This document shows, in pieces, positions 1 to 38,720 of a stretch of DNA of 38,720 bases. The DNA is from Armatimonadota bacterium. Its GTDB lineage: Bacteria > Armatimonadota > Fimbriimonadia > Fimbriimonadales > ATM1. The notes under the pieces were generated by a model. It was not told where the DNA came from. It ran no database searches and saw only the letters and a list, made by a program, of their open reading frames with translations. Positions within the stretch are counted from its first letter, which is position 1; each line of letters begins with the position of its first letter. Location: contig JAJPJR010000080.1 in the NCBI GenBank assembly GCA_021324165.1, forward strand, positions 1 through 38,720, written 5' to 3'. The position numbers and the translations under genes are program-made.

Positions 1-90
1 CAGTAGCCTTTGGACTGCCCAACGCCTTGCTTTGGGCTTTATCATCCCCTTGGTCAATTGAATTGAAAACTAAATTGGAGAAACCACACA

Positions 91-402
91 ATGAGAACGA
101 TGGTACGTGCAGTCTTGCCGGTGAAGAAAGGCAACGAGTTATTGAAAAGCGGCAAAATCCAGGAAGTCATTGAACATGTGATGACGGAACTCAAGCCGGA
201 ATCCGCCTACTTTTTTGCAGAAAAAGGGCAGCGGAGCATGATGTTCGTGTTTGATATGCCGGATGCGAGCGACATCCCGAGGGTGGCAGAAGCGCTGTTT
301 TTCGGACTTCATGCCGAAGTCACCTTTACACCCGTGATGAATGCCGACGATCTCAAGAAGGGCGTAGAGAAGGCCGGGCCGGTGATTGCGAAATTTGGAT
401 AA
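91..402 (+). CDS. Small conserved-type protein, possible ferredoxin-like alpha+beta barrel
   Basis: This is a 103-residue protein with no signal peptide or membrane segment, so it is probably cytosolic. I do not recognise the family with certainty. The alternation of predicted strands and helices (strand near residues 3-10, helix 13-34, strand 37-42, strand 47-53, helix 58-72, strand 74-82, helix 85-97) fits a dimeric ferredoxin-like barrel of the DUF3303/ABM type. That is inference from the pattern, not a match. GGAG at 77-80 is the ribosome binding site for the ATG at 91; a second in-frame ATG at 100 is possible. A TAAATT box at 71-76 could be a -10 element. It stands alone, with 95 bases before the next gene. 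Confidence 0.75.
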   Translation: MRTMVRAVLPVKKGNELLKSGKIQEVIEHVMTELKPESAYFFAEKGQRSMMFVFDMPDASDIPRVAEALFFGLHAEVTFTPVMNADDLKKGVEKAGPVIAKFG

Positions 403-497
403 AACTTGGGGCGAAACGATCCCAATCCTCGGCCGTCCTGAACTTTGGCGCATCTGATCATCGCAAGAGTATGGTGGGCCGGGGAGGAACCTGAACC

Positions 498-2030
498 ATG
501 AACATCGTTGCAGCGGCGATCGCCTTTTCGCCCATCGCATTCGAAGCTGCCGACACAAAGATCATCGCAGCGTCGCTTTTCAAAAACGGCTACGCAGTCG
601 TCACCCGCGAGGCTAAGCTTTCAGGCGCCGAAAACCTTGTTTTCGACCTGCCCCGCGCCGTCATGGGCACCCTGTGGATCACCGCCACACCGGGCGTCAA
701 ACTAAGAGACGCCGTCGTCACTTCGTTGGACTCCACAACCGACCGTGACGTTGCGAATCTCGATGAGTTTCTCGGCGCGAACGTCGGGGCGAACATGACG
801 CTGATTTTGACGGACGGCACGCTCACGGGCACCCTGCGTTCGTCCGCCGGGAACATCATCGTCATTGAAACCACGGATTCCAAACAGATTGTGGCTATTC
901 AAAAAGGGTTGATTCAGAAGGTGATGTCCGATAAAGGTTCGCTTGTCTATAAAATGAAGCAGCCAAGTTCGAAGCCAGCACTTCGCGTCCGCGTGGAAGG
1001 AACAACGGGAGGCTCGCTTTACATCGTCTCGTTGGAGCGCGGGATGACCTGGGCGCCCGCGTATGCGGTAGACATCACCGATCCGAAACGCGCTCATGTC
1101 GTTGCTAAGGCGACTGTTATGAACGATCTTGGACCGATCGAAGGAATAGAATTGCGATTGATTACGGGATTCCCGAACATGCCGTTCATTAACCTGTTCG
1201 ATCCACTGACCACGCAAGAAAACCTCTATCAATGGGCCGACAGACTGATGCAAACCGGAACTCCCGACCAGCTGCGCAGGGCGCAGGGTTTCGGCGGACA
1301 GATGGCCCGCAATGCCGCTTATCAATTCGACGCCAACTTCGACGAGGCTTTCCCCCCAAATGCGACTCCGGGAATTCAAAACGAAGACCTGTTCTTCTAC
1401 CGTCTGCCCGCCGTCACGCTGAAAACAGGAGACCGAGGCTATTACATTCAAACCGCGTTCGATTCTGATTATGAACACATCTACGAATGGCAGATTGATG
1501 ACAAGATTCAAGATGAAGCATATCGAAGTCCAAATCAGCCCGATCTGCCGAACGATGTCTGGCACAGTATTCGATTCAAGAATAACGCCAAACAGCCGCT
1601 CAGCACAGCCAGCGCGGTTACAATGAAAGACGGCGAAATTCTTGGTCAAGATATGCTGACCTACACCAGCCCTGGCGCAGAGGCGCGCGTGAAAATCACT
1701 AAGGCGATGGATGTGAGGGCGGAAGACCTCGAAGAAGAGATAGACCGCAAACGGCAAGCCGCAACTTTTCGAGGCGTCAGTTATGACCTCGTTACATTGA
1801 AAGGAACGCTGTCGGTTACGAATCGCAAAGCGGAAGATGTCAAACTTGAAATCACCAAGGATCTAACGGGAGAAGTCAAATCTGCCGACGGGCCGCCGAA
1901 GATCACGGCGCAGGCGAAAGGGCTCCGCGCGGTGAATCCGAAGCAGAAAGTTCAATGGACGACGACGATCAAGCCCGGGGAGAAGAAGGTCATCACCTAC
2001 ACGTACACCGTCTACGTGACCCGGTTGTGA
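498..2030 (+). CDS. DUF4139 domain-containing exported protein
   Basis: The 510-residue protein has a short hydrophobic N-terminus (residues 2-18) that probably acts as a signal peptide. The central and C-terminal parts have the DUF4139 look: an early strand-rich segment, the phrase 'LERGMTWAPAYAVDI' around residues 179-193, a segment on differences in expressed 'KATVMNDLGPIEGIELRLITG' type around 202-222, and a C-terminal beta domain ending in repeated T/Y/V residues with 'PGEKKVITYTYTVYV'. Proteins of this family are envelope-associated, and their biochemical role is largely unknown. The usual long coiled coil of DUF4140/4139 proteins is missing, so this is a compact variant. A good ribosome site (GGAGGA, 483-488) sets the ATG at 498. 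The stop codon lies inside the -10 region of the next gene. Confidence 0.75.
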   Translation: MNIVAAAIAFSPIAFEAADTKIIAASLFKNGYAVVTREAKLSGAENLVFDLPRAVMGTLWITATPGVKLRDAVVTSLDSTTDRDVANLDEFLGANVGANMTLILTDGTLTGTLRSSAGNIIVIETTDSKQIVAIQKGLIQKVMSDKGSLVYKMKQPSSKPALRVRVEGTTGGSLYIVSLERGMTWAPAYAVDITDPKRAHVVAKATVMNDLGPIEGIELRLITGFPNMPFINLFDPLTTQENLYQWADRLMQTGTPDQLRRAQGFGGQMARNAAYQFDANFDEAFPPNATPGIQNEDLFFYRLPAVTLKTGDRGYYIQTAFDSDYEHIYEWQIDDKIQDEAYRSPNQPDLPNDVWHSIRFKNNAKQPLSTASAVTMKDGEILGQDMLTYTSPGAEARVKITKAMDVRAEDLEEEIDRKRQAATFRGVSYDLVTLKGTLSVTNRKAEDVKLEITKDLTGEVKSADGPPKITAQAKGLRAVNPKQKVQWTTTIKPGEKKVITYTYTVYVTRL

Positions 2031-2036
2031 TACAAT
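2031..2036 (+). promoter_or_regulatory. Extended -10 box of a likely leaderless promoter
   Basis: TACAAT lies only five bases before the ATG of the glutathione peroxidase gene and is preceded by TG at 2028-2029, giving an extended -10 element (TG-n-TACAAT). Transcription would start at or next to the A of the ATG, so the mRNA would have no leader. The TGA stop of the preceding gene supplies the TG. No convincing -35 is visible. The function is inferred from geometry. Confidence 0.5.
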
Positions 2037-2041
2037 GAGCC

Positions 2042-2563
2042 ATGATCATTTCGCTGGCACTAACCATGACTTTGCATCACTCGCCCCTCGACTTCGACAT
2101 GACCGACATTGACGGCAAGCCTGTCCACCTGAGCAAATACAAAGGCAAGGTGGTGATGATCGTCAACGTAGCAAGCAAATGCGGCTACACGCCCCAGTAC
2201 GCCGATCTGGAAGCCGTTTATGAAAAATACAAGGACAAAGGCCTGGTGATTCTCGGCTTTCCTGCAAACGATTTTGGCGCGCAGGAGCCCGGTACGAATG
2301 AGGAGATCAAAACGTTTTGCACTTCGAAATACAACGTTTCGTTCCCGATGTTTTCCAAAATCACCGTGGTGGGAGACCAGATCAACCCGCTGTACAAGTT
2401 CCTTACCGACAAAGAGACCGACGGCGAATACGCAGGGCCGATCAAATGGAATTTCACGAAGTTTCTGGTTTCAAAAAGCGGAAACGTGGTCGCGAGATTC
2501 GAGCCCAAAATCAAGCCGAGCGATGATGTGGTAATCAAAACCATCGAAAAAGAACTCGGCTGA
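2042..2563 (+). CDS. gpx: Glutathione peroxidase family protein, probably thioredoxin-dependent
   Basis: This 173-residue thiol peroxidase reduces hydroperoxides. The peroxidatic cysteine is C47 in 'NVASKCGYT'. The partner residues of the catalytic tetrad are Q81 in 'FGAQEPG' and W136-N137 in 'KWNFTKFLV'. C93 in 'FCTSKYNVSFP' sits where thioredoxin-dependent members of the family carry their resolving cysteine, so thioredoxin rather than glutathione is the likely reductant. It is the cysteine form, not a selenoprotein. The first eight residues (MIISLALT) are hydrophobic but too short for a clear signal peptide. The protein is probably cytosolic, and M9 at 2066 is an alternative start. There is no Shine-Dalgarno sequence, which agrees with the leaderless promoter at 2031-2036. 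Confidence 0.93.
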   Translation: MIISLALTMTLHHSPLDFDMTDIDGKPVHLSKYKGKVVMIVNVASKCGYTPQYADLEAVYEKYKDKGLVILGFPANDFGAQEPGTNEEIKTFCTSKYNVSFPMFSKITVVGDQINPLYKFLTDKETDGEYAGPIKWNFTKFLVSKSGNVVARFEPKIKPSDDVVIKTIEKELG

Positions 2564-2679
2564 TCCTGAAAAACTTTACAGCCGGGATCGGGAACACGCA
2601 ACCCGGGCAGTGGGTCTAAGGTGATGCATTTGCGCCGGTTCGCGCTCGAATCGGCGCGCACAACAAAGGAGGTATCTCT

Positions 2680-3105
2680 ATGTTGGCTCTCACACTCGCG
2701 AGCGTTTTTTTCGGCGTATCGCATCTTCAAGGAATCATCGTTACCGTGAACGGAACACCGGTTGATTTCCCCGACGCGCAGCCGCGCATGGTCCAAGGCC
2801 GCGTGTTGGTGCCGCTTCGAGGCGCGTTCGAAGCGATGAAAGCGACGGTGAATTGGGATCCCACCACCCAAACGGTGATCTGCTACAAAAACGATAAAAC
2901 CGTGAAACTGCAGATAGACTCCGGTTGGGCGGAAGTCAACGGAACCCGCGTCCCAATGGATGTTCCCGCGCAGATCATCAACCATCGAACAATGATTCCG
3001 CTTCGGTTGATCAGCGAATCGCTCGGATGCGACGTAACTTGGGATGCGATGACTCAAACGGTTGTCATCGAATCCGTGCTGATTAAACCTGCAAAAACCT
3101 CTTAG
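2680..3105 (+). CDS. Exported stalk-domain (copper amine oxidase N-like) protein
   Basis: The 141-residue protein has a short hydrophobic N-terminal segment (residues 2-17) and then two tandem halves of the copper-amine-oxidase-N/stalk fold. Each half opens with a 'VNGTPV' or 'VNGTRV' strand (residues 23-28 and 86-91), continues with 'RVLVPLRGAFEAM' or 'RTMIPLRLISESL' (41-53, 103-115), and closes with 'VNWDPTTQTV' or 'VTWDAMTQTV' (57-66, 119-128). Such domains are found in surface and secreted proteins of Gram-positives and Armatimonadota, often as scaffolds; despite the name they do not bind copper catalytically. The start is fixed by a strong ribosome site, AAAGGAGGT at 2665-2673. No enzymatic domain is attached. 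Confidence 0.88.
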   Translation: MLALTLASVFFGVSHLQGIIVTVNGTPVDFPDAQPRMVQGRVLVPLRGAFEAMKATVNWDPTTQTVICYKNDKTVKLQIDSGWAEVNGTRVPMDVPAQIINHRTMIPLRLISESLGCDVTWDAMTQTVVIESVLIKPAKTS

Positions 3106-3197
3106 GCCCGGCGATCATCCCCCAAAAGTACCAACCAGACGGAACCTTCGCTTGGAAACTCCAGTCTGAACGTGTGCCTTGACAATCAACCAACAAT

Positions 3198-3222
3198 CGC
3201 TGAGCGATCAGCGAAAAGGAGG
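3198..3222 (+). promoter_or_regulatory. Small hairpin with GNRA tetraloop abutting a strong Shine-Dalgarno
   Basis: CGCTGA (3198-3203) and TCAGCG (3208-3213) form a perfect six-base-pair stem closed by GCGA, a GNRA-type loop. The Shine-Dalgarno AAAAGGAGG (3214-3222) follows directly, five bases before the ATG at 3228. A hairpin stacked against the ribosome site may stabilise the mRNA or tune initiation. TTGACA at 3179-3184 could be a -35 element, but no good -10 is placed for it. The regulatory role is inference. Confidence 0.35.
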
Positions 3223-3227
3223 CGAAC

Positions 3228-3740
3228 ATGAAAAGGCAGATGCTTCTCGCCGCGATTGCGGCAGCGATCATCAATCCTCAATCGGCCCCGTTTGCGGCCG
3301 CCGACACACGCCACCGCCCTAATCTGCGAACGGTCGTAATCACCATCGGCAGAATTGCGGCGATTGACAACATGGACGCAAATCTTTTGGTGCCCGACCG
3401 CGCGGACTTCTATGTGAAAGCCGCAGTGAACGGTCATTGGAAGCGCACCGAAACGATGTTCGGAAAGGACCGAACTTCCCGCGCCATGCAGTTGATGTTT
3501 CCAGTCTCAGGCAGCATCGCTCGCATCCACATGCAGCTGTTTGATGATGACGGCGGCATCGAGGGCCGCGACGACCGCTGCGACATCAACCCTATGCGCG
3601 GTGCCCGCGAACTCGATATCGTCTATAACCTGAACACCGGAAGAATCAGCGGCGATGTGTCGGGTTATCGCGGTTCGCCAATCACGGTTGTTGGTCATGG
3701 CGATGCCAACCGCGCCCGAATCACTTTCACGATTCGATAG
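3228..3740 (+). CDS. Exported hypothetical protein, beta-rich
   Basis: I do not recognise this 170-residue protein. Residues 1-25 form a clear signal peptide (MKRQ, a hydrophobic AAIAAAII core, and an AFAA|AD-like cut near 24-26). The mature part is beta-rich: 'VVITIGRIAAIDNMDANL', then 'ADFYVKAAVNG', then 'IARIHMQLFDDDGG', then 'DRCDINPMRGARELDIVYNL', then 'SGDVSGYRGSPITVVGHG'. The acidic DDD and RDDRCDIN loops resemble metal-binding loops of C2-like beta sandwiches, which is a hypothesis only. A strong ribosome site at 3214-3222 sets the start. A hairpin at 3768-3804 probably terminates the transcript. Confidence 0.75.
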   Translation: MKRQMLLAAIAAAIINPQSAPFAAADTRHRPNLRTVVITIGRIAAIDNMDANLLVPDRADFYVKAAVNGHWKRTETMFGKDRTSRAMQLMFPVSGSIARIHMQLFDDDGGIEGRDDRCDINPMRGARELDIVYNLNTGRISGDVSGYRGSPITVVGHGDANRARITFTIR

Positions 3741-3767
3741 CGCGCCCTCGCTCGGCATGGATGCCCT

Positions 3768-3817
3768 GTGCCCCCAGTTGACGCTTCAAACGCAATGGGG
3801 GCACAAAGTTTTGAACG
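3768..3817 (+). terminator. Likely intrinsic terminator
   Basis: GTGCCCCCA (3768-3776) pairs with TGGGGGCAC (3796-3804), and TTG/CAA extends the stem inward after a one-base bulge. The stem is followed by AAAGTTTTG, which is only a short T-run. It lies 28 bases after the stop of the exported protein gene, so it probably ends that transcript. Confidence 0.55.
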
Positions 3818-3858
3818 GCGATGCCGAAAACTGATCACTTCGGGTAAAGATACAAACG

Positions 3859-4491
3859 ATGATCGCATTGACCCCACTTGCCTTCGTTTCGCAAACACCT
3901 CCCGAAGCCGAAGCGCTGCTTGCCAAGATGCGCGCTGCGTATCAAGCGGTGAAGTCGGCCAAGTTCACGGTTCAGTTCGAAGCGGCCGATTCGACAGGTC
4001 CGACCGTCACAGGGTCGGTGAATTACGAATACATGAGTCCGAGCAAACTTCGGGCTGAATTCACCGTGCCGCCGCAGGCGCCTTTTCGCCTCATCTGCAA
4101 CGGCAAGGCGATCGCGATCTTCACTTCTGCAGGAAAGAGGCGCGAGTTTAGTTTCTCCTTCAAAACCTTGAGCGCCAATCTGCCTACCAATTTGGAAACG
4201 ATCTGCTTTTATGACGCTGAGCATGAACTTTCTGTGGGCAAGGGCGGAAACATGGCCCACAGCAAACTGCAAGTCCTGACAAGCGTGCCATGGAACGACA
4301 AAAAATGGACGGTGCTCCGGGAAACCGATTCCGCGGAGGACATCACCGTGGACTACTTTATTGACCCTGCCAGCAGCCTCATCTACAGGACGCTCGGCTC
4401 CGAAATCTCGTCCAAAAAAACCTATATTGACGCCAGGGTAATCGCGCTCCAACTCAACCCCACGATTGACCCTTCCCGATTCGATCTCTGA
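3859..4491 (+). CDS. LolA-like/DUF2092-type lipoprotein-carrier-fold exported protein
   Basis: This 210-residue protein has a short N-terminal hydrophobic stretch (residues 2-10), then 'PEAEALLAKMRAAYQAVKSAKFTVQFEA' (about 15-42), the helix-plus-first-strand opening typical of LolA/LolB-like half-barrels. Continuing strands follow ('VTGSVNYEYMSPSKLRAEFT', 'FRLICNGKAIAIFTSAGK', 'TVDYFIDPASSLIYRTLG'). In LolA-like proteins the open barrel holds the lipid tails of lipoproteins in the periplasm; many diverged family members exist whose cargo is not known. There is no ribosome site in front of the ATG. The next gene, encoding a beta-barrel-like protein, starts 69 bases later, so both may serve the envelope. 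The fold assignment is from pattern and the function is unproven. Confidence 0.7.
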   Translation: MIALTPLAFVSQTPPEAEALLAKMRAAYQAVKSAKFTVQFEAADSTGPTVTGSVNYEYMSPSKLRAEFTVPPQAPFRLICNGKAIAIFTSAGKRREFSFSFKTLSANLPTNLETICFYDAEHELSVGKGGNMAHSKLQVLTSVPWNDKKWTVLRETDSAEDITVDYFIDPASSLIYRTLGSEISSKKTYIDARVIALQLNPTIDPSRFDL

Positions 4492-4560
4492 ATCCGGGGA
4501 AATTCAGGGTTGCGGGCCCGCTCGAACGTTCGGGTATACACACCCGATTCAGGAGGGGAA

Positions 4561-5298
4561 ATGCATTTCAGAATCTATGCTGCGATCGCTGCCTGCACCG
4601 CGGTCGCCGGTCTCGTCACTCGCGCTGAAGCGCATCACCGTGATTTCACTTTCATCCGCGACTGGTATCTGCCGTTTGCCGGAGAAAAAGAGCTTGAATC
4701 GCGCACGTCCTATTCGGCAAAAGACCAAACTTGGATACAAGAGTTCGAGTTCGAACTCGGAATCACCGACCATTTCGCGATCGAACCGGGAATCGAATTT
4801 CACCGCGATTCGGAAGAAGACTGGCACATTGACGGTTATGACGTTGAACTTCGGTTCAACTTCCTCAACTTCGCTTACAACACCATTCTGCCCGCGCTCA
4901 ACGTGGAATACGAACACCCCGTGGACGAAGAAGAGAACGACCACGGCGAACTCAAGTTCATCTTTTCCTATTACACTCCGCAAGGCGAAGATTTTTCGCT
5001 GAACCTGAACGTGGGGCAGGAGCTCGGAGGAGAAAAGGCGAAAGAAAGCGAGGTGCTGTTCGGATATGTGCGGCCGCTGAGCAAACCGGTGAAAGAGGAA
5101 GAGCACGGCTACCTGCTTGGATGGAGAGGCGGTTTCGAATCGCAATTCGACTTTCAAGAGCACACCCTTTGGCTCGGCCCCGTGGTCGTTTGCAAAGTGA
5201 ACAAGCACCTGAACGGTCTGGCAACCTGGCTCGTTCCGATCAGCCACCCCGAAGGGCAATCCTCGATTATCAAAGCGATTCTCGAATGGGAGTGGTAA
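4561..5298 (+). CDS. Outer-membrane beta-barrel-like protein
   Basis: The 245-residue protein has a signal peptide (residues 1-22, ending TRAEA|HH). The mature chain is rich in alternating aromatic/polar strands ('WIQEFEFELGITDHFAIEPGIEF', 'YDVELRFNFLNFAYNTILPALNVEYEH', 'GELKFIFSYYTP', 'FSLNLNVGQEL') and ends in W (KAILEWEW), as outer-membrane barrels often end in an aromatic residue. The substrate is unknown. The mature chain is markedly acidic (many E and D, for example DEEENDH) and starts with two histidines. AGGAGG at 4551-4556, four bases before the ATG, and the signal peptide both favour this start over an upstream in-frame GTG/ATG. TATACA at 4535-4540 may be a -10 element. Confidence 0.75.
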   Translation: MHFRIYAAIAACTAVAGLVTRAEAHHRDFTFIRDWYLPFAGEKELESRTSYSAKDQTWIQEFEFELGITDHFAIEPGIEFHRDSEEDWHIDGYDVELRFNFLNFAYNTILPALNVEYEHPVDEEENDHGELKFIFSYYTPQGEDFSLNLNVGQELGGEKAKESEVLFGYVRPLSKPVKEEEHGYLLGWRGGFESQFDFQEHTLWLGPVVVCKVNKHLNGLATWLVPISHPEGQSSIIKAILEWEW

Positions 5299-5330
5299 AT
5301 TCAGAACCTTCAGAAGGAGGCTGACGCTGT

Positions 5331-5414
5331 ATGGCAAAAAAGAAAGGCAAACAAGAGAAAAAACCGAAGTCCTCGGGCGGAAAAGAGAAGGGCAAAGGCT
5401 CTTCCAAGAAATAA
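5331..5414 (+). CDS. 27-residue lysine-rich small protein
   Basis: An ATG at 5331 opens a 27-codon frame with a strong ribosome site (AGAAGGAGG, 5312-5320). The peptide is 12/27 lysine, with only G, S, E, Q, P, A and M besides, and no hydrophobic core, so it must be disordered and highly basic. A perfect intrinsic terminator begins 24 bases after its TAA. A good ribosome site plus its own terminator argue that it is a real gene, perhaps co-transcribed with the barrel gene 32 bases upstream. I know no family for it. Binding to nucleic acid or ribosomes is a reasonable guess from charge alone. Confidence 0.65.
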   Translation: MAKKKGKQEKKPKSSGGKEKGKGSSKK

Positions 5415-5438
5415 GTCCGACCAGACGGAGTGTGAACC

Positions 5439-5470
5439 GAGCCGGCGCTTGCGCCGGCTCGCGGCTTTTA
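5439..5470 (+). terminator. Strong intrinsic terminator
   Basis: A perfect ten-base arm (GAGCCGGCGC, 5439-5448) pairs with GCGCCGGCTC (5451-5460) around a TT centre, effectively eight base pairs with a six-base loop or nine with four. GCGGCTTTTA follows. It closes the transcript that carries the barrel protein and the lysine-rich peptide. Confidence 0.8.
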
Positions 5471-5480
5471 GGGGCGTTGC

Positions 5481-5810
5481 GTGCCTCCCGCCCTATTTGC
5501 CAAAATGGCGGCCATCACAAAGAAACGAGCAAAAACACTGATCATCGAAGCGTTTGAACACGGCGGCTGCTGCCGTGTCCGCGATCCGTTCAGGCAGGCC
5601 GAAGAGGGCCCGGCTGTCTACAAAAAGGGTTACGAGGTGCGTCTTCCGGTTCGCACGAAGCGGGAGGCAAGAACGTTAGCGGCCGCACTCAAAGCGTGGG
5701 GAATTCACTCAGGGAAGCCGTTTGCGAAAGCCCGCCGGTACATCCTCCCCGTTTATGGCAAAAAGCAGATGGGAATGGTGTTTCAGATTCTTCAAAGCCC
5801 CCGATCATAA
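5481..5810 (+). CDS. Small basic hypothetical protein
   Basis: I do not recognise this 109-residue basic protein. It has no signal peptide or membrane segment. It contains a pair of cysteines in 'EHGGCCRVRDPF' (residues 26-37), a central 'YEVRLPVRTKREARTLAAALKAWGIHSGKPF' segment with strand-helix character, and a C-terminal strand near 'RRYILPVYGKKQMGMVFQIL'. Basic patches suggest nucleic acid contact, but that is inference. The first codon is GTG at 5481 with only a weak GGGG ten bases upstream; ATG at 5505 (residue 9) is an equally likely start. It stands between a terminator and the promoter of the oxidoreductase gene, so it is probably a single transcription unit. Confidence 0.6.
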   Translation: MPPALFAKMAAITKKRAKTLIIEAFEHGGCCRVRDPFRQAEEGPAVYKKGYEVRLPVRTKREARTLAAALKAWGIHSGKPFAKARRYILPVYGKKQMGMVFQILQSPRS

Positions 5811-5843
5811 CTCCCGGATGCCCCGCCCGCCGCCGGTTTGCGA

Positions 5844-5849
5844 TACAAT
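5844..5849 (+). promoter_or_regulatory. Candidate -10 box
   Basis: TACAAT lies 26 bases before the ATG of the Tat-exported oxidoreductase. It is the same hexamer as in front of the glutathione peroxidase gene. There is no Shine-Dalgarno between it and the ATG, and no clear -35. Confidence 0.4.
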
Positions 5850-5875
5850 AGGTGCGTCAGGTTTAACCCACAATC

Positions 5876-7255
5876 ATGAACGCCCCAAAACCGCAACCCA
5901 CTCGAAGACAGTTTTTGCACGCCGCCGGCGGGCTCGCCGTCGCCTCGATGCTTCCCAACCTGGAAGGAAAATCCTTCCACATCGCAGGCGATGACACGAT
6001 TAAAGTGGCGCTGGTCGGCTGCGGCGGAAGGGGAAGCGGAGCTGCCGTAAACGCCGTGAGCGTTCAGCGCGGGCCCGTGCAGCTGGTTGCCATGGCCGAT
6101 GTGTTCAAAGATCGCTTGGACGACTCGTTCACAAACCTTCAGAAAAACATCGCCGACAAAATGGACGTTCCGCCCGAGCGGCGGTTCTTGGGATTCGATG
6201 CATACAAGCATGCGATGGACGTTCTCCGCCCCGGCGATGTGGTGATTCTCACCACGCCCCCTGCTTTTCGGTGGGTGCATTTCAAGTACGCGATCGAAAA
6301 GAAGCTGAACGTTTTTATGGAAAAGCCGGTTTGCGTGGACGGCCCAACAAGTCGAAGAATGCTCGAACTGAACACGCAAGCGATGCAGGCCGGGTTGAAA
6401 GTGGGAGTCGGCTTGATGTCGCGCCACTGTGTGGGAATGCAGCAGCTCGCCGAAAGAATCAAAAATGGCGACCTGGGCGAAATCCACCTGATGCGCGGAT
6501 ACCGAATGCACGGACCCGCGGCTTCATCGCAATCCGTTCAAAAGCCCGACGACATGTCGCACCTTGAATATCAGATCAGACGGTTTCACAGTTTTCTTTG
6601 GGCAAGCGGCGGATGCTACGCCGACTTTTATATTCACCACATTGATCACCTTTGCTGGATGCGCGGCGCCCTGCCCATCAAAGCGCAGGGCGTCGGAGGG
6701 CGGCATTACAAAACCAATCGCGACGGCGTGCCGTTCGTTGATCAAAACTTCGACAGTTATGCCGTGGAATACACGTTTGCCGAAGGCGATAAGTTTTATT
6801 TCGAAGGCAGGTGCATCGAAGGAGCCGCAGGAATCTATTCCAGTTATGTGCACGGTTCTAAAGGCGTGGCGGTGGTTGCCAAATCGGGCGATTTCGGCGG
6901 TCCGCAAGCCATCTATAAGGGCCAGAACATCGAAGATTCCAACCGCCAATGGCAGTCAACCGACAAAAGCAACCCTTATCAAAACGAGTGGGAAGTTTTG
7001 ATCGGAAAAATCCGCGACGGCAAGCCGCACAACGAACTCAAAACCGGTGTGGAAACCTGCTTGGTAACCGCAATGGGACGCATGGCCGCCCACACGGGAC
7101 AAGAAATCACGTTCGAACAGATGCTGAAATGCGATCACGAATTCGCACCCGACGTGGATAAACTCACTTACGAATCCGCATCGCCGCTCATGCCGCTGAC
7201 CGATGGCCGTTATCCGATTCCCGAACCCGGAATCAAAAAGGAACGCGAGTTTTGA
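5876..7255 (+). CDS. Tat-exported Gfo/Idh/MocA-family oxidoreductase
   Basis: This 459-residue NAD(P)-dependent dehydrogenase probably acts on sugars or polyols outside the cytoplasm. Residues 9-14 (TRRQFL) plus the following AAGGLAVAS stretch form a twin-arginine signal, so it is exported folded with its cofactor. The Rossmann motif is GCGGRG (48-53). The family's 'EKP' lysine motif is at 149-151 (FMEKPV), and 'DFYIHHIDHLCWMRG' gives the histidine/aspartate region of the active site. Tat-targeted members are abundant in Planctomycetes, Acidobacteria and Armatimonadota, mostly with unknown sugar substrates. The stop overlaps the TTG start of the SUMF1-like gene by four bases, so the two are translationally coupled and may act on the same substrate. 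Confidence 0.92.
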   Translation: MNAPKPQPTRRQFLHAAGGLAVASMLPNLEGKSFHIAGDDTIKVALVGCGGRGSGAAVNAVSVQRGPVQLVAMADVFKDRLDDSFTNLQKNIADKMDVPPERRFLGFDAYKHAMDVLRPGDVVILTTPPAFRWVHFKYAIEKKLNVFMEKPVCVDGPTSRRMLELNTQAMQAGLKVGVGLMSRHCVGMQQLAERIKNGDLGEIHLMRGYRMHGPAASSQSVQKPDDMSHLEYQIRRFHSFLWASGGCYADFYIHHIDHLCWMRGALPIKAQGVGGRHYKTNRDGVPFVDQNFDSYAVEYTFAEGDKFYFEGRCIEGAAGIYSSYVHGSKGVAVVAKSGDFGGPQAIYKGQNIEDSNRQWQSTDKSNPYQNEWEVLIGKIRDGKPHNELKTGVETCLVTAMGRMAAHTGQEITFEQMLKCDHEFAPDVDKLTYESASPLMPLTDGRYPIPEPGIKKEREF

Positions 7256-8022
7256 CTTTCGTTCCGCTCCTTCTGGCGCTTTTCGATCGGCAGCCGTTTA
7301 CCGAAAAGCTTGCCCAATACGCTGTGGAATTGCGGATGGTTCCGGTTCCGGGAGGCAAGGTAACCATCGCTGGCAAAACCGTCGAGGTAAAGCCGTTTTT
7401 CATGGGATCCACCGAACTGCCGTGGGAAGTTTTCGATGCGTTCATCATCAGCGGCGAGCCGAGCAAACCGTATGATCAGACCAAGTTTCCGCCCGACGCA
7501 ATCGCAAGGCCGAGCCGAAGTTATCATCTTCCCGATCTCGGCTGGGGGCACAAAGGGTATCCCGTCATCAACATCACTTCCGACACGGCGACGATGTTCT
7601 GCCGATGGCTGAGTTCGGTCACCAAGAAAAAATACCGACTGCCCACGGAAGCAGAATGGGAGTTCGCCGCGCGCGAAGGCAAATCGGGCGAATGGAAAAT
7701 GTCCGAAGAAGAACTTGCCAAACGCGAATGGTATGCAGGCAACAGCGGAGATGGAACGGGCCAAGTGGGGAAGCGCGCTCCGAATGCGCTCGGCTTGTAC
7801 GACGTGCTGGGCAACGTGGGTGAATGGGCGGTGGATCTTTCCGGCAAGCCGGTTTTGTGCGGCGGAGATTACACGTATAAGGCTGCGGACATGACGCCCT
7901 CGGTTCGGCGTTATTACGCTCCCGATTGGCAATACACCGATCCGCAGATTCCAAAGTCGCGCTGGTGGCTCTCGGACGGCTGGTTCGTTGGCATGCGCGT
8001 GGTGTGCGACGGGGAGAAGTAG
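7252..8022 (+). CDS. SUMF1/formylglycine-generating-enzyme-fold protein, probably not an FGE
   Basis: The 256-residue protein carries the sulfatase-modifying-factor fold: 'YRLPTEAEWEFAAR' (128-141), 'NALGLYDVLGNVGEW' (178-192) and 'FVGMRVVCD' (245-253). True formylglycine-generating enzymes carry an active-site cysteine just before or within the GFRC-like ending; here that segment reads GMRVV, with a cysteine only at residue 252. Conversion of sulfatase cysteine is therefore doubtful, and no sulfatase gene is nearby. Many such domains are non-catalytic, or bind ligands or iron. The N-terminus (MTFVPLLLALF) is hydrophobic and may direct export. The start is TTG overlapping the previous stop (TTGA). 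Confidence 0.85.
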   Translation: MTFVPLLLALFDRQPFTEKLAQYAVELRMVPVPGGKVTIAGKTVEVKPFFMGSTELPWEVFDAFIISGEPSKPYDQTKFPPDAIARPSRSYHLPDLGWGHKGYPVINITSDTATMFCRWLSSVTKKKYRLPTEAEWEFAAREGKSGEWKMSEEELAKREWYAGNSGDGTGQVGKRAPNALGLYDVLGNVGEWAVDLSGKPVLCGGDYTYKAADMTPSVRRYYAPDWQYTDPQIPKSRWWLSDGWFVGMRVVCDGEK

Positions 8023-8028
8023 GCTTTC

Positions 8029-8056
8029 TCGACAGATGAAGGCTGCGGGGTAAATT
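8029..8056 (+). promoter_or_regulatory. Promoter of the restriction-modification operon
   Basis: TCGACA (8029-8034, five of six to TTGACA) and TAAATT (8051-8056) are separated by 16 bases. The -10 box is only eight bases from the ATG at 8065, so the mRNA would begin within two or three bases of the start codon. No Shine-Dalgarno is present, in agreement with a leaderless message. Confidence 0.5.
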
Positions 8057-8064
8057 GTGTCTCT

Positions 8065-9294
8065 ATGCCAAGCGGAGCCTCGACGCGCGAAGAAACGCGG
8101 GTCATCGAGGCGTACGCGGACGCGAAACCCACGATCGCCGCAGAGGTGTCACCGGAAACGCCGCTGGAGTCGCTCAACCTCAATTGGCGCGAGCGCGATC
8201 TGCCAGAAAAGCAGAGAACAAAGCACGTTCATCGCCTGCACCCATATCTCGGCAAGTTCATTCCGCAGCTCGTGGAAGTATTTCTCAGAAAATACTTTCA
8301 ACCTGGTCAAACGGTTGCCGACCCGTTCGCAGGGTCGGGAACAACGCTTGTCCAAGCGAACGAACTCGGCATTCATTCCATCGGCTATGACATCTCCGCG
8401 TTCAACGTTTTGCTGATGAGAGCAAAGACGGAGCGGTGCGACCCAGCAAAACTTGAATCAGAGGTTAGAGACGCGATCAACGCCGTGCGTCGAACTAACT
8501 GTACAGCTGCACGAATTCCAGAACTCGATGATGAAATGACGGATGATGAACCAGTGGACAGCGACTATCTGCGGCATTGGTATGCGCCCGAAGCGCTTCG
8601 CGAACTTTTGACATTTCGAAGCGCGATCATGCGCGCAAACCCCAGATACGAACTGATTTTGAAGGTAATACTGTGCCGCGCCGCAAGGTCGGCTCGACTT
8701 ACGACTCACTTCGACTTGGATTTTCCGAAGCAGCCGACCACAGAGCCTTATTACTGCTACAAACATTCCAGAACCTGCGAACCGACGCGCGATGCGATGA
8801 AATTCCTCGAACGGTATGCGGCCGACACTGTCGCAAGAGTGGCAGAGTTTCAAGCCCTCAGAACAGACGCTGACGTCACCATCATTCATGCCGACAGCGC
8901 AAAAGCGCGGGTTGCCAAAATAGACGGAATCATCACCAGCCCGCCCTATGTCGGACTGATTGATTACCACGAACAGCACGCTTATGCCTACCATCTGCTT
9001 GGCCTCAAAGATCGAAGATCGGAAGAGATAGGCGCCGCAGCCAACGGGCAGAGCGAGCGGGCTAAACGAAAATATCAAGAAGCGATAGCAAACGTCTTCG
9101 ATAGATTCGTCAAGAAAATGCCCAGTGGAGGACCGATCATCGTCGTTGCCGGCGATAAACACAATTTGTATCCGCGCATCGCTGAGCTGATCGGAGTCGA
9201 AACTGAAGCCGTTTTGCACAGGCATGTCAATCGAAGAACGGGCCGCCGGAACAACGCGTTCTTCGAATCAGTGTTCATTTGGCGCAAGCGATAA
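8065..9294 (+). CDS. Type II DNA methyltransferase (N4-cytosine/N6-adenine class), partner of TdeIII-like endonuclease
   Basis: The 409-residue enzyme transfers a methyl group from S-adenosylmethionine to a base in DNA. Motif X-like 'HPYLGKFIPQLV' (59-70) precedes motif I 'DPFAGSGT' (86-93), which binds the cofactor. The catalytic motif IV is 'TSPPY' (291-295), the serine form usual in N4-cytosine enzymes. Motif I comes first and about 200 residues separate it from motif IV, the order of an alpha-type amino methyltransferase with the target-recognition region between them. That spacer includes a cysteine/histidine cluster ('YYCYKHSRTCEP', 229-240). The enzyme should protect the host from the endonuclease encoded next, whose ATG overlaps this stop by one base. 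The likely site is GGNCC, inferred from the partner. Confidence 0.92.
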   Translation: MPSGASTREETRVIEAYADAKPTIAAEVSPETPLESLNLNWRERDLPEKQRTKHVHRLHPYLGKFIPQLVEVFLRKYFQPGQTVADPFAGSGTTLVQANELGIHSIGYDISAFNVLLMRAKTERCDPAKLESEVRDAINAVRRTNCTAARIPELDDEMTDDEPVDSDYLRHWYAPEALRELLTFRSAIMRANPRYELILKVILCRAARSARLTTHFDLDFPKQPTTEPYYCYKHSRTCEPTRDAMKFLERYAADTVARVAEFQALRTDADVTIIHADSAKARVAKIDGIITSPPYVGLIDYHEQHAYAYHLLGLKDRRSEEIGAAANGQSERAKRKYQEAIANVFDRFVKKMPSGGPIIVVAGDKHNLYPRIAELIGVETEAVLHRHVNRRTGRRNNAFFESVFIWRKR

Positions 9295-10166
9295 TGTCAA
9301 GTTCGAAAGAAGTGAAGAACGCCATTCAACAGGTGATTCGCAGAATGATGGACAGGGTCATGGACAACGTGCTCGTGAACGATCCGTTCGTGCCAGAAGC
9401 CCACCACGCAAAAAAGCCGCTGTACGCGGCCCTCGTGCCCGACGAGATCTTTAAAGGCTCTCACTTTGAAAGGCGGTTTACCACCCCGTTCGGCAAAGCG
9501 TGGGAAACTTTAGCCGTCGTTGCGGCGAAGGAGGGCCTTGGACGAGGCGAGATGGGATTCCGCATCAAAGGCAACGTTTCCGCTGAACGGCTGCGAAGAA
9601 TTGCCGAAGTCCTCAGCCGCTTAGAGCACGGAAAAGATGCCGATGGCCGAAAGATCAAGCCCGACTGGACGCACGAAGTTCAATACATTCAACAAGGAGG
9701 CGGTGAGCTCATTCCAACAGAAGTCGAATGCGATGTTTATGCAGAAACAAAAGACGGGAGCAGAAAAGTTGCATTCGAACTCAAAGCGCCGATGCCGAAC
9801 AGCGACCAAACCAAGGTCAGCAAGGAAAAACTGTTCAAACTTTATGCAATGCAGCCCATGCAGGTAACGCACGCATATTTCGCGCTTCCATACAACCCTT
9901 ACGGCCGATCACGTACGGATTACCAATGGTCGTTCCCGATGCGATGGTTCGACATGCACCGCGATCCGGTCGTACTCATCGGCGACGAGTTTTGGGACAC
10001 AATTGGCGGGCCGGGAACATATAATGCCTTCCTGGAGGCCGTGAACCAACTGGGCCGAGCATACAAAGATAGAATCTACAAGGAGTTCTTGGGAATCCAT
10101 CCGCCAAATCCAGAAACCGTTCCGCCGTTTCAGATTGAAGAAGGCAGCCGAAACTATGAAATCTAA
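9294..10166 (+). CDS. TdeIII/MjaII-like type II restriction endonuclease (predicted GGNCC)
   Basis: The 290-residue protein resembles the TdeIII family (RE_TdeIII), whose members cut at GGNCC. Recognisable stretches are 'NDPFVPEAHHAKKPLYAALVP' (29-49) and 'EIFKGSHFERRFTTPFGKAWE' (51-71). A PD-(D/E)xK-type catalytic arrangement is visible as D147 in 'ECDVYA' followed by E162-L163-K164 in 'VAFELKAP'. The start is ATG at 9294 (TAATG, one-base overlap with the methyltransferase stop) rather than an upstream TTG at 9279. This makes endonuclease translation depend on methyltransferase translation, a simple way to make the protecting enzyme first. No controller (C) protein gene is present. The family call is from memory and the specificity is by analogy. 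Confidence 0.85.
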   Translation: MSSSKEVKNAIQQVIRRMMDRVMDNVLVNDPFVPEAHHAKKPLYAALVPDEIFKGSHFERRFTTPFGKAWETLAVVAAKEGLGRGEMGFRIKGNVSAERLRRIAEVLSRLEHGKDADGRKIKPDWTHEVQYIQQGGGELIPTEVECDVYAETKDGSRKVAFELKAPMPNSDQTKVSKEKLFKLYAMQPMQVTHAYFALPYNPYGRSRTDYQWSFPMRWFDMHRDPVVLIGDEFWDTIGGPGTYNAFLEAVNQLGRAYKDRIYKEFLGIHPPNPETVPPFQIEEGSRNYEI

Positions 10167-10184
10167 ACTCCACCACACCCAACC

Positions 10185-11108
10185 ATGAACCTGCAGCAGA
10201 TCATCAAAACACTCGACGATTACTGGGCCGAACAAGGCTGCGCCATCCTGCAGCCCTACGACGTCGAAGTCGGCGCAGGAACCATGCACCCAGCCACCGT
10301 CCTCAAATGCCTCGGCCCCGAACCGTGGAACGTCGCCTACGTCCAGCCCAGCCGAAGACCCGCCGACGGCCGATACACACGCAATCCGATGCGCAACCAA
10401 CGGTACTACCAGTACCAAGTCATCATGAAGCCGAGCCCCAACAACATCGTAGACATTTACATCGGATCGCTAAACGCCATCGGTTTCAATGTCAACAAAA
10501 ACGACATCCGGCTCGTCGAAGACGATTGGGAATCGCCAAGCATGGGCGCGAGCGGCGTCGGCTGGGAAGTCTGGATGAACGCGGCCGAAATCACTCAGTT
10601 CACATTTTTCCAGCAGATGGGAGGCATCGAACTCAATCCGGTTTCAGCGGAAATCACCTACGGCCCCGAACGGCTCTGCCTTATGCTCAACGAAGGGTTC
10701 TCGTTTTGGGAAGACCTTCAATGGAATCAAAATCTCAGCTACAAAGATGTGAATTACGACCTCGAGCTTCAACACAACGTTTATAACTTCGAACTCGCCG
10801 ACGTCGGCACCTTGTTCAAACTTTTCGATATGTACGAGGCCGAAAGCAAGCGCGTAGTGGAATCCAAAGCCGGTTTCGATGAAGAGCTGGGACGGTACGC
10901 CCTGAACGAAAACGGCGACACTCACCTGGTCTACCCCGCATTCGATCTCGCCCTAAAATGCTCCCACGTGTTCAATCTGCTCGATGCACGCGGCGCCCTT
11001 TCGCCCACCGAAAGAGCGGCGTACATCAACCGCATTCGCGCGCGCGCCCGCGCGTGCTGTTTGAAGTATTTGGAGAACGCCAAAACCCAGCAAACCGCCA
11101 AAACCTAA
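10185..11108 (+). CDS. glyQ: Glycyl-tRNA synthetase alpha subunit
   Basis: This 307-residue class II synthetase subunit carries the aminoacylation core for glycine in the alpha2-beta2 bacterial enzyme. The sequence '[19 protein letters not shown]' at the start, '[20 protein letters not shown]' (45-64), '[12 protein letters not shown]' and '[22 protein letters not shown]' are family hallmarks, and the length is normal. In many GlyQ proteins a glycine-rich GENPNR-type stretch follows RRPxDGRY; here it reads TRNPMRN, a small divergence. The beta subunit (glyS) is not next to it, although it is in many genomes, so it must be elsewhere. The gene starts 18 bases after the endonuclease gene and may be read through from it. 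Confidence 0.97.
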
Positions 11109-11170
11109 ACCGATCTATCAGGTCCATTCGCCCCTAAAAACTGCCGAACATAAAACAGAAGGCGGCGAAT

Positions 11171-12091
11171 ATGAAAAAACTCTTCTCGATACTGGCAGCC
11201 GTGTCGGCGGTTTTTTCGGCCTGTGCGGGCCAAGCCGAGCCCATCCGCCTCATCTACGAAAACTACTTTTGGACAACCTACGCCGGCAAAGGATTGGATC
11301 AGCGCGCCGGATGGCTCGAACTCAAAGCCGATCTCAACGACAAGCTGAGCATTACCAACACCTATCTCATCTTTCCCTCGTTCTCGATGCTCGATGAAAC
11401 CTGCATCAACCTGAACCTCGGCGCAGCCGTGGTGCGCGTCGGCCGGCTCCGAAACGGCTTCGGTTTCAACGACTGGTCTGAACATTGGTACAACGCGTTT
11501 ATCAAACTGCCGCTCGTTCGCATGTCTCCGATGACTCCGTATTACACCGGAGTGTGGAGTTTCGATGCCGGCATTGATGCGCGGCTCTCTCTCGGCCCCG
11601 TCGAAATCAAAGCAGGTCTGCTCGATCCAAAAACCGACTCCTGGCAGATCGTCCCGAAGAACCCGAACTACGGAATGGCGCGCGTTCAATCGGAATTCGG
11701 GCCGCTCATCTTGGGCGCCAACGCAATGGGAAAACTCGGCCGCCCGCAAGATGAGGACTTCACGGCCTACGGTCTCGATTTCAAATGGACCGCACCGCGG
11801 ATCATGCTTCGAGGCGAACTGATTCGAAGCGTCAATCAAGGCGAATGGTCGGGCGGTTATTACCTCGACGCGTTTTATCGCCCCGTGGGCATGAACCGCA
11901 CCCAAGTCGGAATCAGAATTCAAGAAGCGGCGTTTCTGGGCAGCGCCGCCACCCGGCAGCAAACCATCGGAATCCGCCAGCTCATCACGCCGATGCTCGC
12001 GGCCAATCTCAACTACGGATTCGCGAGCGGGCCCGGCGCGTCCGGCTTGAAAGGCTGGTCGTTTCAAATCGTAACATCGCTTCATTTCTAA
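11171..12091 (+). CDS. Outer-membrane beta-barrel/porin-like protein
   Basis: The 306-residue protein begins with a signal peptide (residues 1-22, cut near AGQA|EP; C18 makes a poor lipobox because F occupies position -3). The mature chain shows repeated amphipathic strands ('AGWLELKADLNDKLSITNTYLIF', 'INLNLGAAVVRVGRLRNGFGF', 'YGLDFKWTAPRIMLRGELIRS', 'QVGIRIQEAAFLG') and ends 'FQIVTSLHF' with the terminal phenylalanine recognised by the barrel assembly machinery. This is a 12-16-strand-type barrel by length, with unknown cargo. Its neighbours nine bases downstream (cupredoxin) and beyond (HD-GYP protein) suggest one three-gene operon. AAGG at 11160-11163 is a weak ribosome site. Confidence 0.8.
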   Translation: MKKLFSILAAVSAVFSACAGQAEPIRLIYENYFWTTYAGKGLDQRAGWLELKADLNDKLSITNTYLIFPSFSMLDETCINLNLGAAVVRVGRLRNGFGFNDWSEHWYNAFIKLPLVRMSPMTPYYTGVWSFDAGIDARLSLGPVEIKAGLLDPKTDSWQIVPKNPNYGMARVQSEFGPLILGANAMGKLGRPQDEDFTAYGLDFKWTAPRIMLRGELIRSVNQGEWSGGYYLDAFYRPVGMNRTQVGIRIQEAAFLGSAATRQQTIGIRQLITPMLAANLNYGFASGPGASGLKGWSFQIVTSLHF

Positions 12092-12100
12092 GAAAACCGT

Positions 12101-12652
12101 ATGCTGATACCTGCAATCTCAATCGCAATTCTGAGCTCATCCCTGGTTGATGGCAACGTAACTTTATCAAAAGGAAAACCCGCGGCCAATGCCGTCGTGT
12201 ATCTCGAAGGCGATCAAAAATCCAAACCGCTGGCGCACGCCGTGGTTGATCAGCGCGACCGCAAGTTCATCCCTCACATTTCGGTGGTCACGGTTGGCAC
12301 CACAATCAGTTTTCCCAACAACGACACGGTGTTTCACAACGTCTTCGCCGAATTCGAAGCGAAAAGGTTCGACTTGGGAATGTATCCCCGAGGCACCTCA
12401 AAAACGGTTCGGTTTGACAGGCCGGGACTCGTGGCCATTTTGTGCAATGTGCACTCCGAAATGAGCGCCTATGTTATGGTTGTTGACACGCCCTATTACG
12501 CGATCGCCGATGCAAAAGGAAAGTTCAGCATCGCCGGAGTGCTTCCTGGCCGATACATCCTGCGCGTGTGGCACGAATCGGGCGAAATCGAATCGCGGGA
12601 AGTCTCAGTTTCATCGGTGCAGCATTTCGATGTTACGACTCATAAACGGTAA
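12101..12652 (+). CDS. Cupredoxin with carboxypeptidase-regulatory-like domain ('methylamine utilisation'-type)
   Basis: This 183-residue exported protein has a hydrophobic N-terminus (residues 3-16). It contains a plastocyanin-like domain with type 1 copper ligands H79 ('FHNVF'), C115 and H118 ('LCNVHSEM'), and M121 or M126 as the axial ligand. The C-terminal part, 'YYAIADAKGKFSIAGVLPGRYILRVWHESG', is the small beta domain common in carboxypeptidase-regulatory-like proteins. Such proteins carry or sense copper-linked redox state in the envelope; their electron partners are generally unknown. No methylamine pathway genes are present, so the database label would be misleading. The gene overlaps the next one by 23 bases, which implies tight coupling to the c-di-GMP enzyme. 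Confidence 0.88.
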   Translation: MLIPAISIAILSSSLVDGNVTLSKGKPAANAVVYLEGDQKSKPLAHAVVDQRDRKFIPHISVVTVGTTISFPNNDTVFHNVFAEFEAKRFDLGMYPRGTSKTVRFDRPGLVAILCNVHSEMSAYVMVVDTPYYAIADAKGKFSIAGVLPGRYILRVWHESGEIESREVSVSSVQHFDVTTHKR

Positions 12653-14780
12653 ACTCAATTCGTCGCTCAGACTTCGGATCAGCGCCACGTTCATCGGGTT
12701 GATTCTCGCCATCGGCGTTGTGGTGCTCACCTCCTTCACGTTTCTCACCACGCGTCAGGTGGAGCGAACCGTGCAGAAAGATGTCGAAGCCACAGCGTCG
12801 CTGATCCGCCACCTCATCGCCGAACGCGCCGCCGACCTTGAATCTCGAACGACGCTCATCGCCCAGCTTCCAACAATCCAAAGCGCCATTCTCAATGCAC
12901 GAGACAAAGACACGGTTGCCGATCGGGCAGAATACTATCTTCCCAAGCTGAACGCCGATGGACTCGTGATCGCCGACCGCGACGCGCAGATACTCGCTTC
13001 AGTGGGCTGCGCATCTCGATCGAGCGATCAGCAATCGTCCAAACCGTTTCTCGAAAAGGCGCTCGAAGGAACTCCCGTCAAAGGCGTCATCGAATTCGAT
13101 AACCGGATGATGCTGATCACTGCGGTGCCCATACGAGTCAGTGAATTCGTGCAGGGAGCGCTGTTGGCATACTCGGAAGTTGGAACCGATTTTGCAAGAA
13201 AACTCAGCGATACGCTTTCTACCGATGTGGCGTTCACGCTCGGCGGCACCACTGTTGCATCTTCCAAGCCCATTCCGCCCGGTCTCGATCTGCGTGCCCC
13301 CTCGCCGAAGCGGATCACGATCGCCGGCGTGGAATATGTGGCGCTCGAAGGCAGCCAGTCTGCTTCGCCCGCCTCGGCGCCCGTGAAGTTCGTTGTGCTC
13401 CATCGCCGATCCGCACTCATCGAAAATTTCGAACAGCTCAATCAAACGTTCGTTCTTATCATTTTGGGCAGCATTTTGGTTGCGGTCATTCTGTCCGGAC
13501 GCCTCTCTGCGAAGGTGACGCGGCCTCTTGAACAGATCGCCGCCGCTGCGACCAAACTGCGCTCCGGCGAATGGCCGGAAAAACTAGACGAGGCTTCGCA
13601 AAGTGAAATCGGCATTCTCAACATCACGTTCAACGAAATGACCGAGTCGCTGCGCGAAAGTCAACAAAAACTGCTCGCGATGATTGATCTCGATCCGCTC
13701 ACACAGCTCGACAATCATCGCAGGTTCAAAGAGAATATCGCCCAAGAAACCGCACGCGGACTCGCATCCGGCAACCCCGTCTCTCTGCTCCTGCTCGATC
13801 TCGACGGATTCAGCAAAATCAATGAACAGAAAGGACACGCCGCCGGCGACGAACTGCTCAAATCAGTTGCAGAACTGATGAAAACCGAAGCACCCGATTA
13901 TGCGCTGCTTGCGCGGCACAGCGGCGACGGGTTCGCGATGATCCTTCCGCTCACACCCCTTGAAAAAGCGTGCGATTTCGCCGAAACGCTCCAGTTTTCT
14001 ATTTATAACCGGCTCGCTCTGTCTTGCTGCATCGGCTGCGCCGAAGCAGGGCCCAGCACGTTGACAGGCGAATCGCTCTGCCTGGCTGCAGAAGTGGCAC
14101 TCACGCGAGCAAAAATGATCGGCACAAACCAGATTGCCAGGTTCGACCGCATTCCCGGAGCAGAAAATTCCGATCCTTATCAGCTTTCCCAATATCTTCA
14201 AGATGCGAGCATCGCAACCATTCAAGCGCTTGCCGCCGCCGTTGACGCAAAAGACGCTTACACCCGCGGACATTCGCAGCGCGTGGCAGAATTCGCTTCT
14301 TGGCTGTGCGAGTATCTTGGCGGAAACAAAGAAGAAGTTGAACTCACCTATCGCACCGGCACGCTGCACGACGTGGGCAAGATCGGCGTGCCCGATCACA
14401 TTCTCAACAAACAGTCGAACCTAACCGACGAAGAGCGTGCGATCGTTGAAACACATCCTGTGCTGGGCGAAGTCATCGTGAAAAAAGTGCCGCAGCTTGC
14501 CGACGCGCTTTCCGGAGTGCGCAGCCACCACGAAAGATGGGATGGAAATGGGTATCCCGACGGCTTGGCAGGAACCGCCATATCGCGCCTTGCGCGCATG
14601 ATCGCCATCGCCGATACCTATGACGCGATGACCAGCGACCGCCCCTATCGCAAAGGTCTCGATATGGATACCGCGCTTCAAGAGATCGTGAAAGGCGCAG
14701 GCACACAGTTCGATCCGTACCTCGCCACGTCGTTTGCAAAAATGATGTGGGAGCGCGGGGAATCTGAACGCGTGGCGTAG
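12630..14780 (+). CDS. Membrane sensor with HAMP, degenerate GGDEF and HD-GYP domains (c-di-GMP phosphodiesterase)
   Basis: The 716-residue protein has a first membrane helix (about 17-39), a periplasmic Cache-like sensor (about 40-270), a second helix (about 274-292), a HAMP linker (about 293-345), a GGDEF-type domain (351 to about 510) and an HD-GYP domain (about 530-716). The GGDEF signature is S431-G-D-G-F435, so cyclase activity is unlikely. The HD-GYP core is complete: 'HDVGKIGVPD' at 580-589 and 'HHERWDGNGYP' at 633-643, so it should hydrolyse c-di-GMP. The ATG at 12630 lies inside the cupredoxin gene; an upstream in-frame ATG at 12471 is rejected because it would prepend a basic, cysteine-containing stretch. 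With the neighbours it may form an envelope sensing unit. Confidence 0.9.
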   Translation: MLRLINGKLNSSLRLRISATFIGLILAIGVVVLTSFTFLTTRQVERTVQKDVEATASLIRHLIAERAADLESRTTLIAQLPTIQSAILNARDKDTVADRAEYYLPKLNADGLVIADRDAQILASVGCASRSSDQQSSKPFLEKALEGTPVKGVIEFDNRMMLITAVPIRVSEFVQGALLAYSEVGTDFARKLSDTLSTDVAFTLGGTTVASSKPIPPGLDLRAPSPKRITIAGVEYVALEGSQSASPASAPVKFVVLHRRSALIENFEQLNQTFVLIILGSILVAVILSGRLSAKVTRPLEQIAAAATKLRSGEWPEKLDEASQSEIGILNITFNEMTESLRESQQKLLAMIDLDPLTQLDNHRRFKENIAQETARGLASGNPVSLLLLDLDGFSKINEQKGHAAGDELLKSVAELMKTEAPDYALLARHSGDGFAMILPLTPLEKACDFAETLQFSIYNRLALSCCIGCAEAGPSTLTGESLCLAAEVALTRAKMIGTNQIARFDRIPGAENSDPYQLSQYLQDASIATIQALAAAVDAKDAYTRGHSQRVAEFASWLCEYLGGNKEEVELTYRTGTLHDVGKIGVPDHILNKQSNLTDEERAIVETHPVLGEVIVKKVPQLADALSGVRSHHERWDGNGYPDGLAGTAISRLARMIAIADTYDAMTSDRPYRKGLDMDTALQEIVKGAGTQFDPYLATSFAKMMWERGESERVA

Positions 14781-14813
14781 CCCTCTCAAGTGCGCGCCCA
14801 TTTTCGCTTCTTT

Positions 14814-16187
14814 TCACTTCACCTCCGGAACTCGAACGGTCACACGCGTTCCCTTTCCTGGCTCGCTTTCGATTCTCAGCTCGCCGTGATGCGCCTTCAC
14901 AATCTCATCCACGATCGCAAGCCCCAGCCCTGCGCCGCCGGCGTCGCGCGTTCGTGCATCCTCAACCCGATAAAACCGTTCCACCAGATGCGGCAGATGC
15001 CGCGCCTCGATCCCAATCCCTTCATCCTGCACTTGCAGCACTCCAAAACCGTTTTCACGAAAAACCCGCACCGATATGCGCGCTCCTTTCGCATACTTTC
15101 GCGCATTCTCCAAAAGATTCGTGCAAACCCTTTCCATCTGCGCCTCGTCACCCAGCACCGTTACGGCGTCCGATGCGAATGCGGTTTCGCACGTTTCGCC
15201 GCCCATCGTTTTTGAAACCGCTTCCGCGGCAGCCACGCGCAGATCAAACGTTTCAAATCGCATCTCCATTCGGCCCGCGTCCGCGCTTGCCAACGTCAAC
15301 AGCTGGCTCACCAGCGCCGCCATCTCTTTTCCGGCATCTTCCGCCGTTTTGAGCGCACGGCGCATCTCCTCTTCTGAACCCGTTTGCGCGGCACTCGCCG
15401 CAAGTTGCAGCCGTGTCAGAGGCGTGCGCAGTTCGTGCGAGGCGTCGGCAGTGAACCGCCGCTGCTGCTCCAAAGATTGTCTCAGGCCCGACACCGCTTC
15501 CTCCACACGCCCTGCCATCGCGTTAAACTGCTCTCCAAGTTTCGCGAATTCGTCCGAACCGTGAGTTTGAATGCGTGCGCCGAAATCTCCATCCGCGATC
15601 GCTTTCGCAGCATTTTGCATCGCACCGATCGGATGCATCACGCGACCCGTTACTGCAAAGCCCAACAAAACCGAACCGATCAGCGCGAACGGAAGCACAA
15701 TCATCAGCGTTCGAAACTGCACTTCGCGCACATCCGCAATCCCGCGGGTTTCATGCGCAACCTGAACCACGCCGGCAAGCATCCTCCCGCGGACAATCGG
15801 CGCAGTGTAAACCCGCACAGGTTCGCCCCGATACTCGCAATCCGAAAACGACGGGCTTCCGTTCGCTGCCAAACGCACCGCCGCCTCGTCGAACAGATCG
15901 CCCGGCATCGGCATCGTTCCAAAAAGCGCATCCGCCATGATCATCCGTGGACGACGAATCGAAGCGATCAAATCGGGCTCATCCTCGGGGGCTCGCATCG
16001 GCCCGCCCGGCGGCGGGGGCGGCGGCCCCGGCCGAGCCATTCCGTTCGCTCGCTCCACCAGCTCGTGATCTAAACCCGATTGAAGCTGGCGCGTGTTAAT
16101 CGTAATGATCGCAATCCCAAGCACAAGCATCGCCGCAACGACCGAGCCGCAAACCACCAAAAGCATCTGAGTGCGAAACGAGTTCAA
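14814..16187 (-). CDS. Sensor histidine kinase (CpxA-like position and architecture)
   Basis: The 457-residue kinase has helix 1 (about 8-30), a periplasmic loop with a proline run (P54 to P60) and acidic stretch, helix 2 (about 160-180), HAMP (about 181-235), the phospho-acceptor H251 in 'DASHELRTPLTRL', N361 in 'NLLENARKYA', 'DEGIG' (388-392) and 'GAGLGLA' (418-424). All boxes of an active kinase are intact. Its start overlaps the regulator's stop by four bases. Together with the upstream LTxxQ protein it matches the order of CpxP-CpxR-CpxA, where the periplasmic protein restrains the kinase and envelope stress releases it. That function is inferred from order and domains. It converges with the HD-GYP gene across a 33-base gap. 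Confidence 0.93.
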   Translation of the reverse strand: MNSFRTQMLLVVCGSVVAAMLVLGIAIITINTRQLQSGLDHELVERANGMARPGPPPPPPGGPMRAPEDEPDLIASIRRPRMIMADALFGTMPMPGDLFDEAAVRLAANGSPSFSDCEYRGEPVRVYTAPIVRGRMLAGVVQVAHETRGIADVREVQFRTLMIVLPFALIGSVLLGFAVTGRVMHPIGAMQNAAKAIADGDFGARIQTHGSDEFAKLGEQFNAMAGRVEEAVSGLRQSLEQQRRFTADASHELRTPLTRLQLAASAAQTGSEEEMRRALKTAEDAGKEMAALVSQLLTLASADAGRMEMRFETFDLRVAAAEAVSKTMGGETCETAFASDAVTVLGDEAQMERVCTNLLENARKYAKGARISVRVFRENGFGVLQVQDEGIGIEARHLPHLVERFYRVEDARTRDAGGAGLGLAIVDEIVKAHHGELRIESEPGKGTRVTVRVPEVK

Positions 16188-16858
16188 CCGGGCTGCACCT
16201 TCAACACATAGCCGATTCCATAAACCGTGTGAATCAGTTTCGGTTCGAACTCCGCGTCAATTTTTTTTCGCAGCGATGCGATATGAAAATTCACGCTGTT
16301 CGGAAGATTGTCTTCGTTTGCCCAAACGCGCTCCACGATCGCCTCGCGCGTCAAAGTTCTGCCTTCGTTGCGCGCAAGCGCCTCCAAAAGGCTGAACTCC
16401 CGATTTGTCAGCGCAATCTCCACACCGCCGCGCGTAACGGTGTGCGCTTTGGTGTCTATCTCCAAATCCGCAACAACGATGCGGCCCGTCCGATGAATTT
16501 TATCCCGACGCATCAGCGCCTGAATCCGAGCCGTTAGCTCGCGCACATCGAACGGCTTCGGAAGATAATCATCAGCGCCGCCCTCCAAACCTTTGATGCG
16601 GTCTTCCACCGAATCACGCGCCGTCAGCATCAAAATCGGAGTCGTAAGATGCGCGCGGCGCAGGTTCTCGCAAACCGTCCATCCGTCGCGCTCAGGAAGC
16701 ATAATGTCCAAGATAATAAGATCGTAATGAGATGAAAGAGCGGCCTGCTCGCCGCGCGGGCCGCTCCTTTTCGTCTCGACTTGGAACCGCTCTTTCTGCA
16801 AATACCGTGCGATCTGATCCGAAATAACGATGTCGTCTTCGATCAACAGAATCTTCAC
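16184..16858 (-). CDS. OmpR-family response regulator
   Basis: The 224-residue regulator has a receiver domain with acidic pair D8-D9, phospho-acceptor D51 ('LIILDIMLP'), T79 and K101 ('LPKPF'), then a winged-helix DNA-binding domain (about 127-222) with 'LTNREFSLLEALARNEGRTLTREAIVERVW' and 'VNFHIASLRKKID' and the terminal hairpin 'IHTVYGIGYVLK'. It is a complete transcription factor that should be phosphorylated by the kinase encoded directly downstream with a four-base overlap. Fifteen bases separate it from the LTxxQ gene, so all three are one operon. The regulator probably controls that operon, as CpxR does, but I see no clear operator in the 56 bases before the first gene. Confidence 0.95.
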   Translation of the reverse strand: MKILLIEDDIVISDQIARYLQKERFQVETKRSGPRGEQAALSSHYDLIILDIMLPERDGWTVCENLRRAHLTTPILMLTARDSVEDRIKGLEGGADDYLPKPFDVRELTARIQALMRRDKIHRTGRIVVADLEIDTKAHTVTRGGVEIALTNREFSLLEALARNEGRTLTREAIVERVWANEDNLPNSVNFHIASLRKKIDAEFEPKLIHTVYGIGYVLKVQPG

Positions 16859-16873
16859 GGCCGCTGCGCGAAA

Positions 16874-17572
16874 TCAACCACCGGGCGGCGGGGGTCCTGG
16901 ATGCCGATTGAAGTTGAACGGCTTGCCGGTCATCTGCGCCCATTTCGATTTCTGTTCAGAGCTGAACAGCGCCAACACCGCGGCGTTCACTTTCTCGCGT
17001 CGTGCCTCCATCTGTTTGAACATCGTCTCAGGGTCGGGCCGCTCGCCGTTCGGATCAGGAGGAGCCGGCCGATTCTGCTCCATAATCTCGCGGATCTTCT
17101 GCCGCTGATCTTCGGTGATTCCGAGTTCCTTTCCAACGTCGGGACGCATCGCCGCGATCGGACCCTGAAACTGAAGGTCGAGCTGCTTATACCGCGCGAA
17201 CTGCGATTCCGTCAGAATCTCTTTCAGTTTTGCATTCAGTTCGCCCTGCGGGTTTCCTCGAGGGGGTCCCTGCGGGTCGCCGCCGCCTTGGGGTGGCGGT
17301 CCGCCAGGCCCGCCGGGCCCGCCTGGGCCGCCTGGGCCGCCTGGGCCGCCGAACCTCGGCCTCGGCATGAGCTCACGAATCTTCTGCTTCTGCTCCTCGG
17401 TCAAGTTCAGCTCTTTCTGAACTTCGGGCATGCCAAGAATCATCGCTCCGCCGCCCATCATCCGCATTTCGCCGCGTGGAGGGCCCTGAGGCGGCGCACC
17501 GCCCGGCCCCGGCCCTTGCGAAAACGCCTGGGCTGTCAACCCCAGAACTGCCAGCGCTATCAATCTTTTCAT
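16874..17572 (-). CDS. LTxxQ-motif (CpxP/Spy-like) periplasmic protein with Gly-Gly-Pro tract
   Basis: The 232-residue protein has a signal peptide (about 1-18). It contains four helix-start motifs of the Spy/CpxP type: LTEEQ (57-61), LTESQ (120-124), ITEDQ (152-156) and SSEQ (204-207), each leading into a basic amphipathic helix ('QKQKIRELM', 'QRQKIREIM'). CpxP and Spy are periplasmic chaperones and stress gauges of two motifs; this is a doubled version. A Gly-Gly-Pro tract repeated six times (75-92) and other G/P-rich stretches separate the helices. The ATG at 17572 is chosen because AAGGAG sits just upstream and the signal peptide follows; an ATG 15 codons earlier would spoil it. It heads the operon with regulator and kinase. 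Confidence 0.88.
   Translation of the reverse strand: MKRLIALAVLGLTAQAFSQGPGPGGAPPQGPPRGEMRMMGGGAMILGMPEVQKELNLTEEQKQKIRELMPRPRFGGPGGPGGPGGPGGPGGPPPQGGGDPQGPPRGNPQGELNAKLKEILTESQFARYKQLDLQFQGPIAAMRPDVGKELGITEDQRQKIREIMEQNRPAPPDPNGERPDPETMFKQMEARREKVNAAVLALFSSEQKSKWAQMTGKPFNFNRHPGPPPPGG
17297..17350. repeat. Nine-base tandem repeat coding Gly-Gly-Pro
   Basis: Six tandem units (three of GGCGGCCCA and three near copies, read on the minus strand) encode the (GGP)6 tract of the LTxxQ protein. The units are a multiple of three, so gain or loss of units changes length without frameshift. Confidence 0.7.
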
Positions 17573-17628
17573 CTGTTTCTCCTTGCGCGGTCGCGCACAT
17601 GCATTAAACGGCTTCACCTGTTTGAATC

Positions 17629-19359
17629 TTATTTAGATTTGGGGCCGTTTTGCGCCGCCAGGTCATAAAACCGCCACGCAGCATCAAAATCCTTCGAAAG
17701 TTTCCCATCGCCGAACAGTGCCCGAATCATCGCCACGGGCATGTTCCCCGATTGCAAAATCCGGTCGTGAAACTGCTTGTCCGTCATCTTCTTCGAGTCC
17801 ACAAACTCGTGATGCAAAGACCGAAACTGAAGCGCGCCCAACATATACGCGCACTGATAAAGCGGCGGGTAGGCACCGCTCAGCGAACGCCGCACCTCGG
17901 CCTCGGCGCTGCTCCGCTCATGCCCCACCTTGTCCACCAAAAGTTCGATGCACTGGTCGGGGGTCATCGTCTCAAGATGAAATCCCAGCGAAAAAATGAT
18001 CCGCGCGCACCGATGCATCCGCCAAAACAGCATCCCCACGCGGTTCTGCGGCGACTTCGGAAATCCCAAATCCCACATCAACATCTCCCAATACAGCGCC
18101 CAACCCTCCGTCCAAAACGGCGTGCTGAAAATCCGCCGGTATTGCGCATAACGCGCGTTCATAAACTGCTGCAAGTTATGACCCGGAATCAGTTCGTGAA
18201 ACACCGTCGCCCGCGAAAAATGCACGTTGTTCGCGCGCATGCTCATCATCTTTTGATCCTGCGACATCGCATCGGTTGGATACGAAACCATGATCGTATC
18301 GCCGCCCAAAAAGAAAGGATTGACAAGCTGCATCTGCGGCGACATCATCTCCATCCGCCACGTCTCCTTGGCCAATTCAGGAATCGTTACCAAATCGCGA
18401 TCTTCCACAAACTTAATCGCCTCTTCGGCAAGCCTGCGCACCAATTCGGTCTGCTGGCCCGCATCCACATGGTCTTCCTTCACAATCTCCAAAGCCCTTT
18501 TCCAATCGTCGCCGCAGCCCATCTCGCGCGAGGCTTTGATCATTTCGCTCTGACACCATGCAAACTCTTTGTTTGCGATCTGAACCAACTCCTCGGGCGT
18601 ATAAGGAATCATCTCGAACTTCAGTTCTTCTAAGAGCGCTTCGCGCCCGATCGGATCGCCCACAATAAAGTTGTCATTGCCCGGAGGAATCTTCGCAACC
18701 GTCTCGCGCAAAAACCTCGCATAGCCCGCCAGCGCCTCGTCCGCCGACTTAAACGGCGCCGAAACCCACCAGCCGAACGTCGGCACATAGCCGTCATAAA
18801 ACTTAAACCACGTCTCCAGCGCACTTCGCAAGCGCGAAACCGCCATGCTCGCACGGTTGGCTGTCGTCCTTTTGAAAGTCTCGGTTCGCATCCGCGTCTC
18901 GATGTTCGACTTTGTTTCGTCCACGCTCTTTTTCAGTTCGTTCACAATCTGCGCGGCCTTTTCAGCATCGAGCGCCTTGCCGAGAATCCGGTTATCCTCC
19001 AGGTTCGTAATCGTTTCCGCAAACGGCACGAACTGCCTGATCTCATCGAACTGCTTATCGGCGATCTCCATCTGCCGCATCCGGTGCCTCAAATAACTGT
19101 CGAACAGCAGATAGTCCACTTGACCATCGCGGTTCAACGCGCCAAAGTTCTGCCGCGAAAGCAGCGAGCGCTCATCTTGAAAAAACTTCCGCAGCCGATC
19201 TTCGCCCATCTTCGAAAACGGCGTCTCATATTTGCGCTCGATGCTCTCGACATCGGCCGCGAACTGCTCGATCATCGGCTTCAAACTGCTCTCGGTCATC
19301 GCTGGAATCATCGTCATCGCTATCGTCGCAAAAACCATAAGCGGAAGACTACCGCGCAA
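17629..19359 (-). CDS. DUF885-family zinc metallopeptidase-like protein
   Basis: The 576-residue protein carries the zinc motif 'VFHELIPGH' (HExxPGH, an HExxxH-type site) and about 30 residues later 'FWTEGWALYWE', which supplies the third acidic ligand; together these are the core of the DUF885 family. Members are helical, thermolysin-fold-related peptidases, often with a leader; the N-terminus here (MRGSLPLMVFATIAMTMIPAMTES) looks like a signal peptide, so it is probably exported. The substrate is unknown. Its start lies 11 bases inside the threonine synthase gene, so the two are co-transcribed in the minus direction. Although the neighbour makes threonine, no biochemical link is evident. 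Confidence 0.9.
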   Translation of the reverse strand: MRGSLPLMVFATIAMTMIPAMTESSLKPMIEQFAADVESIERKYETPFSKMGEDRLRKFFQDERSLLSRQNFGALNRDGQVDYLLFDSYLRHRMRQMEIADKQFDEIRQFVPFAETITNLEDNRILGKALDAEKAAQIVNELKKSVDETKSNIETRMRTETFKRTTANRASMAVSRLRSALETWFKFYDGYVPTFGWWVSAPFKSADEALAGYARFLRETVAKIPPGNDNFIVGDPIGREALLEELKFEMIPYTPEELVQIANKEFAWCQSEMIKASREMGCGDDWKRALEIVKEDHVDAGQQTELVRRLAEEAIKFVEDRDLVTIPELAKETWRMEMMSPQMQLVNPFFLGGDTIMVSYPTDAMSQDQKMMSMRANNVHFSRATVFHELIPGHNLQQFMNARYAQYRRIFSTPFWTEGWALYWEMLMWDLGFPKSPQNRVGMLFWRMHRCARIIFSLGFHLETMTPDQCIELLVDKVGHERSSAEAEVRRSLSGAYPPLYQCAYMLGALQFRSLHHEFVDSKKMTDKQFHDRILQSGNMPVAMIRALFGDGKLSKDFDAAWRFYDLAAQNGPKSK

Positions 19360-20470
19360 GCGCCTCCTGGTATTTCAACCCCGAAGCCGTGTTGAAAAGC
19401 ACCACTTCATCGCCCTCCGACAAAAAACCTTGCGCCACCAACTGCCGATACGCCGCAAGGCACGCACCGCCTTCGGGGCACGCACAAATCCCTGTCTTTG
19501 CGCTCATCTCCTTCGCGCCCGAAACCATCGCGTCATCGGAAACGGCCACAGCCGCCCCTCCCGATTCTCGAATCGCATCCAAAATGATAAAGTCGCCGAT
19601 CGCTTTGGGAACGCGAAGCCCCGAAGCGATCGTCTTTGCCCCAACATGCTCTTCGGCAAAACGCGAACCGTTTTCAAATGCCCGCACAATCGGCTGACAC
19701 CCCTCGGCTTGCACACTCATCATCTTAGGGCGTTTACTGCCGATCATTCCCATCTGTTCCAGTTCATCAAACGCTTTCCACATTCCGATGAGTCCTGTGC
19801 CGCCCCCTGTTGGATAAACAATCGCATCAGGCAGCGTCCAGTTCATCTGCTCCGCGATTTCATATCCCATCGTTTTTTTGCCCTCGATTCGATAAGGTTC
19901 GCGCAGCGTGCTCACATCCAGATACTCGCCCTCCATCATTTCGCGCATCGCAGAAGCGCAGTCCGTAATCAACCCGTCAATCAGCGTTACCTTCGCTCCA
20001 AAAATCTCGCACTCCACAACGCACGCTCGAGGAGTATCCCGAGGCATAAAAACATGCGCTTCGATTCCGGCGCGTGCCGCATAAGCCGCTAACGCTCCTG
20101 CCGCATTTCCCGCGCTTGGAACAGCCGCGCGAATTACACCCTGCTGCTTCGCCACTCCGACCGCCGCCGCCATACCTCGCGCTTTGAACGATCCCGTTGG
20201 GTTCACGCTTTCATCTTTCACCCAAATTCCAGCGCCCAGCCGCTCAGCCCGAAAAAGCGGCGTAAACCCTTCTCCCAAACTCAACTCTTCGCATGGAAGC
20301 ACGCTCCCATACCGCCACATAGAGCCTTTCGTTTCGTCAACCTCAAACTTTTCGGGCAGGGAATACACCACTTTCAACGGCTTGCCGCATGTGCAAAGGC
20401 CGATCGGCTTTTCCCACCCATACCGGGCCCCGCACAGCCAACACTCCAGATGAGCGATCCTCCCCTTCAT
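19349..20470 (-). CDS. thrC: Threonine synthase
   Basis: This 373-residue, pyridoxal-phosphate-dependent enzyme converts O-phosphohomoserine to threonine. It begins with a zinc-ribbon-like head with cysteines C10, C13, C26 and C28, typical of the thermophile/archaeal-type enzyme. The cofactor lysine is K96 in 'NPTGSFKARG', and the phosphate-binding loop is 'PTGGGTGLIG'. The ATG at 20470 is preferred to an upstream in-frame start at 20572, which would run past the divergent aldehyde dehydrogenase start and add a non-conserved stretch of 34 residues. The DUF885 gene overlaps the 3' end. Homoserine and aspartate-semialdehyde steps would feed it; asd is nearby at 24 kb. Confidence 0.94.
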   Translation of the reverse strand: MKGRIAHLECWLCGARYGWEKPIGLCTCGKPLKVVYSLPEKFEVDETKGSMWRYGSVLPCEELSLGEGFTPLFRAERLGAGIWVKDESVNPTGSFKARGMAAAVGVAKQQGVIRAAVPSAGNAAGALAAYAARAGIEAHVFMPRDTPRACVVECEIFGAKVTLIDGLITDCASAMREMMEGEYLDVSTLREPYRIEGKKTMGYEIAEQMNWTLPDAIVYPTGGGTGLIGMWKAFDELEQMGMIGSKRPKMMSVQAEGCQPIVRAFENGSRFAEEHVGAKTIASGLRVPKAIGDFIILDAIRESGGAAVAVSDDAMVSGAKEMSAKTGICACPEGGACLAAYRQLVAQGFLSEGDEVVLFNTASGLKYQEALAR

Positions 20471-20517
20471 CGCAGTTTTCCGTTCCGTTTCGAAAGGGAC
20501 AAGACCGGGCCGAAAGG

Positions 20518-20545
20518 TATACTCGTAAACATCATTTTCAGGAGA
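20518..20545 (+). promoter_or_regulatory. Promoter and ribosome site of the aldehyde dehydrogenase gene
   Basis: TATACT (20518-20523) is a good -10 box, with a weak GGGACA (20496-20501) 16 bases upstream as -35. AGGAGA (20540-20545) is the Shine-Dalgarno before the ATG at 20553. The 82-base gap to the divergent threonine synthase start holds this promoter. Confidence 0.55.
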
Positions 20546-20552
20546 CTCCACG

Positions 20553-22052
20553 ATGCAGCCGATCGAAGCCAAAAACTACATTAACGGTGTTTGGAAAGCC
20601 TCGACCACCGGAAAAACATTCGAGAGCCGCAACCCCGCGAACACCAACGAAATCATCGGAACCGCACCGGATTCCGCCGCCGCCGATGTGGATGAAGCCG
20701 TTGCCGCAGCACGAAACGCATTTCATAAGTGGAGCCAGCTGAGTTGGGTAACGCGCGCAGACTACCTGGACAAGTTTGCCCAACTCATCAAACGCGATCT
20801 GCAAGAGATGAGCCGCCTCGTAACCCGCGAATGCGGCAAGCCGATTAACGAAGGAAGAGCCGATGTCGTGGAAACGCTGCACATGGTGCAGTTCGCCGCA
20901 AGCCTCGGCCGCATGCCCGTTGGCAGCGTCATCAGCAGCGAGATTCCCGAAAAAGACGCTTACATCCGCCGCAAGCCGAAAGGCGTCGTCGGCTGCATCA
21001 CACCTTGGAACTTTCCCATGGCGATTCCGATGTGGGAGATCTGTCCTTCGCTCGTTTCCGGCAACACGGTCATCCTAAAGCCGAGCGAAGAAACTCCGCT
21101 CTGCGCGCATCATCTCATCAGCCTGATGCACGAAGCAGGGTTCCCGCCGGGAGTCGTGAACATCGTTCACGGAATGGGAGAAACCGTCGGCGCGCCGCTC
21201 ACCGCGCATCCAAACGTGGATGTGATTCTTTTCACCGGAAGTTACAACGTGGGCAAACTGGTTCAAAAACAGGCCGCCAACGACGCCTACAAATTCGCAG
21301 CCACCGAAATGGGCGGCAAAAACGCGGTCATCGTGCTCAGCGATGCCGATCTTAACATCGCAGTTCCCGCAGGAATCCTCAGCGCGTTCAAAACTTCCGG
21401 ACAACGGTGCGTCACATCCAACCGCATCATCGTGGACAAAAAGATCGTTGACGAATACCAGGAAAAGTTTGTTCAGATGGCAGACCGCATCAAAATCGGC
21501 AACGGTCTCAGCGAAGACGTGTTCATGGGCCCTCTCATCAACAAAGAAGGCGTGCAAAAGTTTCTGTTTCACAACCAAAAGGCTCGCGAAGAAGGCGCAG
21601 ATGTGCTCCGAAACGGCGGCGTGCTCGAAGGGCCGGAATTCGAATGCGGCAATTTCGTCAGCCCGTTCATCTATCGAATGGATTATCGCCCCAACACGTT
21701 CTGCCTGCGCGAAGAAGCGTTCAGCCCCCACGTCGCCATCATCCCTTGCGACGGTGTCGAGAACGCCGTCGAAATCTATAACGACACCGATTACGGACTC
21801 GCCATGGCCGTTTGCACCGAAGATTACAGAAAATGGCGCTACGTGCGCGACAACGCCGAATACGGTCTCGGCTACGTCAACCTGCCTTCCATCGGCGCCG
21901 AGGTGCACCTGCCGTTCGGCGGCGTCAAGAAATCGGGAAACGGACACCCCTCCGCCGAGGGCCTTCTCGAAGCCGTAACCCATCGCACCGCCTTCACCGT
22001 GAACTTCGGCGGCGAAATCAAAATGGCGCAAGGACTTAGCGCAAAACTTTAG
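20553..22052 (+). CDS. NAD(P)-dependent aldehyde dehydrogenase
   Basis: The 499-residue enzyme oxidises an aldehyde to a carboxylate. Hallmarks are the cofactor-site asparagine in 'TPWNFPMAIP', 'KPSEETPLCA', 'FTGSYNVGK', the glutamate in 'TEMGGKNAVIV', and the nucleophilic cysteine in 'SGQRCVTSNR'. The glutamine-arginine pair before the cysteine resembles the ALDH7/ALDH-semialdehyde groups, but I cannot name the substrate. The phrase 'NLPSIGAEVHLPFGGVKKSGNG' gives the C-terminal oligomerisation region. It stands alone with its own promoter. Confidence 0.93.
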   Translation: MQPIEAKNYINGVWKASTTGKTFESRNPANTNEIIGTAPDSAAADVDEAVAAARNAFHKWSQLSWVTRADYLDKFAQLIKRDLQEMSRLVTRECGKPINEGRADVVETLHMVQFAASLGRMPVGSVISSEIPEKDAYIRRKPKGVVGCITPWNFPMAIPMWEICPSLVSGNTVILKPSEETPLCAHHLISLMHEAGFPPGVVNIVHGMGETVGAPLTAHPNVDVILFTGSYNVGKLVQKQAANDAYKFAATEMGGKNAVIVLSDADLNIAVPAGILSAFKTSGQRCVTSNRIIVDKKIVDEYQEKFVQMADRIKIGNGLSEDVFMGPLINKEGVQKFLFHNQKAREEGADVLRNGGVLEGPEFECGNFVSPFIYRMDYRPNTFCLREEAFSPHVAIIPCDGVENAVEIYNDTDYGLAMAVCTEDYRKWRYVRDNAEYGLGYVNLPSIGAEVHLPFGGVKKSGNGHPSAEGLLEAVTHRTAFTVNFGGEIKMAQGLSAKL

Positions 22053-22180
22053 GGTTTCTGCCCGTCCCCGCATTCCAAGAACCTTTGCTGGGAAGACATT
22101 CCCGCCTGCCTCCGATAATCCTCCTTTGGGTGTGCTTTCTGGTCGCGCTGCCGGACATCAGGCCAGTGGAGGAAATCTGA

Positions 22181-22531
22181 ATGAACCCGAGCCCGCTTGA
22201 CTTGCGATATCTGAAAGAGCTGACAGGCTCCGATGAACGGTTTCTCGCCGAACTGATCGAGGAGTTCCTGGTCAGCGCAAACGATCTTCTTGATCGAATG
22301 ACCGCGCTTCTTGCGGCAGAAGATTGGGGTGAACTGAAACTTGCCGCTCATGCGTTGAAAGGCAGCAGCCGAAGCATCGGCAGCAGCATTTTGGGAGAGA
22401 TCGCTTTCCAAATAGAGAACGAATCGAAACGGGCAGACAAGCCCGGACTCAAGTCGCTTCTGAGTCAAGCCGCGGCTGAATACGCGCGCATCAAAACGTG
22501 GTGGGAAGGCGCCGCACAAAGTGCAGCATGA
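22181..22531 (+). CDS. Free-standing HPt (histidine phosphotransfer) protein
   Basis: The 116-residue all-alpha protein has the phospho-histidine H57 in 'LAAHALKGSSRSIGS', the exact HPt signature. Such proteins shuttle a phosphate between receiver domains in a phosphorelay. There is no hybrid kinase in the same operon, but the downstream REC-PAS-GGDEF protein is an obvious acceptor, so the pair may link a distant kinase to c-di-GMP. A GGAGGA (22168-22173) sets the ATG. The gene is separated by 82 bases from the next start, in the same direction, so co-transcription is likely. Confidence 0.92.
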   Translation: MNPSPLDLRYLKELTGSDERFLAELIEEFLVSANDLLDRMTALLAAEDWGELKLAAHALKGSSRSIGSSILGEIAFQIENESKRADKPGLKSLLSQAAAEYARIKTWWEGAAQSAA

Positions 22532-22613
22532 TGTTGCCCGGCAGGCAGCATTACCGCATGACACGTTCCATCAGGACGCCGCTCAAACAACAAACCATAC
22601 ACCAGGACGTGAT

Positions 22614-24056
22614 ATGAGAGTACTAATCGCAGAAGACGACGTCGTTACGAACAAACTTCTCAACCGGCTTCTCACGAAGTTCGGATACGATTGCCAATGC
22701 GTTTTCAACGGCCTTGAAGCCTGGAACGCGATTCAAAACGAGCACTTTCCCGTGGTCGTTTCCGACTGGATGATGCCCGGCATCGAAGGCGTGGAACTCT
22801 GCCGACGATTGCGCGAACTCAAAGACCGCCCGTACAGTTATGTCATCCTTCTCACAAGCCGAGATGAGCGCGACGACCGGTTTCAAGCACTTCGAAGCGG
22901 CGTAGATGACGTGCTCGCCAAACCGATTGACTTGGAAGAACTGGAATGCCGAATGGCCGTCGGAACGCGCATCATCAAGATGGAGCACCACCTGAAAGAG
23001 CAAAACCTCCAGCTTGAAGAAAGTCGAGCGCAGCTCGAACATTCCAACGCAGTGCTCTTGACAAAGCAGCAGGAAGTCGAAAGGCTGCTCGCTCAGGCCG
23101 AGCGGACTTCCGAATATGCGCAGGAGGCAAACCGAAGGTTCGAGCAGCTGTTCGGCGAAATCCCCGTCGCAGGATTTTCGTGCGATGAATCCACCAAGAT
23201 CTTCGAATGGAACAAAAAGGCCGAAGAGATTTTTGGAGTGCCGGCAGACCGCGCCGTCGAAAAGCCGATGCGCTCCGTCATCGGAAAAAAACTGCTCACA
23301 CGAAAGGCGCTCGATGCAATTCACGCCGTGTTTCAAGGCGTGCCGTTCGTAGATCAAGAGTGGAAAGCGGGCGACAGAGTGCTGCTCGTTTCAGGCTATC
23401 CCATGGTCGGTTACAACAACAAAATCAGCGGATGCCTGGCCACCGCCGTTGACATCTCCCAGCTTCGAAAAATCGAAGCAGAACTTCGAACCAAAATGAA
23501 GGAACTTCGAGCCGCAAACTCCAAAATCGAGGAAGCCAATCGCAAGCTTTCCGAAATGGCCGTTACCGACGGGCTTACAAAAATCGCGAACCGCCGCGCG
23601 CTCATGGACCGCCTCGCAATCTGCCTCGAACAAGCCGAGCGTGGTCAGCGGTTTACGCTTGCGATGATTGATGTTGACCATTTCAAAAAGTTCAACGACG
23701 AATTCGGACACCAAGCCGGGGACGAAATCCTCATCGCTGTCGCGCAGACCCTCAAGTCCAGCGTCCGCAAATTGGACTTTGTCGCGCGCTACGGTGGTGA
23801 AGAGTTCTGCGTTCTGTTTGTCAATGCGTCGTTGAGATCGGCAGTCAAAATGGCAGAGCGCATTCGCAAACGGATCTCCGAAATCCAAAACCCGTATCGC
23901 GCAATCACCGCAAGTTTCGGACTCGCGGAGCATCCCGGCCTGCCCATCGAAGGCGACCAGCTGGTAAGAGCCGCCGACGACGCTCTCTACGATGCCAAAG
24001 CCGCCGGAAGAAATCGAGTCGCCGTGCGCAGCATCGAATTCGAAGAAGCCGCCTGA
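22614..24056 (+). CDS. Response-regulator diguanylate cyclase (REC-PAS-GGDEF)
   Basis: The 480-residue protein has a receiver domain (1-120; acidic D8/D9, phospho-acceptor D51, T81, K103), a coiled coil (about 125-175), a PAS domain (about 178-295), a second coiled coil and a GGDEF domain (about 320-475). The catalytic signature is GGEEF (394-398) and the inhibitory site RKLD (385-388) has the RxxD pattern at the right spacing, so it is an active, product-inhibited cyclase that makes c-di-GMP. The ATG at 22614 is chosen because the receiver begins there and AGGA (22603-22606) precedes it; an earlier in-frame start would overlap the HPt gene with unrelated residues. Confidence 0.95.
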   Translation: MRVLIAEDDVVTNKLLNRLLTKFGYDCQCVFNGLEAWNAIQNEHFPVVVSDWMMPGIEGVELCRRLRELKDRPYSYVILLTSRDERDDRFQALRSGVDDVLAKPIDLEELECRMAVGTRIIKMEHHLKEQNLQLEESRAQLEHSNAVLLTKQQEVERLLAQAERTSEYAQEANRRFEQLFGEIPVAGFSCDESTKIFEWNKKAEEIFGVPADRAVEKPMRSVIGKKLLTRKALDAIHAVFQGVPFVDQEWKAGDRVLLVSGYPMVGYNNKISGCLATAVDISQLRKIEAELRTKMKELRAANSKIEEANRKLSEMAVTDGLTKIANRRALMDRLAICLEQAERGQRFTLAMIDVDHFKKFNDEFGHQAGDEILIAVAQTLKSSVRKLDFVARYGGEEFCVLFVNASLRSAVKMAERIRKRISEIQNPYRAITASFGLAEHPGLPIEGDQLVRAADDALYDAKAAGRNRVAVRSIEFEEAA

Positions 24057-24063
24057 CAAAAGG

Positions 24064-24069
24064 TAATCT
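24064..24069 (+). promoter_or_regulatory. Candidate -10 box of a leaderless asd promoter
   Basis: TAATCT ends six bases before the asd ATG at 24076, the geometry expected when transcription starts at the initiation codon. No Shine-Dalgarno and no -35 are seen. Confidence 0.35.
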
Positions 24070-24075
24070 TCGACA

Positions 24076-25113
24076 ATGAAACAGTATCGCGTCGCGATTC
24101 TCGGCGCAACCGGTGCTGTGGGGCAGGAGTTCCTCAGGCTTTTCGCCCGCAGACAGTTTCCGGTGTCCGCGGTCAGGCTCCTTGCCAGCGAGCGCTCATC
24201 CGGAAAACTTCTGAAATTCAAATCGCACAACGTGCCCGTCCAAGCCGTTTCGGCTGACGCGTTCGACGCCGTTGATATCGCGTTCTTTTCGGCAGGATCG
24301 GAAGCCGCACGTCAATGGGCGCCCATCGCCTTGCAAAAAGGCGCCGTTGTCATTGACAACTCCAGCGCCTTCCGCATGGATGAAGGAGTTCCGCTCGTCG
24401 TGCCCGAAATCAACTGGCATGTTGTGCGTCCCTCGCACCGGCTGTTTCCGGTCGGCAACTGCACGGCCATTATTCTGATGATGGCGGTCGCGCCGCTCAG
24501 AAAGTTCGGCCGCATTGCGCGCATCGTAGCAAGTTCCTATCAAAGCGTCAGCGGCGCAGGAGCAAGGGCGATGCAGGAACTCGAACGTCAAACCCGCGAG
24601 CTCGCTGACTCAAAGCCGCTCACCCCGCAAGTGTTTCCGTTTCCCATCGCAGGCAATCTGTTCAGTCACAACACGCCGATCAACGAATTCGGCTACAACC
24701 AAGAAGAGTGGAAAGTGATTCAAGAAACCCGAAAAACCCTCGAATCTCCGGGCCTTGCCATCGAAATCACCTGCGTGCGCGTGCCCGTTCTCCGCGCCCA
24801 CAGCCTCAGCATCAACGTGCAGTTCGATGGGCCCGCGCCCGCCGTCGGAGCCATGCGCGAAGCCTACGAGGCTTTCCCAGGCATCAAACTCGTTGACGAT
24901 CGTCAAAACAACACGTTCCCCATGCCGATCCAAGCCGCCGGAGAAGAGGACGTTCTGGTCGGCAGAATCCGTCAAGACGCCACCAACCCCAACTGCGTGA
25001 GCGTGTTCGCATGCGGCGATCAACTCCTGAAAGGCGCAGCGCTCAACGCCCTGCAGATCGCTGAAAAACTCGCCGCGCAAGAGTTGATCGCCGAACCGCT
25101 CGCGTCTCAATAG
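24076..25113 (+). CDS. asd: Aspartate-semialdehyde dehydrogenase
   Basis: This 345-residue NADP-dependent enzyme makes L-aspartate 4-semialdehyde, the branch point to lysine/diaminopimelate, threonine and methionine. The Rossmann loop is 'GATGAVG' (10-16), the active cysteine is C129 in 'PVGNCTAI', and the base is H242 in 'VLRAHS'. Length and motifs are normal. DapA is 25 bases downstream, forming a two-gene diaminopimelate unit, while threonine synthase at 19.3-20.5 kb uses the other branch. The start has no ribosome site but a -10-like box six bases before it. Confidence 0.97.
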   Translation: MKQYRVAILGATGAVGQEFLRLFARRQFPVSAVRLLASERSSGKLLKFKSHNVPVQAVSADAFDAVDIAFFSAGSEAARQWAPIALQKGAVVIDNSSAFRMDEGVPLVVPEINWHVVRPSHRLFPVGNCTAIILMMAVAPLRKFGRIARIVASSYQSVSGAGARAMQELERQTRELADSKPLTPQVFPFPIAGNLFSHNTPINEFGYNQEEWKVIQETRKTLESPGLAIEITCVRVPVLRAHSLSINVQFDGPAPAVGAMREAYEAFPGIKLVDDRQNNTFPMPIQAAGEEDVLVGRIRQDATNPNCVSVFACGDQLLKGAALNALQIAEKLAAQELIAEPLASQ

Positions 25114-25138
25114 GTAACATCGCACAAGGAGAACTCAC

Positions 25139-26068
25139 ATGGGAGCATTCAAATCACCGAAAGAGTGGGGCCCGCTGCTCACCGCAATGGCCACGCCGAT
25201 GAAAAGCGACGGGTCAGTCAACTACGCCGAAGCCGAACGCCTCGCCGCATACCTGGTAGATGAACAGAAAAACACCGGCCTGGTTGTCGCAGGAACCACT
25301 GGAGAATCACCCACGCTCTCCGATTCCGAAAAGTTCGAACTTCTGCGCGTCGTGCTCGATGCCGTCAAAGACCGAGCCGCCGTCGTCTTCGGGTCGGGAA
25401 CCTATGACACGCAGCACAGCATTCACCTCACCGGAGGCGCAACTGAAATGGGCGCACACGGAATCATGCTCGTAACGCCCTATTACAACAAGCCTTCCCA
25501 AGAAGGCCTGTATCAGCATTTCAAAACCGTCGCCCAAACCACCGATCTTCCGGTCATGCTCTACAACATTCAGGGCCGCACCGCAACCAACATCGAAACG
25601 CCCACGCTCGTCAAACTCGCGAACGATGTGCCAAACATCTGCACGGTGAAAGAGGCCAGCGGCAACCTTTCGCAAATCGCCGAAGTGGGAGCGTCCGTTC
25701 CCGAAGGCTTTCGAATCTATTCCGGCGACGATCTGCTCACCCTTCCCATCCTCTCTGTCGGTGGAATCGGCGTGGTGTCGGTCGCGGGCCACGTCGTGGG
25801 CAGACAGATTTTCGAAATGATGGAAACGTTTTTCAAATCGCCCTTCGACGCCGTCCAGCTCGGCAAAAAGCTCGTGCCCGTCATCAAAGCGATGTTCTGC
25901 ACCTCGAGCCCCACACCGGTCAAATATGCGCTCACCCTCGTCGGATTCCAAACGCACCACTACAGGCTGCCGATCATCCCGCCGAACGATGCGCAAAAAA
26001 AGCAGATCGAAGACGCGCTCAAAGCGATCGGCATCAGTTTCGAAAACCGAGCCGCAGTGCACGCCTGA
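25139..26068 (+). CDS. dapA: 4-hydroxy-tetrahydrodipicolinate synthase
   Basis: The 309-residue enzyme condenses pyruvate with aspartate semialdehyde, the first committed step to diaminopimelate. It is a class I aldolase with Schiff-base lysine K171 in 'CTVKEASGN'. 'GTTGESPTLS' (52-61) gives the threonine pair, Y115-Y116 lie in 'TPYYNKPSQ', and Y142 in 'LYNIQGRT' with R147 completes the site. The usual YNVPGRT reads YNIQGRT here, a mild change. AAGGAG (25125-25130) sets the ATG. It follows asd by 25 bases. Its stop is immediately adjacent to the stop of the convergent TPR-like gene, with no spacer. Confidence 0.97.
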   Translation: MGAFKSPKEWGPLLTAMATPMKSDGSVNYAEAERLAAYLVDEQKNTGLVVAGTTGESPTLSDSEKFELLRVVLDAVKDRAAVVFGSGTYDTQHSIHLTGGATEMGAHGIMLVTPYYNKPSQEGLYQHFKTVAQTTDLPVMLYNIQGRTATNIETPTLVKLANDVPNICTVKEASGNLSQIAEVGASVPEGFRIYSGDDLLTLPILSVGGIGVVSVAGHVVGRQIFEMMETFFKSPFDAVQLGKKLVPVIKAMFCTSSPTPVKYALTLVGFQTHHYRLPIIPPNDAQKKQIEDALKAIGISFENRAAVHA

Positions 26069-26512
26069 CTAACGAATCCCGCGAATCGTTTCCATCGCCT
26101 CGTGAAAATGCTCGAGGTCTTCTTCGTCTTCGATCGCTTTCGATGCTTCGTAAGCCTTCTCTGCGAACGCCTTCGCTTCGTCGAAATCTCCCGCAACCGA
26201 CGCCGCCCGCGCAAGCGCCTCAAATGCAAACGCCAAATCCCAGCTTCCAATTCCGTGCTCCATGCAGATCTCCAAGCACCGTTCGGCGTGTTTTCGGCAT
26301 GGCTCGGCCCGCCCCAGCACCGCATAAACCCGTGAAACCTGCCACTCGCCCCGCTCCCAGTTCTCCGGCGTTCCAACAATCCCCCAATGATAACGCGATG
26401 CGTGCGCGCCATGAATCATCTCATCTGTCTCCGCCGGAGTTCTGTCCGTTTTTTCCATCAACTCCCACACGCGGTTAAAAAGCCCCACTGCAATCGCCCG
26501 ATGATCGCTCAC
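26069..26512 (-). CDS. TPR-like helical hypothetical protein
   Basis: The 147-residue protein is helical and TPR-like. Paired helices read 'WQVSRVYAVLGRAEPCRKHAERCLEICMEHG' and 'WDLAFAFEALARAASVAGDFDEAKAFAEKAYEASKAI', spaced as in tetratricopeptide repeats. There is no signal peptide, so it probably works in the cytosol as a protein-binding adapter; I do not know its partner. The gene overlaps the 3' end of the epimerase gene by four bases, so they are expressed together. The stop codon abuts the dapA stop of the opposite strand. Confidence 0.75.
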   Translation of the reverse strand: MSDHRAIAVGLFNRVWELMEKTDRTPAETDEMIHGAHASRYHWGIVGTPENWERGEWQVSRVYAVLGRAEPCRKHAERCLEICMEHGIGSWDLAFAFEALARAASVAGDFDEAKAFAEKAYEASKAIEDEEDLEHFHEAMETIRGIR

Positions 26513-27519
26513 GTTTTCACCGCCTTCAAAAACGCATCCTCCGCTGCATAAACGTCCTCGCCCGGTCCTCCATTTTCAGGCGGGTTCGCCGCCTCCCACA
26601 ACACCGTCTCCAAGATTGCGTCCTCCTCCGAAATAATCTCTTCGAATCCCAACTCGCTTCGAATGCGGGAACTATCCAAAACCAGATGCTGATCGTAATT
26701 CCCATCGTCTTGCAAAACTTTCGGCAGCGATCCGTTCGGCGCAGCAGCCAGTTCAAGGCCGCCGTTCATCACCGAGCTGATTCTTAAACTCCACTCTTCG
26801 GTGGAAAACGCGTAATGCTCGCCTACGTTATAAACCGAGTTCCAATCCCTGCCCAAAACCGCCGCAAGCACAATCGCATGCGCCGCGTTCCGAACGAAGC
26901 AGCGCGTAACCCGCCACGCGGCATAACTCTCCGACTGCACAAAACGGTTCCTGCCGTCCAACACCCGCTTCACAAACTCCCACATCCGGTGCTGATAATC
27001 GTTCGGCCCATAAACCATCGGCAGTCTGAGCGACGTTGTGTTCATCGCATCGCGGTACACCCTCTCCACAACAATCTTATCGTAATCGTGCCTCCAATCG
27101 CCTGCAGGAAACTTTTCCGCATAAGGATAAAACTTCGTTCGCAGCGCTCCATCTTCGTCAATCGGCACCGGTTCCAACTCTCCCGGTTCTGTTCCAATCA
27201 GCACGCCGTATGCGCGGTAAACGTCCGCGCTGCTCACGATCACCGCCCGCGTGCAGATCCCTTTCACCGCGCTGACCGCCGATCCTGCCGACGCCTCGGT
27301 CATCGCGAACATATCAATCACGACTTCCGGCTGAAACCGTGCAAACTCCGATCTAAAATCCTCGATGTTCATCCGGTCGCCGATGATCTCCTTCACGCCC
27401 TGAACATCGCACGGCGTCATTCCTCGGTGAAACACCGCAGCCTCATGTCCGCGCTCCATCAGCAGCCGCGTGCATTCGCGTCCAATAAAACGCGTCCCGC
27501 CCAAAATCAAAACCCTCAT
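26509..27519 (-). CDS. NAD-dependent epimerase/dehydratase (extended SDR)
   Basis: The 336-residue protein begins with the nucleotide-binding motif 'ILGGTRFIGRE' (5-15) of the extended short-chain dehydrogenase family, followed by a 'VSSADVYRAYG' segment with the catalytic serine/tyrosine area ('SSADVY' and a downstream 'YDKIVVERVY' whose K fits the YxxxK pattern as Y-D-K only loosely). Members rearrange nucleotide sugars or reduce flavonoid-like substrates; the exact reaction cannot be read here. A TPR-like gene follows with a four-base overlap. A TATCCT box on the minus strand (27530-27535) ends ten bases before the ATG and could be its -10. The divergent asparaginase-family gene starts 45 bases away. 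Confidence 0.87.
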   Translation of the reverse strand: MRVLILGGTRFIGRECTRLLMERGHEAAVFHRGMTPCDVQGVKEIIGDRMNIEDFRSEFARFQPEVVIDMFAMTEASAGSAVSAVKGICTRAVIVSSADVYRAYGVLIGTEPGELEPVPIDEDGALRTKFYPYAEKFPAGDWRHDYDKIVVERVYRDAMNTTSLRLPMVYGPNDYQHRMWEFVKRVLDGRNRFVQSESYAAWRVTRCFVRNAAHAIVLAAVLGRDWNSVYNVGEHYAFSTEEWSLRISSVMNGGLELAAAPNGSLPKVLQDDGNYDQHLVLDSSRIRSELGFEEIISEEDAILETVLWEAANPPENGGPGEDVYAAEDAFLKAVKT

Positions 27520-27564
27520 CCGAATAGGCAGGATATCCCGGACGTCGAATCGAATGAATCCGCC

Positions 27565-28620
27565 ATGAACCGAGACCTCTCACGACGGGAGTTCATCCAC
27601 GCCGGCATCGCAGCGGCCGTCGCATCAAAATGCCCTCTGCCCAGCGCGCAGCCCGCCCTACAAGCAAAACCTCCCATGGCAGTCTCGAGCGGAAACGGCT
27701 TGCGGGCGGTCGAAAAAGCCGTCGCACTCATGCGCGAAGGAAAAGACGTCGTCGAAGCCGCCGTCGAAGGAGTCGCCATCGTCGAACTCGACCCGAACGA
27801 CATGAGCGTCGGCTACGGGGGCCTTCCCAACGAAAACGGGGTGGTGGAACTCGATGCGTGCGTGATGCACGGCCCAACAATGCGCGCAGGCGCCGTCGGA
27901 GCGCTGCAAAACATCAAAACTCCGGGCCGAGTCGCAAGAGCCGTGATGCAGCACACCGATCACGTCATGCTCGTCGGAGCAGGCGCGCTCGCATTCGCAA
28001 AAGCCGTCGGGTTCGAAGAATCAAACCTTCTTACCGAAGCCTCGCGCAAAGCGTGGATGAATTGGAAAAGCAGACTCTCCAAAGACGACGACTGGCTCGA
28101 CGACGATGAAATTGCCAAAGATTTCGCAGCAAAAGGCGGAGATCTGCCGACCACAAAACGCCCCACGGGAACCATCACCTGCCTTTGCCTCAACGCAAAA
28201 CGCGAACTCGGCGGCTGCACCTCCACCAGCGGCCTCGCCTACAAAGTTCCGGGCCGCGTGGGCGATTCGCCTATCATCGGAGCGGGCCTCTATGTTGATG
28301 GAGATGTCGGAGCCGCAGGATCAACCGGACGCGGAGAAGCCAACATCCAGGTCGGCGGCACAAGAGTGATCGTCGAAAACATGAAACGCGGGCTTCCGCC
28401 ACTCGACGCGATTATGAACGTGTTGAAGCGCGTGTGCGACCAAACACGAACCGAACGCCTGCTGAAATCCAAAGGCAAACCGAACTTCAATCTCACCTAT
28501 TACGCCCTTCGAAAAGACGGCGCAGTCGCCGCCGCCAGCATCTACAAAGGCGGAACCTACGCCGTCAACGACGGCGAAACTAACAAGCATATCGAACTCG
28601 CGTATCTGTTCGAAAACTGA
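27565..28620 (+). CDS. Tat-exported asparaginase-family N-terminal nucleophile hydrolase (glycosylasparaginase-like)
   Basis: The 351-residue protein starts with a twin-arginine signal (S6-R7-R8-E9-F10-I11, then an alanine-rich core). It belongs to the Ntn hydrolases that self-cleave: the nucleophile should be T203 in 'PTGTITC', exposed as the new N-terminus, and 'GRVGDSPIIGAGLY' (230-243) matches aspartylglucosaminidases and plant-type isoaspartyl peptidases. The usual HDT before the cleaved bond is replaced by PTGT, so the cleavage may differ. It may break N-glycan-asparagine or isoaspartyl bonds in the envelope. The ATG at 27565 is chosen for its Tat signal; an open frame continues upstream to 26815 but is antisense to the epimerase gene. 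It converges with the sarcosine-oxidase-like gene with six bases between stops. Confidence 0.92.
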   Translation: MNRDLSRREFIHAGIAAAVASKCPLPSAQPALQAKPPMAVSSGNGLRAVEKAVALMREGKDVVEAAVEGVAIVELDPNDMSVGYGGLPNENGVVELDACVMHGPTMRAGAVGALQNIKTPGRVARAVMQHTDHVMLVGAGALAFAKAVGFEESNLLTEASRKAWMNWKSRLSKDDDWLDDDEIAKDFAAKGGDLPTTKRPTGTITCLCLNAKRELGGCTSTSGLAYKVPGRVGDSPIIGAGLYVDGDVGAAGSTGRGEANIQVGGTRVIVENMKRGLPPLDAIMNVLKRVCDQTRTERLLKSKGKPNFNLTYYALRKDGAVAAASIYKGGTYAVNDGETNKHIELAYLFEN

Positions 28621-28626
28621 CCGGCA

Positions 28627-29673
28627 TCATCTGCGCGCCGAAAACCGCGGATAGTCTGCAACGGTTTTCCGGCCCTCGATCAGCTCCCGCGCAAGCCAGC
28701 CAAACCAAACGGTGAATTTAAACCCGTGCCCGCTGCACCCGCTGATATAAAATGCTGGCACTTTCCAATCCAACTGCCCGATCAAAAAATCCTCATTCGG
28801 CGCGACGGTATAAATGCATCTGCAAATCTGAACCATCTCGCCAACCCCAAACCGTTTTTTCCAAGTTTCGCGCAGCGCTTCCACTGCCTCCGAATCCTCC
28901 GGCCGTTCGGGCTCGCTCGGATTCAAAGCCGGTCCGTACAGATGCCTTCCGATTTTGTAGCCGCGTCCGTAGTCCGGAAACCCATAAAACCAAGCGTCGC
29001 TCGCTTCCACCCAAACAGGAAGATTCGGCATCGCTTCGCCCGCAAAATACGCAAACGTTTGCAGCCGCGGCTCCACCGGAATATCCACAAACTCCCGCAC
29101 CCAACTCCCTGCGGTAATCAAAACCGCATCGAACTGTTCACCCCCGATCACGCCGTTCTCGTTCGGCTCGACGCGAAAGCCCTCAACAATCCTCCCGCCG
29201 CTGTCCAAAACTTTTCCGCGCAAAATCTCCAAAATCCGCGCCGCACGCAGATACCCAGCCTCAAATTGAAAAATCGCCTCCTCGTCAGGATCAAGATGAA
29301 ACCCGCTGAACTTGCGCGCCGCATCAATCGGCCCATAACTTTCAAAACGCACCTTGTTCTGAACCAAACTCGCGCGCGCCTCCCTCAGCTGCACCGATTC
29401 CTGTTTTCCAAAAAACAGAATCCCCGTCTCGACATAAACCTGCTCGTTCGCTTCGGCTTCAAAATCCGACCAAAGAGGGAACACCTCTTCCATCAAAGCG
29501 GTGTAATAAGAATCGGCGTAAGTTTTGCGCGTAATGCGCGACGTTCCGTGCGAGCTCCCGCGGTCGTGCCCCAGCGAAAACTGTTCGAACACAACCACCT
29601 CGTGCCCCGCATTGCACAAAAACCTCGCCGCCGATAAACCCGTCGCGCCCGCACCGATAATCCCGACTTTCAT
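28627..29673 (-). CDS. Sarcosine oxidase-like flavoprotein (monomeric MSOX/MTOX type)
   Basis: The 348-residue FAD-dependent amine oxidase has the dinucleotide motif 'GAGATGLSAA' (7-16), a substrate-loop-like 'GSSHGTSRITRK' (39-50), and C286 in 'CIYTVAPNEDFLIG', the position at which monomeric sarcosine and N-methyltryptophan oxidases hold FAD covalently. It should oxidise an N-methyl or secondary amine, forming hydrogen peroxide. It is the last gene of a minus-strand set, overlapping the reductase gene by four bases. A role with that reductase or with the molybdopterin synthase genes upstream is not obvious. Confidence 0.92.
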   Translation of the reverse strand: MKVGIIGAGATGLSAARFLCNAGHEVVVFEQFSLGHDRGSSHGTSRITRKTYADSYYTALMEEVFPLWSDFEAEANEQVYVETGILFFGKQESVQLREARASLVQNKVRFESYGPIDAARKFSGFHLDPDEEAIFQFEAGYLRAARILEILRGKVLDSGGRIVEGFRVEPNENGVIGGEQFDAVLITAGSWVREFVDIPVEPRLQTFAYFAGEAMPNLPVWVEASDAWFYGFPDYGRGYKIGRHLYGPALNPSEPERPEDSEAVEALRETWKKRFGVGEMVQICRCIYTVAPNEDFLIGQLDWKVPAFYISGCSGHGFKFTVWFGWLARELIEGRKTVADYPRFSARR

Positions 29674-30662
29674 TTCGGTTCCGGAAGTTTCATATCGCTG
29701 CTGTGACCAGGAAACGCTTTCGAATCAGGATCAAGGTACACCTTGGCAAAGTTCACCGCAACGCACACCTCGCCAACGCCGGTTGCGATCAGCTCAAGTT
29801 TCCCCGGATGCGTGCAGACGTCGCCCGCCGCATAAACGCCCTCCATCGAACTCTCCATCTTCTCGTTCACAACGATTCTGTTCCGCTCCATCGCAAGGCC
29901 CCAACTCTTGATCGGCCCCAAATCCATTTTATAACCCACGCACGCAACCACTGCGTCGCAGTCCACACGCTCCAATTCGCCCGACTGAGTGTGCTTCACC
30001 ACAACCCTTTCCACACGCTTCGCGCCTTCGATCTTTTCAACGATCTGAAACAGTCGCAGATGCACCGATGAGCCGCGCAGCTTCGCAACGCTGTGCTCGT
30101 GCGCGCGGAACGCGTCGCGCCGATGCACCAGCGAAACCGACTCCGCGACACCTTCCAAAGCCAAAGCCCAATCCACCGCCGAATCGCCTCCTCCCACAAC
30201 CACCACGCGCCTGCCTCGCAGTTCTTCCACGCTTTGCACGCCATACGAAACGCCCTTGCCGACAAAATCGGCCTCCCGTTCCGCGCCGATCTTTGTAGGC
30301 GTAAACGCACCTAACCCAGCGCAGATCACCACGCTCCGCGAATCGTATGCGCCGCGGTTCGTCTCGATCCGAATCACCGCTCCAGCCCGCTCGATCTTCA
30401 AACACTCTTCACCCAAAACGTATTCACATTCAAACCTCGAAGCCTGCTCGGCCATCTGCTGCCACAGTTCGCGCGCGCCGATCACCGGAAATCCAGGCAT
30501 GTCATAAATCGGCTTCTCAGGATATAGCGCCTCAAGTTGACCCCCCAGCGATGGAAGCGAATCAATGCACCGCACGCTCATCCCGCGCAAACCTGCATAA
30601 AAAACGCCGAACAGTCCCACCGGTCCGGCGCCCACGAAACAGATATCTTTAACCGCGCTCAC
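29670..30662 (-). CDS. Ferredoxin/flavodoxin-NADP reductase, thioredoxin-reductase-like (type 2)
   Basis: The 330-residue flavoprotein has an FAD site 'GAGPVGLFG' (11-19), an NADPH site 'VVVVGGGDSAVDWAL' around 153-167, and 'GVYAAGDVCTHPGKLELIATG' near the end. It looks like a thioredoxin reductase but lacks the CxxC redox pair, which marks the YumC-type ferredoxin/flavodoxin-NADP reductases. It transfers electrons between NADPH and a ferredoxin. It starts with GTG, nine bases after the moaE stop, and overlaps the sarcosine-oxidase-like gene by four bases. The 'electron' genes therefore travel with molybdopterin synthase in one operon. Confidence 0.92.
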   Translation of the reverse strand: MSAVKDICFVGAGPVGLFGVFYAGLRGMSVRCIDSLPSLGGQLEALYPEKPIYDMPGFPVIGARELWQQMAEQASRFECEYVLGEECLKIERAGAVIRIETNRGAYDSRSVVICAGLGAFTPTKIGAEREADFVGKGVSYGVQSVEELRGRRVVVVGGGDSAVDWALALEGVAESVSLVHRRDAFRAHEHSVAKLRGSSVHLRLFQIVEKIEGAKRVERVVVKHTQSGELERVDCDAVVACVGYKMDLGPIKSWGLAMERNRIVVNEKMESSMEGVYAAGDVCTHPGKLELIATGVGEVCVAVNFAKVYLDPDSKAFPGHSSDMKLPEPK

Positions 30663-30671
30663 CCTATAACT

Positions 30672-31067
30672 TCAAACCCACTCTTCGCCATTCGGACCGA
30701 CCTCCTTCTTCCAAATCGGCACGTCACTTTTCAACGCGTCAATCAAAAACCGGCAGCACGCGAACGCCGATTCCCGATGCTCGCAAGCCGCAGCGGTTAC
30801 AACCGCCGTCTCGCCCGGAAGCAGCACGCCAAGCCGATGCACCATCGCCACCGCCGCGCGAAACCGATCCTGCGCCTCGCACGCAATCCGCTTCATCTCC
30901 GAAAGCGCCATCTCTTCATACGCCTCGTATTCCAGCCGATCGGTAATCTGCGAGCCGGTCTCGTTTCGAACCTGCCCGCAAAACACCACCACGCCGCCCA
31001 AACCCGGCGCCTCCACGCTTCTTCGCACCGCCTCGACGTCAATCGGCTCCCGAACCAAACGGATCAC
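30672..31067 (-). CDS. moaE: Molybdopterin synthase catalytic subunit
   Basis: The 131-residue large subunit inserts sulfur into precursor Z to form molybdopterin. Hallmarks are 'GGVVVFCGQVRNETG' (24-38), 'LEYEAYEEMALSEM' (45-58), 'HRLGVLLPGETAVV' and the active-site lysine region 'DVPIWKKEV' (114-122). It begins with a GTG that overlaps the stop of moaD by four bases (GTGA), so both subunits are made together. Length and motifs are normal. Confidence 0.96.
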   Translation of the reverse strand: MIRLVREPIDVEAVRRSVEAPGLGGVVVFCGQVRNETGSQITDRLEYEAYEEMALSEMKRIACEAQDRFRAAVAMVHRLGVLLPGETAVVTAAACEHRESAFACCRFLIDALKSDVPIWKKEVGPNGEEWV

Positions 31068-31300
31068 CGTCCGCCTCCGCTAACCGGCGGAACAACCGCA
31101 ACCGTGTCCCCCTCGTCCACCGTATCATTTTCATTCGCAAACCGCTCGTTCACGGCCAGCCTCGCCCCGCTCATCCATGCACCTTCCGAAGCCAAAGCCG
31201 AAATAACCTCCTTCACTTTGCACGGAAGCGCGATCCGAATCAGCAGTTCGCTGCCCAATCGCGCTTTCATTCCAGCAAAAAGCCGCACACGCAAACTCAC
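31064..31300 (-). CDS. moaD: Molybdopterin synthase small subunit (sulfur carrier), with an extra C-terminal Arg
   Basis: The 78-residue ubiquitin-fold protein carries a thiocarboxylate to MoaE. 'VRLFAGMKARLGSELL' at the start and 'LAVNERFANENDTVDEGDTVAVVPPVSGGG' at the end (48-77) fit the family. A MoaD normally ends in Gly-Gly, which is adenylated and sulfurated; here the frame reads GGG followed by one Arg (R78) before the stop. Either the arginine is trimmed, or MoeB/MoaD chemistry is altered, or the base call is wrong. It starts with GTG, and a TACCAT box ends six bases before it, again leaderless-like. It is the first gene of the operon. Confidence 0.92.
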   Translation of the reverse strand: MSLRVRLFAGMKARLGSELLIRIALPCKVKEVISALASEGAWMSGARLAVNERFANENDTVDEGDTVAVVPPVSGGGR

Positions 31301-31306
31301 TTAGAA

Positions 31307-31312
31307 ATGGTA
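31307..31312 (-). promoter_or_regulatory. Candidate -10 box of a leaderless moaD promoter
   Basis: On the minus strand TACCAT ends six bases before the GTG start of moaD, with TTCTAA between. No Shine-Dalgarno is present. The weak -35 candidate TTAAAG lies 16 bases further upstream. Confidence 0.4.
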
Positions 31313-31343
31313 CCGCTTCGCACGCCGGCTTTAAGATCGGCTG

Positions 31344-31349
31344 TAGAAT
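31344..31349 (+). promoter_or_regulatory. Candidate -10 box of the cyclase-like gene
   Basis: TAGAAT (five of six to TATAAT) lies 12 bases before the ATG at 31362. The mRNA leader would be about six bases, too short for a normal ribosome site. The 61-base gap to the divergent moaD start holds both promoters. Confidence 0.4.
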
Positions 31350-31361
31350 AGAGCCAAAGGC

Positions 31362-32507
31362 ATGCAGGAACACGAGCCGAAAACGGATCCGACCCAGCGC
31401 CCCCAGGAGTTGCAGGCGATCGAACAGTTCGAGGCCGACCTTGACCGCCTCGAAAAGCAGCAGGCCAAAACCGGCCTCGGCAGATTTTTTAGGCAGGTCA
31501 GGCAGATGGATTTCGCCACCCGCCGCGTCGTGGCAAGTGCGGCTCTCGGGCTGTGGGCCGGCCTCGCAAAAGCCCTTGCAGAAAAGTTCGGCGACCAGTA
31601 TGGCCTCGCCGCGATGGGCATCACCGTTTTCTCGCTGCTCGCCATCATCAACTGCGCCCTCACCCGCAAGCGAGAACTCGGCGCACTAACCGGCGCCGCT
31701 TACGCATTTGCGATGAAGTTCGGACTCGCCGCATTCTCTTGGATGCTTCGAAGCCCGGTCAAACTCTCAGGCACCGACATCATCCCCTACACCCTCATCG
31801 CCGCAGTCGCAGGGTTTCTGTTCGGAATGTTCGGCGACCGAATTCTGAGAATCCGATTCCAACACGATCCCCAAAAGCGGCGCGAATACCTGCTGCGCCA
31901 ACTTATCGAACTCCAAGAAGAACTCAAAAAAGGCGAACAGAACGTAACCTTCCTGAGCGTAGACGTGGTAGGAAGCACCGACATGAAGCGCCACGCCGAC
32001 GCGCTCAACGTCGAATACACCTTCAACGAATACACCCACTACGTAACCGGTGTGTCGCGATCCTTCGACGGTCTGCTTCACAGCACCGCCGGTGACGGAA
32101 TCCTTCTCACGTTCCCATCCCCGAAAGACGCTTTCCTCGCCGCGCGAAGAGTGATCGGAGGGATGATCGAATTCAACGCTTTTAAAAACCGCCTGGGACA
32201 TCCGTTTCAAGTCCGGTGCGGTATTCACACCGGCTCCGTGAACGCCGTGAAAGGCGACATCGGTTCAGTCAACTATTCGCACGTGATTGACGTAACCTCG
32301 CACGTCCAGAAAATCGCGCCGCCCGGAGGCATCGCCATCAGTGAAGACGCGGCCCGCATCGCCCAACACGAAGGCCTGAATCTCGGGTCCGAACGCACCG
32401 AGGTCAAAGGAATTCACGCCCGCATCTGGCGCGGCCAAGTCGAACTTGCCGAAACCAAGCCGGTTTCCGGAGGACCGCCGCCCCTTCCGCCCGGAGTCCA
32501 CGCCTGA
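31362..32507 (+). CDS. Membrane class III nucleotidyl cyclase-like protein, catalysis doubtful
   Basis: The 381-residue protein has an N-terminal charged region, about four hydrophobic segments (near 57-75, 82-100, 107-128, 140-158) and a C-terminal cyclase-homology domain (about 193-365). The two metal-binding aspartates are D201 in 'FLSVDVVGST' and D245 in 'STAGDGILLTF'. The base-selecting aspartate is D310 in 'SHVIDVTS'. In active cyclases D310 is followed by an asparagine three residues later and an arginine seven residues later; here those positions are S313 and K317, so cyclase activity may be low or lost. It may be a receptor or regulatory pseudo-cyclase. The helical segment before the domain (168-192) resembles a signalling helix. 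Confidence 0.88.
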   Translation: MQEHEPKTDPTQRPQELQAIEQFEADLDRLEKQQAKTGLGRFFRQVRQMDFATRRVVASAALGLWAGLAKALAEKFGDQYGLAAMGITVFSLLAIINCALTRKRELGALTGAAYAFAMKFGLAAFSWMLRSPVKLSGTDIIPYTLIAAVAGFLFGMFGDRILRIRFQHDPQKRREYLLRQLIELQEELKKGEQNVTFLSVDVVGSTDMKRHADALNVEYTFNEYTHYVTGVSRSFDGLLHSTAGDGILLTFPSPKDAFLAARRVIGGMIEFNAFKNRLGHPFQVRCGIHTGSVNAVKGDIGSVNYSHVIDVTSHVQKIAPPGGIAISEDAARIAQHEGLNLGSERTEVKGIHARIWRGQVELAETKPVSGGPPPLPPGVHA

Positions 32508-32523
32508 CTCCACGCGGAATCGC

Positions 32524-32529
32524 TATAAT
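32524..32529 (+). promoter_or_regulatory. Consensus -10 box, nine bases before a start codon
   Basis: A perfect TATAAT lies nine bases before the ATG at 32539, so transcription would begin within about three bases of the start codon. It lies after the stop of the cyclase-like gene, so it gives the next gene its own promoter. No Shine-Dalgarno is present. Confidence 0.5.
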
Positions 32530-32538
32530 TGCCATTCG

Positions 32539-33141
32539 ATGGATGTTTACGACGCCTGGAACGGCGCAGTCGAAGAGATCAAAAACAAAGTAACAGGCGT
32601 CGGAGTTTGGACGGCCCTCAACTGCGCCGTGCCGATCACCTACGAAGACGGCCGGTTCGTGCTCGGCTTTGGAGCCAAAGACCTCGATCTCATGGGCCAT
32701 CTAAAGCCCCCAGGAGTGCGCAGAACCATCGAAGTCGAACTCGAGTCGCGGTTGAAATCACCCGTCGAACTGATCCTGCTTTCCGGGATCACCATCAACG
32801 ACTGGATGAGTCACAAGCGCCAACTGCAGGAAGCCGAAAAACTGAAGCGCGCCGCGGAAGAGCGGGAACGCGTCGTGAGCACCGCCGGAAAAGAGTGGGA
32901 CGAAATCTATGAATTCGCAGGACGCGAGTACGGGAGGCTCAACGCCAAGAGCCACCCCGGCCTGAGAGCCCGGCTGCTGGAGATGTGCGTCGCCAAAATC
33001 GCGGAAAAACTTCCCGAATCCGAACTCGAAGAAGACGAAGAACGCGCATTCTCCCGCGCCGTCGAACGGATCGGCTTTTTATGCGAGGCCTCCTCGACCC
33101 TGGTCGCCTACCTCGCCTTCCAACGCGCCGGCAAGCTTTAG
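32539..33141 (+). CDS. Unrecognised 200-residue protein; N-terminus resembles DnaA-N/tau-type domain
   Basis: I cannot name this protein. It starts with 'MDVYDAWNGAVEEIKNKV' and continues 'VWTALNCAVPITYEDGRFVLGFGAKDLDLMGH', 'IEVELESRLKSPVELILLSG' (about 20-85). A tryptophan near the start, a strand pair 'RFVLGF' and a helix leading to 'VELILLSG' are what the DnaA N-terminal/DNA polymerase III tau C-terminal fold looks like, but this is pattern only. A charged coiled region (95-120) and a helical, acidic C-terminus (about 121-200, with ESELEEDEE) follow. There is no signal peptide. The ATG at 32539 follows a TATAAT box and is preferred over an upstream in-frame ATG at 32446, which is inside the previous gene. 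Confidence 0.7.
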   Translation: MDVYDAWNGAVEEIKNKVTGVGVWTALNCAVPITYEDGRFVLGFGAKDLDLMGHLKPPGVRRTIEVELESRLKSPVELILLSGITINDWMSHKRQLQEAEKLKRAAEERERVVSTAGKEWDEIYEFAGREYGRLNAKSHPGLRARLLEMCVAKIAEKLPESELEEDEERAFSRAVERIGFLCEASSTLVAYLAFQRAGKL

Positions 33142-33174
33142 GAGTCCCCGATGCCCGCCGGCCGCCGCCCGGCG

Positions 33175-35196
33175 TCACTCCAAATCAGCCAGCGCCCGCT
33201 CCAGCGCAACGAGTTCGTACCGCACGCCCACCCCGCCGCCGATCTCCTTAGGAAGCCTCCCGCAAATCGCCTCGGCCGAATCCCTATCCGAGGCGAGCAC
33301 TCCCTGCACGCACCCGGCCTCCTCCAAAACCAGGCAGTGATCGTCAGAGCGAAGCCGCCCCCGCACCTCATGCAGAAGCATGTCCAAAATCGCCGTCCGC
33401 TCCGTCTCGGCTGCCTCCGCCGGCAGTTCCGGCCAAGCCTTCAGCACGGTCTGCGCATCGCGATGATCCGACTTCGAACAGCGATCTTCGATCAGCGCAC
33501 GTACCGCCGCTTTCTCCGACCAGATCGGAATCGTAAACTCCAACGTTGCTCCCCGGCCGTCGCTCGAAGCACGAATCTCGCCGCCGTGCAGATCCACAAT
33601 CCGTTTGCAAATTGAAAGACCTAAGCCCGTGCCGCGATATCCCGGACCCTCTTGCCGATCCACCTGCCGAAACGGTTCAAAAATGCAGTTCAAATCCGCC
33701 GCCTTGATTCCTTGTCCTGTATCTGCAACGCTGAACTTGACAAACGCATCGGCTCGCTCAGCCGCGAGCACAATCGAGCCTCCCGCAGGCGTGTACTTAA
33801 TCGCGTTCCCAACAAGATTAATCAGCACTTGGTCAATCAACTGATCGTCCGCCAGCACATCGCAAATCGCTGTTTCGATCTGCTTCCGCATCTGAATTCC
33901 TTGCGATGCACACTTCTGAGAGAAATCTTTGTGCGCGCGCTCCAATATCGCTTCAGGCGAACATCGGTCTCGCGAAATCTGAAGTTTTCCCGCTTCGATC
34001 AGATGAAAGTTCAACAGATGATCCAGCATCTTCGTCAGCCGGTCGCAGTTGCGCAGAATCGCGTCAATAGACTCCCCGATCTCTTCCGGGCTTTTTCCCG
34101 CGGCAACGTCGCCCAAAAGGCTCGCAAACTCGCGGATCACCGTGAGCGGCGTCCGCATCTCGTGCGAGGCGGTCGCCAAAAACTCCGACTTCAATTTGTC
34201 AAACTCTTGAAGCCGAACATTCACAGAAGCCAGCTCCATCGCCTGTGCGGCAAGCGCCTCTTCGTCAATCTTCTTGTCCGAAATGTCCGAAAGAGACCCG
34301 ATGATCTCGACCGGCTTCCCCAAGTCGTCCAATACGCCGACCACACGCGACCTAAGCCACCGATACGTGCCGTCCGCATGACGAAATCGGTACTCAAACA
34401 CCGTCGGCCCTTTTGTCAGCGACGGCCGCAGTTTCGGCCACAGTTGCGCGGCATCATCAGGGTGCAAATGATCTTTCCAAAAGCACGGCGTCGCAACGAT
34501 CTCCTCTGATGAATATCCCAACTGTCCCAACACCGCATCGCTGATGTAAGTAATGGCAAACGGCGGATCTGCACACGCCGTAAAAATCGAATCGGGAATC
34601 GTCGTAAGCAGAAACCGCATCCGACGCTCAGCCGCTCGAAGTTCGTTCTCCCGCTGTTTCCGTTCCAGCATCTCCAATTCGAGCGAACGGTTCGCACTCT
34701 CCAACTCACCCGTCCGCTGTTGAACAATCTGCTGCAAGTTTCGATTGTGCACCTCGAGTTGTGCGCGCATGCGTTCCATCGCAAGAAGATTTCGCACGCG
34801 CAGTTCCAGTTCGCACACATCTGTCGGCTTGTTCAAAAAGTCGTTCGCGCCAAGTTCCAACGCGCGGCGCCGAATCTCGATGTTGTCGTCTGCCGTCAAA
34901 ACCAAAACCGGTTTTACAAAGCCGCGCGAAGACTCCCGCAAACTCTCGAGAACAGCAAGCCCTCCGCGCCCAGGCAGATTGATATCCAACAACAGAATGT
35001 CGGGCTCGTATTCCGCCAGCGCCGCGTCCAACAAAACCGGATCGGCCAGCCCCTCGACCTCGCCGAAGACCGAGCTCCCCAAAACCTGCTTGACCAGCGA
35101 CACCGAGGCAGGGTCATCGTCCACCACCAGGATTCGCGAGCCCGCCGCCACCACGGAAGCGCCCTGACCCAACGCTGCATCGAACTGAATTGCCAT
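33175..35196 (-). CDS. REC-PAS-histidine kinase (soluble two-component kinase)
   Basis: The 673-residue protein starts with a receiver domain (about 21-140; D71 is the phospho-acceptor in 'ILLLDINLPG'), then a coiled coil (about 140-195), a PAS domain (about 195-310; 'HPDDAAQLWPKL' and 'YRFRHADGTYRWLRSRV' are PAS-3 signatures), then HisKA with H345 in 'ATASHEMRTPLTVI', then an ATPase domain with 'NLVGNAIKYTPAGG', 'DTGQGI' and 'GTGLGLSI'. Residues about 565-673 form a C-terminal extension that I do not recognise. No membrane helix exists, so it senses something inside the cell or receives phosphate on its REC domain. GGGGGAG precedes the ATG by four bases. It lies 83 bases downstream of rocD. 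Confidence 0.94.
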   Translation of the reverse strand: MAIQFDAALGQGASVVAAGSRILVVDDDPASVSLVKQVLGSSVFGEVEGLADPVLLDAALAEYEPDILLLDINLPGRGGLAVLESLRESSRGFVKPVLVLTADDNIEIRRRALELGANDFLNKPTDVCELELRVRNLLAMERMRAQLEVHNRNLQQIVQQRTGELESANRSLELEMLERKQRENELRAAERRMRFLLTTIPDSIFTACADPPFAITYISDAVLGQLGYSSEEIVATPCFWKDHLHPDDAAQLWPKLRPSLTKGPTVFEYRFRHADGTYRWLRSRVVGVLDDLGKPVEIIGSLSDISDKKIDEEALAAQAMELASVNVRLQEFDKLKSEFLATASHEMRTPLTVIREFASLLGDVAAGKSPEEIGESIDAILRNCDRLTKMLDHLLNFHLIEAGKLQISRDRCSPEAILERAHKDFSQKCASQGIQMRKQIETAICDVLADDQLIDQVLINLVGNAIKYTPAGGSIVLAAERADAFVKFSVADTGQGIKAADLNCIFEPFRQVDRQEGPGYRGTGLGLSICKRIVDLHGGEIRASSDGRGATLEFTIPIWSEKAAVRALIEDRCSKSDHRDAQTVLKAWPELPAEAAETERTAILDMLLHEVRGRLRSDDHCLVLEEAGCVQGVLASDRDSAEAICGRLPKEIGGGVGVRYELVALERALADLE

Positions 35197-35279
35197 AGAC
35201 TCCCCCAGCGCGAGCCGTCATGAGCCTGCGAACCGTATTACAGTATCTGTGTACTTACTTTATCGGGAAACCCCCGCGA

Positions 35280-36545
35280 TTATTGGAGGGCGGCCTTCGT
35301 CTTAGCAGCGATCTCGTCCACCGTCGCAGCATCAATCACCAGCGGCGGAGCAAACCGGAACGTCCGGTGCCTTGTCTCCTTCGTCAGCAGCCCCTGCTCG
35401 ATGAACCTGGACGAAAGCTCGGCCGTGTCCACCCCCTCCTTCACTTCCAGGCCGACGAGCAGCCCCCGCCCTCTCACGTCCAAAACCTTCTCCGATCCGA
35501 TATTCCTGAAAGCGTCCGCAAGCCGGGCGCCCATCCTCGCCGAGTTCTCAGCCAGGTTCGACGTCTGCAGCTCAGCCATCGCCGCGATCGCGATCACCGA
35601 AGCCAGCGGGTTGCCCCCAAACGTGCTGCCGTGATCTCCCGGTTTGAACACCGAGAGCGCCTCGCGCGAACCCGCGACCGCCGCAACAGGGAACAGACCT
35701 CCGCCCAGCGCCTTCCCCAAACAGATCATATCCGGCTTGGCGTCCTCGAACTGCCAGGCAAAAGGCTTACCGGTGCGGCAGAACCCGGTTTGAATCTCGT
35801 CCCAAATCAGCAGCACGTTGTTCGCATCGCACAGTTTGCGAAGCCGCGCCATAAACCCATCGGGCGGAAAGATGATCCCGCCTTCTGCCTGAATCGGCTC
35901 CATCAAAACCGCCGCCGTGTTCGGTGTCATGGCTCTTTCAACAGCCTCGATATCTCCGAACGGCACCGTAATGAACCCAGGAGTGAACGGGCCGAAATCC
36001 TGCTTATATTGAGGCTCGCTGCTGAACCCCACGATCGTTGTCGTCCTCCCGTGGAAGTTTTCCGCCGCCACAATGATCTCCGCCTTGTCCTGCGGCACCC
36101 TCTTGATGGTGTAAGCCCACTTTCGGGCAAGTTTGATCGCGGTTTCCACGGCCTCGGCGCCCGTGTTCATCGGGCAGGCCATCTCCATCCCTGTGTATTC
36201 GCACACCGTCTTTAGAAGCAGCGCCAGCTCGGTGGTGTACATCGCGCGGCTTACCAGAGTAACTTTGTCCAGCTGCCTCCGGGCGGTCTCGCACACGAAC
36301 TCGCTCAGGTGGCCGTGCGCAACGGCTGAATAGCATCCTATGCAGTCTATGTACTGCTTGCCCGCTCCGTCATAAGCATAAACCCCTTTCGCGCGGACGA
36401 TGTTGACCGGAAGCGGATGGTAGTTGTGCGAGCCGTACCGCTCGGTCATCTCGATCGCCTCGGCGTCGGATATGCGTGCAACCACGGCTTGAACACCGTT
36501 CTGTTCGATGTCCTGCCACAAGGATAAAGGCTCGGCTTTGTTCAC
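35280..36545 (-). CDS. rocD: Ornithine aminotransferase
   Basis: The 421-residue class III aminotransferase moves the delta-amino group of ornithine to 2-oxoglutarate, making glutamate semialdehyde for proline or arginine catabolism. Family marks are 'NYHPLPVNIVRAKG' (41-54), 'NTGAEAVETAIKLARKW' (127-143), 'WDEIQTGFCRTGK' (248-260) and the cofactor lysine K278 in 'CLGKALGGG'. The length is a little above the usual 400. The start is GTG at 36545, with TAAAAT six bases upstream and no Shine-Dalgarno. The kinase gene downstream may or may not be co-transcribed. No other arginine genes are close. Confidence 0.95.
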   Translation of the reverse strand: MNKAEPLSLWQDIEQNGVQAVVARISDAEAIEMTERYGSHNYHPLPVNIVRAKGVYAYDGAGKQYIDCIGCYSAVAHGHLSEFVCETARRQLDKVTLVSRAMYTTELALLLKTVCEYTGMEMACPMNTGAEAVETAIKLARKWAYTIKRVPQDKAEIIVAAENFHGRTTTIVGFSSEPQYKQDFGPFTPGFITVPFGDIEAVERAMTPNTAAVLMEPIQAEGGIIFPPDGFMARLRKLCDANNVLLIWDEIQTGFCRTGKPFAWQFEDAKPDMICLGKALGGGLFPVAAVAGSREALSVFKPGDHGSTFGGNPLASVIAIAAMAELQTSNLAENSARMGARLADAFRNIGSEKVLDVRGRGLLVGLEVKEGVDTAELSSRFIEQGLLTKETRHRTFRFAPPLVIDAATVDEIAAKTKAALQ

Positions 36546-36551
36546 TTCGCT

Positions 36552-36557
36552 ATTTTA
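36552..36557 (-). promoter_or_regulatory. Candidate -10 box of a leaderless rocD promoter
   Basis: On the minus strand TAAAAT ends exactly six bases (AGCGAA) before the GTG of rocD, so the transcript should begin at the initiation codon. No -35 consensus is present. The rest of the 205-base gap up to 36750 shows only a C-rich stretch (36606-36660) and no further signal that I can name. Confidence 0.45.
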
Positions 36558-36750
36558 AACGATTTTGGGTCTTTTGTGGGAAGGAGCGCCCTGGGGATTG
36601 CTCAGCCTCCACCCTTCCCCCTGCCCACTCAAACCCCACCCAAATACATAAAACCTAAATACCAGTATCCATCCCAGACACCCAATTACCCCTCGAGCGG
36701 AATACACAACCCGTGCCGGGACGCGCAAACCAGAAGGATGGGAACGAAAA

Positions 36751-37230
36751 ATGGCTACCGAACACGCTTTGTTAGAACAACACTCTCCCCCGAGATCAAC
36801 CCTTCGAGAGATGGTTGACCCCGAACGATTTCAGCCCAAGGCCCCAAACATCTCGCTCAGAAGGGCCCGAGTGCTGGTCATTGACGACGAGCCCGACATC
36901 TTGCAGTCGCTGAAGAAACGCCTGACGTTTGCCGGGTACGAATTCATGAGCGCCGCCGACGGCATCGAGGCGACCAAGCTGGCGCTCAACAACAAGCCGG
37001 ATGTGATCGTGCTCGACATCGGCCTGCCGGGCGGCGACGGCCACCAAGTGGCCCAGCGGGTCCGCAACAATACGCACACCATGTTCACGCCGATCATCTA
37101 CCTCACGGCGCGGACCGCTGAAGCCGACCGAGAAACGGCGCAGGAGTCGGGTGCGTTCGCCTACTTCACCAAGCCGTTCAAGTCCGAGGAACTGCTGGAG
37201 GCGATCCATCGCGCGGTCGGCGAGGCCTAA
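36751..37230 (+). CDS. Stand-alone receiver-domain response regulator
   Basis: The 159-residue protein has an N-terminal extension of about 38 residues (polar, likely disordered) and a receiver domain (39-159) with D45/D46, phospho-acceptor D89 ('VIVLDIGLPG'), T119 and K141 ('FTKPFKSEE'). There is no output domain, so it works by protein-protein contact, for example as a phosphate sink or in a phosphorelay with the free HPt protein at 22.2 kb or the REC-PAS kinase upstream. That pairing is inference. AGAAGGA (36732-36738) is a distant ribosome site. A strong hairpin starts six bases after its stop. Confidence 0.93.
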   Translation: MATEHALLEQHSPPRSTLREMVDPERFQPKAPNISLRRARVLVIDDEPDILQSLKKRLTFAGYEFMSAADGIEATKLALNNKPDVIVLDIGLPGGDGHQVAQRVRNNTHTMFTPIIYLTARTAEADRETAQESGAFAYFTKPFKSEELLEAIHRAVGEA

Positions 37231-37236
37231 AAAGCG

Positions 37237-37264
37237 GCACCCGATCTTTCTCAAGATCGGGTGC
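37237..37264. terminator. Bidirectional intrinsic terminator
   Basis: GCACCCGATCTT (37237-37248) pairs perfectly with AAGATCGGGTGC (37253-37264) around TCTC. In the minus direction the stem is followed by CGCTTTTTA, a strong T-run that ends the PEP-CTERM transcript. In the plus direction AAGGTTTCTCTT follows, weaker, and serves the receiver gene that stops at 37230. Confidence 0.85.
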
Positions 37265-37293
37265 AAGGTTTCTCTTAGGCGTTAGCCTGCTGA

Positions 37294-37833
37294 TTACTTG
37301 CGGCGTCGAGCAGCAAGAGCAGCGAGACCGGCGCCGAGCGCGATCATCGTCATCGGCTCAGGAACCACGTCGCCTTCGATTCTCATGTTGGCTTCGCCTG
37401 ATCCAAAGCCGAGCGTGCCGAAGTCCGTCCAGTTGGTGGTGCCATAGCCGCCGTTGCCGTTGGTGCCGTCGCGGCCAACCGAGTTGCCGCCGCCGGCCGT
37501 CTTGCGGGCGGTGTAGTGCCAGTCGCTGGAAGTGGCAGCCTGAAGGCCGACCCAGTAGGTGCCAGCCGCAAGGCCGATGCTCAGGCCGCCGGCTCGAACG
37601 TCAACGCCCAGAAGACCGAACACCGTGTCCGAGAACGACGAGCCGGTTGTCGAGACTGTGCCTTCGAACACCGTCGAACCAGGCATTCCGCCCGAGTTGT
37701 TCATGATTCGCAGGACCGCGCTGCCAGGATTGGCGCCGGTGAACGTCAGGTTTCGGACGGTCACAGCGGTGATCGTGGTGGCGGTGCCGATCGTGAAATC
37801 ATCGGCGAGCTGCAGGTCGTACTTCGCGCCGAA
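37294..37833. repeat. Tandem gene duplication, unit 1 (offset 887 bases)
   Basis: Bases 37294-37833 are near-identical to 38181-38720, offset by 887 bases. The repeat spans the coding region of both PEP-CTERM genes, while the intergenic stretch between them (37963-38180) holds a distinct terminator. Identity is highest at both ends of the compared stretch. Confidence 0.85.
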
Positions 37834-37962
37834 CAGCGAGTCGCCGCCCAGACAGTTGCCGTTGCCGGCGTCATACGCTTGGGTAAGCGTATCGTAGATG
37901 ATGGCTGCATTGGCGAGCGGGGCGACGACTGCCGCGACCGCAAGCAAAGTGAGCTTTTTCAT
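37294..37962 (-). CDS. PEP-CTERM surface protein, copy 1 (complete)
   Basis: The 222-residue exported protein has a signal peptide (1-19, ending ANA|AI), then a beta-rich body (choice-of-anchor type; repeated G, T and S; 'GSTVFEGTV', 'FGLLGVDVRAGGLSIGLAAGTYWVGLQ'), and a PEP-CTERM tail: VPEP at 200-203, a hydrophobic helix and final RRRK (219-222). In PEP-CTERM bacteria an exosortase cuts such tails and moves the protein to the surface, linked to exopolysaccharide. No exosortase gene is in the window. GGAGGAAAGGAA precedes the ATG. A second, nearly identical copy lies upstream in tandem. Confidence 0.94.
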   Translation of the reverse strand: MKKLTLLAVAAVVAPLANAAIIYDTLTQAYDAGNGNCLGGDSLFGAKYDLQLADDFTIGTATTITAVTVRNLTFTGANPGSAVLRIMNNSGGMPGSTVFEGTVSTTGSSFSDTVFGLLGVDVRAGGLSIGLAAGTYWVGLQAATSSDWHYTARKTAGGGNSVGRDGTNGNGGYGTTNWTDFGTLGFGSGEANMRIEGDVVPEPMTMIALGAGLAALAARRRK

Positions 37963-38099
37963 TTCCTTTCCTCCATAAGATTTACGCGTAAACGTAGGTA
38001 TGAGTATGAAACTCCCAAAGTTGGGGTCTCACCTGGGAACATTATCCCCCGGAAATCTTGGGATAGCAAGTTAAAATCGCAAATCAGGTAAATGACCCA

Positions 38100-38156
38100 A
38101 TAAAAAATTGGGCGAACCGCCCGATCCGCAGGTTAGCGGACCGGGTGGTTTCGCCC
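38100..38156 (-). terminator. Intrinsic terminator of PEP-CTERM copy 2
   Basis: Two 20-base arms, 38110-38129 and 38136-38156, fold with a few mismatches (GGGCGAA pairs with TTCGCCC, ATCCGC with GCGGAC-like). On the minus strand a run of six T (38102-38107) follows the stem. It ends the copy 2 transcript before the copy 1 promoter region. Confidence 0.65.
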
Positions 38157-38180
38157 TTCGTCGGCTTTTGGGCCTGCTGA

Positions 38181-38720
38181 TTACTTGCGGCGTCGAGCAG
38201 CAAGCGCAGCGAGACCGGCGCCGAGCGCGATCATCGTCATCGGCTCAGGAACCACGTCGCCTTCGATTCTCATGTTGGCTTCGCCGGCTCCATAGCCGAT
38301 GGTGCCGAAGTCCGTCCAGTTGGTGAAGCCGTAGCCGCCGTTGCCGTTGGTGCCGTCGCGGCCAACTGCGTTGCCGCCGCCGGCCGTCTTGCGAGCTGTG
38401 TAGTGCCAGTCGCTGGCAGTGACAGCCTGAAGGCCGACCCAGTAGGTGCCAGCCGCGAGGCCGATGCTCAAGCCGCCGGCTCGAACGTCAACACCCAGAA
38501 GACCGAACACCGTGTCCGAGAACGAAGTGCCGGTCGTGCCGACTGTGCCTTCAAACACTGTCGAACCAGGCATTCCGCCCGAGTTGTTCATGATTCGCAG
38601 GATCGCGCTGCCAGGATTCGCGCCGGTGAACGTCAGGTTTCGGACGGTCACAGCGGTGATCGTGGTGGCGGTGCCGATCGTGAAATCATCGGCGAGCTGC
38701 AGGTCGTACTTCGCGCCGAA
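38181..38720 (-). CDS. PEP-CTERM surface protein, copy 2 (5' end outside the window)
   Basis: This is a tandem paralogue of the gene at 37294-37962, cut at the window edge, so only residues equivalent to about 44-222 are seen. The frame stays open to the last base. In the last 154 residues only ten differ (for example V/I, S/G, A/V, S/A, T/F and F/Y), about 94% identity, and the last 80 bases of the window match copy 1 exactly. The VPEP motif, helix and RRRK tail are unchanged. It was probably duplicated recently or kept alike by gene conversion. The differences lie in the surface-exposed middle, none in the sorting tail. Confidence 0.93.
   Translation of the reverse strand, partial: FGAKYDLQLADDFTIGTATTITAVTVRNLTFTGANPGSAILRIMNNSGGMPGSTVFEGTVGTTGTSFSDTVFGLLGVDVRAGGLSIGLAAGTYWVGLQAVTASDWHYTARKTAGGGNAVGRDGTNGNGGYGFTNWTDFGTIGYGAGEANMRIEGDVVPEPMTMIALGAGLAALAARRRK
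38181..38720. repeat. Tandem gene duplication, unit 2
   Basis: This is the second unit of the 887-base-offset direct duplication. It runs off the window, so the true length of the repeated unit and the number of copies beyond 38720 are not known. Confidence 0.85.

What the first reader, a model, noticed from the sequence alone, without database searches (positions are those of the whole stretch)
11171..14780. Candidate undescribed envelope system: beta-barrel + cupredoxin + membrane HD-GYP
Three same-strand genes are packed with 9 bases and then a 23-base overlap: an outer-membrane barrel, an exported copper-site protein (H79, C115, H118, M121/M126), and a two-helix sensor with a Cache-like periplasmic domain, degenerate GGDEF and intact HD-GYP. 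A type 1 copper protein coupled to a c-di-GMP phosphodiesterase suggests that copper or redox state in the envelope sets c-di-GMP level. From memory, cupredoxin genes labelled 'methylamine utilisation' recur beside GGDEF/EAL membrane proteins in other phyla, so this may be a widespread unnamed module.
Basis: partly seen in the sequence, partly recalled or inferred. Interest (0 to 1): 0.72.

Follow-up and report, generated by a model that had tools for sequence, protein, structure and literature searches.

The report
Copper-protein-linked envelope sensor with swappable outputs
Next to a membrane receptor that breaks down the bacterial signal c-di-GMP lie genes for a small secreted copper protein and an outer-membrane pore, and this trio recurs in many unrelated bacteria with different signalling outputs, which suggests an undescribed way of reading copper or redox state in the cell envelope.

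Summary
A 16-stranded porin-like barrel, an exported type 1 copper protein and a two-helix dCache_3-HAMP-GGDEF-HD-GYP receptor are packed at 11171-14780.

The neighbourhood is conserved far beyond close relatives. In 113 genomes of the class, copper-protein and barrel genes occur in exactly the same 21 genomes, together with the receptor. Of 57 loci from other phyla chosen by copper-protein sequence alone, 48 carry a receptor with the homologous periplasmic domain; 4 more are cut by contig ends. Searching Acidobacteriota by that periplasmic domain instead, 25 of 29 loci hold the copper protein.

Copper ligands are invariant in 124 of 125 sequences. The receptor output is exchanged: HD-GYP, GGDEF-EAL, histidine kinase or SpoIIE phosphatase. 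Related copper proteins outside this group (24 sequences) have no such receptor.

Best reading: the copper protein is a dedicated periplasmic partner of the receptor, and its redox state or copper load is the signal; c-di-GMP is only one output. Copper-efflux genes lie near 3 of 103 loci, while multihaem cytochromes or a truncated haemoglobin occupy some operons, so redox is at least as likely as copper level. I found no published description. Signal and direction of control are untested.

The parts
11171..12091 (+). outer-membrane barrel gene, 306 aa: signal peptide, 16-stranded porin-like barrel, C-terminal Phe
   Evidence: ORF; AlphaFold2 on alignment A5, pLDDT 87.8, pTM 0.82, 16 strands; Foldseek OmpU 6ehb E 9.5e-14; invariant C-terminal F306
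12101..12652 (+). exported type 1 copper protein, 183 aa: cupredoxin domain plus C-terminal CarboxypepD_reg domain
   Evidence: Pfam; solved copper domains matched; orthologue alignment A1
12335..12337 (+). codon of copper ligand H79
   Evidence: invariant in A1; 124 of 125 homologues
12443..12463 (+). C115-x2-H118-x2-M121 copper-binding loop (amicyanin-like spacing)
   Evidence: invariant in all 125 homologues
12467..12628 (+). CarboxypepD_reg beta-sandwich domain of the copper protein (residues 123-176)
   Evidence: Pfam PF13620 E 2.9e-8
12630..14780 (+). two-helix membrane receptor, 716 aa; start overlaps the copper-protein gene by 23 bases
   Evidence: ORF and Pfam
12771..13268 (+). periplasmic dCache_3 / CHASE4-like sensory domain (residues 48-213)
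   Evidence: Pfam PF14827 E 6.6e-9; homologous to the sensory domains of kinase-type receptors beside the same copper protein, hhalign 99.9%, E 1.2e-35
13503..13658 (+). HAMP linker (residues 292-343)
   Evidence: Pfam PF00672 E 7.9e-10
13689..14132 (+). GGDEF domain with degenerate A-site SGDGF
   Evidence: Pfam E 3e-27; motif comparison
14229..14720 (+). HD-GYP phosphodiesterase domain with intact motifs
   Evidence: Pfam HD_5 E 3.2e-39; HDVGK and HHERWDGNGYP

Best explanation
The three genes form one envelope signalling unit. Shown by sequence: a porin-like outer-membrane barrel, an exported copper protein with a complete type 1 (Cys/His2/Met) site, and a two-helix receptor with a dCache_3 periplasmic domain, encoded together and inherited together; across phyla the copper protein and the receptor's periplasmic domain stay constant while the cytoplasmic output is exchanged. 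Inferred: the copper protein is the receptor's periplasmic partner. It picks up copper, or electrons from envelope redox chemistry (porin-admitted solutes, cytochromes), and its copper load or Cu(I)/Cu(II) state decides whether or how it docks on the dCache_3 domain. The helices and HAMP pass this on, and in this organism it changes HD-GYP hydrolysis of c-di-GMP (the genome holds five PilZ-domain genes as possible receivers). I put redox state slightly ahead of copper concentration as the signal.
For: Copper protein and barrel occur in the identical 21 of 113 class genomes, always with the receptor beside them. Copper-protein-first test outside the phylum: 48 of 57 loci have the receptor domain, 4 are cut by contig ends, 5 lack it. 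Receptor-first test in Acidobacteriota: 25 of 29 loci hold the copper protein within about 4 kb. In the sensor-linked group of the copper-protein tree 95 of 96 assessable rows have the receptor (some of these rows were found through the receptor), against 0 of 24 outside it. Periplasmic domains homologous over 220 columns with four output types. Within one 8-row clade supported 100/99, where the loci readable past the copper protein are ordered copper protein-barrel-receptor, HD-GYP replaces histidine kinase. Copper ligands invariant. Redox genes in the operon: multihaem cytochromes in four Myxococcota loci, truncated haemoglobin in plasmids of Pseudomonadota. PilZ genes.
Against: No direct evidence of a copper protein-receptor contact; no complex could be predicted and no fused protein was seen. 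The receptor occurs without the copper protein in four class genomes and in 3 Acidobacteriota loci. Type 1 sites usually bind copper very tightly (general knowledge), which speaks against a copper-concentration sensor, and copper-efflux genes are near only 3 of 103 loci. Barrels in different phyla are not all detectably homologous.
Confidence: 0.6

Rival explanations
1. The copper protein and barrel are targets, not inputs. The receptor senses some other ligand through its dCache_3 pocket and controls expression or use of an envelope copper or electron-transfer pair encoded beside it.
For: Receptor paralogues exist without the copper protein. Kinase versions come with NtrC- or OmpR-type regulators that could control the neighbouring genes. 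Cytochromes and haemoglobin in some operons look like redox machinery.
Against: HD-GYP, GGDEF-EAL and SpoIIE outputs are not transcription factors, yet keep the same two partners. The copper protein tracks the periplasmic domain rather than any output, as expected for an input partner.
Confidence: 0.25
2. A narrower form of the best explanation: the module is a copper-level sensor. The porin admits copper, the copper-loaded protein engages the receptor, and the output is a copper-stress or copper-acquisition response.
For: Copper ligands invariant. A CusA/CzcA-type pump or CusB-like adaptor is adjacent in L246 and L256, and within about 6.5 kb in L126. A related periplasmic domain type (CHASE4 of PA14_37690) binds Cu(II) directly and belongs to a c-di-GMP protein (PMC13277305).
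Against: Copper-efflux genes near only 3 of 103 loci. Type 1 sites are electron-transfer sites with tight copper binding (general knowledge).
Confidence: 0.27
3. An operon kept together by history or horizontal transfer without functional coupling of its products.
For: Patchy distribution in the class (21 of 113 genomes) suggests transfer or loss as a unit.
Against: Linkage survives across many phyla, changes of gene order (upstream, downstream, divergent) and exchange of the output domain. Copper-protein subfamilies outside the group never carry the receptor (0 of 24).
Confidence: 0.05

Closest known systems
YfiBNR of Pseudomonas (outer-membrane YfiB, periplasmic YfiR, inner-membrane diguanylate cyclase YfiN; from memory)
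   Same: Three-layer envelope layout: outer-membrane protein, soluble periplasmic regulator, inner-membrane c-di-GMP enzyme with HAMP
   Different: YfiR is not a copper protein, YfiB is an OmpA/Pal-type lipoprotein and the output is synthesis; here a type 1 copper protein, a porin-like barrel and HD-GYP hydrolysis, with other outputs elsewhere
NspS-MbaA and binding-protein-dependent kinases such as AgtS/AruS with their solute-binding proteins (NspS-MbaA from memory; AgtS/AruS PMC11113362, abstract only)
   Same: A soluble periplasmic protein encoded beside the receptor is thought to deliver the signal to its periplasmic domain
   Different: The partner there is a solute-binding protein; here it is a copper electron-transfer fold
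CHASE4 c-di-GMP proteins PA2072 (IsmP) and PA14_37690 (PMC13277305)
   Same: Periplasmic CHASE4-type domain of a membrane c-di-GMP protein linked to metal or haem; PA14_37690 binds Cu(II)
   Different: The metal binds the receptor domain itself; no copper protein or barrel partner is described; PAS-GGDEF-EAL output
Cus/Cop copper-sensing two-component systems (CusS, PMC10100754, abstract only; otherwise from memory)
   Same: Periplasmic copper as possible input to a membrane sensor
   Different: CusS is reported to sense periplasmic copper ions and belongs with efflux genes; such genes are rare around this module
Proteobacterial 'methylamine utilization protein' + DUF3034 + truncated haemoglobin + EAL gene clusters (annotation only; no paper found)
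   Same: Same copper-protein family and dCache_3-HAMP receptor; DUF3034 ends in Phe like a barrel
   Different: GGDEF-EAL output, truncated haemoglobin added, barrel not detectably homologous

Membership tests
Type 1 copper protein (cupredoxin, amicyanin-like loop) | Cys, two His and Met ligands in a cupredoxin sequence context | tested here: met
   H79, C115, H118, M121 invariant; CxxHxxM loop; matches to solved type 1 copper domains
Type 1 copper protein (cupredoxin, amicyanin-like loop) | Binds copper, with the blue absorption near 600 nm | not testable with these tools
   bench spectroscopy needed
Methylamine utilisation (mau) system | Gene lies with methylamine dehydrogenase genes | tested here: not met
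   No mau genes in the annotated plasmid neighbourhoods of proteins called 'methylamine utilization protein'; neighbours are receptor and, in two of three, DUF3034 and haemoglobin
dCache_3/CHASE4 transmembrane receptor | Two helices enclosing a Cache-type periplasmic domain followed by HAMP | tested here: met
   Pfam dCache_3 E 6.6e-9, HAMP E 7.9e-10
HD-GYP c-di-GMP phosphodiesterase | HD...HHExxDGxGYP catalytic motifs | tested here: met
   motifs intact; GGDEF A-site degenerate
HD-GYP c-di-GMP phosphodiesterase | Hydrolyses c-di-GMP | not testable with these tools
   enzyme assay needed
Porin-type outer-membrane barrel | Signal peptide, 16-strand barrel, C-terminal aromatic residue | tested here: met
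   general-porin fold, about 10-16% identity to solved porins
YfiBNR-type system | YfiR-like (DUF4154) periplasmic protein and Pal-like YfiB | tested here: not met
   Periplasmic partner is a cupredoxin and outer-membrane partner a barrel
Copper-efflux-linked copper sensor (Cus/Cop) | Encoded with copper efflux or oxidase genes | tested here: not met
   CusA/CusB-like genes near 3 of 103 loci; none among the window neighbours annotated

The most novel reading that the evidence does not exclude
A so far unnamed class of envelope sensory system in which a blue copper protein is the dedicated periplasmic co-receptor of dCache_3 receptors, reading envelope redox or copper state, supplied through an outer-membrane pore, with freely exchanged outputs (c-di-GMP hydrolysis or turnover, phosphorelay, SpoIIE phosphatase) in several phyla.
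Probability: 0.45. Interest if true: 0.82.

Novelty: new variant of a known kind. Interest (0 to 1): 0.7.

Why it matters
How bacteria read copper and redox conditions in the periplasm is known for few sensors, and many dCache receptors have no known signal. A receptor family tied to one copper protein, with outputs swapped around it, names a concrete candidate signal carrier for a whole set of orphan receptors. It also helps explain the misleading label 'methylamine utilization protein', and it is testable in cultured soil bacteria.

Tried and rejected
Single-sequence fold of the receptor's periplasmic half: pLDDT 41, unusable. Loci of another collection could not serve as search centre until they had genome handles. 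Sequence search of solved structures with the periplasmic-domain profiles gave no credible relative. M126 as copper ligand rejected: not conserved. Copper-efflux context as general support rejected: 3 of 103 loci. A single homologous barrel family rejected: DUF3034, a 521-residue Acidobacteriota barrel and an Ignavibacteria barrel do not match the window's barrel profile, one Acidobacteriota barrel only weakly, although Acidobacteriota barrels placed between copper protein and receptor do match (about 1e-30). Riboswitch or other Rfam element: none in 10000-18000. Separate internal promoters: no plus-strand sigma-70-like site upstream of or between the three genes, but the scan does no better than shuffled sequence. 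Searches failed on wrong coordinates and were repeated. The two-component/LTXXQ genes downstream were considered as part of the module and left out: no such pair appears in the flanks listed.
Full report
WHAT IS THERE. The window is contig C69 of a 2.33 Mb, 97% complete genome. Contig lengths and record titles of its relatives place it in Fimbriimonadia, Armatimonadota (inference). Three plus-strand genes lie at 11171-12091, 12101-12652 and 12630-14780, separated by 9 bases and then overlapping by 23. The third gene's 769-residue ORF in the list starts earlier, but the ATG at 12630 gives the 716-residue protein aligned with its relatives. The gene before (10185-11108) is glycyl-tRNA synthetase alpha; the genes after run on the other strand.

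BARREL. No Pfam or NCBIfam family matches. An AlphaFold2 model from 23 relatives has a signal helix and 16 strands (pLDDT 87.8, pTM 0.82). Its nearest solved folds are OmpU, OprP and Omp32 porins (Foldseek E about 1e-13 to 1e-11, 10-16% identity). The last residue is an invariant Phe. It is a porin-like barrel; what passes through it is unknown.

COPPER PROTEIN. A cupredoxin domain is followed by a CarboxypepD_reg domain. H79, C115, H118 and M121 are invariant in 21 orthologues and kept in 124 of 125 homologues, the exception being one remote protein. The CxxHxxM spacing resembles amicyanin (general knowledge), which may explain the label 'methylamine utilization protein' on homologues.

RECEPTOR. 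Pfam gives dCache_3 (E 7e-9), CHASE4 (below cut-off), HAMP, GGDEF and HD. The GGDEF A-site reads SGDGF. In the class-level set the A-site is intact in some relatives and decayed in others, while the HD-GYP motifs are intact in nearly every readable sequence (two Acidobacteriota copies read HQE for HHE). The conserved activity is therefore probably c-di-GMP hydrolysis, not synthesis.

CONSERVATION IN THE CLASS. Of 113 genomes, 21 have an orthologous copper protein. Exactly the same 21 have the barrel at E below 1e-60 (one further genome has a weak, 1e-11 match), and all have the receptor's periplasmic domain. All 20 loci other than the window keep the three genes together; in two the barrel is divergent. 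Four further genomes carry only the receptor, alone. The profiles were built from these loci, so the coincidence is descriptive, but no strong barrel hit appeared elsewhere. Remote cupredoxin paralogues in the same genomes have no receptor beside them.

BEYOND THE PHYLUM, BOTH DIRECTIONS. A scan of one genome per species by copper-protein sequence alone gave 57 loci outside Armatimonadota. In 48 a receptor whose periplasmic region matches the Armatimonadota profile lies next to it, 4 are cut by the contig end, and 5 lack it. With transmembrane parts trimmed off, the periplasmic profile still matches, and profile-profile comparison is 99.9% over 220 columns. In the reverse direction, 149 Acidobacteriota genomes were searched with the periplasmic domain alone; of 29 loci examined, 25 hold the copper protein within about 4 kb, 15 within the 1.5 kb flank and 10 further off, mostly with the barrel between. 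One of the other four is at a contig end. Each of 20 genomes checked holds only 1-3 such receptor domains, so adjacency by chance would be rare.

OUTPUT EXCHANGE. Of 45 receptors outside the phylum, 37 match HisKA, 5 HD-GYP, and single or few others match SpoIIE or PilZ. Kinase versions are often followed by an NtrC-type regulator or preceded by an OmpR-like one (the latter by reading the sequence). Two Myxococcota receptors end in SpoIIE. Plasmids of Pseudomonadota carry dCache_3-HAMP-GGDEF-EAL. On the copper-protein tree the HD-GYP label needs at least 5 gains or losses that well-supported branches force. In one 8-row clade (support 100/99), where the loci readable past the copper protein are ordered copper protein-barrel-receptor, an Armatimonadota locus (L086) has HD-GYP where its relatives have kinases. 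Sensor-linked copper proteins form a large group in which 95 of 96 assessable rows have the receptor, against 0 of 24 outside. About a dozen of these 96 rows were found through the receptor and are not independent; the tree's deepest forks are weakly supported.

THE BARREL SLOT. Proteins in that slot often end in an aromatic residue and begin with a signal-like stretch. They are not one family: some match the window's barrel at about 1e-30, others only weakly or not at all. The constant pair is copper protein plus periplasmic domain.

SIGNAL. Copper is indicated by the invariant ligands and by CusA/CusB-like genes near three loci, but only 3 of 103. Redox is indicated by a multihaem cytochrome c between copper protein and receptor in Myxococcota, a truncated haemoglobin with DUF3034 in some Pseudomonadota, and the fact that type 1 sites normally carry electrons (general knowledge). 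I rank redox slightly above copper level, with low certainty. That the copper protein acts on the receptor is inference; the chief rival is that it is the receptor's target.

LITERATURE. Searches for the copper-protein label with EAL, GGDEF or histidine kinase, for DUF3034, and for cupredoxin with c-di-GMP found no description. The closest is the Cu(II)-binding CHASE4 domain of the c-di-GMP protein PA14_37690 (PMC13277305). Only open-licence papers were searchable.

VERDICT. The neighbourhood claim is confirmed and extended; the copper/redox-to-c-di-GMP mechanism is plausible and untested. I call it a new variant of the known kind 'receptor with periplasmic partner protein', with a copper protein as the unusual partner.

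Noticed in passing
window 14814-17617 (-): Histidine kinase, OmpR-type regulator and an LTXXQ (CpxP/ZraP-like) periplasmic protein lie directly downstream on the other strand; a possible metal or envelope-stress system, not seen as a set in the flanks of the relatives listed.
   Followed up: partly
window 8065-10166 (+): A DNA methyltransferase and a TdeIII-family restriction endonuclease form an apparent type II restriction-modification pair.
   Followed up: partly
window 22521-24056 (+): A response regulator with PAS and GGDEF domains: a second c-di-GMP gene within 8 kb of the module, a possible counterpart of the phosphodiesterase.
   Followed up: no
L121 8513-9745, L137 8273-9934, L152 2141-3331, L154 8512-9870: In four Myxococcota loci a multihaem (five CxxCH) cytochrome c gene sits between copper protein and receptor; in L121 and L137 the receptor output is a SpoIIE phosphatase.
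   Followed up: partly
L174, L176, L178 (plasmids): DUF3034 and a group 1 truncated haemoglobin gene lie beside copper protein and receptor in Caballeronia and Novosphingobium plasmids; in L178 the receptor appears truncated.
   Followed up: partly
L179-L182: Four class genomes carry a receptor with the same periplasmic domain and HD-GYP output but no copper protein or barrel.
   Followed up: partly
L132, L133: Two copper-protein genes flank an unidentified 486-residue protein near kinase/NtrC genes that lack the dCache domain profile: perhaps a different arrangement of the same idea.
   Followed up: no
L055-L059: A sister cupredoxin subfamily with FNVSQ in place of FDLGMY, ligands kept, no receptor beside it; function unknown.
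   Followed up: no
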